From contig NC_003070.9 in NCBI RefSeq assembly GCF_000001735.4, forward strand, positions 23,235,971 to 23,299,970: a stretch of DNA of 64,000 bases, in the 5' to 3' direction. The position numbers and the translations under genes were made by a program. Origin of the DNA: Arabidopsis thaliana (Eukaryota > Streptophyta > Magnoliopsida > Brassicales > Brassicaceae). Below the pieces are notes generated by a model. It had not been told where the DNA came from and ran no database searches. It saw only the letters and a list, made by a program, of their open reading frames with translations. This document shows positions 1 to 64,000 of this stretch, piece after piece (the first letter of the stretch is position 1; every line of letters begins with the position of its first letter).

Positions 1-98
1 GGCATTTTGACGAACACTTAGAAGGCAAGTAATAAATTTTAAACTTTTATCTCAAAAGAGTAAAAAGATGAAAGCTTTGTGAGAGAGAGGACACAGAC

Positions 99-351
99 CT
101 TCAGCTGCAGCGAAGACTGAGAATTGTTTCTTCTTTTGTGAGAGCTTGGAAGAACCTAGCCCAATACGAGAAGTACCCAGAAACTGAGGAATTGAAGAAG
201 AAATCGAAGAAGATGAAGCACGAGGAGGAAGACCCAGAAAGGTAGCACGATGAGACAGAGGAAGAAGAACAGGTCGTCTTTGTGAACCATTAAGATTACA
301 AACCAACGAACCAGAACTAGAACTCGAGATTCTCAGAGCATCCGCCGCCAT
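99..351 (-). CDS. SCO1: Plastid elongation factor G, first exon (partial)
   Basis: First coding exon of a nuclear gene for chloroplast translation elongation factor EF-G; the rest lies beyond the left edge. The ATG is at 351 and the protein starts MAADALRIS. About 84 residues are encoded: a Ser-rich, basic, acid-poor chloroplast transit peptide ending near FAAAEG. The donor GT is at 98-97 and splits a Gly codon. I recognise the N-terminus as Arabidopsis SCO1 (AT1G62750), whose GTPase translocates plastid ribosomes and is needed for greening of cotyledons. An in-frame upstream ATG at 420 would add a Lys-rich stretch ([13 protein letters not shown]) unlike a transit peptide, so 351 is preferred. 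No GTPase motif is inside the window, so the name rests on this leader alone. Confidence 0.85.
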
Positions 352-1603
352 TTTTATAAAAATCGCTTCTATCTTCTTCTTCTCTTGCTTCTTCTTCTTC
401 CTCTTGGGATATTGAATCAATTGGTGACACTCTTTGGCTAACGTATCACTTACTCGTAATCTCTCGTATGGCTTGGGGATAACGAAGCCTTTTGGGCTTG
501 GCGTGGTTTGTTTCTGAACCGTTGGTTTAAAAATTGTTTTTTTATTTCTCTCGTCGGTTTTAAAATTTATATGGTCTATAAATTGTCTGAAGTTTTTATT
601 GGTCCAAATGGATAAGGAGACACGTCACCGTCTATGTGTTTAATCCGGATTTTGGATTAATTTTTTTTTTTTTCTTTTAAGATTTTTGGTTTAGAAATAA
701 GGGCAAATAATTAGTATCTAAAGGTAAAGTGAATATATTAACAATTTCGATTCAAATTTATTTTTCGTTTCAGAGAAATTTTAGTTTTCTTTTATTTTAT
801 ATTTTGTGGTTTTGGTTGGATTAAAATTCCAAATTAAAAGACAATCCATTTAAGTCATATATTCAAATATTGTTCGATTTTTGGATTGCGTTTTTTTTTT
901 ATATGGATTGCGTATTTTAGTTAATGGTGTATATATAACAACAGTACAGCTTTATTCCTCACAACACTAGCTCATTATCAAACTTAGGTTAAAGGAAGAA
1001 TTCACAAGTATGGCAAACTTGATTTGGCGATAACAACTGAGTAGTCGAAAAGCTGGCACGTCTAAGACATTCTCATTTCTCAATATAGCTCGTGTTTCAT
1101 TTATGATTCCGTCCTACTTGTATAGACCAATTACTCTCTCATAACCATATTTATAAGTTCTCAAATCTAATTAATATAGCTCAAACTAATGTTATAAAAA
1201 ACAAAACAAAAACACATACAGACTAGTTCACAACAGACGGAAGGAACATTGAAAAATAAAATAAAAAAAGACAAAGGTACAAGTATAACTAGGTTTTGCT
1301 TAATTACCAAAATAGACAATGTCTATGATTATGATTCTCTAATTGTATTACTAATGAATCTTACCAAGCAGATATTTGTGGGCCTTAGAAAGAGTCCAAC
1401 AAGGCAACAAGGTGTTGCAACTTTTTCACCATCTTTCAATAATATACAAAATATTCACATACGATTTATACAGAAAAATCAACAATACCTACCTATATGA
1501 CAAGTACAAGGTGTGACATACATGTATACATACATCCAATCATAAGCTTTTTAATTTTCTAGTATAAGTATAAAACAATTTTTTTCTGTATGAAAACATT
1601 TAA
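352..1603. other. Spacer: SCO1 promoter and PMEI 3' flank
   Basis: AT-rich spacer. It holds the SCO1 5' UTR and promoter, a poly(T) run near 660-675 and the 3' flank of the PMEI gene. No coding or repeat structure is convincing; the short plus-strand frame at 1249-1500 has no family character. Confidence 0.6.
491..500. promoter_or_regulatory. Site II-like TGGGCT element upstream of SCO1
   Basis: A TTTGGGCTTG motif lies about 140 bases upstream of the SCO1 ATG. TGGGCY (site II) elements are typical of Arabidopsis ribosomal and organelle-biogenesis promoters, which fits the gene. A single copy is weak evidence. Confidence 0.35.
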
Positions 1604-2542
1604 TTAAGAAAAGTTTTCTTGCGTAGAGGCGTACATATTAATGAGAGCAAGCGCGTTGCTAGTAAGCCGAGCTACCTCAACAACATGTCGTCGAACCAAA
1701 TCTTTCACGGCCGTTTTAACTAGACTGAAACCATCCATACATGTGTCATCATTCGTGAGAGCAGCACTAACCCATGTTTCAACATCCGACATAACCATCT
1801 CAAACTTTGCACTATCTTTATAGTTGATAGAATCCAATTCCCTTATCGAATCTTGAAGCGAAGTCACCGAGTCTCCAATCTCTTCAACGCAATCAGCAAC
1901 CGCAACTACTTCCAAACGTGTTAGACCACCTCCGTGAGATATGTTTTTGACGAATTTGGAGGCAGATTTGGCGGATGAGAGGGTGAGATTGAGGGCGATG
2001 ACAGCGAGTTTTTGAGGGTTGGAACGGATTGTTGAGGCGTAAGGAGATAGAGAGTTGTAGCAAATGGTTTTGTAGAGTGTAATGTTACATGATGTTTTGA
2101 TGTAATCTAAGTTGGTTTGATTTGAGTATGTTGATGAAGATGATGATGGTGATAATGATGATAGAGGTGATGATGATGGTGGCGGTGGTGGTGGTGATGA
2201 TGGTGATAATGATAGTGGTGGTGGTGATGATGGTGATAATGATGATGGTGGTGCCGATGATGGTGATGATGATGGTGGTGATGGTGATAATGATGGTGAT
2301 AATGATGATAGAGGTGATGATGATGGTGGCGGTGGTGGTGGTGATGATGGTGATAATGATAGTGGTGGTGGTGATGATGGTGATAATGATGATGGTGGTG
2401 CCGATGATGGTGATGATGATGGTGGTGATGGTGATAATGATGGTGATGATGATGATGGTGATAATGATGATGATGATGTTGTGATGAAGAGAAGAATAGC
2501 TATAGAGAGATGAAGGATTTGGGTTTGAGATAAGATGTTCAT
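1604..2542 (-). CDS. Ser/Pro-rich pectin methylesterase inhibitor-like protein
   Basis: Single-exon gene of 312 residues (AT1G62760 by recollection). Residues 1-22 form a hydrophobic secretion signal. Residues 23-137 are almost only Ser, Pro and Leu, an extensin-like linker containing a perfect 49-residue tandem duplication. Residues 145-305 are a PMEI/invertase-inhibitor four-helix domain with the four conserved cysteines C152, C161, C218 and C268 that make two disulfides, the ADCVEEIGD motif and the WVSAALT..DTCMDGF signature. Family members bind pectin methylesterase or invertase in the apoplast. The long Ser/Pro arm is unusual for the family (PMEI9, 8 kb away, lacks it) and may tether the protein to the cell wall. 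Which enzyme it inhibits cannot be told from sequence. Confidence 0.93.
   Translation of the reverse strand: MNILSQTQILHLSIAILLFITTSSSSLSPSSSSPSLSPSPPSSSPSSAPPSSLSPSSPPPLSLSPSSPPPPPPSSSPLSSLSPSLSPSPPSSSPSSAPPSSLSPSSPPPLSLSPSSPPPPPPSSSPLSSLSPSSSSSTYSNQTNLDYIKTSCNITLYKTICYNSLSPYASTIRSNPQKLAVIALNLTLSSAKSASKFVKNISHGGGLTRLEVVAVADCVEEIGDSVTSLQDSIRELDSINYKDSAKFEMVMSDVETWVSAALTNDDTCMDGFSLVKTAVKDLVRRHVVEVARLTSNALALINMYASTQENFS
2143..2447 (-). repeat. 147-bp in-frame tandem duplication inside the PMEI gene
   Basis: Bases 2143-2300 recur exactly at 2290-2447, a period of 147 bp (49 codons), so the coding frame is kept. Each unit encodes the same Ser/Pro/Leu block, including a PPPPPP run. The DNA is itself a degenerate GAT/GGT minisatellite, prone to slippage and unequal crossing over. 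Confidence 0.95.
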
Positions 2543-2626
2543 TTTTGTATCGTGCTTTCTTTTTTGGGTCGTCGATTGCTTTAAAAGAGGAATGGCCTAG
2601 GTGAAACTAATGGGCATGTGCATGTA

Positions 2627-2652
2627 TGTATATATAGTGTGTGTATATATAG
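2627..2652 (-). promoter_or_regulatory. TATA boxes of the Ser/Pro-rich PMEI gene
   Basis: Two CTATATATAC motifs read on the minus strand, about 85-110 bases upstream of the ATG at 2542, the expected spacing for a TATA promoter with a short leader. Confidence 0.55.
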
Positions 2653-4263
2653 AACATGTGATATAATATAATAATAAATTATACGTAAAAGGAAACTTGT
2701 GAAAAGAAAATTGGTTGAGTCTATTAATAACTCAATCATATCTAATAACTTTTACTTGATTGAAGCTGAGGTTTTTTGGTGGGAAAGCTTACCAATTACA
2801 TCCGGCTCCAATGTTTAACGTATTCTGGATTTGTCACATATGCTTCAAAAAACATATTTTACTCATAAACGACCAAATATATATATCTTTAAGGCCGAAG
2901 AGTATGGATTCCCATATTTCTAAAGTATGGAAGAAATCGTTAATTGATTATAAATAATTTATGAAAATGAATATAAATAATTATTGTATATGAAGTTGTT
3001 AAATTGAATTTATTAAGTTAAGTATTTTTCACATATAAGTATTTTTCATACATTAATAATTGCGTGAAATTTTAGCAATGGAACTTTTCTTCCATACAAT
3101 GGGTCGATATGAAAATAATTTAAGTAGAATGTTATGAAATACTTAAAGTTTTATTAAGATCTAAGAAAATGTTAGATATTGATTAATTTAGGCATACACG
3201 TTTATTAGTAATCTAAGAAAGCAAATTGAGGTGATAAAACTATTTTTACTTTATTTATTAATTATTGTATTTATTAGTTGTAATAATTAGTTATCTATAT
3301 GAACTCCATAAATACCGTAAGAGAGGCTTGACCTTTGAAGAATTTAGTTGGTTTTTTCTAAATCTGTTGTATATGATGAATTAATTCGTCCAACTACAGT
3401 TTGGTCCAGCTATATAATTCCCATTTTATTGAAGCTAGATCCTTCCAAAAGAAAAATAAATTCAGAGTGGATACAGAAAAAGATCAGTCGGCAATATAGC
3501 CAATAAATCAAATCTTTGAAATTTAATAAAACAGTGACCACCGTAGTGATTCGCTTCTAATGATATATCATGAAGACTCTAGATTCTAAATATATTATTC
3601 GGAGCATAAAAATATTTTTATAGTTCTGAGATTATAAACCAGAATTTAGACTAATTCCCGATAGAGTTTTCGTTTATAAGTTTTCTATATTGTTCATAAT
3701 ATTTGTTTTTGAAATTTTCAAATGTGAAAATCATTATCAGCCACTGAAAATTATCTGTCCTGAACATGGAGACAAAATATACGTTCTAATTTCTGATTTC
3801 GTACAAGGATCGGAAGGTTTCAGAAAACGTATTTCGTGATCCTTTTTCACATATACGTACATTGTGTTTGACGTGTTCGTGTTGTGTTAGAATTTTGATT
3901 TCCCGTTTATAATTATAAGTTATATATTTTTTTTTTTTAATTTTGTTTAAGAATTAATCAAATGAAGGCATTCCTCATTCACGATCATATTTGCTAGCCC
4001 ATGCTTCTTATAGCTATTGTTTTGCCTACTAGACTTGTTTGTCTAAAAGAAGTAAATTAATATATGCATGCATGAGCCACTCTTTTTGTCTCTAAATTAT
4101 GCTATTTTAAAGGTAGTGATTTGAATACCTATCTCATATTTATGTGCTTGCCTTTAACTATACATGCCCTTATCTGCCTACTTTAAACTACGTACTTTAC
4201 TTGCATGTACTTGTTTTTTGCTCTATCCAGAAGGTAGCTTGAACTGACATCGTGACTTTATAT
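2653..4263. other. Spacer without recognisable genes
   Basis: AT-rich DNA between the PMEI promoter and the left end of the hAT remnant. I see no ORF, RNA gene or repeat with support; the 65-codon plus-strand frame at 2760-2957 has no family character. Confidence 0.5.
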
Positions 4264-4430
4264 AGAAGTGTCAATTGGGCTGTCCAAAGCCCAATGGTCA
4301 TGTCCACTTGGACCATCATTTTTTATGGGTTTTTATGGTTGGTCTTTAATGGACATGGTCTGAAAACTTGTCCAAGACCATTAAGGACCATTGTCCAATG
4401 GTCAGCCTATGGTCAGCCCATGATTTTTCA
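4264..4430 (-). repeat. Subterminal motif cluster at the 3' end of the hAT remnant
   Basis: A dense cluster of ATGGTC/GACCAT and TGGACA/TGTCCA motifs in both orientations, beginning near TAGAAGTGTCAATTGGGC at 4264. Short subterminal repeats in both orientations beside the terminus are typical transposase-binding sites of hAT elements, and this block lies just past the transposase 3' end. No matching inverted terminal repeat was found on the other side. Confidence 0.5.
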
Positions 4431-4690
4431 ACTACACTTAAAGAAGTTTATTTTGACGTGACACAACTTGCATTTCGTCTCTGCGTTACTGTTTGGTGCT
4501 TTGTTTGTGTCTTACATGGTTCTATTTTTCCTTGTTTCTTAAGCAAAACCCTTTGTTTATGAGAAACAAAGAAAAGAAAAAACGATTACATAAGCTTCTA
4601 AGTCACAGACTGAGAATAAGAAACACATAACCATAGGCTCAGAGTTTAAGAGAACAGCCATGTACCTGTTTCTTCCCAGTCTTGAAACGT

Positions 4691-6919
4691 TCATGCAAGG
4701 GTGGTGTTTGTGTCCTCTTGACCTTGGATCTCATCAGTTTCTACAATAAGAAAAACCGAGCTATTAATCTAAAAGCTGCAGTCCAAAAGCCATATAAGTT
4801 TACTATTATAAACGAGTTCAAGATGTGAATATTACCAACTTCTTGAAATCCACGAAACCAGTTTCTAGTACATAGGAGGGCTTGCACATTAGTAGGTAAA
4901 AGGCAGCTTCTATATTTGTTAAGCACACGACTACCTATACTAAAAGCTGATTCCGATGCCACGGTAGTGATCGGAATGCTTAAGATATCACATGCCATCG
5001 ATGACAATTCTTTAAAACGCGAGACATTGTTTTTCCAATATGCAATAACATCCATATCTTTAAAAGAGACCATATCTAACACAGGCTCTTCCAAGTACAT
5101 ATCTAATGGTGATTTTCCAGTTCCATTTCTTTGAGAAAAGTAAGAGTAAAACCCCTGAAATATGACCAACAAAAGAAAATATGACCAACCGTATAGTTCA
5201 ACAATCACAACAGACAACCCATTCTCACTAAGTATAAGAATGCATTTTCATAGCCACTAACTATCACAACAAACAAACATACAAGAACAATACTGTAAAC
5301 ACACAAAATTAGCAACTTACATCATATCCAAATGGGATATCCTTTCGTGAAGATTGAGAAGTGCTTGCTGCAACGTTGCATGTGGTTCTTTTATAAGCTC
5401 CAAATAGTTGAACCATCTTATCACGCACATGAGTCAAGTTTTCCTTACTGGTCAATGGATTCAGAATATTATAACAATATTCTAAAGCTGAGAATTTCAA
5501 TCTTGGATCAAGAACTGCAGCCATCGCAAGAATGTCGCTGAAATCTTCCCAATATTTATCATATTTCTCCGTCATATCTTCCACCATTTCACGAATAACC
5601 CTATCATGAGAATCATCATGATCTCCCAGCCAACATTTAATCGCTCATACTTGCATAAAATACACGTTTGCTGTCGGATAAGACGAACCCGAAATCAGCT
5701 TTGTAATCTCAGCAAATGGTTTCAAAAGGTCACATATCAGTTCTGCTCTTTCCCACTCCACAGCAGATGGGAAACTCTTATAAACCCTATCTACTTCTGC
5801 AAGACTACGCAATACATCCTTAAACTGAATTGCTCGTGAGAGCATATGATAAGTGGAGTTCCAGCGGGTTGAGACATCTAAAACTAAACTTGCCTCAGTT
5901 TGAATTCCAATTGTATCCATACAATTCTGAAATAAATTTTCTCGAGTCTCAGATCCTTTCACATACTTCACAGTCTCTCTAATTTTCTCCAAAGCTCCAG
6001 ATATCACTTCCAAACCATCTTGAACTATCAAGTTTAGGATATGTGCTGAACATCTCACATGAAAGAATTCTCCGCTGCAGACAAGATCTTTTTGTAGCTT
6101 TCTCTTTAAAATGCTTTGCATAGTATCATTTGCAGAAGCATTATCCACAGTTAAAGTAAAAATTTTCTTCTCAATTCCCCAATCTTTCAACAGCTCACTA
6201 AGCTTCATTGCTATAGCTACTCCAGAATGTGGAGGCGGGAAAGCAGAGAAAGATAAGATCTTCGTTTTCAGAACACCATCAACATCTACATAATGAGCTG
6301 TTAAGCAAATATAACTTTCAACAGTTAAAGCTCTCCACAAATCTGTTGTTAAGCATATTCTACCCGGGATTATAGCTAACTTTTCCTTAAGCTTAATTTT
6401 CTCTCTTTCATAAATCTTGTAGACATCAGAAGCTGCAGTATTTCTGCTCCAAAATTCTATAGAAGGGTTAGCATATGTAAAGGCTTCTCTAATTCTTTCA
6501 TATTCGACAAACGAATATGGAAGATTATGTTGAACTAAAGCCACTGCAATCATTTCTCTAAAGACCATCATATCCACCTTTCTGCTAATTCTAGGTGTAC
6601 TTCCAGGAGTCTTTTCACAAGATCTCATATGACGATTCATGGTATTAGTACCATTTCGTCTCAGATTCAAGTGATAAGTCTGCTCACAATATTTGCATGT
6701 AACCTCAGTTTTCCCATTAGGATATTTCTGTCCTCTATCGAAGTTTTTCCAGCATGCAGCACGAAATCTACTTACACTACTATTACCTCTCTCAGCTGTC
6801 CCTGAAGAAGCAGTTTCATGAGGTAGTATTTGATCCATTTCTGGATCTTCATGGTCCATTTCTTGATCCTCAAGATTAAAGTTGTCTTCATCAACCAAGT
6901 TTTGAGTATCCAATTCCAT
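4691..6919 (-). pseudogene. hAT-family transposase (BED zinc finger), one nonsense codon
   Basis: Transposase of the RICESLEEPER/Ac-like hAT group. Three exons read cleanly: 6919-5321, 5154-4836 and 4740-4691, with GT-AG introns and matching phases. In order: an acidic N-terminus; a BED zinc finger (CKYCEQTY then HMRSC, about residues 75-105); the catalytic RNase-H-like core with the LTTDLW, TVDNASAND and RCSAHILNL blocks; and, in exon 2, the hAT dimerisation region ([15 protein letters not shown], then FRGF). The frame is interrupted by one TGA at 5648-5646, after residue 424 (YFMQV), where relatives usually have Trp. Downstream reading continues in frame, so this is recent inactivation of a once complete transposase. 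It sits between two PMEI genes and shares no context with them. Confidence 0.88.
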
Positions 6920-6995
6920 ATTTCTGAAACAAATAAAGACATACACACGTTTAGCAGTGATAATTAAGCATGAACAAATCACATTCCAATGAGAA

Positions 6996-7113
6996 ATATA
7001 CGATAATAATCAATAAGACAAATGGTTCCTATTCCATGAACTATGTTTTTAAAACCTTTCAATACACGTGACCTTTTTTAAAGCTCAAGCATATACGATA
7101 ATAATCAATAAGA
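6996..7113. repeat. Direct repeat upstream of the hAT transposase
   Basis: A 23-base motif (ATATACGATAATAATCAATA then AGA) occurs at 6996-7018 and 7091-7113. A fragment of it plus AAAAGTTTC/TTTTTCTTT tracts recurs to about 7215. It lies on the 5' side of the transposase and may be the rearranged terminal region. Confidence 0.6.
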
Positions 7114-7604
7114 AAAGTTCCTTTTTCTTTTCGTATCAAATAGCAAGAAGATGAAGATGACTTGACTTTGTCGTCTGCAACATTCAATAAGAAAAGTTTC
7201 TTTTTCTTTATTATAAAGTCTTTATATATATAGCTAAGCCACTTTAAAATCGCAACAACAACAAAAAAAAAAATGTAGAAATAGGGCTGAATTTTATATA
7301 GACATTGTGACTTCAGATATATATGACTTCTATACTAATGTTCTATAGAACCTTTTTCACTTTATCTAACTTCGAATTTTGTCGAGTGGATGGACTAAGT
7401 TTCTCTTTGAGTTTTCACTTCCATGTTTCTAGTTTTTTCCATTGGGCAGACAAAAAGTTTTAAAATATCGATTGTAAACCAAACTAATTTTGATTAATGC
7501 AACATTTACATTTTATCCATGTATGTTTTTTTATAATTTTAAAAGCTTTAATTTAATGTTAAAATCAGACATCAAAATTGTTAAATAATCAACATTAGTA
7601 TATA

Positions 7605-7630
7605 AAGGGAGGGGGGGGGGGGTGGGGGGC
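7605..7630 (+). repeat. Poly(G) tract
   Basis: A run of about 12 G interrupted by one T and followed by six more G (7608-7629), in an otherwise AT-rich spacer. It could form a G-quadruplex and is likely length-variable. Confidence 0.8.
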
Positions 7631-7811
7631 ATCGACTTCTATATAAGTATTAATTACTAATTGATTGTTGGTCGAAAACTCATTATTTTCTCACATGATA
7701 TATAGTAGATCCCAATAATCTCGAACAAGTAAAACTGATCTGTAATGAAAATAAGATACAATCCGAGATGAATGAATCAAAAGAATGATCATTTCGAAGT
7801 AACGTGTTGTA

Positions 7812-8009
7812 TATGATCTCATATTAGAAGTGTGGAAAGTTATGATCTCGTATTAGAAGTGTGGACGAACTAGTCTAATATACACGAGTCATGAACCTAT
7901 TTACTCATTTTTAAATTAGTTTTGAGTTGTAAATCCATAATTTCTCACATTTAATTGGTTAGTCTTAAAAACTGATTCTCACATTTAATTGGTTAGTCTT
8001 AAAAACTGA
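7812..8009. repeat. Short tandem duplications in the spacer
   Basis: Two local duplications. TATGATCTCRTATTAGAAG then TGTGGA occurs at 7812-7836 and 7841-7865 (one difference). An exact 34-bp unit starting TTCTCACATTTAATTGG occupies 7942-7975 and 7976-8009 head to tail. Confidence 0.85.
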
Positions 8010-10114
8010 TCTTGATGGTATAGACGCCAAATTAGAATCACAAGTGCACTCACTAGTCATGATAACTAATTTGTTACATTCGTTTCCGTAATGAATTAGA
8101 TGTTTCGTAGACGTAATTTACGATGGCCAAAAAGTTAACATCATTATCGTTGTTGCATGCATACTTTTCTATTGGTAAAAGGTATACGAAATCTTAAGAC
8201 CATATTAGTCTAATTATATCTTGTTGGCATTATGTGCGGCCATTCGGCCATTCCCCTTATAGGTTTATCCAACTGATTAAATATCTCAAAGTTATAGCTT
8301 AAATTCTTATGCATTGTGAATTTTTCATTGTCATCATCGTAAAAAAGTTGATTTTATACCCTATTGAAACATACCTATGGAAAATTGGAAAATTATAAAT
8401 TCATAAAACATATTCATATTTGAACTATAGTTTAGTCGTTAAGGAAACAGATTATAAACCGTACGTCGAATTATCAATTTTGAATCAAACAATTCCAATA
8501 ACCCAAAACTTGCCATCATCGTCCAGGAAGCAAGATGTAAACTCTCTACCCTATGAAATCTCTTGGCTCACAACCACGTAAACTTTTTCAGTTTAAATAA
8601 AATAAAAAAATAAGACAATATAGAAACAAAATCAATCTAAAAGTCACGTCTCAACAACACAAATAGCCCATTACGGCCCAGCCCAAACTTGAGACCTGTT
8701 GAGGTACATATAAATAAATGCATTTTTAAGATCTTAAAAGTGATTACGATTAGGAACTTAAAATGTAGAATTATTTCGTTCATCATTAAACTAAGAAATG
8801 CGTAACGTCATTTTCAAAACATTAAAATATGTAATAGTGTTTTCCATTCGTCTTATTTTGCGTCTTTAACCGTCAATTGCGGGAACTAAAGTTCGTATTT
8901 GATTTATTTTAATTTTTCATCACAAAATTTGGTAGTTGTCGTTGAAAGTCATGTCCTGTCCTTTTGGGTGACGTTTGTCATTTTCGAGCACATGAACAGA
9001 ATTATAAGCATAGTTCGCTATAAGACAGAATTCAGATTAATTTACTACGTACTATTAATTATTTTGCAAAAAAAAAAAACGATTTGCAGAAATTCCTTAA
9101 ATTTAATTTGGAAATTTATTGCCAGAGGAGATTTTAATGTTTTAAACATTTGAAGACGTCAGTTGTTTTTCAAAAAAAAAAAACCTAAAACGAATAAATC
9201 TAATGGCATTGTCGAATGAATGACCCATTTTGAAACTAAAAATGTTGAGTGAATATTTCAACTCTGTCCACATCATACATTACAGATCATGTGGTCAATT
9301 ACAGATGTTAGTTATAATTGTATATCACTGGCTTAAATTTTTAGTATATGATATTAATCAGAATTATTTGATTTCAGTATTATCTAATGAAAAGTAGGTC
9401 GTTTTCCAATTATTCAGCATAAAATACGCTAATTTTGTCTTGAATCACTAGAAACAAATCAAGACTTTTGTCTCTGGACAAATCTTGTCTCCCAACGTTC
9501 TCCCCTAATTATGTTTTATCATCACGTTAATTTGTTAGAAAACAAAATCCAAAAGATTTCAAAATATATAAACAGAAGATGTATAATTAGTAATCGTTCT
9601 TCTGTTTTATTGTTATAGTTTGAAGCTTTTTTATTAATTACTAAATTACAAAAAAAATTGCATTAAAAACAATTAAAACTTTAATGTATTTCTGATATTA
9701 TACATACTATAAAAAATTTAGAAGGGAGTGGACTCATTTAGTAACACCTTTACCAATGTTTACACGTAGCCAAAATAAAATTGAAAAATAGTAAAGCTTA
9801 GTTTGAATCTCAATAATGCATTTAATATGGTTCAATGATTCAATCTTTGCGATGAAGTTAGAATATGCCAATATGAAGTATATCTCTTCGACAAAAAAAA
9901 AAATATGAAGCATATCTATAATTTTACACCCAAAAAAGGTGACTATATATCATTATCTTAAAATACAATATTATACAGGACACAACAAAGATTGTTACAC
10001 AATCTTGAGTTTACTTTCCGACCGACGAAAAAAAAAGATAACAATTTACACAACTAATTGAAGTTTAGATTCAAACTCTCACTTACAAGCCAAAATTTTC
10101 ACATTTAAGTCCAT
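8010..10114. other. Spacer 3' of PMEI9, no supported feature
   Basis: About 2 kb of AT-rich DNA with several A or T homopolymers. No coding potential, RNA gene or transposon terminus could be supported. Confidence 0.5.
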
Positions 10115-10866
10115 TTAAGGAAACTTCACACTTCGCTTCTCTGCAAACTGATTAACCAAAGCAAGAGCATTGCTAGTGACTTGAGCCACGTGAACCACCT
10201 TATACCGAATCAGTCTTTTGACTTTGCCTCCCATGGCTCGTTCTGAGAATCCATCTAGACACGTTGTCTCGTCCGTCAAAGCGGCACTGACCCATGTTTG
10301 AACGTTACTCATTTTCCACATGAAGTCCTCACTAGCCACAGCATGACCAGCTCGAGCAAGTTCCTTAACCGATTGAGCTAACCGGTCCACGCTATTGCCT
10401 AGCACTTCGATGCAATCTTTGATTGCTAGATATTCCCTACGTTTAAATTTTGGTGTCCTAAATATAATGAAAAAAATGTTAGGGATAAATAAACTTTTGT
10501 AATCTCTTAAACACCGGTTTGGGCTGCAAACAGAGAGTACTGCCTGGTTTTAAGTGTGTGGTTCACAAAAAAAAAATGTTAGGGAAAAGCGTACTCTTTG
10601 GTTAGTTTGGCGACGAAGATAGTAACGGATTTGGCTCGAGCCAAGCTGATGATGAGAGCAGTCTGGGCGAGATCTTGGTCATTGTTGTGGCGGATCTTGG
10701 TGGCGTAAGCAGAGAGTGTGTGCACGCATAGTGATGGATATTGGGTGGTTTGGCATGAAGACACAATAAACTGGTCTGATTCCGACCGGTTTGGGGTTGC
10801 AGATGAAGATTGGAGAATGGTTATTGATAGAAGTATGACTAGAAAGATTGTATTTTTAAGCTCCAT
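10115..10866 (-). CDS. PMEI9: Pectin methylesterase inhibitor
   Basis: Two exons, 10866-10595 and 10457-10115, joined by a 137-bp GT-AG intron that splits a Glu codon; 204 residues. The first 23 residues are a hydrophobic signal peptide. The mature part is a compact PMEI four-helix bundle with cysteines C38, C47, C106 and C157 in the family spacing and the WVSAALTDETTCLDGF signature. I recognise it as Arabidopsis PMEI9 (AT1G62770). It should be secreted to the apoplast and block plant pectin methylesterases by a 1:1 complex, so changing pectin de-esterification and wall stiffness. It is a diverged paralogue of the Ser/Pro-rich PMEI at 1604-2542; the two are separated by the hAT remnant. Confidence 0.93.
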
Positions 10867-10930
10867 GGTGTTTTGGTTTGTTTGTTTGTTTATTTTTTCT
10901 AAAATGAAGAGAAGGTGTATCAGTGGATGC

Positions 10931-10943
10931 TGTTTATATAGGG
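10931..10943 (-). promoter_or_regulatory. TATA box of PMEI9
   Basis: CCCTATATAAACA on the minus strand, 65 bases upstream of the PMEI9 ATG: a strong TATA consensus with the correct orientation and spacing. Confidence 0.6.
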
Positions 10944-10965
10944 TTTGATTTAGGTCAAAATAAAT

Positions 10966-11327
10966 TATTAAAATATCCTATATCGATTTGGATTTAGATC
11001 TTTGCACAATATATAAAAATGTAACAATTCTTAACTCTTAAGCTAGATTTTGGGCTAAGTTAGACTACGTTTCTAATATGGTATCAGAGCTTATGGTTGG
11101 TCCAACAAACAAATTCCTACAAAAATGGTTTTTTACCTATATGGCCACACAAGTGATAGGTCTTGTTGTATTTCTAGGCTTGGACCGTTTCTCACACGCA
11201 TCTCGGAAAAGCCTATTAAAATGTTCTATATTGGTTAGGATTAAGATCTTTGGGTAATATATAAAGGATGTGACAATCTTTAACTCTTGAGATAGCTTTC
11301 GGGCTAAGTTAGGCCATATCCCTAATA
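10966..11327 (+). mobile_element. TRIM-like miniature LTR retrotransposon
   Basis: Two diverged direct repeats of about 113 bp lie at 10966-11078 and 11214-11327. Both start TATTAAAAT and end CTAATA, and share AGATCTTTG, TTAACTCTT and GGGCTAAGTTAG blocks. Immediately after the left copy is TGGTATCAGAGC (11079-11090), the standard primer-binding site complementary to initiator methionine tRNA. Just before the right copy is a short purine run (GGAAAAG) that could be a polypurine tract. The internal part is only about 135 bp and non-coding. Small LTRs, a Met-tRNA PBS and no ORF define terminal-repeat retrotransposons in miniature, such as the Arabidopsis Katydid family. Flanking bases TAAAT and TAAAA may be a decayed target-site duplication. 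It lies about 100 bp upstream of PMEI9. Confidence 0.8.
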
Positions 11328-13378
11328 TAAAAGTTTTTTTTTATTTTGTTTTGCATATATTTTCTCAGTATAATTTTAAATGATGTTTTAAAAACATTCT
11401 GTTTCATTTTAAATGGTAGTTTCAATTTTCTATGTAAAATTAATTATAATTAATAATTGTTGGTCAATAACATTTTACAGTATATATTTTTATTTATTAA
11501 ATTAGTTGTAGTTATTAATATTTTTATGTAAAAAAGATAAATTACTGAAATTTTGGTGATTTTTAATATGCGTATCAAAAATTTTAAACATCACGTAAAA
11601 TAAAGCAGAGGTAATATTTTTTGTATATACTTCTTTTGTTTCTTAATAAGTGTTGTTTAAACAAAAAAAAATTGTTTCACTTTATTGTTGTTTTAATTTT
11701 TTTATGTAAAATTATTACTATTTTATTATTGTGATTCTTGAAATTCTGTAATTTGATTTTCCATTGGTTGAAATTGATTTTAAATAGATAATGAAACATA
11801 TATATATATAAACTTAATTTATGTGCTAAATCATTAAAATACAACTAAATAAAATATCTCAATCACTTTGGTTAAAATCCCACTGACCAAATCTAACTCT
11901 ACATTCTGATCCTTTTTAAAAAGTACTATTTACATGTGTTAATGTGCAGATTAAGTTTCAAGATGAGTCATCGATCAGACGAGCAACACATATCCACATG
12001 CCATAAGTTACACTGGCAATAGTTTAAAGTTTTTTTAAAATTGAAATTGCAATTTTTGTAGTATTTAATTAGTTACTTTTTTCCCAATGCATTATTGTGT
12101 TTATTTGAGATGCTTATCCAGATCATAATGGATACAAACGACAATGGTCTCTCATGCGTTTTCTTTGGTTACTATTTAATTTTCAGTTCACGGATGAGCA
12201 TTCATCCGAGTAATCAGGGAAGTTGAATAGATATTTACTTAATTTTAATTTGTCTTTGGTCAACATGAACAGAATACGTAGTTACTCTCACTTTTCATAT
12301 GAACAGAAAAACTCATCAGAAATGACAGTTCCTTAACCAGAACAAATATTTAAAAAATAAATAAAGTAAAACCCAAAATAAAATTTCTAAAACATATGAA
12401 AATTTCCTGATTTCTAAAACCTATGAAAAAATTTCTTAAAATAAAATGGAATGAAGAAATATACGCCAACACAAATATGTGTAGTACGTAACGTTAGTGA
12501 ACACGTGAAAACTCATCCATATAAGTTTCATATGAATCTACGGTTATAAGAATAATTACATGGTTGACTGAAAAAAAACTCACATGAATCTACTCGTAAA
12601 CGCCGATAGAAAGTAAAAAGAATCTTGTCCAAATTCCAAAACCCGTACGTCGGTAGCTAACACAATACAAGAACAAGTGGGCATGTTCTCTTTCTTCATT
12701 TATCGAGTCATTTTGATTTTACTATAGTCTTTAATTATTTATACTAGTCTTAATTTACTCTTACGTATATAACCAAACAAACATATGCATGTGAAGATAA
12801 TAATAAGGATAATTATGTAACAGTGGTGCTTGGAACTTGGAACCAATAGTTATCAATTTCATAAATGTCACCTCTCTTTCTATATAATTTTTTTTTTTTT
12901 GATAATTTTTTTTCTTAGTTATTGTTCCTTTTGTAGGTTCCCACTTCCCATACTTATTCATGTATTTTGTTTTCTAAAACAAAAGGTTTCATTTATTACG
13001 AAGAAAAGAGATTTGATTGTTACAGCGAACTTTGTTCCATACTAAACAGACATGCAATGAATGAAGAAAAGCTTACAAACGTAGATTTTTCGAGATACTA
13101 GTTGGAAAATAAAACACTTGACATATCATCAATTTTGGTCCTTTATTTCATTGTTTTATTGCATTATACGGTCATACGAAATTTCATATTTTGTCATCGC
13201 TATTATTTCATTAAATTCTTTTTATTACTTGAAGATCTGAAATGACCCTAAAAATATAAACATCGTTCGGAAAAAAAGAAAATACATTTTACTCAACAAA
13301 CAAAAATATAAATACAATTTTCCCCGATAATAGAAAACATTCAAAAGCTTGAGAAATCTTTCGAAGACTCATATGATC
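11328..13378. other. Spacer without supported genes
   Basis: AT-rich DNA between the TRIM-like element and the 3' end of the plastid coiled-coil gene. The short frames at 12761-13045 overlap on both strands and show no family character. Confidence 0.5.
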
Positions 13379-15096
13379 CTACACTGTCAAATACTTAAGA
13401 ACTGAAGAGCGTATCTTCTCCATGTAATCTCCTGCTTCTTTCTGCAACAAATACATATGAATTTCATACGATGATTAAAAGCTTTATCATATAGTCAATT
13501 TTACGGTTTGGCATTCGATTTTCCGGTTTGATTCGGGTTACTTGAGTTTCACGTTTTGGAAAAATGGGTTCGAGCAAGAACCGAAATACATATGTTAATC
13601 AAAAACAGAACCCGAATCAAACCTAACCGAACTTCGAACCAGAACAAATTTCTTTTGTCAACTCAATTATTAACCGGGTCTAACCTGGTTTCCTTTGTAT
13701 GCATTGGCTATGTTTTCGTCGAGAAGTGCCAACAAAGATCTGTTGATTTGGTTTTTCTCCACCATATCCAACAACTGTATCAAAAGAAGAATCAACAAAA
13801 TGTCTCAAGATCATCTCATGAAATCATCATAAAATGTTTTTGTGTTTATGGGTAAAGTGTCACATACTGTGGTTTTTATATCGGTTGAGGTTAAGAGTTT
13901 GGTTAAGCTATTTGTAGCCGTCATAAGCTCATTTTGCATTTTGTCATAAGCCTCTGCAAAGCAACATAACAAGAGAAGTTATCAAAACCTGTAAAATCGT
14001 TGAGTCCATGAGTCACTTAATAAGGAAGCAAGAGATGGCACAAACCTATTCCTTCTTCTAAAGCTTTTTGAAGTGTTTCAAGCTCAATCAATCTATCTTC
14101 AATATCCTGCATGATTTTGCCACCAAAAAAGATAGTTTAGTAGTCTGATTTTCGGTGACAGATTAAATGTTGTTGCTTCAAGAAAGTTGTACCGCAGTCT
14201 TAGTAACAGCAAATCGAATCTGTCCGATTTCAAGTCGTATCTGCGCAAAGAATTCGTCGTTTAACCTGTAAAATTTACAGTAATCATGAGCTCGTTTGAA
14301 GTTTAGTCATCATCTCAAATCCCCAAATTTATTACTCTAGTATCTATATTTCAACGAAAACGGATTCACTTGAGAAACTAAAGCACCAAAACATCTTCAC
14401 AGGGTCGATTCATCGAACACTGAACATCTATATTCAACAATTTACTCTCCCAAATGCTATTTTGATCAACCAAGTATCAATATTTCAACAAAAACGGATT
14501 CACTTAATAAACTAAAGCACCAAAACATCTTCACAGAGGCAATTCATCGAACACGTTGTGTGCAACATACAAAAATTGACAAACCTTCCTCTAAGCCTAG
14601 CGATCTCATACTCAATCTCCTGAGCTTCAGTATCAAGAAAGTACTCAATCAGCTCCGCAGCAGTATCCGGTACAACTCTAGACTAACAAAACCCAAACAA
14701 CCAAAATCAATCGATATAATTGCAAATCACAAATCAGTATGATTTCAAGAAAAAATAAGAGATTTTTAACTTGTCTAAGAGCTTGACGACGCTCTTTCTC
14801 TTCACGAAGTTGTTTCTGAAAAGCTTCTCTTGCCTCTGAATCTCTCTCTAGCCGACGCTTAAACTCAAGCCGAGCTATATGACCAGTTTGAGCCGGACCC
14901 AACACACCTTTCGGATCCTTCCTTCGAATCAATCAAACAAAGAATCAATTTCATGAAACTAATCTCAAATAAAACTTCCTTGTTTTGATCAAATTCTTAC
15001 CCATTCGCATGTGATTTTGCTCCTCCGTGAATTAAATCTCGGAATCGTACGGACGGTGGTTGCAGCGGCGGCGATTCCAAACGAAAGCGTAGCCAT
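13379..15096 (-). CDS. Plastid-targeted coiled-coil protein of unknown function
   Basis: Eight exons: 15096-15001, 14917-14771, 14682-14585, 14265-14193, 14106-14046, 13953-13868, 13774-13685 and 13441-13379. All GT-AG introns are in phase; 237 residues. The first 30 residues (MATLSFGIAAAATTVRTIPR onward) are a typical chloroplast transit peptide. Next comes the block EWDPKGVLGPAQTGHIARLE, then a charged, largely helical body rich in Glu, Arg and Lys (residues 50-230) with probable coiled coils. There is no catalytic motif. By position it is AT1G62780; I recall a public label linking it to a tRNA methylthiotransferase, which nothing here supports. Two TTGGGCC/T elements lie upstream. Confidence 0.85.
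14341..14556. repeat. Duplicated segment inside intron 3 of the coiled-coil gene
   Basis: About 80 bases around ACGGATTCACTT then AAACTAAAGCACCAAAACAT recur with an offset of 134 bases (copies near 14345-14423 and 14478-14556). There are only a few substitutions, so this is a recent local duplication that lengthened the intron. Confidence 0.8.
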
Positions 15097-15322
15097 TTTT
15101 GTTTTTTGTTTTCTAAGTGTGAGCTCTGCTTTTTTGGTTAGCTACGTTATCTCTAAACTTCTCTTATCTAGTTATCTGTTTTAATGGCGGGACTATTCGT
15201 GACCGTTGAATTTACAAGTGCTGAGAGACGTTTGATCAGATCGTAACCGTTTAAACGTTTTGATCTGACGATCACATGTTTGTCACGTGGCAATATAAGG
15301 AGGTCCTTTTAAACATGTGCAG

Positions 15323-15370
15323 AGGCCCAATTAATCAAAACCTTGTAAGGCCTTTCTATAGCCCAATTAT
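15323..15370 (-). promoter_or_regulatory. Paired site II elements of the plastid coiled-coil gene
   Basis: GGCCCAATTAA (15324) and AGCCCAATTAT (15360) read as TTGGGCC and TTGGGCT on the gene strand, 230-270 bases upstream of the ATG. Paired TGGGCY boxes are common in promoters of plastid and housekeeping genes. Confidence 0.45.
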
Positions 15371-15785
15371 AGAACTATTCTTATCGCGCTGGTTATCCAT
15401 ATGGTTTAATGCTGGTTTGGATCCAAAATTTATGAAATGATTTAGTCTTGCAAATTACTTGAAGATCAAAGTATTTCAGGTTGACCTAGTCCTACCACAA
15501 GAAAATTCAACAAAATTTATGGAAATTTGGTAGATGTTTTATTACTATATTAGCATAGGCTATAATTTTTATTTTTGACAGCTACAAATTGAAGTGTACA
15601 AAGAACAAAAGTTGGCAAGAAAACAAAACGTGATTAACTCATCCTAGAATCTAGAGATTTACGTCAAATGGCAATTAATATAAACATCATTTTCAATAAA
15701 ATTTATTAAATTACCTAAAAAATATTCAATCTTCTAGTTGAAGTATCTGAGAAATAAAAACTTATCATGAAAAAGAAGTCTTTAA

Positions 15786-16216
15786 GAAAGCGGCACTAAA
15801 CGCTATTAGACCATTTCGGTATTTATAGACGATGAAATATTTTTGGTGGATTATGCGGTCATTAAGCGAATTAAACGACTATTAGATGGATTGTGTAGAT
15901 TTAAATGTGTTATAATATTTGATAAAAAATTTGAATCTTTTTAAAAATATATATAATTGTGTTAAAAAAAACTATACTTTTTATTATTTTATTTTATCTT
16001 CCTTTAAAATGTTAAATTTAAATTTATTTTCAAAAAATTTGATAATTTTAGGCTTTTTGATAATGTTTTTCAACTTTTTATATAATATATAAGTACATAT
16101 TGTTTTATTCTAAAATCGTTTAGATCTTAACGAATAGTTATAGGCGTTAGACGGCCTCAACTAATTGTTATAAGTGTTAGACGGAAAGTTACCGTCCCCT
16201 TAGCGTTTATTTTAAC
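15786..16216. mobile_element. Possible non-autonomous DNA transposon remnant
   Basis: The left edge holds CACTAAACGCTATTAGACC and the right edge, reverse-complemented, AATAAACGCTAAGGGGACGG; they share TAAACGCTA. Between them are repeated TTAGACGG, TAGGCGTTAGACGG and TTAAACGACTATTAG motifs in both orientations, the kind of repeats seen in plant hAT-type MITEs. The terminal match is short and no target-site duplication is clear. Confidence 0.35.
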
Positions 16217-16305
16217 ATTAAAAGAAAAGATACATACTATTAAACTAATGGAGTATTAACAAGAAAAAAAAGAAAGAGTAAAATACGAAAGGTTCCTTAA
16301 GCAAG

Positions 16306-16321
16306 TTTATAAATATTTATA
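16306..16321 (+). promoter_or_regulatory. TATA box of the lipid-transfer protein gene
   Basis: TTTATAAATATTTATA, 78 bases upstream of the ATG at 16399, at the usual TATA-to-start distance for a short leader. Confidence 0.5.
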
Positions 16322-16398
16322 GCCAAAAACAAAAGCAAAACCAAAAATCACAAGTAACCCCAAAAGAAAAAAAGCAAAGAGAGAGGAAAAGAAAAAAA

Positions 16399-17511
16399 AT
16401 GACGAAGACGATGATGATCTTTGCGGCGGCGATGACGGTGATGGCTTTGCTTTTGGTTCCGACTATTGAAGCACAAACTGAGTGCGTGAGCAAGCTAGTC
16501 CCTTGCTTCAACGACCTGAACACGACAACAACGCCGGTGAAAGAATGTTGCGACTCGATTAAAGAAGCGGTGGAGAAGGAACTTACATGTCTCTGTACAA
16601 TCTACACCAGTCCAGGTTTGCTCGCTCAGTTCAACGTCACCACTGAGAAAGCTCTCGGTCTTAGCCGTCGTTGCAACGTCACCACTGATCTCTCCGCTTG
16701 TACCGGTAACCAATTTCATTTTCTCCGATCTCCGATTTTTTAATTTTTTTGTCAACAACATGCATTATGAATGGATTTGTGGATTCTGATTAATGTGAAT
16801 GTGACTAAGAAAATTAGCATAGTTTTTTGTCTACTGCTAACATTTTTTAGATCTTGTTGAGATTATGAAACAGAGATTTGCAATTTCATATATCAGTATT
16901 AATCATGTTTTTGTTTTTTGTTTAGCTAAAGGAGCTCCATCGCCAAAAGCTTCTTTACCTCCTCCAGCTCCAGGTATGAACCAAACTCTTCACCTACTCC
17001 TTACAATTATTTCCTTGAATACTTTGTTATCAAAAAAAAAAAAAAATGAAATATTGATCGACTTGATTGTGTATTAATTGAATTATTCGATTGATTTGAT
17101 TAGTAGAGTTAATTAACCAAATCAAATGGTGTTAATCAAGGCAATTATTCAATTGATACTCTAAATCGATCTTATAATTTTCCCAGATTTTTCTCTCTTT
17201 TTTTGTTTTCTATATAAAAAACATAAACAGAGTGTGAATGCCAGCTTTTACTTGTGTACTTTATTTTGTCTCGAGTATTGACTTGAATAATTCGGACAAA
17301 ACCACTAAAAAATGAAACTTGTCAGATTTTTTATTTTTTTATAAATTTTTTATTTGTTATTTGCTGATTGACGATTTGTCTTATATTATATGGATGGGTT
17401 TCTAAATATTCAGCAGGGAATACCAAAAAAGACGCCGGAGCTGGGAACAAGCTCGCCGGTTATGGAGTCACCACCGTGATCTTGTCTTTGATCTCATCCA
17501 TCTTCTTCTGA
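16399..17511 (+). CDS. GPI-anchored lipid-transfer-like protein
   Basis: Three exons: 16399-16705, 16926-16973 and 17414-17511; 150 residues (AT1G62790 by recollection). Residues 1-25 are a secretion signal. Residues 29-101 carry the eight-cysteine motif of the lipid-transfer/2S-albumin fold: C29, C36, C50-C51, C64-x-C66, C92 and C101, with N-glycosylation sites at NTT, NVT and NVT. A short Pro/Ala/Ser linker follows. The last exon encodes a polar patch and a C-terminal hydrophobic tail (VTTVILSLISSIFF), the signal for GPI attachment. It should sit on the outer face of the plasma membrane or in the wall and bind lipids. The final intron ends in a tandem CAGCAG acceptor, so forms of 150 and 149 residues (PAPAGN or PAPGN) are both possible. 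Confidence 0.9.
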
Positions 17512-17963
17512 ATTCCTTTACCCGGTTTTATTATTATTAGCTCAATAAATTCTCGAGATTTGTTTGCTTTTGGCTTAACTTATTTAATATTTAAAGAAAA
17601 ACAAAAAGTATTTTTTGTTCACATGTTATGTATTATCATTGATTCATTATTGAGTCCCATGTTAGTATATTTACCGGTTATAATCGGACTCTATCATTTG
17701 CATATCTGATTTGAGTGTGGATCTGTGTTGTTAATTGATGTAATCTTTATTATATAAATTGAAAATGAAAACAAAATATAAAAAACTGTGTTGGTTTAAA
17801 GGTCCCAATCCTCATTTTGGTAGGTTTGACTACCAACTAGAAACAATATCATCCATAATATTGCTTCTTTGTGCTATCTTATTAAATGTAAACCAAGAAC
17901 GCAGTTTTATTCTCTAATTGTGTTCATAAATTAAACAACAAAAGAACAGAATCGCAAATTTAA
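17512..17963. other. Convergent 3' flanks
   Basis: 3' UTRs and spacer between the lipid-transfer gene (plus) and ASP4 (minus). AATAAA-type signals lie near 17540; nothing else is supported. Confidence 0.6.
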
Positions 17964-21446
<3,483 letters not shown>

Positions 21447-21822
21447 GAGAATTGATTGAATCAGTTGAAATGAATTTGACCCCAAAATTCATTAAAAAAA
21501 AAAAAAACCAATTATTGAACAAAGTGTTGAGAAATTAAAGCATAATTAGGTTCACCAACCTGTCCAACCACATGTCCACATGAATCATACTATGTATTGA
21601 TTGTGATTTTAATTATTTATTTACCAAATCAGTTCAATTCGCATATTTTAATTATTTAGGTAAATAACTAAAAATTAAGCATATTTTAATTTAATTAAGA
21701 CAAAAACTTAACAAGAAGAAAAGAAAAAACGAAGTAACAAAGCACAGTTGCATACTTGCATTGAAGGTCTTCGTAACTGGAATAGATATCACAACTAAAA
21801 AACACCAAAGGAGCTTCTATCA
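21447..21822. other. ASP4 promoter and spacer
   Basis: 5' flank of ASP4, AT-rich, with a CCACATG repeat near 21563-21583 and no clear TATA box. The RRM pseudogene begins at its right edge. Confidence 0.5.
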
Positions 21823-22160
21823 GTCGTCAGAAGAGATGATAGTCTTCTTACCGCAGAACAGGGATTTTATCTGCTGTCTTTCCGGTCTTTCTTGTTGAAA
21901 GTCTTGGTAACAAAGCTTCTTTACAAGGTTGTACTTGAGTCGGAAAGGGTCTGGAGCCATCTCAGCCACGTCAAGAATAATCTTACGACTGTAAAAAGTT
22001 TCACCCTTCTTCGTTTCCAACGCCTTCTCTGCTTCGTTAAGAGAAGCAAACTCAACAAAGCAACAGCCCGTATGCTGGCTCTACAATAACTCGAACACGA
22101 ACAACTTCTCTCTGAAGAAACTGAAGATTTTTGGTATTATGTTACGTCGGGGATTACAGA
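21820..22160 (-). pseudogene. RRM (nucleolin-like) RNA-binding protein fragment
   Basis: Minus-strand remnant of an RNA-recognition-motif protein. In successive frames one reads IIPKIFSFFRE (about 22145-22110), VVRVRVIVEP (about 22109-22080), then CCFVEFASLNEAEKALETKK and a basic tail ending SSDD with a stop at 21822-21820. These are the alpha-1 to RNP1 part of an RRM followed by the linker VAEMAPDPFRLKYNLVKKL. I recall this linker from a small Arabidopsis family of nucleolin-like RRM proteins. At least two frame changes separate the blocks and there is no start, so it is a truncated pseudogene lying between ASP4 and CuAO1. Confidence 0.65.
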
Positions 22161-22282
22161 TATTGGACGTTTTGTTATTATTGCAAAAACCGGCAAATAA
22201 ACTTCAACAAGTGTTTGGCTACACCGGATATTTGATCTTCTCTACTTGTATACTATTAGAGTATTAGTCAGAACAGAACCGG

Positions 22283-25200
22283 TCAAGATGAAGCAAATGG
22301 TCTACAGACCGGTAAGTCTTTTTCGAAGAAAGGAGCAGACCCAAGAATCGGATTGGATTCAAAGAAATTTGCTGGTTTAAGTTCAAAGCTAGCCGCAACG
22401 GTTGGCATAACTGGATAATCTTCTTGACAAGGTACGTGATGGAACCCTAGTGTGTACCACAGTACTATGTCCTTGTTTTCGATCGAACGGTCCCTGTTTC
22501 ACCACAAAACAAAGATATCAGAGAAATGTTTCAAACCATAAACGGTATGTCTCAATTGGTATAGTTCATAAATTAGTTTCGTACCGGTCTGACCAAACTT
22601 GTAGTGTGTCATCACCTTGGCTCTGGTAAATTAGAACTCCTCCGGCATATTGTTCTGACCGGTTATATGGAGTCACCCATATCTAAACCGATAAAACCAA
22701 TTGCATCAGTTAAATGAACATTTGGACACATTAAGTCCTAAACCGAGATTATAGCTAATCAGAATCTTATATATAAAAACATAGCCTAAAATTAAATACC
22801 TGATTATTAGTGAATGCACCTCGAATTTGAGGAGGATCATCGTGATCAAGCAAACTCGCTGCATTACCACCCGGTACGATCCTGTAACCAGCCGGGTTTC
22901 CTACCCGAGATTTTCGGTTCGGGTTCACAATGTGGAATTCATATGGGTCATAGAGGCTCAACTTGATCTGAGCATCTTTCTCAGTCTTGGCTATATATTT
23001 CTTGACCTTCAAGTAACTCTTCCTTGGCGATTTTCCTGTTGGAACTCTCTGCTTCTCTAGATGAACCTTAACCAAAGAATTATTCATCGGTCCATCAATA
23101 TCCATGTCTAGATGAAACGTTATGAAATGATCATGAACGACTCCAATCACATTCTCAGAGATCAACGGTCCAGCATCATCCTCCCTATCACCTAAGTCAT
23201 CTACATTATCGTAAGGTGTCCCTTTCACCATTAACATTCCCGAAGCCGCGACCTAACAATAGCTTTAAACTTAGGAAACTTGATAAAAAAACAAATTATA
23301 TTCATATACAGAAAAAAATGTGTTCACATACCGTAACACGGATCAAACCATCAGTCTGAAACTCCCAATCGAAAATATAGTCGTAATTTCCAACCGAAGT
23401 TGCCATTCGAGCTACCAATGTAACTTTTGGCCTTGACTCTCTTATCTGTTAAGTCGTCAATTTATGAATCAATTATCATTCAAACCAAAAAGCAAATAAA
23501 AACCAGTCCGAATCAAACCAGAAAATAGGGACCGAAAACCAAATTAACCCTTATATGCTTATTATAGTTATACTTTTTGTCTATTTAGATTGGTTAGAAA
23601 GGGAAACAAATTGAACTAAAACATGTTTTTTAAGAAAAAGTTATCTTATACTAAAAACAAAGCCTAAACCGTAAACTCAATCATATTAAACCTATACGTA
23701 CTATATCCGATTTGGTAGCTTGGATTGAACGGCTAGCGAACTCCGGCAAGAAAACGACGAAATAGCTTTCTTAAAAATCCGAACTATACCTTAAAAAGAT
23801 CTAATACCCTTAGTTCATAAAACTTAATTAGTAAATAAAAAAACAAAGGACATACATCGGCATTGGCAAAAAGGATCTCAGAATGTCGCCAGCTGATATC
23901 GCCTGCATAGCGTTCAAACAAGCATATCATATTAGGTTGAACAATGGGTTTGCCGTCTGGAGAGGCGAAAACACCGTCTATATAGTAAGAATTTCGAGGG
24001 CAATCGTTGAGAGGCACGAGCGGCATTGCCGTGGGTCCTAAACCGAGCTCGCCTGCATCCATATAACCTTTGTAGTACCATCCTTCCTCAGGGTCCATGT
24101 ACGGTACAAACAACTCTGATGGGAATCCTTTGTACATCACACTTCTTGGTTCACCTGCTTACTCCACATAAATAAACAGCATGCGTGAGACGTACGTTAT
24201 TCGAAAAAGAATGTTGTAGTCAAATTTCATCATTAAATAATATTAAATGAACCATTTAACCTAAAATACTTTTCATGACAAATGATCAACATAGATTTAG
24301 ACACTTTTTTTTTTTTGTAAATGTAAATATTTGAATTATGGTGTTAGATACCTGTCTCGGAGTCACGAACCGTGGCCTGAGATATGATCATACCGGCTCG
24401 TTGGTCAGCTTTAACATGGAAAACCCAATTAGCCCACTTAACCAAATGCCCATCTTCGACCCTAAAACTGGGACCGTCAGGTTGCTCCATCGAAATCGGG
24501 TTAATACGATCCATATGCACCGGTTTATTCTGAACACCAAACCGGTATTCTGTACCGGAGGCTTTGGGAATTGGAATTGGGCCTTTATCGATGATCTTGA
24601 TAACCTCCAATTTGTCTAGATCGACCGTTACATAAAGTCCTTCGAGTGGTCTCATAAAATAATTGGTAGTGCCTTGTAACGTGAAACATTGAACTCTTAT
24701 GACTCTACGTCCTTCTTCCTCCGATCCAAACCATCCGGCAAACGGTGTGATGCAAGCTAAATCGGAAAACTTAACCCCACGAGCTTCAATGGAGCGGTTA
24801 AATTCCAAGCTCTTCAAAGGAACCTGCCATGTTGACATGACAAATGTTATCTTTTTTTATTAAACCGGTTAGTAAGAGTGGAATATCCGAGTTTGGTCTT
24901 GTAGCACAAATGCACAATGGTATTACCGTATTAGAGTCGACGTAGTATTATAACACGGGTTCAAAGTTTCAAACCCATGTGTGTATGAACTCTAGACGAC
25001 GTTAAATGTTTTGCTCTAAACTAATAAAAAAATGAGACCCAGAACTTTAGATCACTGGCTCTATTTGACCTGATCCGATCCATAAAGAAACAGCCAAAAA
25101 ATTGAACTAAAAAATTGATGTAAATCTAATTAGATAAAAATCCCTGAAATGAAAAAAATATAATAAAATCAACTCATTTGAAAGGAAGTAATGATAACCA

Positions 25201-25802
25201 GACAAAAAACCTATCTATAGTTTTGTTTGTTAGGATGTAAACAGAATCAAACCGGTAATCTGAACCGGAAAATTTCTGTGTTTCCAAGAAAAGTAGAAAA
25301 CCATCTATACCTGCGAAGCAGCGAAGACGTCGTTCAAGGTGAGAATCGGATACCCTGAAGTCCGGTTAATCACATCAGAAACTACCCGACCCGAATCAAG
25401 ATCCACCGTTATCTCATGTGTTTGACCACCCCAATAAGCTACGACCGCAGCTCTTCGTGACAGAAGCTTATTTCCCTTCTTCCACTGGACGACACGTGAC
25501 TTCTCCGGCTCATCGAGAGCCATGGAGTGAATCGTGGCCGACCCGGAACCAAAACCCGGGTCATGGTTCGAGAGTATTGTTCTGACTCTATTGATTTCTC
25601 GCACCGTTAGTGGATCAAGTGGATGATGAGGCTTTTCTAAAGAGTGGTCAACGTGGACTTGACGATTCGAGCCGAGAGTTTTCCGGACACGAGTACCGAA
25701 CAAGAAGCCTGAGTCGGGTCCAAAGACCCAAGAGTAGGTGGCAAAGATAAGGAGAAAGCTGAAGAACAAGAGAAACAGACGAGCAAAAGATGGTTCTGCC
25801 AT
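22283..25802 (-). CDS. CuAO1: Copper amine oxidase
   Basis: Seven exons: 25802-25311, 24823-24352, 24154-23856, 23445-23332, 23252-22800, 22682-22585 and 22493-22283; 712 residues. It oxidises primary amines (putrescine, spermidine) to aldehydes, releasing ammonia and hydrogen peroxide. An N-terminal hydrophobic segment (residues 7-25) directs it to the secretory route or apoplast. The catalytic-base Asp lies in [10 protein letters not shown] (D354). The Tyr that becomes topaquinone is Y442 in TSVGNYDY. Copper ligands are H499 and H501 (VVHDHF) and the His of FHHVPC (H662). All active-site residues are present, so the enzyme is expected to be active. Polyamine oxidation feeds ABA, nitric-oxide and wall-peroxide signalling. 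Recognised as AT1G62810. Confidence 0.95.
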
Positions 25803-27851
25803 CGATTGAGTGAGAGTTTTTGACTATCTTTTGGAAAGTTACTTATAAAAGCTGAGATAAATAATTACTTAGTCCAGTTAAACAACATGTTAAATAAGAA
25901 ATAAACAATAATTAACGCTTTTCAAAGTCCTGTACGCTTGATCGCATCTATGAGATATTTTACTAATTTATTCTAACCATGCAATTGGTTTAGGTTATTT
26001 GTTTTATAACATGTTCATGTCATTACAAACGCAATAAACTAATGTAGGTTATTTAAAAGAAAAAAAAGTTTAAATTTGGCTCGACTATATAAGATCCCTT
26101 TAGCTTTTTGTTGGGATCAGAACTTCACAACGAAACTACCCTAAGCTAGTTTGTCAACGTAATTAAATATTGGCCAAGGTTATTCATGATGTCTAGAGTT
26201 TAGTCAAGTTACGATCGCATCTAGAGTTTACCAAATTTTTTTTTTTTTTTTTAATTAGAGTGTGTTTGATCGCATCTCTAAATATATTTCTGATTGGTTT
26301 TTGATTTTTTGATGGAGTGACAACTTAGATGGTCATAGAGGTTATCCATTCAATTAAAACAGTATTTAAAGACTAATTAGCTACTATAGTATTTATAAGT
26401 TTAATGTAGTTCTTACTTGAAAGTTGAAACTTAAACGTGGAGATTTATGATGCTAAAAGATTTCTTCCTCCTAAATTCCTAAACGATACAATATTTGGTT
26501 CTCGCCTCCAATTTAGTGATGCACACTATCTAAACTCAAACTTGTATTATCATCATCAAAGAAAGAAAAAGAAGTGGCTGTTAGATGCTACACCTAGAAA
26601 GCTCAGCTAAAGTAGACTACCCAGAAGCCACCGCACTATGCTACTCATGGCGTGATTGACTCTATCAACCAAAGTGAAAATTTGACCCTCTTGTCTTTTT
26701 ATAATCTCTCAGCCACTTGGTCTTATCTTCTCTTAATACGACACTACGTGTCCATGTCCTCTCTCTCGCTCACTAATAAGTTCCATTATTGCTTTTGTCT
26801 TTTCGTACGATAGACCTCGAGATCCTACTTTCCTTACACGATCTTAATTTAATAAGATTCTCTCCCTCAGTGGTTTCACTATAGCGGATTCAGACAGGTT
26901 TTCCAAAAGGAGCCTTAATTAGAAAACAAGCAAAAGCATAACATTGGCATGTGCGATAAAACAGGTTTTCCGAGGCATGTCCGAATTTGATTTATTTTTA
27001 TAGTTCATTAATAAAATGCAGGGAGACATTCTTCTCCCTGTGGCCTACCAAAAAAAAAAGTATGATATTTGCAATTTCAAAATAACCAGTTGTACTGAAT
27101 CGCGCAAATAAACCCTTACGCTATTAAGTGATCAACACAGTTGATAAAACGCATCATTTAATTTAAACTTGTTAGACGACAGTACACATGAAAAAGAAAC
27201 CCCCTCCTTATTCCTATCGGAAGTTCACCTTCTAAACAAACCCAAGCGAGCTAGACACGAACCACAAAACAACCACAACAAGAACTCTAACCAAAAGTCA
27301 TTGCAACATAATGTCCAGAGAATCAAGACACTTGTTCCTTAGCAGTGCCAATAAGAAGAACAACACAGAAGAAAAAGAAATAAACACTTACTGTGTTTCA
27401 TTGATCTGCACATCAGAATAAATAATCTTTTCCCGAACACCCAACACACATAACTAGACCATTCATTCCAAAGATATTTGAACAAACAAAGCTCACGATC
27501 AAACACAAGATCACTTATACCATTCCAAAGATTCCAAGTTCCTAACCAACAAAACTATCATACTAAGTTCCACCAAACTAAGAAACCAACAAAACGCTAA
27601 TATCGTGAACGAAAACTCGAAACCAACCTCAAAGGAGCAACGATTTGATGCAGAACATAAAGAACCAAGTTCAAGCACCAAACGAACATATACAACATTT
27701 GCAGAATTCAATATCATAAAGGAACCATCTTTTCAAATAACACAGCTTAATTATGACCAAATTCCCAATTACATTAACAATTAAACACTTTCTGAACAAA
27801 TCCTAAGATTTGTTCTAATCTAAAGAATTCAAATTTTCACAGATTTAGATC
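25803..27851. other. CuAO1 promoter, spacer and CML14 3' flank
   Basis: About 2 kb. The CuAO1 promoter lies at the left, with a weak TATAAG on the minus strand at 25841-25852. A pyrimidine-rich stretch is near 26690-26780. The right end is probably the CML14 3' UTR. The 68-codon minus-strand frame at 27511-27717 has no family character. Confidence 0.5.
27019..27040. repeat. Perfect 8-bp hairpin
   Basis: CAGGGAGA and TCTCCCTG pair around a six-base loop (CATTCT). Isolated in the spacer, followed by an A tract. Possibly RNA 3'-end structure; function unknown. Confidence 0.7.
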
Positions 27852-28298
27852 TTACTTAGCAACCATTCTAGCAATAAAATCCTCATACCGGATCTTACCA
27901 TCAGATCCAACATCAACCTCTTTGATCCACTCATCAAACTCACTCGGCTGCAATTTCTCACCGATACTCGTAAGTATATGTCTCAGATCTGCCACAGCAA
28001 CGAATCCAGTACCTTCCTTGTCAAGCACTTTGAACGCATCACGAAGCTGGCGATCGAACGGCTCTGTTTTCAGATGTTTCGCCATTAGATCTAGGAATCG
28101 ATTGAAATCGAACGGAGACGAGAGATTCTCCGTCGTTATGATTGATTTGAGTTGTGATTCTGTTGGATTGCCGCCGAGTGACCGCATTAAGATTCCGAGC
28201 TCCGACGGTGCGATTTTGCCGTCGCCGTCTGTGTCGAATAGCATGAATGCTTCCTTCATTGATGAGACTTGGTCGTTGCTCAAACCATCCTTGCTCAT
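27852..28298 (-). CDS. CML14: Calmodulin-like EF-hand protein
   Basis: Single-exon gene of 148 residues starting MSKDGLSND at 28298. The open frame extends upstream to 28511, but family members begin at this ATG. It has the calmodulin layout of four EF-hand positions. EF1 ([12 protein letters not shown]) has a full set of Ca2+ ligands. EF2 is degenerate, and EF3 ([12 protein letters not shown]) and EF4 ([12 protein letters not shown]) lack one or more acidic ligands. It should therefore bind one Ca2+ tightly and act more as a constitutive light chain. CML13/CML14 are reported to bind IQ domains of myosins, CAMTAs and IQD proteins. Recognised as AT1G62820. It is divergent from neither neighbour: LDL1 lies upstream in the same orientation. 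Confidence 0.93.
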
Positions 28299-28477
28299 CT
28301 TCGATTCGGTTCTTACGGGTTTTCGAATTCGGGTCGGACCTCTTATGGAGAATTCAATCGAATCGTCTTTGTTCTTGACGACGACTGTGTAGCGTTTTTT
28401 TGATAATTTAGAGAAAGAGAGAATCAGAGAAACAATAATACGTCGTCGTTTTTGCTTAAGATCAATGGTCCAATTAT

Positions 28478-28496
28478 ATGGGCTTCCTAAGCCCAT
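28478..28496 (-). promoter_or_regulatory. Palindromic pair of site II boxes upstream of CML14
   Basis: ATGGGCTT and AAGCCCAT face each other across three bases, about 180 bases upstream of the CML14 ATG: a symmetrical TGGGCT pair, a likely TCP-factor target. Confidence 0.5.
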
Positions 28497-28667
28497 GTGA
28501 AGATTAATCATTCAATTTTAATAAGAAAAGTAAACTTCACTTCACGTCAAATAAGTAACAAAGCTTTGTTTTCCAAAATGTTTTGCGTTAAGTACAAAAA
28601 AGATTAGAACAACAATTTACAACGTAGACGCAGCTGAATACAATTTTAATCTAAATCTATTTTACTA

Positions 28668-31202
28668 CTAATCAAAGATCTGTCGATTCAGTCTTGCAGC
28701 TTTGAGTGAAGAGATCATCGATTCCCCTTCTTGAGAAAGACTCTTCCTTTCGACAGGAACAAGTCCTAACTTCTCACGCAAGTATTCATTTCTCAACTCA
28801 TCTCCATCCATTTCACCAAGCTCAATAGCTTGCTTCCTTGTCACTAAACCGTAAAGCCAAAGACCTGATTCGGGTTTCTCCATTTGGATCCTAACCCTCA
28901 ACAATGACATGGATTCAGGTTCATCCGAATTTGGAGTAAACAATACTGAGAAATTCCCGAATGTTAAATCGGGTGTCTCGAATAACTGATCCAAACAGCG
29001 GTCTTCTTCTTCGTCTACCTCTTCTTCTTTGTCGATGCAGATCTGGTTAGGATTTAAAGCCGATGATGACGCTCTTCTTCTAGCAACTCTAAGTATGTTT
29101 GCTGCTTCTCTCATTCCACTTAAGAAGGCTCCGTGCATTGTAGCTGGATATTGTCTGTTAGTAGCTTCACCTGCAAAGAACACTCTTCCATCACCAACAC
29201 TCTCGGCTAAAATATCGTAATCATCTCCTGATGATCCGACCGCAACATATGAGTAAGAACCGTATGAAAACTTGTCTTGTCCCCATCTGGAACAGAGGGC
29301 TTGAACCGGATCAGGAACAACAATTCCTTTTGGGTGATATATTCCGCGTAGTATCTGCAAGACCCGTTTAACGGAATCAGTAGGCGACAATGTCTCGAAT
29401 CTTTCCGCAGCGTCTCCAGCTACAAGTGCTACAAGTAATGGACCACCGGAAACAGAAGAATAGCTGTAGAACAAGAAGAATTCTCCTCTGGTGGACGGAT
29501 CTTCGGTTAATCGCCCAAAAGTATCAATCTCTTCGCCCCAGAAGTTACACGGAAACAACATCGCCACTTTGTTCAACAATCCGAATCCAAGTCTCTGAAT
29601 CGCTTCTTTCTTCTTATGAGGAAGTTCGGGATAAAACTCAATCGAACCTTTCTTCAGAACACCTAATGGAACCGTGCAAAGAGCCATATCGCAGTGGAAC
29701 TCTTTGTTACCTGTGTAAACCAGAACCCCGTTGCTTCCATATCTGATGCTCTCAACTGTACTCCCGTAAAAAATTGGAAGATTTTCCGCTAAAGCATGTA
29801 CAAATATTTCGTTCCCACCTGGGATAAAACAATGATCACCACCCATCTCATACGGATCATCTTGATCCCAATACGCCATTGACAGATTCCCCAACAATGT
29901 AGCATTTGCATATTCCAAGTTTGCTAAATGCCAATCTAAGAGCATTCTCTCTTGCTGATCCTCAGCAACCCCATAAACCAATCGAAATGTTTCAAGCGCT
30001 TCTCCCAAAGGCACATCAACTGATTTATTCTCCTCTATCATCGACTGTCTAAGCTTACAAACTCTATCCAACAACTTATTAAACGATGCCTCAATCTTAG
30101 AATCAACACTAGCATCAGCAAGCTCTCCATTGGGAAGATACAAAGGACAAATATCTCTAACCTTATGAAGAGGCAAACCAAGTTGCCTCGCCAAAACCCC
30201 AAGCGGATTCCCATTAATTCCGGTGAGAACGCTTCCACCAACATCAGCCATTGCCTCAACACCATCACCACCTTTCATCTTCCGTGTCTTAACCCGCCCA
30301 CCCGGTCTATCTCTACCTTCAAGAACCAAAACCCTAAACCCCATTGACAACAACTGTCTAGCAGCAACCAAACCAGCTAAACCCGCCCCTACAACAACAA
30401 CATTTGGCGGCTCTACGCCATCAAACGACCTCAATTTCGCCTCTTTAATAACCGGAGCAAGCCCGAAGTTAATATAACCATGCTCAAGAAGGAAATTGTA
30501 AGCAGTATCAACTAAGGTTTTGTGTTCAGCACGTATAGACTCAAGCGCATGATCTCGCGTTAACCAATTCGATACATTAGATCGCCACAGAGCAATAATG
30601 TGATTCCTTACAACAATGTAATTAGCTTGATCTTTACCTCCGATGATCGAAACCACATTAGCTTCAATTTCTTCCTCCGTGAGCGAATAAACCGGAAACC
30701 CTACCGACATTGCGATTAGCGCTTCTGAATCCACCTCTTTGCCGACGCTAGTGCGGCGGTTTCTTGAGAAAGCTGGGTTTGCGTTAATCTCAGTGAAGAA
30801 ACGTTTCCTACGGCGTCTTTTTCTTGCTCTAGGACCAGGCTCCGCCGCATTAGGGTTTTGTGATTGTTGCTCCGTTACCAGATCGGAAGATTCTTCTTCA
30901 CCGAGCGATTCTGAGATTCGTGCTTCGACTGGAAGAGGAGGAGGAAGAGGAAGAGGCTGAAGCTCCGTTAATGGCGATTGGTCATCGAGTGAGTTTTGGC
31001 CGTCTTCTTCAATATTTTGCTCCGATTGGCTCGGTGAGAGTGAGAAGTCTGTCTCCGTCGCCGACGCATCAGAAACGACTTCGTTCACGTCGTCGGCGAT
31101 AAGCTCTCCGAGAGGTTCTTCACCGGGTACATCCACAGTAGTATGAGTTCCCAGGTCTTCGGGTTTAGTTTCGGGTCGGGTTTCTTTAGTCTCTGTTGAC
31201 AT
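28668..31202 (-). CDS. LDL1: LSD1-like histone H3K4 demethylase
   Basis: Intronless gene of 844 residues starting MSTETKETRP at 31202. The open frame runs 87 codons further up, but those lack the family start. In order: an acidic, Ser/Pro-rich N-terminus with a basic patch (RARKRRRRKRFF, residues 126-136, a nuclear signal); a SWIRM domain at about 160-250; and a flavin amine oxidase domain from about 267 (VVVVGAGLAGL, GRDRPGGRV). It ends with GRVFFAGEATNRQYPATMHG and a C-terminal tail. The LLNKVAMLF segment carries the conserved active-site Lys. The enzyme removes methyl groups from H3K4me1/2 using FAD and O2, and represses FLC and other loci. There is no tower insert as in animal LSD1. Recognised as AT1G62830 (LDL1/SWP1). 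Confidence 0.95.
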   Translation of the reverse strand: MSTETKETRPETKPEDLGTHTTVDVPGEEPLGELIADDVNEVVSDASATETDFSLSPSQSEQNIEEDGQNSLDDQSPLTELQPLPLPPPLPVEARISESLGEEESSDLVTEQQSQNPNAAEPGPRARKRRRRKRFFTEINANPAFSRNRRTSVGKEVDSEALIAMSVGFPVYSLTEEEIEANVVSIIGGKDQANYIVVRNHIIALWRSNVSNWLTRDHALESIRAEHKTLVDTAYNFLLEHGYINFGLAPVIKEAKLRSFDGVEPPNVVVVGAGLAGLVAARQLLSMGFRVLVLEGRDRPGGRVKTRKMKGGDGVEAMADVGGSVLTGINGNPLGVLARQLGLPLHKVRDICPLYLPNGELADASVDSKIEASFNKLLDRVCKLRQSMIEENKSVDVPLGEALETFRLVYGVAEDQQERMLLDWHLANLEYANATLLGNLSMAYWDQDDPYEMGGDHCFIPGGNEIFVHALAENLPIFYGSTVESIRYGSNGVLVYTGNKEFHCDMALCTVPLGVLKKGSIEFYPELPHKKKEAIQRLGFGLLNKVAMLFPCNFWGEEIDTFGRLTEDPSTRGEFFLFYSYSSVSGGPLLVALVAGDAAERFETLSPTDSVKRVLQILRGIYHPKGIVVPDPVQALCSRWGQDKFSYGSYSYVAVGSSGDDYDILAESVGDGRVFFAGEATNRQYPATMHGAFLSGMREAANILRVARRRASSSALNPNQICIDKEEEVDEEEDRCLDQLFETPDLTFGNFSVLFTPNSDEPESMSLLRVRIQMEKPESGLWLYGLVTRKQAIELGEMDGDELRNEYLREKLGLVPVERKSLSQEGESMISSLKAARLNRQIFD

Positions 31203-31317
31203 AGCTCTAGCTCTGTGTGTGATGATGTGAGTGACGAGTCTACCAAAGTGTAGCCTTCTTTTCTTAGCTAAAAAAGGAAGGTATACGGCAACGTTTGATC
31301 TCTGCACCCGAAATGTA

Positions 31318-31331
31318 TGGGCCTTGGCCCA
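31318..31331 (-). promoter_or_regulatory. Palindromic GGGCC-type boxes upstream of LDL1
   Basis: TGGGCC TT GGCCCA, an exact inverted pair of TGGGCC boxes, about 120 bases upstream of the LDL1 ATG. The layout resembles the pair in front of CML14. Confidence 0.5.
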
Positions 31332-31538
31332 GACCCATCTAGAAAAGTACCCCTTCGGTTTGTTATTTGTTAGGACTATTGCATTGAAAGATTGCACAAT
31401 ATCAGTTTTGATCCTTTGTTTTCGCTTAAACAATACAAGTGAAATTTCATAATCATTATACAAATAAGTGATTATATCTTTATGTCATGAAAACTTATTA
31501 TACAAAAAATCTATTTATCATCTAACCAAAAGAGTAAA

Positions 31539-32912
31539 TGGGGGAACATGACCTAAGATTCTTTTAAACCTCTAGTGTCGTTTTCGAAAGGGAAAGAACA
31601 AGACAATTCTTCTTTGTGCCATAACTCCGTCATTAGGAATTAAGATTGAATTATGGGGAACAAATACATTAGGTACTACTAGATAAAGCATAATGTAGGT
31701 TTTTGTTTGTTTTTTGTTTGTGTGCAACGGCATATATAATGTAGTATTTAACATTCTTTTCTGAATCTTGTGTATTGACATTGTAGCCTTTTTTATATAT
31801 AGTTTTAATGACATGTTAGAAGAAAAAAACTCTAAATACAAAAATTATCTTTTTGCACTCATATGTTTTTTTTTGCTAAACTTGTAAATATCATTAAAAT
31901 GAAAGCTAGGTGTTACAAGAGTAAGTCCTAATAAATAGTTATGCTTTGCCAAAAAAAGAAAGGAAAAAACAGAGCACAATAAAAAGATCTCAGAAGAAGG
32001 AAAAGCAACGAATCCCTTAGTGAAGCCATAACGCCATTAAATGTCTGAAGTTTTTCAGATGTCTCCTGGCAGTGATAGTGTTGATGATGAGACGATCTAA
32101 CTCTTTGAAAACAGCTGTCGGAGAGAGATCGATCTGATTATGAATGAAATTGTTCCTTTGCCTCCAAACCAAGTAAACCAAAGAGTGGATAATTAGAAGC
32201 CTCAGAGTCTTAGGAGAGGCAATACTCTGAACCTGGGCCCAATGAAGAATGGAATTCCAGTCGCTAAAAGAGTGAGCAGGATGCCCAATCCTAATCATAA
32301 TTTTATCCCAAATGATGCTAGTGAAAGCACAATGGAGAAACAAATGATCCCTGGTCTCGAAAGATCCGGAACACAAACTGCAGGTAGTGGAGACATCAAG
32401 ACCCCAAGAAGCTAGACGGGACTTTGTTGGCAGCCTATCCAGATTTGTGACCCATAAGTTGAAAGCAAGCTTAGGTGTGCAGCCTTTGAACCAAATTAAA
32501 GGAGCCCAAACTTTTTCTGAAACTCTTGGCCGTAATTTCTCTCAAGTTTTGGAGGAAGAAAAACCATTACAATGTTTTAAAGATATATATCAGCATATAG
32601 AAATATATTTATACAAAAAGATAGTAGATTAATCTATTTCATTTGGGGCAATAGTAACACTAGCAGTAGTAGTGTGGAATGTGAATTTAATCAAAAAACC
32701 CTTCATTATCCAACAGAAGAGCAAATTTGAGAAAGTGGGAAAGAAAATGGGGAACATAACCTAATATTCTTTTGATCAAAACCTCTAGGGTCGTTATCGA
32801 AATGGAAAGAACAAAAGAATTCTTCTGTGTGCCCCAATCCCATTATTAAGATTGATTTGTGGGCAAAAAATACATTTGGTATTACTAGAAATGGCACAAT
32901 CAATGTATATAT
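31539..32912. repeat. Diverged direct repeats flanking a LINE fragment
   Basis: About 165 bp at 31539-31703 recurs at 32748-32912, in the same orientation. Shared stretches include GGGGAACAT, CTCTAG, GTCGTT, GGAAAGAACAA, ATTCTTCT, TAAGATTGA and ACATT then GGTA. Divergence looks like 20-25% with small indels. On the minus strand both copies encode a similar PNVF..H.SILI peptide, but with no start, length or stop pattern that argues for a gene. Confidence 0.7.
31865..32560 (-). mobile_element. 5'-truncated LINE (reverse transcriptase C-terminal region)
   Basis: Minus-strand open frame from about 32545 to the stop at 32017. It encodes the end of a plant L1-type ORF2: the zinc-binding RT region (FKGCTPKLAFNLWVTN, CSLCSGSFETRDHLFLHC) and the downstream VYLVWRQRNNFIHN helix. 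A 3' UTR follows and ends in a poly(A) tail, seen as poly(T) at 31866-31874. All upstream domains are missing, the usual result of incomplete reverse transcription. I could not find a target-site duplication. Confidence 0.85.
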
Positions 32913-35412
32913 AGTATGTACGTATAAATTATGATCTCAATTATGCATGTGATAAAATAAAAGCATAGCCGAAAACAGCCAAATTATCATTTGCTTCTTT
33001 CTTTTTTTGGGTTAAAATGTAGCTGATATTTTGAACTAAGTATTCCATAAAACAGTAGCTATTTTCGCAACGTACCATATAACCATATGCTTTGTCTACC
33101 ATATGCATATCATATTCGCATACGACCAACTTATGAAAAATTAGATTTGCAAAATATTAAGATGTCGAAATTGTTTAAAAGATAAGTGTTAGATAATCTA
33201 GGTGATTTTGTATAAGTAGAAAAGGAAAAAAACACATCAGCAATTTATCGGAAAAGAATATGATCGATAAGAAATCTGAAGAAACTATCAAAAGGATCGT
33301 GTATGACCGTGTATCGACATCAGAAAATATCAAAATGAAAACATCCACCTAACAAAAAACATTAATATCTCAAAATGCATCTAATGGGAAAGCAATATAT
33401 TGTACATTAACAATGTACGACCAAGTATAACAGCTGTTTTTAAAGTTCATATTTGTGTCTTTGTAATATATGTGCACGTATATACCTACATACGATTTGT
33501 ACACGTATAATAGATATATGTCTCTCATATTTCTTTTTGTAAGATGTCTTCTATACGTGTTATCAGATTTTCAAATTCCTAGTTTTGTAAGATCTTGAAC
33601 CGAAAATTTTGTTAAAATATTCAACTGACATATTACTGAAAACATATGTGAGTTTTTTTAGTTAAAATATGAAACCGACCAATTGTAAAAAAAATATATG
33701 TGACGTTTTAGTAATTTAGTATGATGTTATATTCGAAATTGAGTATTACTTGACCATTTGTTTTCATAATCAAACGTAAATGCATATACATGTTTTATAC
33801 GTTGAGTATGAATACGATCAACGTTATTGATTCTTTAGCGAATAAATGTCCAAAACTAGTTGCCGACCAAATCCAAAAATATGTCCAAAAGACCAAAACC
33901 ATCAACGGAAGAATCGTTCTAATTTTGGTTTAACAAAGGACGTGGGTGGTGGAAATATCATTAACTTAATTAAACTAACTAACATCTAATCATATAAGAA
34001 AAGCTTTTTAAGAAAACAAAATATAAAATATGAAGAATAATCACCAACAACCTACTTAGTACGTGGAATATATTCCATAAATACTAATATACATAGTACC
34101 AAGTCAATTCAATTAGGGAGAGTTAGTGATCTATTGTACCAAAGCAATGGACAATTCAAGAGTTTGTTAGTTAAATATAATACTTTTAAGCCGGTTCCGG
34201 CTACTAATCAAAGATTAAGTAGTTTAATCTCGTTATAATCCAAATCCAAAACTCTAACACGTCGGATTCTCCTGGACAAAATGTTTAATGTCAACGATCT
34301 AACAACGCAACCTATCTTTCAAGAAAAGAAACAGAGAATAAATCATCTTTTGGATAAATTAGTAATGCACCCCCTTAGTTTATGATGTTTTACAGATTTA
34401 ATCCCATTATATTATCTTCTACTATATGTCAAAATTTTGGGGGTTACTTAATACTTACTACAAGTCATAAATACAAGATCTATTTTGCTTCAAGAGTTTT
34501 AGTTATTATTTTCCATGATAAATAAATTGAAAATTTCAAGTATTAGTTTAGATTGAATCATGGATTGTTAGTTAAAACCTAAAAGAAGAAACACAAGTTT
34601 GTCTAGGATGTTAAATGATTTGTGAAATAAACGGAACAAATCAAATAATGGAATACCGGAAAGACTTTAGCTGAACATATAGAGTTTTCGAAAAGAACAA
34701 CATGAAATGTTAAATAGTATTAGTAGATTAATGATGTTTTAGGTATTCTATTTATATTTTTTGACATTTTTATAATATATAGCAAAATTATTTTTCAAAT
34801 ATACAGAAATGCAAAATTTTGACGGATATTCTAACTGATAAAACATAGCTGATCATATTTTCAAATGTAAAACCATGAAGCGGTATATTAATTAACTATC
34901 AACAAACAATTTCACGAATTATTGTGGAAATTAATTTAAATTTTATTATAAGATCTCCGGTTAATAAAAAATGTAAAAACACTTATGGGTTTTTATTTTG
35001 GTAACCGAAAAATTTGGACCAATCTTCGAAACATGATACAAAGTTTTTATCATTTAATGTGTTTATAGTTAACAAATTCATAGTGGTTTAGTGGTTGAAT
35101 AATTCATGAAAAAGTTAAAAGGTTTAGCATTTCATGAGTCTTCTCACTGTATTTTCAATCAAAATTAAACGGTAATGGGGTGTGTTGTAGAATAATGGCT
35201 AATCATAATTAAAATCACAATGAAATACCCATTCAGCCACTAAATCACCATGAATAAGTTTTTACTTGTGGTACTTAACTAAGTTCCATAACATTTGTGC
35301 CAAAACGAAATAAACCAAAAGTATAAGGGGCAATGTTTGACTGATACGCGCACACACTTTTTCCCAATAAAATATCAACACAAAGACTTTTCTCTCATGT
35401 TCTCATGTGTTG
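32913..35412. other. Spacer without supported genes
   Basis: About 2.5 kb of AT-rich DNA up to the DUF1442 promoter. No ORF above 65 codons, RNA gene or repeat is convincing. Confidence 0.5.
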
Positions 35413-35422
35413 TTTATAAAAG
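35413..35422 (+). promoter_or_regulatory. TATA box of the DUF1442 gene
   Basis: TTTATAAAAG about 90 bases upstream of the ATG at 35511, in the correct orientation. Confidence 0.5.
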
Positions 35423-35510
35423 CAAAAACATCGTTTGGAGGTTTTACGCTAGACTCTGTCTCTGACCCAACGAAGACGTTAATAAACAAACAAACAAACG
35501 AAGAGAGAAG

Positions 35511-36437
35511 ATGAAATTGATTTGGTCACCGGAAACTGCATCAAAGGCTTACATCGACACCGTTAAATCGGTAAGTTCATCTCCTCTGTTTTGACTTTGG
35601 TAACGTTTTTTCGAAAGAAGAAAAAAAGATTTCATACTTTCTCACGAAGTAAAGCTTCTTTCGATCCTTTTCACATTACTCGAAAACCCAATTATCTAGA
35701 TGTGATAAATTTTTCGTATGCTTTGGGATTTTGAGACATAAACCTTAGATCTTTGCACGTCTTGGCCCTTTCTTTTAACAATTTGTAACGTTTTTTTAAA
35801 AAAAATTGGGCAACTTTTGCAGTGTGAAAATCTTGGAACGCCGGGAGCGGCGGAGCTAGTGGCGGCGATGGCAGCAGGATGGAACGCCAATTTGATTGTG
35901 GAAACATGGTCAGAAGGAGAAACTATAGCCATAAGCGTTGGCTTAAACATAGCGAGTCGACACACAAACGGAAGACACATTTGTATAGTACCAAACGCAA
36001 GATCACAAACTGCTTATCTTCAAGCCATGGCAGAACAATCTTGCTCAAACTTGCCGGAGACGATTATTATGAACGAGGAAGGAGAGGAATTGGAGCACAC
36101 GATGCAGACGCTACAAGGAATCGATTTCTTGGTAGTTGACTGGGATCAGAAGGATTTCGCAGCAAACGTTTTGAGAAACGCTGTGTTTGGTAGCAGAGGA
36201 GCTGTTGTGGTCTGCAGAAGCGGTTACCGAAGAAGCACTTCGTGTTTCAGTTGGACAAAAGCATTTAGTGACCGGAATGTTGTGAGAACAGTGACTCTTC
36301 CAGTTTCTGGTGGTCTAGAAATCGCTCATGTTGCCGCAGCAAGAAGCTCTGGGAAGAGTGATAATAACAGCAACAAAAGAAAATGGATCAAGCATTTTGA
36401 TCAAAGATCAGGAGAAGAACATGTTATTCGAAAGTAA
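35511..36437 (+). CDS. DUF1442 family protein
   Basis: Two exons, 35511-35570 and 35823-36437; 224 residues starting MKLIWSPETA (AT1G62840 by recollection). Plant-only DUF1442 proteins resemble a Rossmann-type methyltransferase fold but lack a clear SAM-binding glycine motif. Visible here: the helix ASKAYIDTVKS, AAELVAAMAAGWNANLIVE, IVPNARSQTAYL, LVVDWDQKDFA and the strand GAVVVCRSGY. No signal or transit peptide is apparent. The C-terminus is basic and hydrophilic. Biochemical function is unknown for the family and I do not assign one. The gene converges with the release-factor gene, whose stop codon is about 200 bases away. Confidence 0.9.
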
Positions 36438-36637
36438 AACAAAAAGTGAGGAATGTTATGTTTGATACTTTTTTTGTTCATAATTTGTATAAGAGTGGTT
36501 TGTACATAAAATCCAATATACTGCAAATTTTTATTGGATGATTTGATTGTTGTGTTACATTAAATTCCAAGAAAATAACAATCATTTTAAGTTAAAAGCT
36601 TTAGAATCAACCTGGACTCCATTGTATGGTTTTAAGT

Positions 36638-38283
36638 TTAATCATCGTAACTACCGCGGCTTCTTCTCGCAGATTTCTTGTCTGACAGAACTTTTTTGCT
36701 TTTAAGTCGTTTATTGTCAGCTTTCGCAGCGCTGAAAATGTAAGAATTCACCGCGTCAAGATTTGGATTCAGAGTTAAAACAATGGAATCATGGAAAAGG
36801 ATTTGATTTGGTTGGTTCTCACAGCTTTACTATTTTCTTCTTTTGTTCTTCTGATGGTGGAGGTGGAACATATGAAGCCGCATCAATTATCGCCTGTTCA
36901 GTTATGTGATTAAACAAAAACATCTCCGTTTTAGATAGAATGAAACACACCATGACGAAAAGACGTGATATTCAATATATTACCTGTAGTTTTTCAAGTG
37001 CATCGTCGATGTTACCTCTGCAAGGGAACATACTGTCATAAATAGAGAAGTTATTGAGAATGGAATATGAAAGAGAGGACTATTAGGTTACTGACTTCTG
37101 CGTTCTGGTTTTGGTAGAAGATATCACAAGTTCACCATCCTTGTTGATCCGATTCTTCTCCTGTTGACAAACAACAAAAAAGCTAACTACACAACGCATA
37201 GAAACAAAAAGCCAAATACTCTATTATCCTAAATTTTGGCCCCAACCAGATCAAGAGTCAAATATCAAACAGCATTTTCAATATTATCTCTGTTCTCTCC
37301 ATGGAACACGATATAGATAAAATTCACACTCATAGTTTTGAAAAGGGATGATAGAGTTTTAAAAACAAACCGTCAGTAAGATTTTCTCTCTGATCCTGTC
37401 ACTCAGCCAATACGCGTTCTTAACATTGAAGCGCATATCTACTTTGGTATTCACTGTAAGGGAAAAGTATAAGTATTGAAACATCTAAAAACTACAATGA
37501 AAAGTAAGGTAAAGGCACAAGAACAAGGTCACACATTTGTTCACATTCTGGCCTCCAGGACCACCACTTCTAGCAAAGTTAAGTGTAACATTGTCTGCAA
37601 ATACCAAAAACAGATACACATGAAACTATGAGCACATCCAAGTCAATATATAGGTTATTCATCAATCTACTACAAAATTCAATCCTTCCCTTCCTGAAAT
37701 GAGCTTTGTATCAGATAAAGTGATTGAATTTGAGATTCATGTATACAATACAGACTATACAGTGATTAACGAATTTGATTTGAGATTCATGTATACAGAT
37801 GATCATTGGCTCTACTTAAACTCAGTTCATAGAAAGTTCAAGAGACATCAAAAAGTAGAATTCTCCATAACCTATTCCTTAAAACTAAACTCAGTTTCTT
37901 TTTTCAAATGGATGAAAGCAAAAAAAAAAAAGCTTGCCTAGAGTGATTTGAGGAGTAGGCTCATTGCCAGCGGAACTAGCTCTCTCTTCGGCTTCATGAA
38001 GCATCTGTTGCACCTGCGACAACCGTGAAGAGACTTTCCGATCACCACCGCTTCCACCGGAGGTCGATGCCGCACATCGGACGGATACGAGCCGGGAATT
38101 AGAGTGAATTGGAGAAATTAGGGGAGTGAGACGGAGACATGGTAAAAGAGATTGACACGATTTCGATGAAGAGTGAAGGAGAAGTGGATGATGGATGAAC
38201 TCGCGTAGAATCATGTTCGTCATCGTTCTGATTGCCGCCATTTTGTTTATCTTTCTCGGCACTGAAGATTCTTCCGATGTCAA
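36638..38283 (-). CDS. Organellar class I release factor-like protein (ICT1/ArfB type)
   Basis: Seven exons: 38283-37938, 37594-37535, 37453-37371, 37160-37096, 37017-36984, 36893-36823 and 36731-36638; 250 residues (236 if translation starts at the second ATG, 38241). The N-terminal 70 residues are rich in Ser, Arg and Leu without acids, an organelle transit peptide. Then comes the peptidyl-tRNA hydrolase domain with SGGPGGQNVNK (GGQ at residues 129-131), which enters the peptidyl-transferase centre. The C-terminus is Lys/Arg-rich, as in ICT1 and ArfB, whose tails sense empty mRNA channels to rescue stalled ribosomes. Intron 1 uses a GC donor (CTAG|GCAAGC); with it the frame joins perfectly at ITL-D-NVTLNF. 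Known to me as AT1G62850. Confidence 0.9.
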
Positions 38284-38705
38284 AATGACGATGTCAGAGA
38301 AGAAGAAGAAGAAGGCGACCCTAATTTTGCGTGGCTCCCAATTTCCGGTTTACGGTTAGTAAAAAAACCGTAACATTTTCTTGGTTTATCTCTTTAAAAC
38401 GATCCGGTTCAGTCAAAATTCAAACGCGATTTTCCGGTTCATAATTTCCGGTTCGCATCAACGCAATTAAGTTAGAACTAACCTAACCAGTGGTGATCAT
38501 AGCAAGTACAGAGTATCTCGGGACAACTCTCAGAAATCTATACTTTTTTGAGGATAGAACTGAGCTTGAAAATTGAAACTTTTTCCACTACATGAACACA
38601 TAAATATCCAGAATGAATAATCAAGTTAGAACCATAATCATTCATTTTCAATTGTAATAGAAATGGAATTACGAAAGGGAAATGGCATTGAATCTTCCAA
38701 TTCTT

Positions 38706-41047
38706 TCACTCATCATCCTCCAATTCATGATCCTGCAAAGCAACACACACCAAGCAATTTAGAGAGGGTTAAGATAGAATTTTCTATCTTAAATTTGACT
38801 TAGACATTCAGTTGCAAACTTCTCCGGATGCTACACTAGAAGCTCTCCAGCCAAAGCTCTGTATATATATACATTCATCTCCAAAACTCGAAAGTACAAA
38901 AGTGAGTAGAGGACATACCACACTTTTCTGCAAATCCTCCAACATTGTCAATCCCTTTTGTAGTTCCGCCTTAGTACATAGACCAGCCAGCATACTACGG
39001 AAAGTAATGGTATCAGGACACACACCACTAGAAACCATCTCCTCGAATATATCTTGAGCGCCATTAAGATCACCCACTTTACAAAACCCATGAATCAAAG
39101 CGTTGTATGTAATTGTGTCAGCAACTAATCCCCTTTGACACATCTCGCTGAAAAGCTCTAATCCGTCATCAACCCTTCCTGCCTTACAATAGCCTTTAAT
39201 GAGTGTACTAAAGGTCACTACGTCAGGGGAGCAGCCTTCACTAACCATCGAATCGACCATCTGTCTGGCCTCTTCTAGGCGGTTCTGTTTGCAGAACCCA
39301 TCTACCATTGAGTTATATGTGACAGTACTGGGAATTATACCTTTACAGAGCATTTCCAAGTAAATATCTTCAGCCCTTAAAAAGTTCCCTTCTTTGACAA
39401 ATACGCCGATCAATATATTGTAAGTTACGACATCAGTTTCCACACCATTGACGGGGAGACTATTGAACAAATCCCATGCTTCGTCCACCTTATTACCCTT
39501 GCACATTCCATTGATGATGATGTTACAAGTAGCAGTATCAAGATCCATCTTACTTTTCTGGAAAACCTTAAACATTTCCAACGCCTTTTCTAACTTCCCA
39601 TTCTCGCAGAGACCGGCCAGCAGAGTGTTACAAGTTACGATATCAGGGGACACACCATTAGAAATCATCTCCTGGAAAAGGTCTTGAGCAACATTAACAT
39701 TCCCCACTTGACAGAACCCGTGAATAAGATGCTGTAAGAAACGGTATCAGGAACTAATCCTCTTCTCGACATCTCATGGAGAAGCTTCATTCCATCATCT
39801 ACCCTCTTCGCCCTACAGCATCCATCTATGAGAGTATTTAAAGTAATTATATCCGGAGAGCAGCCCTTGCTAACCATCAAATCAAACATGTGCTTTGCGT
39901 CTTCTAGACGGCTATGCTTGCAAAATCCATCGATCATTGAACTATACGTGATTGTGGTAGGAAATATATTCCTTCGAAGCATCTCACGGTATAATTCTTC
40001 AGCCCCAGAGACCTTTCCTTCTTTGACAAATGCATTGATCAATGCGCTGAAAGTAACAACATCAGGGTCGATATTCCTTTCGATCATATCACGCAGCAAT
40101 TGCTCCGCATCACTCCATTTACCATAGCTACAATAACCGTCTATCATACAATTGTAAGTGAGAACATTGGGAAAAATACCTTTCTCATGCATTTCAGTGA
40201 AAATATTTTGAGCCTTGATGTGGTTCCCGTCCTTGCAAAGGCGATCAACGATGGCAGAATAGATTACAACATTGGCTTTGATTTGGCTTTCATCCATCTT
40301 CCTAAGCATATTCAAAGCCGAGACAGTGTCACCCAACTTACACATTCCATTGACAATTGTTCCGTAAGTAACCGCGTCAGGTTGATGACCTTCTTCTACC
40401 ATCCGATCAACAAGAGCTAGCGCTTGGAGAACTCGACCCTCGCGGCAAAGACCGTTCATCAGTGTGGTAAACGTTACGACATTTGCAGGACATCCCGTTT
40501 CAACCATATAATAAAAAAAGCTACGGCCTCAGAAATCCTACCTTCCAGACATAACCCGTGGATTAGGGTGCTAAACGTAACAACATCGGGATGAAAACCA
40601 AGTTTGGTGATCTTGCCAAATGTAGACAAAGCAAAGGACAATTTATGACAGCTGCAGAAACACTTCATCAGAATATTGAAGCTGTAGATATCAAATGGAA
40701 TCCTCCGCAATTCCATCTTCTGATAGAGAGAAATCGCAATATCGGGTTGTTTCATTCTGACGATGACACCCATTAATTTACAGAAATCAATTTCTGAGTA
40801 CAAGGGACGAGATCTAACCATATCATCGAACAAATCGATCGCATCATCTAAGCTTCTGATATAATGAGATCCACTTCTCAATTTCAAACTCTCTCCTTCA
40901 AAAGCTCCTCAGAGAAGGCATACTCTTTTCAACCTTACTAGTTTTCTTGGCGACGCGGCGATGAACTAATCTCGTACTGAACAATCTCGCAGAAACAGCA
41001 GCAGCATTACCAGAAGATGATTCAGATCTGCAAACCCTAGCCAACAT
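38706..41047 (-). pseudogene. Restorer-like (RFL) pentatricopeptide repeat pseudogene
   Basis: P-class PPR gene with a mitochondrial-type presequence (MLARVCRSES onward, ATG at 41047) and about 16 PPR motifs of 35 residues, many VVTYNTLI-like. A two-exon 3' end keeps a good donor (38918) and acceptor (38733) and finishes DHELEDDE-stop at 38706. Three single-base frame changes disrupt it: an extra T in a TTTT run near 40908 (SLRSF then TGA), a lost T in a poly(T) run near 40505, and a lost base near 39735. The PPR helices otherwise remain well preserved, so loss is recent. It belongs to the same family as the PPR sequences at 61.5 and 63.1 kb. Known to me as AT1G62860. Confidence 0.92.
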
Positions 41048-41148
41048 TTTCGACTCGCCTGATTTTCGTTGTCTCTAAACTCTAACAACAACAAATGGAG
41101 GAGCTAACAAGTCTGTGTAAAGTGTAAACCCTTAAAAGAGTAAACGAC

Positions 41149-41214
41149 GACCGGTTCAATTTGATTGGCACAGTGACCGGTTCAATTTGATTGGCACAGT
41201 GGCCGGTTCAACTT
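41149..41214 (+). repeat. 26-bp tandem repeat
   Basis: A 26-base unit beginning GACCGGTTCAATTTGATTGG occurs exactly at 41149-41174 and 41175-41200. A partial third copy (GGCCGGTTCAACTT) ends at 41214. It lies about 100 bases upstream of the PPR pseudogene start. Confidence 0.9.
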
Positions 41215-44200
41215 CAAATTTCGTTTAGAACCTTTTTTGTTAACATTTAGCCAAAAGAAAATTAACAGAGCATTGTGTAACAAAACAAATAAAATAAAGA
41301 TCCTTAATGATGGATAATTTCTCAAAGGCAGAACTTTAAGTTCTTGAATTATATGTTCAAAGTTTTAGCTCCAAATATGGCAGAAGAAATTAGACACGAG
41401 AAGAGCAAAACTTTAATTTCTTAAGCATTGTCATATGCAACGAAACCAAATGAACCAATAGATAATGATCTTTGTGTTTTTATGAAGATGGAAGTGAGCT
41501 TTCTACAACATAATTGCAGAAGATTGTTCAAAAATTTTAAGTAACTAAATACAGATGAGTTATTCTTAGATATATGATCCAAATAAGATAGTTAGAGAAT
41601 ATCAGAGCTCAAATTATGTTATTGTTCTTATCTACCTGAACCTAATTTTTAAAACTTTAAAATGACATCAATCAGAGTGAACACACAAAATCTTTATCAG
41701 CTAATAAACTGTGTTTAGCAACTAAAATAATTTGATCATTCTACTTTTTGAAACCGTTGTAACAAGGCTATAATCTAAGTACATTTGCTACTGTTACTAT
41801 ACCTCTTGTCCGGGTTAGTAACGAAAACAGTATACATATTTTTAGTGTGAATTTTTTCTTGTTGTGAGCTATCGCATGAAATCTATATATGACTATAGGA
41901 ACTGTGCTACTTTTGGAAGAAAGAAAATCATGTAACTCTTTTTTTAAAGCTAACTCTAATTCATATATTTGTAAAACTAGAAGTGATGAATGTGATTTGT
42001 CATAAAAATATCAGTTGTGGAATAGAGTTCTCAGCCATGTTTTTAGCTTTAACATAAACTTCACAACACGTTTTATACAATTATGCATACATATACATAT
42101 ATATAGATTAATCTATTTTCACATATTTATTTATTATTTTAAACAATTATATTGAACTAAGTAGCTAAAATATGGCACTTTTTTTGGTATGTGAAAACAA
42201 AATAAAAATAAATCAAAAGTGGCTCTTAATAAATAAATAAGAAAGTTTGTGAATTGTGATTATTGATTAACCCTATTTTATTTGATTAATGAGATGAAAA
42301 TAAAAAATTTAAATATGTATTGTTTAGCCTATAGTGTTGATTCATGATTTGCTACAAACAAGGAAACCTATAGGAAATAATTCCTTCACATGCTCCATAA
42401 GAAAAACAAGATTTATAATTTTACTCGAAGTCATAATTCAAAATAGACACAATCTCTTTTTAGTTGTTATCATCATACAGTTCATATCAACTCTCCGTAA
42501 GTAATAATGGTCTATCTTTTCACATAGTATATTCTATATTTCTGTCTCTTATATAACTAAACATGGAATAACAATTAGGCTCATAAGAAACCCGATTGTA
42601 TATTAAGATACGACATATATATTATATTTGTTTACCAAATAACTGCCTAAATATAGATACTGCTAAAAATAGATGAAATAGGAAAAATAGATATTAACTC
42701 CAATTTTTATATTATCTTTGTAGCATCGCTAGAAAACATTCCTCTTAACATTAATAATAACTACAAGTCTATAATCATTTTTTTGGTTATTATATCTTCT
42801 TAGATCGAAATGAACAATTCAAAACTCTTCACAACCAATGCTTGCTACATGGATGTGCTACATAGTTACTATAATTAATAAATTCACATGAAAGAAAACT
42901 ATTTAGTTCTAAAATTCCAAAAAAATAAAAAAAATTAACAATGGTGTGATATATTCTACTAATTTTTTGTATTATAACTATATTCACATCAACGTAACTT
43001 CTTTTTTGTATTTTCTTCGTAGTAGCAATATCATCAAAAAAAAATCACCACTAGCTCCTAAACAAATATTTTAAAAACAAGGGACATAATTAATCTCTCT
43101 ACATGAACAATTATATTCTTTACGTTACCTATTAATTATCAGGTAATTCAGGGGAAAAAAAGAAATATTTACCTACAAATATTATATTTACATTTATGTT
43201 CTTCAAACTTCAGATTCTTGAATCTTGCAGTCATTCAGAGAGGTCTTCTGACCGCACGTGCCACACGATAGAAAAAGACCTTGTCAGCTCTGCGACGCCG
43301 TTTTATCTACAGTGTTTTTTTTTATACGTGGGAAGCTGTGATCTGCTGCTCCTTAGAAATTAGAACACATGTACTCGTTTTAGATTCTTCATATCAATGG
43401 GTAATTTACATTAGTAATTTTTTGATTTTATGTAGTTTTCTATAAATAATGAGACATTTCCTACATTATTTATTTGTTATACTATTTTGACTTGAGTTAA
43501 TTTAGTTAAAGAAAATTATATATGGTTGGTAATTCTCTTATAAACAAATATTGTTGATAATGTATAATCTCTATGTAAATTACTATACACGAGAGAGCAA
43601 TGATCCCTACTAATCGACTAATCGTGCCACATGTCAAAGTCATTAGCACAAACATCAAACTTATGTAATTGTATATAGTATGCCATTATATAATCTGATA
43701 ATCAATGATTAAGCAATTTGCAGTGCGAAACAAACTTAAAGTATAGTTTACTGTATCACGTAATGAAATTGGTTATATAGGTAGCCACTAGTTTTTCATT
43801 TTTCTACTACATACTTTATATCAAATTTAAACAATTAAAAGGTAATAATACAATAATCTCATTAGCTGTTGAAAAATTGTCTGATATAAGTTAATAGGCA
43901 ATATAAAAATGAATATAATTGTCTGGATCCTAAATTTATTAAAAACATGTGAAAGGAAAACGAATCTACTTTTTTTTTTTTTTTTTTTACTTTAAAATGG
44001 AATTTTTGTAATTTTGTATAATGATGAGGAAGCATTGGGAGAGGACGAGATTCTTGTGTATTAAAAAAAGATTGTCCTCTACCATATCATTATAATTTTC
44101 TCTTTTTGACAACTTTTTACACTATAATCAAATAAATTTAAATGTTTTAAAAATATTCAAATAATTTGAGAGAGAAAGATTTGGTGAGAAGTCAGCATTT

Positions 44201-44442
44201 GCCGACAGGAAATTCTGTCTTACCACCAAAATACCAAATCAATAATTCCAACTACTTTTTTGAGGTCACTTCTTGTTTTGGCGTCTACGCATTTTCTAAA
44301 AATTGTTTTGATTCGTTAAATACTGATTTATGTCATAAATGTATTAATTGAATCTAGAATGACAATGTTTTCGACAACAAAATTGTAGACAAATTCAAAA
44401 AGCATTAATTTAAATAATTTAAAGAACAAAAAGTAAAATTTT
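41215..44442. other. Long AT-rich spacer
   Basis: More than 3 kb with very low GC and no supported gene. A poly(T) run sits near 43971-43990. The short plus-strand frame at 44166-44351 has no family character. Confidence 0.5.
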
Positions 44443-44459
44443 CAGATTGGTATTGGACT

Positions 44460-45688
44460 TTTTTTTTTTTGTCACTAAAATTTTTATTAGAACTTGAGAT
44501 GGAACCTTACATGAAACCAAACGCCAAGGAAACTAAGTCGGCAGACAACTAAAAGTCCCCAAAGTCATAAGCCGGAAGAAACAGTGAATTCTCCGAAAAC
44601 TAAAATGGAATCAAGATACACTAAAAATACAAAGCAGAAAGTTCAAGTCGATATCAAGAAAGCTCGAAATCCAAATCTAAGAACATTAGCAAGCTAACAT
44701 AAACCTTGAGGAATGATGCTAGTCCAAAAGCAACAAATCCACTTCTTCTTAAGATAATCCTATGAACGAGATTTATCAAGGATGCCTTCTGCCAATCCAA
44801 CGATAACAAATTCTTCTTCCTATCAAGATGAGAGCCAACCTCTCGGAACCAAGAAACCAAGACGTTAGAACCCGGCAAGCAAAGACACTAGAAGAACCTC
44901 AAACCACACTTCCGGATGCGACGACGACGATAAAAGATGCGCCAATGTTACGTCTAGATAAAAGTCTTCAATAAGCTTCAGATCACAACCGGATCTGCAA
45001 AGCAAAGACAAGGACAGAAGCCTAACCACTCGAAAAAACCCGCCTCGAGAAAGAGAGTGCCATCAAATCGAACCAGTTAACAAACACAACAAAACCACCA
45101 AGAAGAGGAGAACTTGAAGACCCTAGCAACAACTTCAGGCAAAACAAAGAAGCCCAAAAGACAGGACACAAGCAAGATAAGGACCGATGGTTGAAACAGG
45201 AGGAAACATGGCCACCGGAAAAACAAAGTCTGGACGAAGCCAAACCAACACGGCGGCATAGAGACGATAAAAAGCACCAGAGCAGCTCTAGATCTAGGTC
45301 GAGAAAAGCAAAGATAACAGATTATTAGACGAAACAAACCTGTGGATCAAACAGATCCGGCATCATCATCTTCACAAGAACCACGCCGTCGATCTAGCCC
45401 TCAAAACCGCAACCGAAGAGACCACAAATTCACAATCCGAAACAAACCCACGACACTCCAATCGAAGGGCCAAAACAAACTACAACAGAGACACCATCAC
45501 CATTACAAACTACTAACAGAGAAAGGCTAGACATAAAGCAAAGAGGAGACCGACACCGGTGCTGGAGGAGCCACCGGCTACCGATCTCAGATCGGAAAAT
45601 ATTATTGGCGGCTGGTTTGAGAGAGAGAGCTTTAGAGAGTAATTAGGTTTTTTTTTTATATCTTCGATTTGACTTTTGTTTATACAGC
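44460..45688 (-). mobile_element. Non-LTR retroposon, Sadhu-like, full insertion with target-site duplication
   Basis: A 1,229-bp insertion bounded by identical 17-bp direct repeats CAGATTGGTATTGGACT at 44443-44459 and 45689-45705. Its 3' end faces left: an A-rich tail (poly(T) on the plus strand, from 44460) preceded by TCTAATAAAAATTTTAGTGAC on the minus strand. No reverse transcriptase or long ORF is present; the GC-richer interior holds only short overlapping frames. A polyadenylated, non-coding, about 1-kb element with a long target-site duplication matches the Sadhu retroposons of Arabidopsis. A heavily deleted LINE is the alternative. Confidence 0.8.
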
Positions 45689-45705
45689 CAGATTGGTATT
45701 GGACT

Positions 45706-48249
45706 ATTGGGTACAATATATATATACTATGATGTTTTAATTTTCATAGCAGGATTTTTGATTGAGTACTATATACTATGATTTAAAAAACCTACATTTT
45801 CAAATTTGTTTTATATAAAGCAAAACAAAATATGTAATGTTTATTTTCTCCTCTTTCAAAGTTACATATTCTCCAAGAAGATATTTTAAAAAATAATGTA
45901 AAATAGTAAAAAAAAAATAACTATCTAAGAGTATATTTATTTACTTTGAAGGATAAAAGTGAAAATACAAAGAAAAATATATCATACCTTTCACATAAAA
46001 TTTTGATTAGAAACTAGAATTTCTTTTGTGCTTTTGTTCTTGGGTTACTTTTATTTTTTAATAATTATTTGTGATCGATTTTTTTTTTTCGTCGAAACAG
46101 TTTCCAAATATCAGGATTTCAAAATTAGAAAAATGAGAGTTCAAATCAAAAAAAAAAAATGAAATGCTGGTGCTCTTTTTATTCACTAAACCAGTACTTT
46201 ATATTTTGGGTTCGAAATTGGAATGGAATAAGTCATTAAAAGGTTTTGGCTTCAGTCATAATGCAATTGGTATTAATTTCAATGGTATTACATTTTTTTA
46301 TTCTTTTAAATTGATGATATTTAAGAAAAAAATATTAATGTATTTGTATAAAACATGAGCTAATTTACTTTTTAGGCAAACTTTTTTTGTATGTAGTATA
46401 AGTTTTGAAGTTTCTTGAGATTAATGGAGGTGGGTAAGATGAATCTAATACCAATCAAGTATAAAGTTATCAAAACAAAAATAAAGTGTATTCTTTGTCA
46501 TTATAATATGCTGTTTGTGGGGTATATTTATTGATATATACTTTTTGGTGTTTTTACCCCTCCTTTTGGTAAGTAAAAAATGATTCCTTGATTGATAATT
46601 TTAAAAGCAAACCAATTTTCCTGCACTCAAATCTCAATAATAATTATTTTCAACACTTTCAAGTTGATGATACATATTATTATCATATTATAATGTAGAT
46701 ACATATATGTGTATAAGAAAATGGTTGATGACAAGGCATTCTCAGTTTGTCACACCAAAGAAAGAGAGAGTACTTTATTAAAACTTGATTTATTTATTTT
46801 ATTTGTTGGTGGTTATGTTGTTACTTAATTTGTGTAATTTCACTTTTAGCTCTCCAGTCTGTCTATTATTTATGATATATTTACCACCAAAATTTCAAAG
46901 TTCAGTACTATTTGATAAAGCTATGATGAAATTATGGAGGTTAGATTTGCATATCAAAAGATATACAACAACTAAAACCTTTTTTGAATAGTAGTTCTTG
47001 ACCTTTTTTTTGTTTCTTTTACTACCATATTATTTACAAGAATGTAAAATCATGGGTTTGCACCAAAAAGATTTGATTTTTGTCACCAAAAAAAAAACAC
47101 ATAGTACAAATCATGAGTTTGGGCAAAAAGGACGAAAGATTTCACCTTTTTTTTTTTTACCATTCACAGTACAAATCATGGGGTAAACACTCAAAAAGAC
47201 ACCTAATGTTACAAAATCTACAAGAATCGAATCTTGGGGATTTATCCATGAAAATCAAATCAAAATTTGTGTAATCCTCAAGAGAAACAACAAGACCGGG
47301 TTTTGGATTTTGTGTTTAAAGTTTTAAGATTGTTCTTCTTCCACTTTGATAGTTTCACTTTCAAAGCTTCTTCAATATAACATCAAAAAGCTATGATTTT
47401 GATGCAAGAACCTCCCACTAAATTTGCTTTCCTAGTGGGGGATCCACATTTTTTGAGAAAAGATTTTAAAGAAACTACTCGATAGATTGATAAGTTAGAT
47501 AGATAGATAATCGTAATCATAGTTGAAGTGAACCCGAAAACCCGGTTCAGTTCTTAGGTGACAAAAAGGTCTACATCTTTCGTCGTCGACATCAATAGAG
47601 ACTAACATGTTATGATGAAGCAAGAACGTGAAAAATGTTCAAAAATAAAATGTTTTATTAAGTCAATTTCTTGAAATGGAAAAGACATTGTTTTGAGTCA
47701 TGATTAAGAATATTAACGTTAATGAAAAAAGAACAAAAGAACAACAGAACAAAAGAGATCATTACAATGTACAATACAGAAGATGAATGAAGCTGTCGTT
47801 GAATCTTCTGTTGATGCCATTAATGTTCTTAACTACAACCTTGGACCTTTTGAACCAATAGATTGATGATGATCACGACGAGAGGTCGATTCACATTAGA
47901 TTTCATTGCTACGCAAACCAAATGTGTGCAGAAACATGAAACTTCTAATGGTAATATGATATAGACAAGAACTTTACAAGAGTCGCTTGTATGCAAGAAT
48001 TTCAAAATCAGTCTCAAGATCATTGCTTAAGTTCGAAAAAAGACACGGAAAAATTGCCTAAAATTATGATCAAAATAGACTAAAAGAAATACAATGATAT
48101 GGCTCTCTTTCTCACCTCCTAAAGGAGCCAAGTACAAATTGAATTAAGGGTAGTAAAAAAAAAAGTTAACAACAAAAAAAATGAATTCAAGCAATCCTAC
48201 AAAATGGCCAAGTTCTAGTGAAAAACTAAATTTGGTAAAAATTAACAAG
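45706..48249. other. Spacer 3' of the domesticated hAT gene
   Basis: AT-rich spacer and 3' UTR. A small hairpin is at 47411-47441 (CCTCCCACTA / TAGTGGGGG, nine pairs). The short plus-strand frames at 46164-47274 look random. Confidence 0.5.
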
Positions 48250-50538
48250 TCACACTGAGGATGTATCGATGAGAACATCGTTTAGCACATCATCTTCGCC
48301 ATTCGCCATAGCGAGCAGCTCCGCATCTCTCTCTTCCTCGTTGGAGAAGTCTCTCCTTTCGAATTTCGAGTTAGCGGATATAAAGATCAACTTTTGAGCT
48401 CGATCCACGGCTGCGCGTGATCTTCCATTCGAATTTACCCATCTCAAAACAGAGGAATTGCATTTGAAACCACAAGAAGTTGCATGGAGAAAAATAAGCC
48501 TAACTGCAACTCTCCCCAATGACCTGAACTCACTAAGATAAGTTTCCCAAACAAGTCTACTACTTTGTGGATTAGCTATCCTCATTTTCCCCGAAACAGG
48601 ATCTCTCTCCTTCATTTGAACCGCCCTTGCGTAAACCGGATCAAGCCCTTCTGTTCTCCATTTCATCAGCTCCATCATCGCGATATGTGCCTCGTCTCTA
48701 GACACAAGCCTTGTTATTAACTTATCAACATCTTTCTCTTGCTCCGGGGACAAGCATTTGAATGGAGGAAGATATTTTCCGCTACTGTCTTTTATCAAGT
48801 AAAGCGGATCAAGTATAAACGCCGCAGCCCAAGCTGGGTGATAACTCTTCTTGAATCTTCTCTCAACGATCTTCTCTACTTGCCTCTCTTCAACAACATT
48901 GAACTTTGCATACCAATCTTTTATCTTGGACCTTAGCTCATCCCATAGCGGTAAACATTGCCCTACCAAAGGCCTCTCTTCCTCTATTCTCCGAGCCATT
49001 TCTTTAACAAGCTTCAACAACAAATAAACCGCCTCTACCTCGTTCCAAAACCCGACATCTCCAACCATTTCACCAACCTCTCTAGCCATATGATCCTCCA
49101 TTAGAACAGCCTTACACACATCATCATGCATCACCAGCTGAATCGCTCTAGCGAAACTAAGCACATCCTCAAGGAGATTATACAATGGCTCAAACAAAGA
49201 ACTATCCAAAGGCAAATGCAGCATCCTAGTCTCTCCTTGCTCTTGCAACTGATACTTACAAACCGCGTTTCGGATCTGTGCCGTGCTGTTCACGAAATTA
49301 ACGAGCCTCGAGCAGCTTTGAGAGACGGATTTAAACAAAGGAAGCTCTTTTACAAAATCTCGAATCAAACTGTTGAAACCTTGAAACTGACAAGAGAGAT
49401 TCACCATCCATTGATGCTGGCTCTCAAGATTCCTCAATGCCTTACTCATAAACCTATCTGAAACAATCCCAACACACCTCTGAGGTGAATTACCACAAAT
49501 ACCCCTCACCGTCTCCCACAAAACCTCCTCTGCGTAATTAGACGGCACAGCTCCGTTCACAAACACAGCTCGTCTATACAAACTCGTCCCATTAGGCAAA
49601 TTCACAATCAAATTCACCAAATTCTCGCCGGAGCTGTCGAATTTCCATCCATCAGAAGCAATCTGAAAGAACATTGCGTCGTGGATTCTCGATTCAGCCT
49701 CTGCTCTCGAATCTTCATACTTCAAATCCAATCTTCCGGTGACAAAATCTCTCCTTGAGATGATCGGTAAACCAACTTGCGTCAAAAAAGCTCTCAACTT
49801 TGGATGCTCGAGACCAGATAAAGAAACAGAGCCACAAGATTCAAAAACCCAATCAGAGAGAGAATCTAACGCAGAATCTATCTGAGCTTTAGTTAGATTC
49901 CGCGTCTGAGAAGTTTTAGGACTCTTGAGCTTCTTCACACTATCTTCAAGCATAGCTAATGGACCCAAATCGTCTTTTCCACCGGAAAGCATCAAATGCG
50001 GCTGCTGTGTAACCGGAAACTGCCCACAGAATCTCGAGGGATCAACGACACTAAGAGGCGTCACATTATAAGACCCTTGATGATGATGATGAGGATGATG
50101 ATGATGATGATTCAGAGCTTCCACGGCGGAGGAATTACGTTTCCGGTGAGAAGAAGACGGAGGAGGAGGAGGAGAAGGAGAGATTGTGGAGATGGGTTTA
50201 GGTAAAGAGTTGAAATTTGGACAAGTTCCACGTTTAAGATGCTCAGAAGCAGTTCGGGAAGGATTAGAAGCTGAGAAAACGGCGTCGCATAAAGAACATC
50301 GGAGTTTAACGGCTTTAGGGAAACCAGTGTCGGTGTTGTGTAGTAAGATTGGTTCAAGGTGACTCCAATACCACGCGCCTTTGCCTTTAACTGCTTTTGT
50401 TCTTACCATCATTAATCCTTCGTAACGCTTTTGTAACGCCTTTGTCGCTAATTCTTCCGCCGACGGTTGTTGCGTTGGTGATTGCGTTTGCGTTTGCTGT
50501 TGTGTCGCCGTTGTTGTTGCGTTTGTCGTCGTCGCCAT
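48250..50538 (-). CDS. Domesticated hAT transposase-derived BED/DUF659 protein
   Basis: Single-exon gene of 762 residues starting MATTTNATTT at 50538 (AT1G62870 by recollection). It has a Thr/Gln-rich N-terminus, then a BED-type zinc finger (CSLCDAVFSASN.SRTASEHLKRGTC), low-complexity Ser/Pro and His runs, and a DUF659/hAT core. It ends in a region like the hAT dimerisation domain (WVNSNGRSRAAVDRAQKL). The catalytic acidic residues of active hAT transposases are not recognisable (compare LTTDLW and VDNASAND in the pseudogene at 5-7 kb). There are no terminal repeats, and the frame is intact over 2.3 kb. Together this points to an exapted nuclear DNA-binding protein. I recall a paralogue at AT1G12380 from the last whole-genome duplication. 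Role unknown. Confidence 0.9.
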   Translation of the reverse strand: MATTTNATTTATQQQTQTQSPTQQPSAEELATKALQKRYEGLMMVRTKAVKGKGAWYWSHLEPILLHNTDTGFPKAVKLRCSLCDAVFSASNPSRTASEHLKRGTCPNFNSLPKPISTISPSPPPPPSSSHRKRNSSAVEALNHHHHHPHHHHQGSYNVTPLSVVDPSRFCGQFPVTQQPHLMLSGGKDDLGPLAMLEDSVKKLKSPKTSQTRNLTKAQIDSALDSLSDWVFESCGSVSLSGLEHPKLRAFLTQVGLPIISRRDFVTGRLDLKYEDSRAEAESRIHDAMFFQIASDGWKFDSSGENLVNLIVNLPNGTSLYRRAVFVNGAVPSNYAEEVLWETVRGICGNSPQRCVGIVSDRFMSKALRNLESQHQWMVNLSCQFQGFNSLIRDFVKELPLFKSVSQSCSRLVNFVNSTAQIRNAVCKYQLQEQGETRMLHLPLDSSLFEPLYNLLEDVLSFARAIQLVMHDDVCKAVLMEDHMAREVGEMVGDVGFWNEVEAVYLLLKLVKEMARRIEEERPLVGQCLPLWDELRSKIKDWYAKFNVVEERQVEKIVERRFKKSYHPAWAAAFILDPLYLIKDSSGKYLPPFKCLSPEQEKDVDKLITRLVSRDEAHIAMMELMKWRTEGLDPVYARAVQMKERDPVSGKMRIANPQSSRLVWETYLSEFRSLGRVAVRLIFLHATSCGFKCNSSVLRWVNSNGRSRAAVDRAQKLIFISANSKFERRDFSNEEERDAELLAMANGEDDVLNDVLIDTSSV

Positions 50539-53500
50539 TGTAAAGTCAAAAAACTTAAACAACAACCCTGAACGAAATTAAGCTGAGACTAGTGGATTTT
50601 GATGAAATTGAAGAGAAAATTTCGCCGGCGGTCGGAGATAACTCCGGCGGTTCCTCATAACAGAGAACAGAAATAGAAATAAATAAACTTTGTCTCTGTT
50701 TTTGCTTCACCTCTGAAAAAAAAAAAAAACTTTGTTCCTCTCTGCTCTGCTATCACACTGATAGTTTCTTTCGATTCTATTTTTTAAGAGACTGAGAAAT
50801 TTCAAAAAGGAGAAGAAGAAGAAAGAAAGAGACAGTAGAGAGAGACAGAGAGAGGAAGGAGAAGAAAATAAGGGAGACAAAAGTGAATCTCACGCGCATA
50901 AGGTAAGCGCGTGTTTGTAACATTGAATGAAACGTTTGATAGGAACAAGGTGAGACCAGAGTCCCACGTCGTACGAGAACGGAAACAAAGCATTGGTTGT
51001 TTTAGTCTCTCACTTCACTCTCATTGGCACGTGATTCTCACGCTCTCCATAAAGGTATTTTTAATACTATATATTATTGGTTTTATACCTTTTTAATAAA
51101 AATAAATATCACTTTTTCAGTTTTTTTTAAAAAAATATTTTTGGATGTGTCTTGTTTTCATATTTTTCTGTTTTTTTTGAGTGAATTGTTGGGTTCTTGT
51201 GTGGAAGAGGTCTTCGTCTGTTTCCTCTTTTTCTAATTTATATGATTATAAAATATTGATCTACTATTGTATAGTATCAACTATTCCACGTAATCAAATT
51301 TGGTATATGATTCGTGTTATGAACTAACCCACCAATATAAATACTATTAACAGGGTAAATCATTCAATGACATAAGCAAAGCAGCTCACAAATTTAGTAC
51401 TAAATCATTAAATGATTCTTTTAAAAGTAGATAATTGTGTGAAAGTGTTAGTAAATGAGTGAGTGAAAGACATGTTTTTTATTAATTTAATGTTTTTACT
51501 TTTTTTTTGGGTATAATTATGATTGTAAAAGAAGGAAAAATACAAAAAAATGATGAGTGGGGTTTCCATTTGTGTCTTGTTGTCTATGTGGGATATATTC
51601 AGAATGTGGGCATAAAAGGGCAACCTAGGAATTTAATTTGTTTCTTTAGGGACTGTGTCTCTCTGTGTGTGTGAGAGAGAGTTGTTGACCAAAAGGACAT
51701 TCTTTAGTAAATACTTATTTATTATTTTCAGAATCCAGTAAAAAATATATTTATTGACTGTGACAAAAAAAATATTTTTGAATATAATTGGTTCAGTAAT
51801 AAAGACATTTACTCACCATTACAATTTGTTTCTACTTGAAGTAGTATAATGCATGTTACATAGTATAATAGAAACTCTACTTTCATTTTTTTTGAAAAAA
51901 CTATTAACTGGAAAATAAACTATTTTTTCTCAAGAAAAATTATAATTTTTTTTTGAAAGTTTACTACGAGTAATATTATTGCTAGTATTTTATTCCTGAT
52001 AAAAAAAAATTCAATACAAAAATCAATATGTTTCAAACCACTATTATCATATTTCTTGTAAGAATGAAAACAAAATTTCCTGATTGTCATCCTGAGTTTT
52101 TGTATCAGTGACAAATAGTGACAATTTTTGTAATTTTTAGAATTCGTGAACATTTTTTTCTTTAATATAATTGACAAATGTTGTTGACAACAAAAATGGA
52201 TAAATATAACATAATAAACCAACGTTTTTTTCCGTAATGTTTGTTTTGGACACTACATATGTTTAATCTGAGTTGTTTAATCTATTAGCATTATGGAATT
52301 GCATTGTTTGTCGTAGATGTGTTATTTTGATATTTTAGTAAATTCTCTTTAAATTTCTTACTTTTTCTACTGAAATAGTTGACTTTTACCCTATCCCTTT
52401 TTTACAACGACATATACTCTCTTTTCTTAACTGTCTTGTGTGGTATTCATGAGTCTTATGGTTGTTACAACACTCATCTCATGTTTTTCTTTAGTTGTTC
52501 TTTTTACTTATACCATTTTTTGTTAAGTTATTTACTTAGATTACCTATTTACTCTACAAATTATACAATATATAGTTATGATACATTACTTATCATAAAG
52601 TAGCTGTGGAATTTAGAAAATAATTATGCAAATTACGTAATTGATACTCCATTACTTATCATAAATTCTTTTGGAAAAGAATATAGTGTCCTTTCCATTT
52701 ATATTTACATAAAAAACGTTTACGGATTACCAAAATGCGATGTGCAAAAACATATAGATTTAGATATTCACTTTTTATTTGCAATATTGTTATCAGATCC
52801 ATGAAAATCAGGTCAATATCCAATATTTAACGTATCTATCTGTGGATATCCCTTTATCTTTGATTATTAACGCAATGAGATTGAGCTATCTTAATCAAAT
52901 GTCAGTCTCTAAAAAAAAACAGAAATCAAATGCTTTCATAAGATCTAAAAAAAAAACTAAAAATATCACGTAGGGTTACAAAATGAAAGAATGTTTGGGT
53001 CATATATCTTTATCTTTTTCACAATTTATTATTCTGGGAATTTTGAATAGGATTTTCAATGGAGATCATCACTCTATTCTACAAGACCATCTCTATATAC
53101 TAAATTTTTGTAGACCCACAAATTTAAAATTTAGACTGCACATATATATATATTTTATAGATTGGTTTATGGATATTTAACTTATTCAATTTTTTAAAAA
53201 TAGTAAAACTTAAAATTTAAATTTGTTTATCCTCTGTATAAAAAATATAGCAGATGGTAGGAATGTAAAAAAAGAAAAAATAATAATTACAGATATAACA
53301 ATAGTTAAAGTATACAAGTGGAGATTAGTAGGAGTCTAGATTTAATTGGTCAATGTGTTAATGTCAGAACAGCCACACGTCACAACTGTCTCCCACCTTC
53401 TTGAGTACGATCGTATAATGTACTTATGATTATACAATAATTTTGTAAGAAAATGGAAAAATTGTATTATGTTAAATAGACCAACCCAAATATGAAAAGA

Positions 53501-55832
53501 TGAATGGTCCTTAATTTGAGAATTATCCTTTGTGGTATAAGTTGTAACATATCACCCGCAAGCATCCGGAGGTTATCTGGTAAGAGTTATTTAGATTGTC
53601 TTAAAACATTCAACTCAATAATTTGGACTAATTATTTTATTCAACTAAAAAAAGATACTGTTATTGATAATAATAATAATAAGATAATATTTATAAACGG
53701 TTATTTGAATTCTAAGTTATTTAACTAATATTTTGAAAAGAATAGTATTCTAAATATTACATTTTTGGTGATTTTAAATTATATTGTGGAGGAAGTGTTT
53801 ACAACAACATCAAAGAGACTCAAATTACGATATTATCGACACCTATCGATATCAAGTACTCCAAAAGTAGAAAAACCCCAACAAAACTTAAGCTCTATGT
53901 TTTTTCTTACAATTTAACATTCATATGAAAAGTCATTCGACTAATATATAAATATAAACAAAACAAAAGTCAAGCTTTGTCTCACGTGAGAGAAGTCATA
54001 TTCTTTTCTCCAATTACCCCGCAGCACGTACCAACTCATTTTGTGCCATCAAACTTTTTAATAGCGAAAGTTTTCGTAAGAAACCAAGGATTAGCTAACA
54101 AACAAACAAAGAAGGATTACACAAAATTTAATAATTGAAGAGAGGAGTAAAAGTAGACAAGAAACACTAACTAAATTTGACTCTCGTAACTCGCATGATT
54201 TTGTCCTTACAAAAGTCACATCAAAGGCATGGGTAGTTACATTTGTATACAAAAAAAAAACGTTTTTTCCCCATAAATTATTCCCACTTTAACAAAACTA
54301 TGGTCTATGGTTACTAAATAGTAAATACTACTTACTACTACTGGTATTATAGTAACCCAATGATTTCATAAGTTTACGTGACTAGCTCTCTTGAAGGTAA
54401 GTTGGATTTAGCAAAATTAGTAACAAAATATAACATAAAGTCTGTATTTTTCTTAGTAATACTATATGTACAGTTTGAAACCAACTATTTAAAAATGAAT
54501 TTCAGATTAGTTTAGATTTGAATACATCATTAGATTACATGCTTAAAAGTTCTTAACATCATAAGTTTATGACCCATTGAAACTAAACTAGCCCTTGTTA
54601 AGTGAAATATAGCATTGTAATTTACTTTTTTGTTTAAATAGATGGTTGTGTTTTTATGTATGTCGGCATACGTGTATTTTAGAGAGAAAGTTTTGATTGT
54701 AAAAAAAATAAAAAATAAATAAGAAAACTATTTAAAACATAGAAAGATAACTATATCAGAATAAAATACTAAGATGACAATTAATTTGCTTCATTTACAA
54801 GCTTGTATTAGGAATTCTCTATGCCAACCACTCCACTACGTTTGTGAGTAGAGCTTGCTTGATCAATACAAACAACAAAAAGATGAATTTATAATTATAT
54901 ATTATACTATATAATAAAATACAAGTCACAAAAGCATATGTTTGGAATAAATTATTGTTATGAACTTGGATAGTTTCATTCTTTTTGACGGCAAATAGTT
55001 ATCATTCATTTTTTGTATCATTCAGTCTTTAATGGTTCCAGGTAAGTTGCAAAAGAAGTAAGCAATATTCATGTATTCTCTAGAGATTTTTGACGGCAAA
55101 ATAGTATCATTCATTTTCTTTAAAGACTACAATTTGATTAGATATTAATAGATTAAATGGAGTAGTAGTTTTTTTTTCAAAGATGATTTTAACTAAAGAT
55201 TATTCTTTTCATTTTGATTGTTTTATTTGTATAGCTCAAAACTTTGTATATAAAACATCCTTCTTGATTAGTAAATTTCGCATTTCAACAAAAATGGAAT
55301 AATGTTGTGCGACGATTAAATGGAATAGTTAAAATGATTAAAGAAATGACACTCGTTGAGCCATGAGATTGATGATTAGTTGATTACCACCAACGTGTAC
55401 GGTGTGGATCTACTGCATACGTGCAAAATGTTTTCCATGATTTTTCATAATGGTGTTTCTTTATGAGTTTATATATCAGTAACTAGAATTCACAACCCAA
55501 AATAAAATTCATATGGAAAGTCCATGTTAAAATTTTTGTTAGTGAAATGGTGAAAAAGGTACTACTAGTAAACTTCATATTTTATTTCCCTTTTTAAAAA
55601 AGTAGAATAAGTTAACTAAAACAACTTTTAAAAGTGGCAATTACATTAGGCCAATTTTTTTAAAAATGTATTGAGACATATAGCTAAAACAAAATTTGTT
55701 ACAAAAAAAACACACTCACACATCGAAAAAGCTGGATTTTTTCAATCACATGATTGAAGGAGCTCTGGGTTCCACATTCAGTAAAATTTTTAAAAAGATA
55801 AAAAGTAATTTCTGATTCAGTGTTTTCTTAAT
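50539..55832. other. Long intergenic region
   Basis: More than 5 kb. The left end is the promoter and leader of the domesticated hAT gene (GA-rich near 50810-50870; CACGTG G-box at 51029). The rest is AT-rich, with A/T homopolymers and a short direct repeat (TTTTTGACGGCAAA plus TATCATTCATTTT) near 54980-55015 and 55087-55120. No gene is supported. Confidence 0.5.
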
Positions 55833-55860
55833 TGGGCTTAATTTATGACCCATGGGCTTA
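55833..55860 (+). promoter_or_regulatory. Paired site II elements upstream of cornichon
   Basis: TGGGCTTA at 55833-55840 and ATGGGCTTA at 55852-55860, in tandem about 300 bases upstream of the ATG. Confidence 0.45.
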
Positions 55861-56154
55861 ATAATTCGGTACGATCATAATATAGAACCGTTTAGAACCG
55901 GGAATTGATTTCATCGGTTCAACAAAACATAAAAGGTCAAAAACCAAAAGAACGTACCTTCTTCTTCGACACTAGTTCCTCCGATCAGCGAATCTCGAAG
56001 AAAGAGATTGAAACTAAACTGTTGAAATTTTCCGACAATAAACTTATCTCTTTTCCTCATTCAATCCTAGAGACCAAAAAGCTTAAAAGCAAAAAAGAAC
56101 ACAAGGAAATTTACTCAGAGGTAATCGTCGTCGGAGCCAGGAGGAAGAGGAGGG

Positions 56155-57337
56155 ATGGGAGAGGTCTGGACATGGATTATTTCATTCTTAATCCTTATCA
56201 CTCTTCTCGGACTCATCGTCTATCAGGTTCGATCTGATTCCCACTTTGGACAAAAAAAAAAACCTAAAACTGTTTACTTTGGTTCCATCGACTCTTCTTG
56301 CTTGTTGTATTTGAATAAACTCTGCTTAGGCTTATTCGATCACTGTATTGAACTAAATTTAGTGTTTTGTGTTCTTTCAATCATAAATCGTTTATAAGAA
56401 ATGTTTCTAAGTTTTGGGAATGTGATAAAGTTAGTAACTTTAGGGTTTCTTTATATAATAACTAGTTAATCTGTCAACTAGAAACAATTTTGTTTCTTAA
56501 ATTCTTCAATTGCTTCTTGATATATGTGTATTGAATCTGTAGATGTTATCTTCTCAGTTTATATCAATCCAGCAAGTATCTGTGAGTGTGTACAAGTGTG
56601 TGTGCTCACGGGTATTAGAGTTTACTTCTTAATGTTTCTGGATTAGTAAGCTCTGATTTGGTATCTGTAGAGTTGATCTATAATGTTTTGAGTAATGAGA
56701 TTCATAATAACCAGATATTTTATAGGAGAGTCTTGATCATATGTCTCTGCTATTTTGCTTTGCTTGTGTCCTTGTACCGAAACTGACGGTGCTTATTGAT
56801 ATGATATTTTGTTGCAGCTTATTAGTTTGGCTGATCTCGAGTTTGATTATATCAACCCTTACGACTCTGCATCAAGAATAAACTTTGTGGTATTACCAGA
56901 ATCCATTCTTCAAGGATTTTTATGCGTATTTTACCTCGTAACGGGTCATTGGTTCATGGCACTCCTTTGCGTTCCTTATCTCTACTACAATTTCCATCTG
57001 TGAGTCTCTCTTTTTTAAACAATCTTGGATCAAGTTTAACATCCAACGGCAAGCTGATTTTGATAATGAGTATATCATTCTTTCCTGTTATTAAAGGTAC
57101 TCTCGAAAACAACATTTGATAGACGTGACAGAGATCTTCAACTTGCTTGATTGGGAAAAGAAGAAACGACTCTTCAAGCTCGCTTACATTATCCTCACTC
57201 TCTTTCTCACCATTTTCTGGTAACTAGACCTTTCACTGTCTTTACTCAATCCTAAACTCGTACCAAAACATTGAAAACTTATGTTGCAACTTCGTTACAG
57301 GTTAATCTATTCAACACTTGATGATTACGAGGACTGA
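56155..57337 (+). CDS. Cornichon family ER cargo receptor
   Basis: Four exons: 56155-56226, 56818-56999, 57097-57219 and 57301-57337; 137 residues, the normal cornichon length (AT1G62880 by recollection). Residues 5-24 form the first membrane segment ([19 protein letters not shown]). The conserved [14 protein letters not shown] loop follows, then two more hydrophobic segments ([36 protein letters not shown]) and an acidic end (DDYED). Cornichon/Erv14 proteins load membrane cargo into COPII vesicles at the endoplasmic reticulum. In plants they affect Golgi targeting of glutamate-receptor-like channels and sodium transporters. All splice joins keep the frame. The TFB5 gene lies about 1.1 kb downstream on the same strand. 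Confidence 0.93.
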
Positions 57338-58442
57338 ATCACGCTTGAAGATACACCCCTGTGACAGGCGACAACAAACGGTTTGGTCAAACCCCTCTCT
57401 TAGTACTTGACACCGCGCTTGATACAATGGCATGAGAAGGAAGGCTTTTAGGTTATGTAAGTTAATTAATGTGGCATTAGAGAGCTGTGTAAACCAGATT
57501 TTATAGTCATTAGAATTTCATTGTGGATCTTTGTGGTGAAGCCAAGCAGTGAATTGTTAACCATGATTGGAACCCTCTAACTAAGTCAGAAGGTTTTACT
57601 TTTTATTTTAGCTGCAAAATTATTTATTAGTATATAAATAAATTGGTAAATTCTCCAAATTGTAGTGAAGAAGCCAGAAGGATTTATCTTTATCATCGTG
57701 GTGAGTTCTTTCTCTAGATTTTTTATCCTCCTCCGAATCGAAATTCTCTATGATTTTAAGATCGTCGTTGGATTCTGAAACTCTTTAACTTTGATTTCTA
57801 CTTAAAACCCTAACTAATGTTTTGACGACTGGAAAAAAAAAACCAAATCTCGTTCACTCTTTTGTTTTTTTGTTTTGTTCTGAATTTCGTGTGGAATCTG
57901 TGGACGTAAACGCGGAACAAACATAGATTTGTTGGTGATGTAAATTGCAAAGATTGTTACTCAGTAATGAATCTTCTTCGCATATGTTATATTGTTTCGT
58001 AAGAGGATTAAGATGACAATAGCATTAGGGTTTATATAATAGAGTAAAAACAAAATTAAGCACAATGTTAACTAGTAATGTAAATTGTTGTTAATTTGAG
58101 CTACGATTAGTGTCAATAAACATCAATAAACATAGTTACCGAGCTTTGACTGAATTTTGAGAATTTTTGAGTGTTGTTGTTTACTGCAGTTTTAGTCATG
58201 TTCTTGAATACACTCTGGTTTCAGTTTCTTCTCTGCTTCAATGGTTAAACTCCATTGTTAGTTTTGATCTACGATCAGTTTTTCGATTAAAGCACAAGTA
58301 AACCGAGCTTTTGATTTGAGTCCAATGGCTGAAGACTCTCTTTATGATGTTAAAAAACGATGTTGTTTACAGTTTTGGTGATTCAAGATTTCTAATGTTT
58401 TTTGAATGTGTTATTGTTTCAGGTTCTTTGCTTTAAGATTCA
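57338..58442 (+). other. Cornichon 3' UTR and TFB5 5' UTR intron
   Basis: After the cornichon 3' UTR, a likely TFB5 leader starts near 57665 (GAAGAAGCCAGAAGG...CATCGTG). GTGAGT follows at about 57700, and a matching TTTCAG acceptor lies at 58417-58422. This gives a 5' UTR intron of about 720 bp, typical of Arabidopsis housekeeping genes. Confidence 0.5.
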
Positions 58443-58740
58443 ATGGTTAACTCAATCAAAGGAGTCTTCATCTCATGGTACATTACATAACCTTTCTTGT
58501 TAATATACTCTGTCGAGAAATCGTATCTTTTATCTTTGTTTTTTTTGTTCTTATAGTGATGTTCCCATGGCACAGTTCATTGCACATTTGAACAATTCGT
58601 TGCCTGCTTCACAGAAGTTCATAATTCAAGTACTGAAACTGGACACTACTAGTATGTTTGTGAAGCCATATGCTGAGGAGATGATCCGTGATGCCGTCAT
58701 CAAGTTCAGGGACGAAAACTCTTACGCAAAGGCGAATTGA
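58443..58740 (+). CDS. TFB5: TFIIH subunit TFB5 (TTDA/GTF2H5)
   Basis: Two exons, 58443-58477 and 58557-58740, giving only 72 residues, the usual size. The protein begins MVNSIKGVFISCDVPMAQFI and has the family blocks SCDVPMAQF, LPASQKFIIQVL, FVKP and FRDENSY near the end. TFB5 binds the p52/TFB2 subunit of the general transcription and repair factor TFIIH. It stabilises the complex and stimulates opening of damaged DNA in nucleotide excision repair. The split Cys codon (TG|T) joins exactly at the conserved ISCD. By recollection this is the AT1G62886 region. It is immediately followed by a LINE insertion. Confidence 0.93.
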
Positions 58741-59688
58741 TCGTTTTTTTTCTTCTTCTCGGTTTCGGTTACTAGATGTCGATTTTGGATCTTAATGTAG
58801 TGTGGAGATCAACAAGGATTTGTGGGAAATCTCTGATGGAAAATATACATGTTTGTTAATTATTAATGTACAACGAATCTGAAAAACCGAATTGGTTTAT
58901 TTTGACAACGCAACAAAACTTTGCAAATGATATAATTTGAAAACGCGAACTGGTCGCAGCTGGGAAGACTTTTGGACATCACGGGTACTCGTTTTTTGTT
59001 GTTGTTATGGCTTTGTTGACTAAGGTTACTTGGAACAACATCGGAATGCATCAGCCACAAACGAATTGGTACAAGGGCGTATGGTTCCCCTACTCAACGC
59101 CCAAGTACTCTTTTCTTTTGTGGCTCACAATCCAAAACAGACTATCCACAGGGGATCACATCAAAGCATGGAACTCTGGGCAACAAGTCACCTGCACACT
59201 CTGCGGCAATGCTGAAGAAACACGGAATCTCCTATTCTTCTCATGCCATTACACCTCCGAAGTTTGGAGAACCCTTACGCAGCGGCTCCTGTCCAACGAC
59301 TACTCTCGTGACTGGAACCGTCTCCTTCCTCTGCTCTGCAATACAAATATGCCAACGGATCTTCTCTTTTTGTTTCGGTATGTCTTCCAAGCCTCTGTTT
59401 ACCACATATGGCGAGAAAGAAATGCCCGACGACACGGAGAAATCAGCTCACCACCAAACCGGCTCATAAAGTTCATAGACAAGAATGTTCGCAATAGAAT
59501 CAACTCAATTCGAGACACTGGAGATCATAACTACAACGCTTGCCTGCAGCTATGGTTCTCCACGAGGCCTCTTTCATCCACACACTCTCTCTGAATTTTC
59601 CTTTCAGCTTTGTAATTTCAGTTTTCTCTCTAAAACACTAAACTAACCGTTGCAGTCATTGTACAATGGTTTTGATAGAATAAAATTT

Positions 59689-61287
59689 GAGAATATTACA
59701 CTCTTAGACACTTTTTTAAAACTTATTCCGTGTTTAGGCACTTCCAAAAGAGTAGACACTTTCTCTATGTTTTTTTACTAAAATACCCTATTAACTAAAC
59801 TACTCTCTTAATCCTTAATCCACGTTCTCTCTCTCTCTCTTTCTTTCTCTCTCTCTTCATCTTTGTAAACAACTTTAGTTGCGTCTACTTCAATGGAATT
59901 GTTCAAAATAGACAGTTCTCAAAAAAAGTTATTTGTTGGATGTTCAAAATAGCCGATCTCCTTATAATTATTTGTTGAATCCACTCACTCATTTCTTTAT
60001 TTTAGTATTTTAGATGCTATGGAGTTCTTCTTTCAGTTAAAGGATTTGGTATTCAAATTTTGCAGAATTTGAGATTTCTATATTGTAGAATTACTCGGAT
60101 TGTTGTGAGATTATGGATTGATTGGAGAGTTCGATATTTTATTCGTTTTCACTGATTGTAGATTGTGATTTATTTTGCAATTTAAATCTTTGTTTTGACA
60201 TAAATTTGAGATTCAGTTCTTTAAGAAACTTCTTCTTCTTCAACAATGGCGGCTTGATTTGATTTTTGCTCTCTCTCATGTATCAAACTCGTTTCATCTA
60301 CGTAGCATCGAGATTCCAGTTAATCGAATCTCCTATTATCATGGACATGCTATATAGAATGGATATAAATCAGTAAAAAGGTTTTCGAATGGATATATTT
60401 AAATGGATTTGTTATTATGGACACCAAAAAATTGTTTGTTGATTTTTTTTTTCAGTTTGCAGAAACCTCCACCTTTAAGACCTTATGGACATGAAACTTT
60501 GGTTTCTTTACAAAACACGGTTAATCGAATCTCCTGTTATTATTGACATGGTATATAGAATGGATACGGATCAGTAGAAAAGTTTCTGAATGGATATATT
60601 TAAATGGACTCGTTATTATGGATACCAAAAAATTGTTTGTTGATTTTTCTTTCAGTTTGCAGAGACCTCCACCTTCAAGACCTTATGGACATGAAACTTT
60701 GGTTTCTTTACAAACCACAGTTAATCGAATATCCTGTTATTATGGACATGATATATAGATTGAATATGGATCAGTAAAAAGGTTTCCGAATGGATATATT
60801 TAAATGGACTCGTTATTATGGACACCAAAAAATTGTTTGTTGATCTTTTTTACAGTTTGCAGAGATCTCCACCTCTAAGACCTTATGAACATAGAAATTT
60901 TACCAAATTCCTAAGATAATCGAGATCGAATTGTTTAAGAAAATTCTCCCATTTATTTGCAGAATCGGTACCATCGATTTTTGGTGAGCCGCCGCCATAA
61001 TCGATAAGAGGAATCGAGCCTAGAAGTTATGGAGACGTGGAGAGAGAAAGGCACTACAAATCATGAAAGGGGGAGAGAGAGAGAGAGATTTCTTTTATTT
61101 TGCGTAAGGATTGTGGAAGAGAGAGAAAATGTTTAATTTGTATTAAATTTTAAAATAAAAGTAGTTGGTTAAATTAAAGGTAAAAATGTCTTTAAAAAAG
61201 TCAAATAATAGAAAAAGTGTCCTCTCCCTTATAAGTGTCTCAAAAGGAATAAGATTATTTTAAAGTGCCTAAACGTGTCACATTCCC
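59689..61287. mobile_element. Non-autonomous Mutator-like element (MULE) nested in the LINE
   Basis: A 1,599-bp insertion flanked by a 9-bp target-site duplication ATAAAATTT (59680-59688 and 61288-61296), the length made by Mutator transposases. The ends are inverted repeats of roughly 80 bp that align without gaps. The left starts GAGAATATTACACTCTTAG and the right, reverse-complemented, GGGAATGTGACACGTTTAG. Both then carry CACTTT, TTATTCC, AG-CACTT and GACACTTT blocks at the same positions. The interior has no transposase, only three tandem copies of a unit of about 200 bp. Confidence 0.88.
60320..60920 (+). repeat. Three tandem 200-bp repeats inside the MULE
   Basis: Units start at TTAATCGAAT: 60320, 60521 and 60721 (periods 201 and 200). 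Each contains GAATGGATATATTTAAATGG, CACCAAAAAATTGTTTGTTG, CAGTTTGCAGA and CTCCACCT then AAGACCTTATG blocks, with about 5-10% divergence. The third copy fades near 60920. Confidence 0.9.
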
Positions 61288-61497
61288 ATAAAATTTTACA
61301 TTCTTTCAAAAAAAAAAGAAAACGCGAACCGGCCGGTAATCACCAAATAACATTAAAATAACTAAACCGGTTTGGCATTCACTCTCTTCCTCTCTGAGAG
61401 TCTCAGACTCACACACAGTGGTGGTTCGTTTAGGGTATTTGTTGAATTTTTCAGAGCTTCCGAATCAGAGAGATTGAGAAGAAATCAAATAGAGAAA

Positions 61498-61821
61498 ATG
61501 ATGTTATCGTTTGCGATTGCATATACAGCGAAGAGATTTGTTCATCGGAGTCTTGTGGTGAGAGGTAATGCTGCAACTGTTTCTCCCTCTTTTTCCTTTT
61601 GCCGGAGAAGAGCTTTCTCTGGTAAGACTAGTTATGATTACAGAGAGAAACTGAGTAGAAATGGGCTGACTGAATTAAAGTTAGATGACGCTGTTGCTCT
61701 GTTCGGTGAAATGGTCAAGTCTCGTCCTTTACCTTCCATTGTTGAGTTCAATAAATTGTTGAGTGCCATTGCTAAGATGAACAAGTTTGATCTTGTCATC
61801 TCTCTCGGCAAAAAGCAATAA
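61498..61821 (+). pseudogene. RFL-type PPR 5' fragment fused upstream of a methyltransferase
   Basis: An open frame of 107 residues encodes a mitochondrial presequence ([20 protein letters not shown]) and the first PPR motifs ([39 protein letters not shown]). It matches the start of the PPR gene at 63090 nearly base for base up to 61809 (63407 in the other copy). There the homology stops abruptly, and KKQ-TAA follows. The TAA at 61819-61821 directly abuts the methyltransferase ATG in the same frame. The remaining PPR repeats are missing. Confidence 0.85.
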
Positions 61822-62566
61822 ATGAGGGTTTTCGAACTCATTGGTTCGAACGAACAATTCGCTGAAATGTTTAACCGGACAATGTCGGAAGCTTCCACAT
61901 TGATTATGAAGAAGGTTTTAGAAGTTTACAAAGGATTCGAAGATGTAAATACTTTGGTGGATGTGGGAGGAGGAATTGGAACAATCATAGGTCAAGTGAC
62001 TTCCAAGTATCCTCATATTAAAGGCATCAATTTCGATCTAGCATCGGTTTTAGCCCATGCTCCTTTTAATAAAGGTACACGGCCACTAAGTGATAATTAA
62101 AATTAAAAAGTTACCGCTCTTAAAATTATCATATTACTCTTGCTCAATATTACATATAGGAGTGGAGCATGTTTCAGGAGATATGTTTAAAGAAATTCCA
62201 AAAGGAGATGCCATCTTCATGAAAGTAAGTAGAAAATGAAATGGTTAATGATTGACACTTTGACAGTGGATACTACATGATTGGACTGACGAAGATTGTG
62301 TAAAGATCCTAAAAAATTATTGGAAAAGTCTTCCCGAGAAAGGAAAAGTGATAATAGTCGAGGTGGTTACGCCCGAGGAACCAAAGATTAACGACATTTC
62401 TTCTAACATTGTGTTCGGTATGGACATGCTGATGTTAGCAGTAAGCTCAGGTGGTAAGGAGAGGTCTCTTTCCCAATTCGAGACTCTAGCCTCTGATTCG
62501 GGTTTTCTTCGTTGTGAAATCATTTGTCATGCCTTCTCATATAGTGTTATCGAATTACACAAATAG
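61822..62566 (+). CDS. Truncated COMT-like O-methyltransferase
   Basis: Three exons, 61822-62074, 62160-62224 and 62267-62566, give 205 residues. This is the C-terminal SAM-binding half of a plant type-1 O-methyltransferase, which normally has about 360-380 residues. Present: the SAM glycine loop [10 protein letters not shown] of [12 protein letters not shown], the catalytic His in [11 protein letters not shown], and the end [20 protein letters not shown]. Missing: the N-terminal dimerisation domain that builds the substrate pocket, replaced by a PPR 5' fragment in the same frame behind one stop codon. Activity is doubtful. Known to me as AT1G62900. The PPR promoter probably drives transcription of the unit. 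Confidence 0.8.
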
Positions 62567-63089
62567 GCTCGACATTTTACCAACAAAAATTACGATTCAT
62601 CTCTCGTACAGTCGTACTTGCGGAGACTATATAGAGTGGTTGTAATGTGTAAAATAATCTGTGTATTGTTTTTTTTATTTATGTGATTTAAACAAATAGC
62701 ATGGTATTATATAAAAAACAATGTGTTGATATACCAAATTGGTTAGGATTAAGCTTCAAAGATAATGCATTGAGATCAGTCAGTTCAGTTTTTCAAGACT
62801 AGTTGTATATGGAAACAGAAGTAGAGTAAAATAACAGCCATCACCAATTTTTTCCACAATTCTTATCTCTTGCTTGTAAATCCGGTTTGAGACTGTACTT
62901 AGTACTACTGATTGAGATCAATGCAAAAGATTTTCTCACAAAATAAACCGGTTAGGTAATAAGTTCTAAACCAGAACCCCACCGGTTTGCATATCTCATC
63001 CCTCCGTGTAGGGTTTTGCGATTTCCAGAGAGAGAGAGAGTGAGACTGAGATTGAAGTCTCCTGAATCAGCTGAAGCCAAATCGATAAG
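62567..63089 (+). other. Spacer and promoter of the right-hand PPR gene
   Basis: Methyltransferase 3' flank and PPR promoter and leader. A GA-rich leader is at 63029-63060. No separate feature is seen. Confidence 0.55.
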
Positions 63090-64000
63090 ATGCAGAGATC
63101 GATTTCATTGACGGCCAAAAGATTGTTTGTTCATTGGAATCTCCAGGGGATAGGTAATCCTCCAACTGTTCCTTCTTTCTTCAATCTTTGCGGTTCCGGT
63201 TGCTGGGAACGATCTTTTGCTAGTGCTAGTGGTGATTACAGAGAGATATTGAGAAATAGGCTAAGTGATATTATTAAGGTAGATGATGCGGTTGATCTGT
63301 TCGGTGACATGGTCAAGTCTCGTCCATTTCCTTCCATTGTTGAATTCAATAAACTGTTGAGTGCCGTTGCTAAGATGAACAAGTTTGAACTTGTCATCTC
63401 TCTCGGCGAGCAGATGCAAACTTTGGGAATTTCACATGATCTTTACACATACAGTATTTTCATCAACTGCTTTTGCCGACGCTCTCAGCTCTCTCTTGCT
63501 TTAGCTGTTCTTGCCAAGATGATGAAACTCGGCTATGAGCCCGATATTGTCACGCTTTCTTCGCTGCTCAATGGCTACTGTCACAGTAAGAGGATTTCTG
63601 ATGCCGTAGCTTTGGTTGATCAAATGGTCGAAATGGGATATAAACCTGATACCTTTACATTCACAACTCTAATTCATGGACTTTTTCTTCACAACAAAGC
63701 TTCAGAAGCAGTGGCTTTAGTTGATCAAATGGTTCAAAGAGGATGTCAACCAGATCTGGTTACTTATGGTACCGTAGTAAACGGATTATGTAAGAGAGGT
63801 GATATTGATTTGGCTTTGAGTTTGTTAAAGAAGATGGAGAAAGGGAAAATAGAGGCTGATGTTGTGATCTACAACACAATCATTGATGGTCTTTGCAAAT
63901 ACAAACATATGGATGATGCACTCAATCTGTTCACTGAAATGGATAACAAAGGTATTAGACCAGATGTTTTTACCTACAGCTCCCTCATAAGTTGCCTTTG
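63090..64000 (+). CDS. RFL-type P-class PPR protein (partial, runs off the window)
   Basis: Starts [16 protein letters not shown] at 63090 and stays open to the right edge (303 codons). A basic, acid-poor presequence suggests mitochondria. From about residue 70, 35-residue PPR motifs follow in tandem ([89 protein letters not shown]). P-class repeats of this restorer-of-fertility-like clade bind single-stranded mitochondrial RNA, one base per repeat, and typically direct 5'-end processing. By position it is AT1G62910, first of the cluster that contains RPF genes. The intact frame contrasts with the two broken relatives in the window. Confidence 0.93.

Follow-up and report, generated by a model that had tools for sequence, protein, structure and literature searches.

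One of the closest described counterparts of the locus reported here is barley plant R3, in which an induced break was repaired by one-sided strand invasion, or SDSA, together with end joining; the excerpt of that paper used here (PMC4762383) sets out the scheme that we propose below and cites Puchta 1998 for it. A precise homologous junction and an end-joined junction enclose copied donor sequence in plant R3, as they do at the present locus. Unlike the barley case, the event considered here would be natural, concerns paralogues 120 kb apart, carries a non-homologous passenger and has a named gene as one of its products. A second parallel is AlyRFL7 of A. lyrata, where paralogue sequence replaces part of a clustered RFL locus, as here; the whole coding sequence was replaced in AlyRFL7, whereas the edge at the present locus lies within a PPR motif. 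The part of that study cited here (PMC5080715), which deals with the Brassica Rf locus and Arabidopsis relatives, describes gene conversion of RFLs in A. lyrata; of an exchange of PPR domains it reports no clear evidence. Excerpts of earlier work on A. thaliana describe the 23-Mb RFL cluster (PMC1892557), place RFL9/RPF4 at the AT1G62910 table position and give RPF6 as AT1G63130, RPF2 as AT1G62670 and RPF3 as AT1G62930 (PMC12430068), and name AT1G62900 within a list of methyltransferases. RPF4 reportedly takes part in the formation of extra ccmB 5' ends (excerpt of PMC7641866). Titles and abstract openings from the literature on PPR-methyltransferase fusions and chimeric genes held nothing pointing to this locus, and the main texts of two papers on A. 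thaliana assemblies (PMC11096106, PMC7033125) contain none of the words PPR, pentatricopeptide and restorer.

The window analysed is the 64,000-nucleotide stretch C1:23235971-23299970 (C1 being contig NC_003070.9), and similarity searches covered the 119.66-Mb genome on 7 contigs. The At1g numbers of places at this locus are those that we take to apply, following gene order. The features on which the account rests are as follows, in positions of the window unless prefixed with C1.

59689-61287, unstranded: MULE-like transposable element of 1,599 bp, multi-copy, with imperfect terminal inverted repeats and a 9-bp duplication.
61319-61497, plus strand: remaining RFL-like upstream region and leader (~180 bp), 80% identical to the upstream region of the RPF2 locus.
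61498-61809, plus strand: truncated RFL 5' coding end, 93.9% identical to coding bases 1-312 of the RPF2 locus.
61810-61821, plus strand: 12-nt filler AAAAAGCAATAA holding the TAA stop, absent from the donor and not RFL-like; a non-homologous junction.
61822-62566, plus strand: methyltransferase fragment, part of At1g62900, identical to C1:23418131-23418875 at 743 of 745 bases.
61822-62074, 62160-62224 and 62267-62566, plus strand: the rest of exon 2, exon 3 and exon 4 of the fragment in a splice model, with TAG at 62564-62566.
61822-63817, plus strand: copied tract of 1,996 bp, identical to the donor C1:23418131-23420126 at 1,994 of 1,996 bases.
63760-63817, plus strand: homologous right edge, a 58-bp run in which the donor and the RPF3 locus agree (35 bp with the RPF6 locus).
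63090-64000, plus strand: coding sequence of At1g62910 / RFL9 / RPF4 (C1:23299060-23300958, extending beyond the window), 632 aa.

The original prediction had described a chimera of an RFL 5' end and a methyltransferase fragment, and this chimera is real. An open frame of 107 codons at 61498-61818 is followed by TAA at 61819-61821 and ATG at 61822. The RFL piece does break off at 61809: a query of 61760-61880 found 13 places besides the locus itself, 12 of them RFL and one a methyltransferase, and all 12 RFL matches end at 61806-61809, while the sole methyltransferase match begins at 61822. A wider search returned one weak RFL alignment (69%) that extends to 61815. Pieces of 8-12 bases from the filler have no second occurrence on either strand in 57001-64000, on which ground we rejected copying of the filler from nearby DNA. 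The claim that the two sides share a frame also holds, as parent-like splicing reads 107 codons, the stop and 205 codons in a single frame; an equal frame across a junction has a chance of one in three.

Ten other RFL frames show 69-95% identity to the stump over 98-318 bases, and its start resembles a presequence, with 7 K/R and 0 D/E in 42 aa. The first PPR motifs, in contrast to what had been proposed, are not present in full: no motif is complete, motif 1 having only 24 of its 35 residues in the RPF2 register. The At1g62900 stump has no tandem PPR array, its Pfam PPR scores lying below the cut-offs. An RFL promoter and leader had likewise been placed in front of the methyltransferase fragment. 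About 180 bp of RFL-like upstream sequence is indeed left; likeness to the RPF2 upstream region begins at 61319 and covers only ~61319-61497, so that the RFL promoter is short and adjoined by repeats, which weakens promoter capture. For miR161.1, miR161.2 and miR400 the best fit in 61300-64000 has 7 mismatches each; the 3 RFL frames tested have sites with 2-4 mismatches, and these fall at coding positions 968-1195, past the stump. Among the repeats, the MULE-like element is flanked by a perfect 9-bp duplication ATAAAATTT (59680-59688 and 61288-61296), such duplications being typical of MULEs. Its best genome copies are 98% identical over 60300-61287 and 88% over 59689-60400, and 200-bp tandem repeats lie inside it at 60317-60851. 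To its left, a 195-aa frame at 59007-59594 carries a zf-RVT domain (E 3.4e-20) and is probably a non-LTR retroelement remnant.

The methyltransferase piece has one near-identical place in the genome, the one listed above, and chance similarity is excluded by this degree of identity. A parental methyltransferase, which the original prediction supposed to exist, is found intact as At1g63140, 120 kb away. Its spliced frame of 381 aa runs without a stop from 23417517, and leftwards of the shared part it continues into the start of exon 2, an intron and exon 1. The splice model of the fragment uses the sites of this parent (62074/62160 and 62224/62267). An exon 1 next to the shared part and an intact frame are found only at the place starting at 23417517, so that a reversal of donor and recipient was rejected; parent exon 1 has 4 other genome matches at 70-76% and no near-identical second copy in the genome. 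The ATG at 61822, which had been regarded as the start of the SAM-binding half, turns out to be an internal Met of the parent (residue 177 of 381, in exon 2), and exon 1 and the N-terminal 176 residues of the enzyme are missing from the fragment. What is left matches Pfam Methyltransf_2 (E 4.6e-55) and contains VDVGGGIG, the SAM-binding domain thus being retained. These last 205 residues of the enzyme take in its SAM-binding and HDW region and resemble plant COMT-type O-methyltransferases (PDB 6i70, 1kyw), whose part before residue ~158-160 has no counterpart here. Matches to the COMT chains 6i70, 1kyw, 5xoh and 5cvv run from residue ~155-163 onward, which indicates that the N-terminal (dimerisation) part of these enzymes is lacking in the At1g62900 fragment. 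Decayed methyltransferase pieces also occur at C1:23415301-23415782, beside RPF6, and at C1:23421680-23421902, beside At1g63150. Since these remnants adjoin RFL genes, there seems to have been an earlier duplication of the methyltransferase-RFL pair. AT1G63140 appears in the accession list of PMC10904349, in the main text of which the word methyltransferase is absent. PMC5846289 was rejected as evidence of AT1G63140 expression, the identifier being attached in the excerpt to the F-box gene FBS1, apparently by a slip.

The chimera had been bounded at 62566. The methyltransferase does end there, but the shared tract goes on to 63817. Identity over 61822-63817 means that the tract takes in the methyltransferase from the rest of exon 2 through exon 4, then the intergenic region, then the first 728 bases of the At1g62910 coding sequence; past 63817, identity to the donor drops to ~83%. 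On the donor side the same stretch consists of the 3' part of At1g63140, intergenic DNA and the first 728 coding bases of At1g63150, and the donor is intact, with a 381-aa methyltransferase frame and a 629-aa RFL frame in C1:23417517-23421288. The tract and the donor differ only at 61828 and 61879, both of which change an amino acid. Both differences lie within 58 bp of the end-joined junction (p ~8e-4 if differences were uniform, a post-hoc figure). DNA directly before RPF4 is also 92% identical to C1:23687478-23687689, ~390 kb off on the other strand.

RPF4 reads continuously and carries a PPR array of the RFL type, which the register used divides into 15 slots of 35 residues. Its coding bases 1-728 are 100% identical to At1g63150, and bases 729-1899 come from other RFL sequence, ~83% identical to At1g63150, with the edge falling inside PPR motif 5. 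The register was a simple, gap-free 35-residue phasing, in which we compared positions 5 and 35, the PPR code positions. RPF4 and At1g63150 share the code residues of motifs 1-4 in 4 of 4 cases and those of later motifs in 0 of 11, for which 0 of 8 is the fair figure, as the last three At1g63150 slots are out of phase after a small deletion. For the ten remaining RFL frames the shared slots number 0-1 in the first 4 and 0-5 in the 4-11 that follow, so that none of these frames alone explains the RPF4 body. The title of a cited study of RPF4/RFL9 (Stoll et al. 2017) speaks of distinct alleles. The consequential chimera is RPF4, with presequence and PPR motifs 1-4 as in At1g63150 and the remainder from other RFL sequence. 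The tract replaced the 5' third of the next RFL at one end and carries the methyltransferase at the other, its far end. Of the original prediction, the coordinates, the frame, the in-frame joint and the setting in a recombining PPR cluster stand; exon or promoter capture as the main event is not supported.

Whether the stump and the RPF4 body had one parent gene was examined through segment-wise identities to 11 RFL reading frames. Over its first 600 bases the body is nearest to RPF3 (97.0%) and RPF6 (96.7%), with the RPF2 locus at 88.6%; over the last 571 bases the RPF2 locus is nearest at full length (93.0%), and the frame at 23301576 reaches 97.8% over 275 bases. The nearest relatives therefore differ, the RPF2 locus for the stump and RPF3/RPF6 for the first part of the body; as RFLs are mosaics, this neither confirms nor excludes one parent gene for the two. 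The stump stops at RFL base 312, and the body restarts in register at a point corresponding to base 720-723 in the RPF3 and RPF6 loci; both therefore fit one broken gene, and we infer that stump and body were once a single gene.

What can be seen directly is the two edges of the tract, a donor that is intact and the mosaic make-up of the RPF4 coding sequence. One edge is homologous (the 58-bp run) and the other non-homologous with filler, which points to one-sided invasion followed by end joining. We put at roughly 0.65 the probability that the locus is a scar of DNA-break repair by one-sided strand invasion that rebuilt the front of RPF4. A double-strand break would have occurred inside an RFL gene, ~310 bases into its coding sequence. 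The right-hand end would then have been resected and have invaded the homologous coding region of At1g63150, from where synthesis presumably proceeded leftwards for ~2 kb, through the 5' coding part and the promoter of At1g63150 and on into the 3' part of At1g63140. End joining with the 12-nt filler may then have linked the newly made end to the left end, which had stayed untouched, probably all in one step. The left stump of the old RFL would thereby have been joined to a methyltransferase passenger, giving At1g62900, and the remainder of the old gene would have acquired its promoter, presequence and PPR motifs 1-4 anew from At1g63150, giving today's RPF4. The methyltransferase piece is most likely such a passenger, and At1g62900 presumably yields no useful protein. 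With a mutation rate of 7e-9 per site per generation and one generation a year assumed, the two differences give an age of ~72,000 years (Poisson 95% range 9,000-259,000), which, if the tract was homogenised after the junction had formed, would be no more than the date of the last exchange.

Such homogenisation is one alternative, which we regard as unlikely. The crowding of both differences near the junction would also fit an older junction later homogenised by conversion: an older methyltransferase-RFL duplication would have stood beside the stump, and recent conversion from At1g63140-63150 would have homogenised ~61880-63817. The position of both differences in the first 58 bp and the remnants that suggest earlier pair duplication favour this view; yet the conversion must by chance have ended just before it reached the junction, and error-prone synthesis at the end-joined edge would explain the two differences equally well. 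Quite improbable, too, is an origin in two steps, in which unequal crossing-over between the old RFL and At1g63150 produced a 120-kb tandem duplication with an RPF4-type hybrid, and a later end-joined deletion removed the DNA between base 312 of the left RFL copy and a point within methyltransferase exon 2. This would yield the same final structure, and unequal crossover is seen as the easiest source of RFL segmental duplications in the cited part of PMC5080715, but two events are required, the second deleting nearly all of the duplicated 120 kb, and both must be recent enough for 2 differences in 1,996 bp.

The original prediction had also raised a read-through PPR-methyltransferase fusion. 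The common frame, the presequence-like N-terminus and the retained SAM motif and HDW would suit a nascent gene of this kind, expressed through read-through, the internal ATG or stop-skipping splicing as a mitochondrial or truncated enzyme. For the last route, a splice-donor-like CTG/GTAAGA at 61621-61627, within the RFL presequence region, shares its phase with the exon 3 acceptor at 62160, and splicing between the two would skip the TAA; the resulting presequence-methyltransferase form would lack SAM motif I, however, and the 61621 site is also common to the RPF2-locus and 23301576 reading frames. At1g62900 has no uninterrupted PPR-methyltransferase frame, the TAA at 61819 lying within the filler and, with parent-like splicing, 253 and 318 nt upstream of splice junctions. 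A stop that far before a splice junction is, as a general rule in plants, expected to make an RNA an NMD substrate, and this rule predicts that fate for At1g62900 RNA. Because the TAA precedes the intron by 253 nt, exon 1 and the N-terminal 176 residues are absent and eight ATGs lie upstream of 61822, a functional fusion was rejected as the main reading, and a nascent gene of this kind is very improbable. The preferred account is a repair scar that carries a passenger fragment, with RPF4 as the altered gene.

Evolution is rapid in restorer-like PPR genes, and it has been suggested before that they exchange blocks of motifs. The kind of event is already known, and At1g62900/RPF4 is a clean example of it: both edges, the donor and the filler of a motif-block exchange are legible here, and what resulted is a factor for ccmB 5' ends that already has a name. 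The locus holds little interest as a methyltransferase fusion; seen as a domain swap that can be dated, it is open to test. It is possible, though we would lean against it, that the repair event was the birth of RPF4, a one-step exchange of promoter, presequence and PPR motifs 1-4 having created, within Arabidopsis thaliana, a new factor for the processing of mitochondrial RNA, with the scar marking the accessions that carry it. If so, the activity of RPF4 on ccmB could be compared before and after a natural PPR domain swap.
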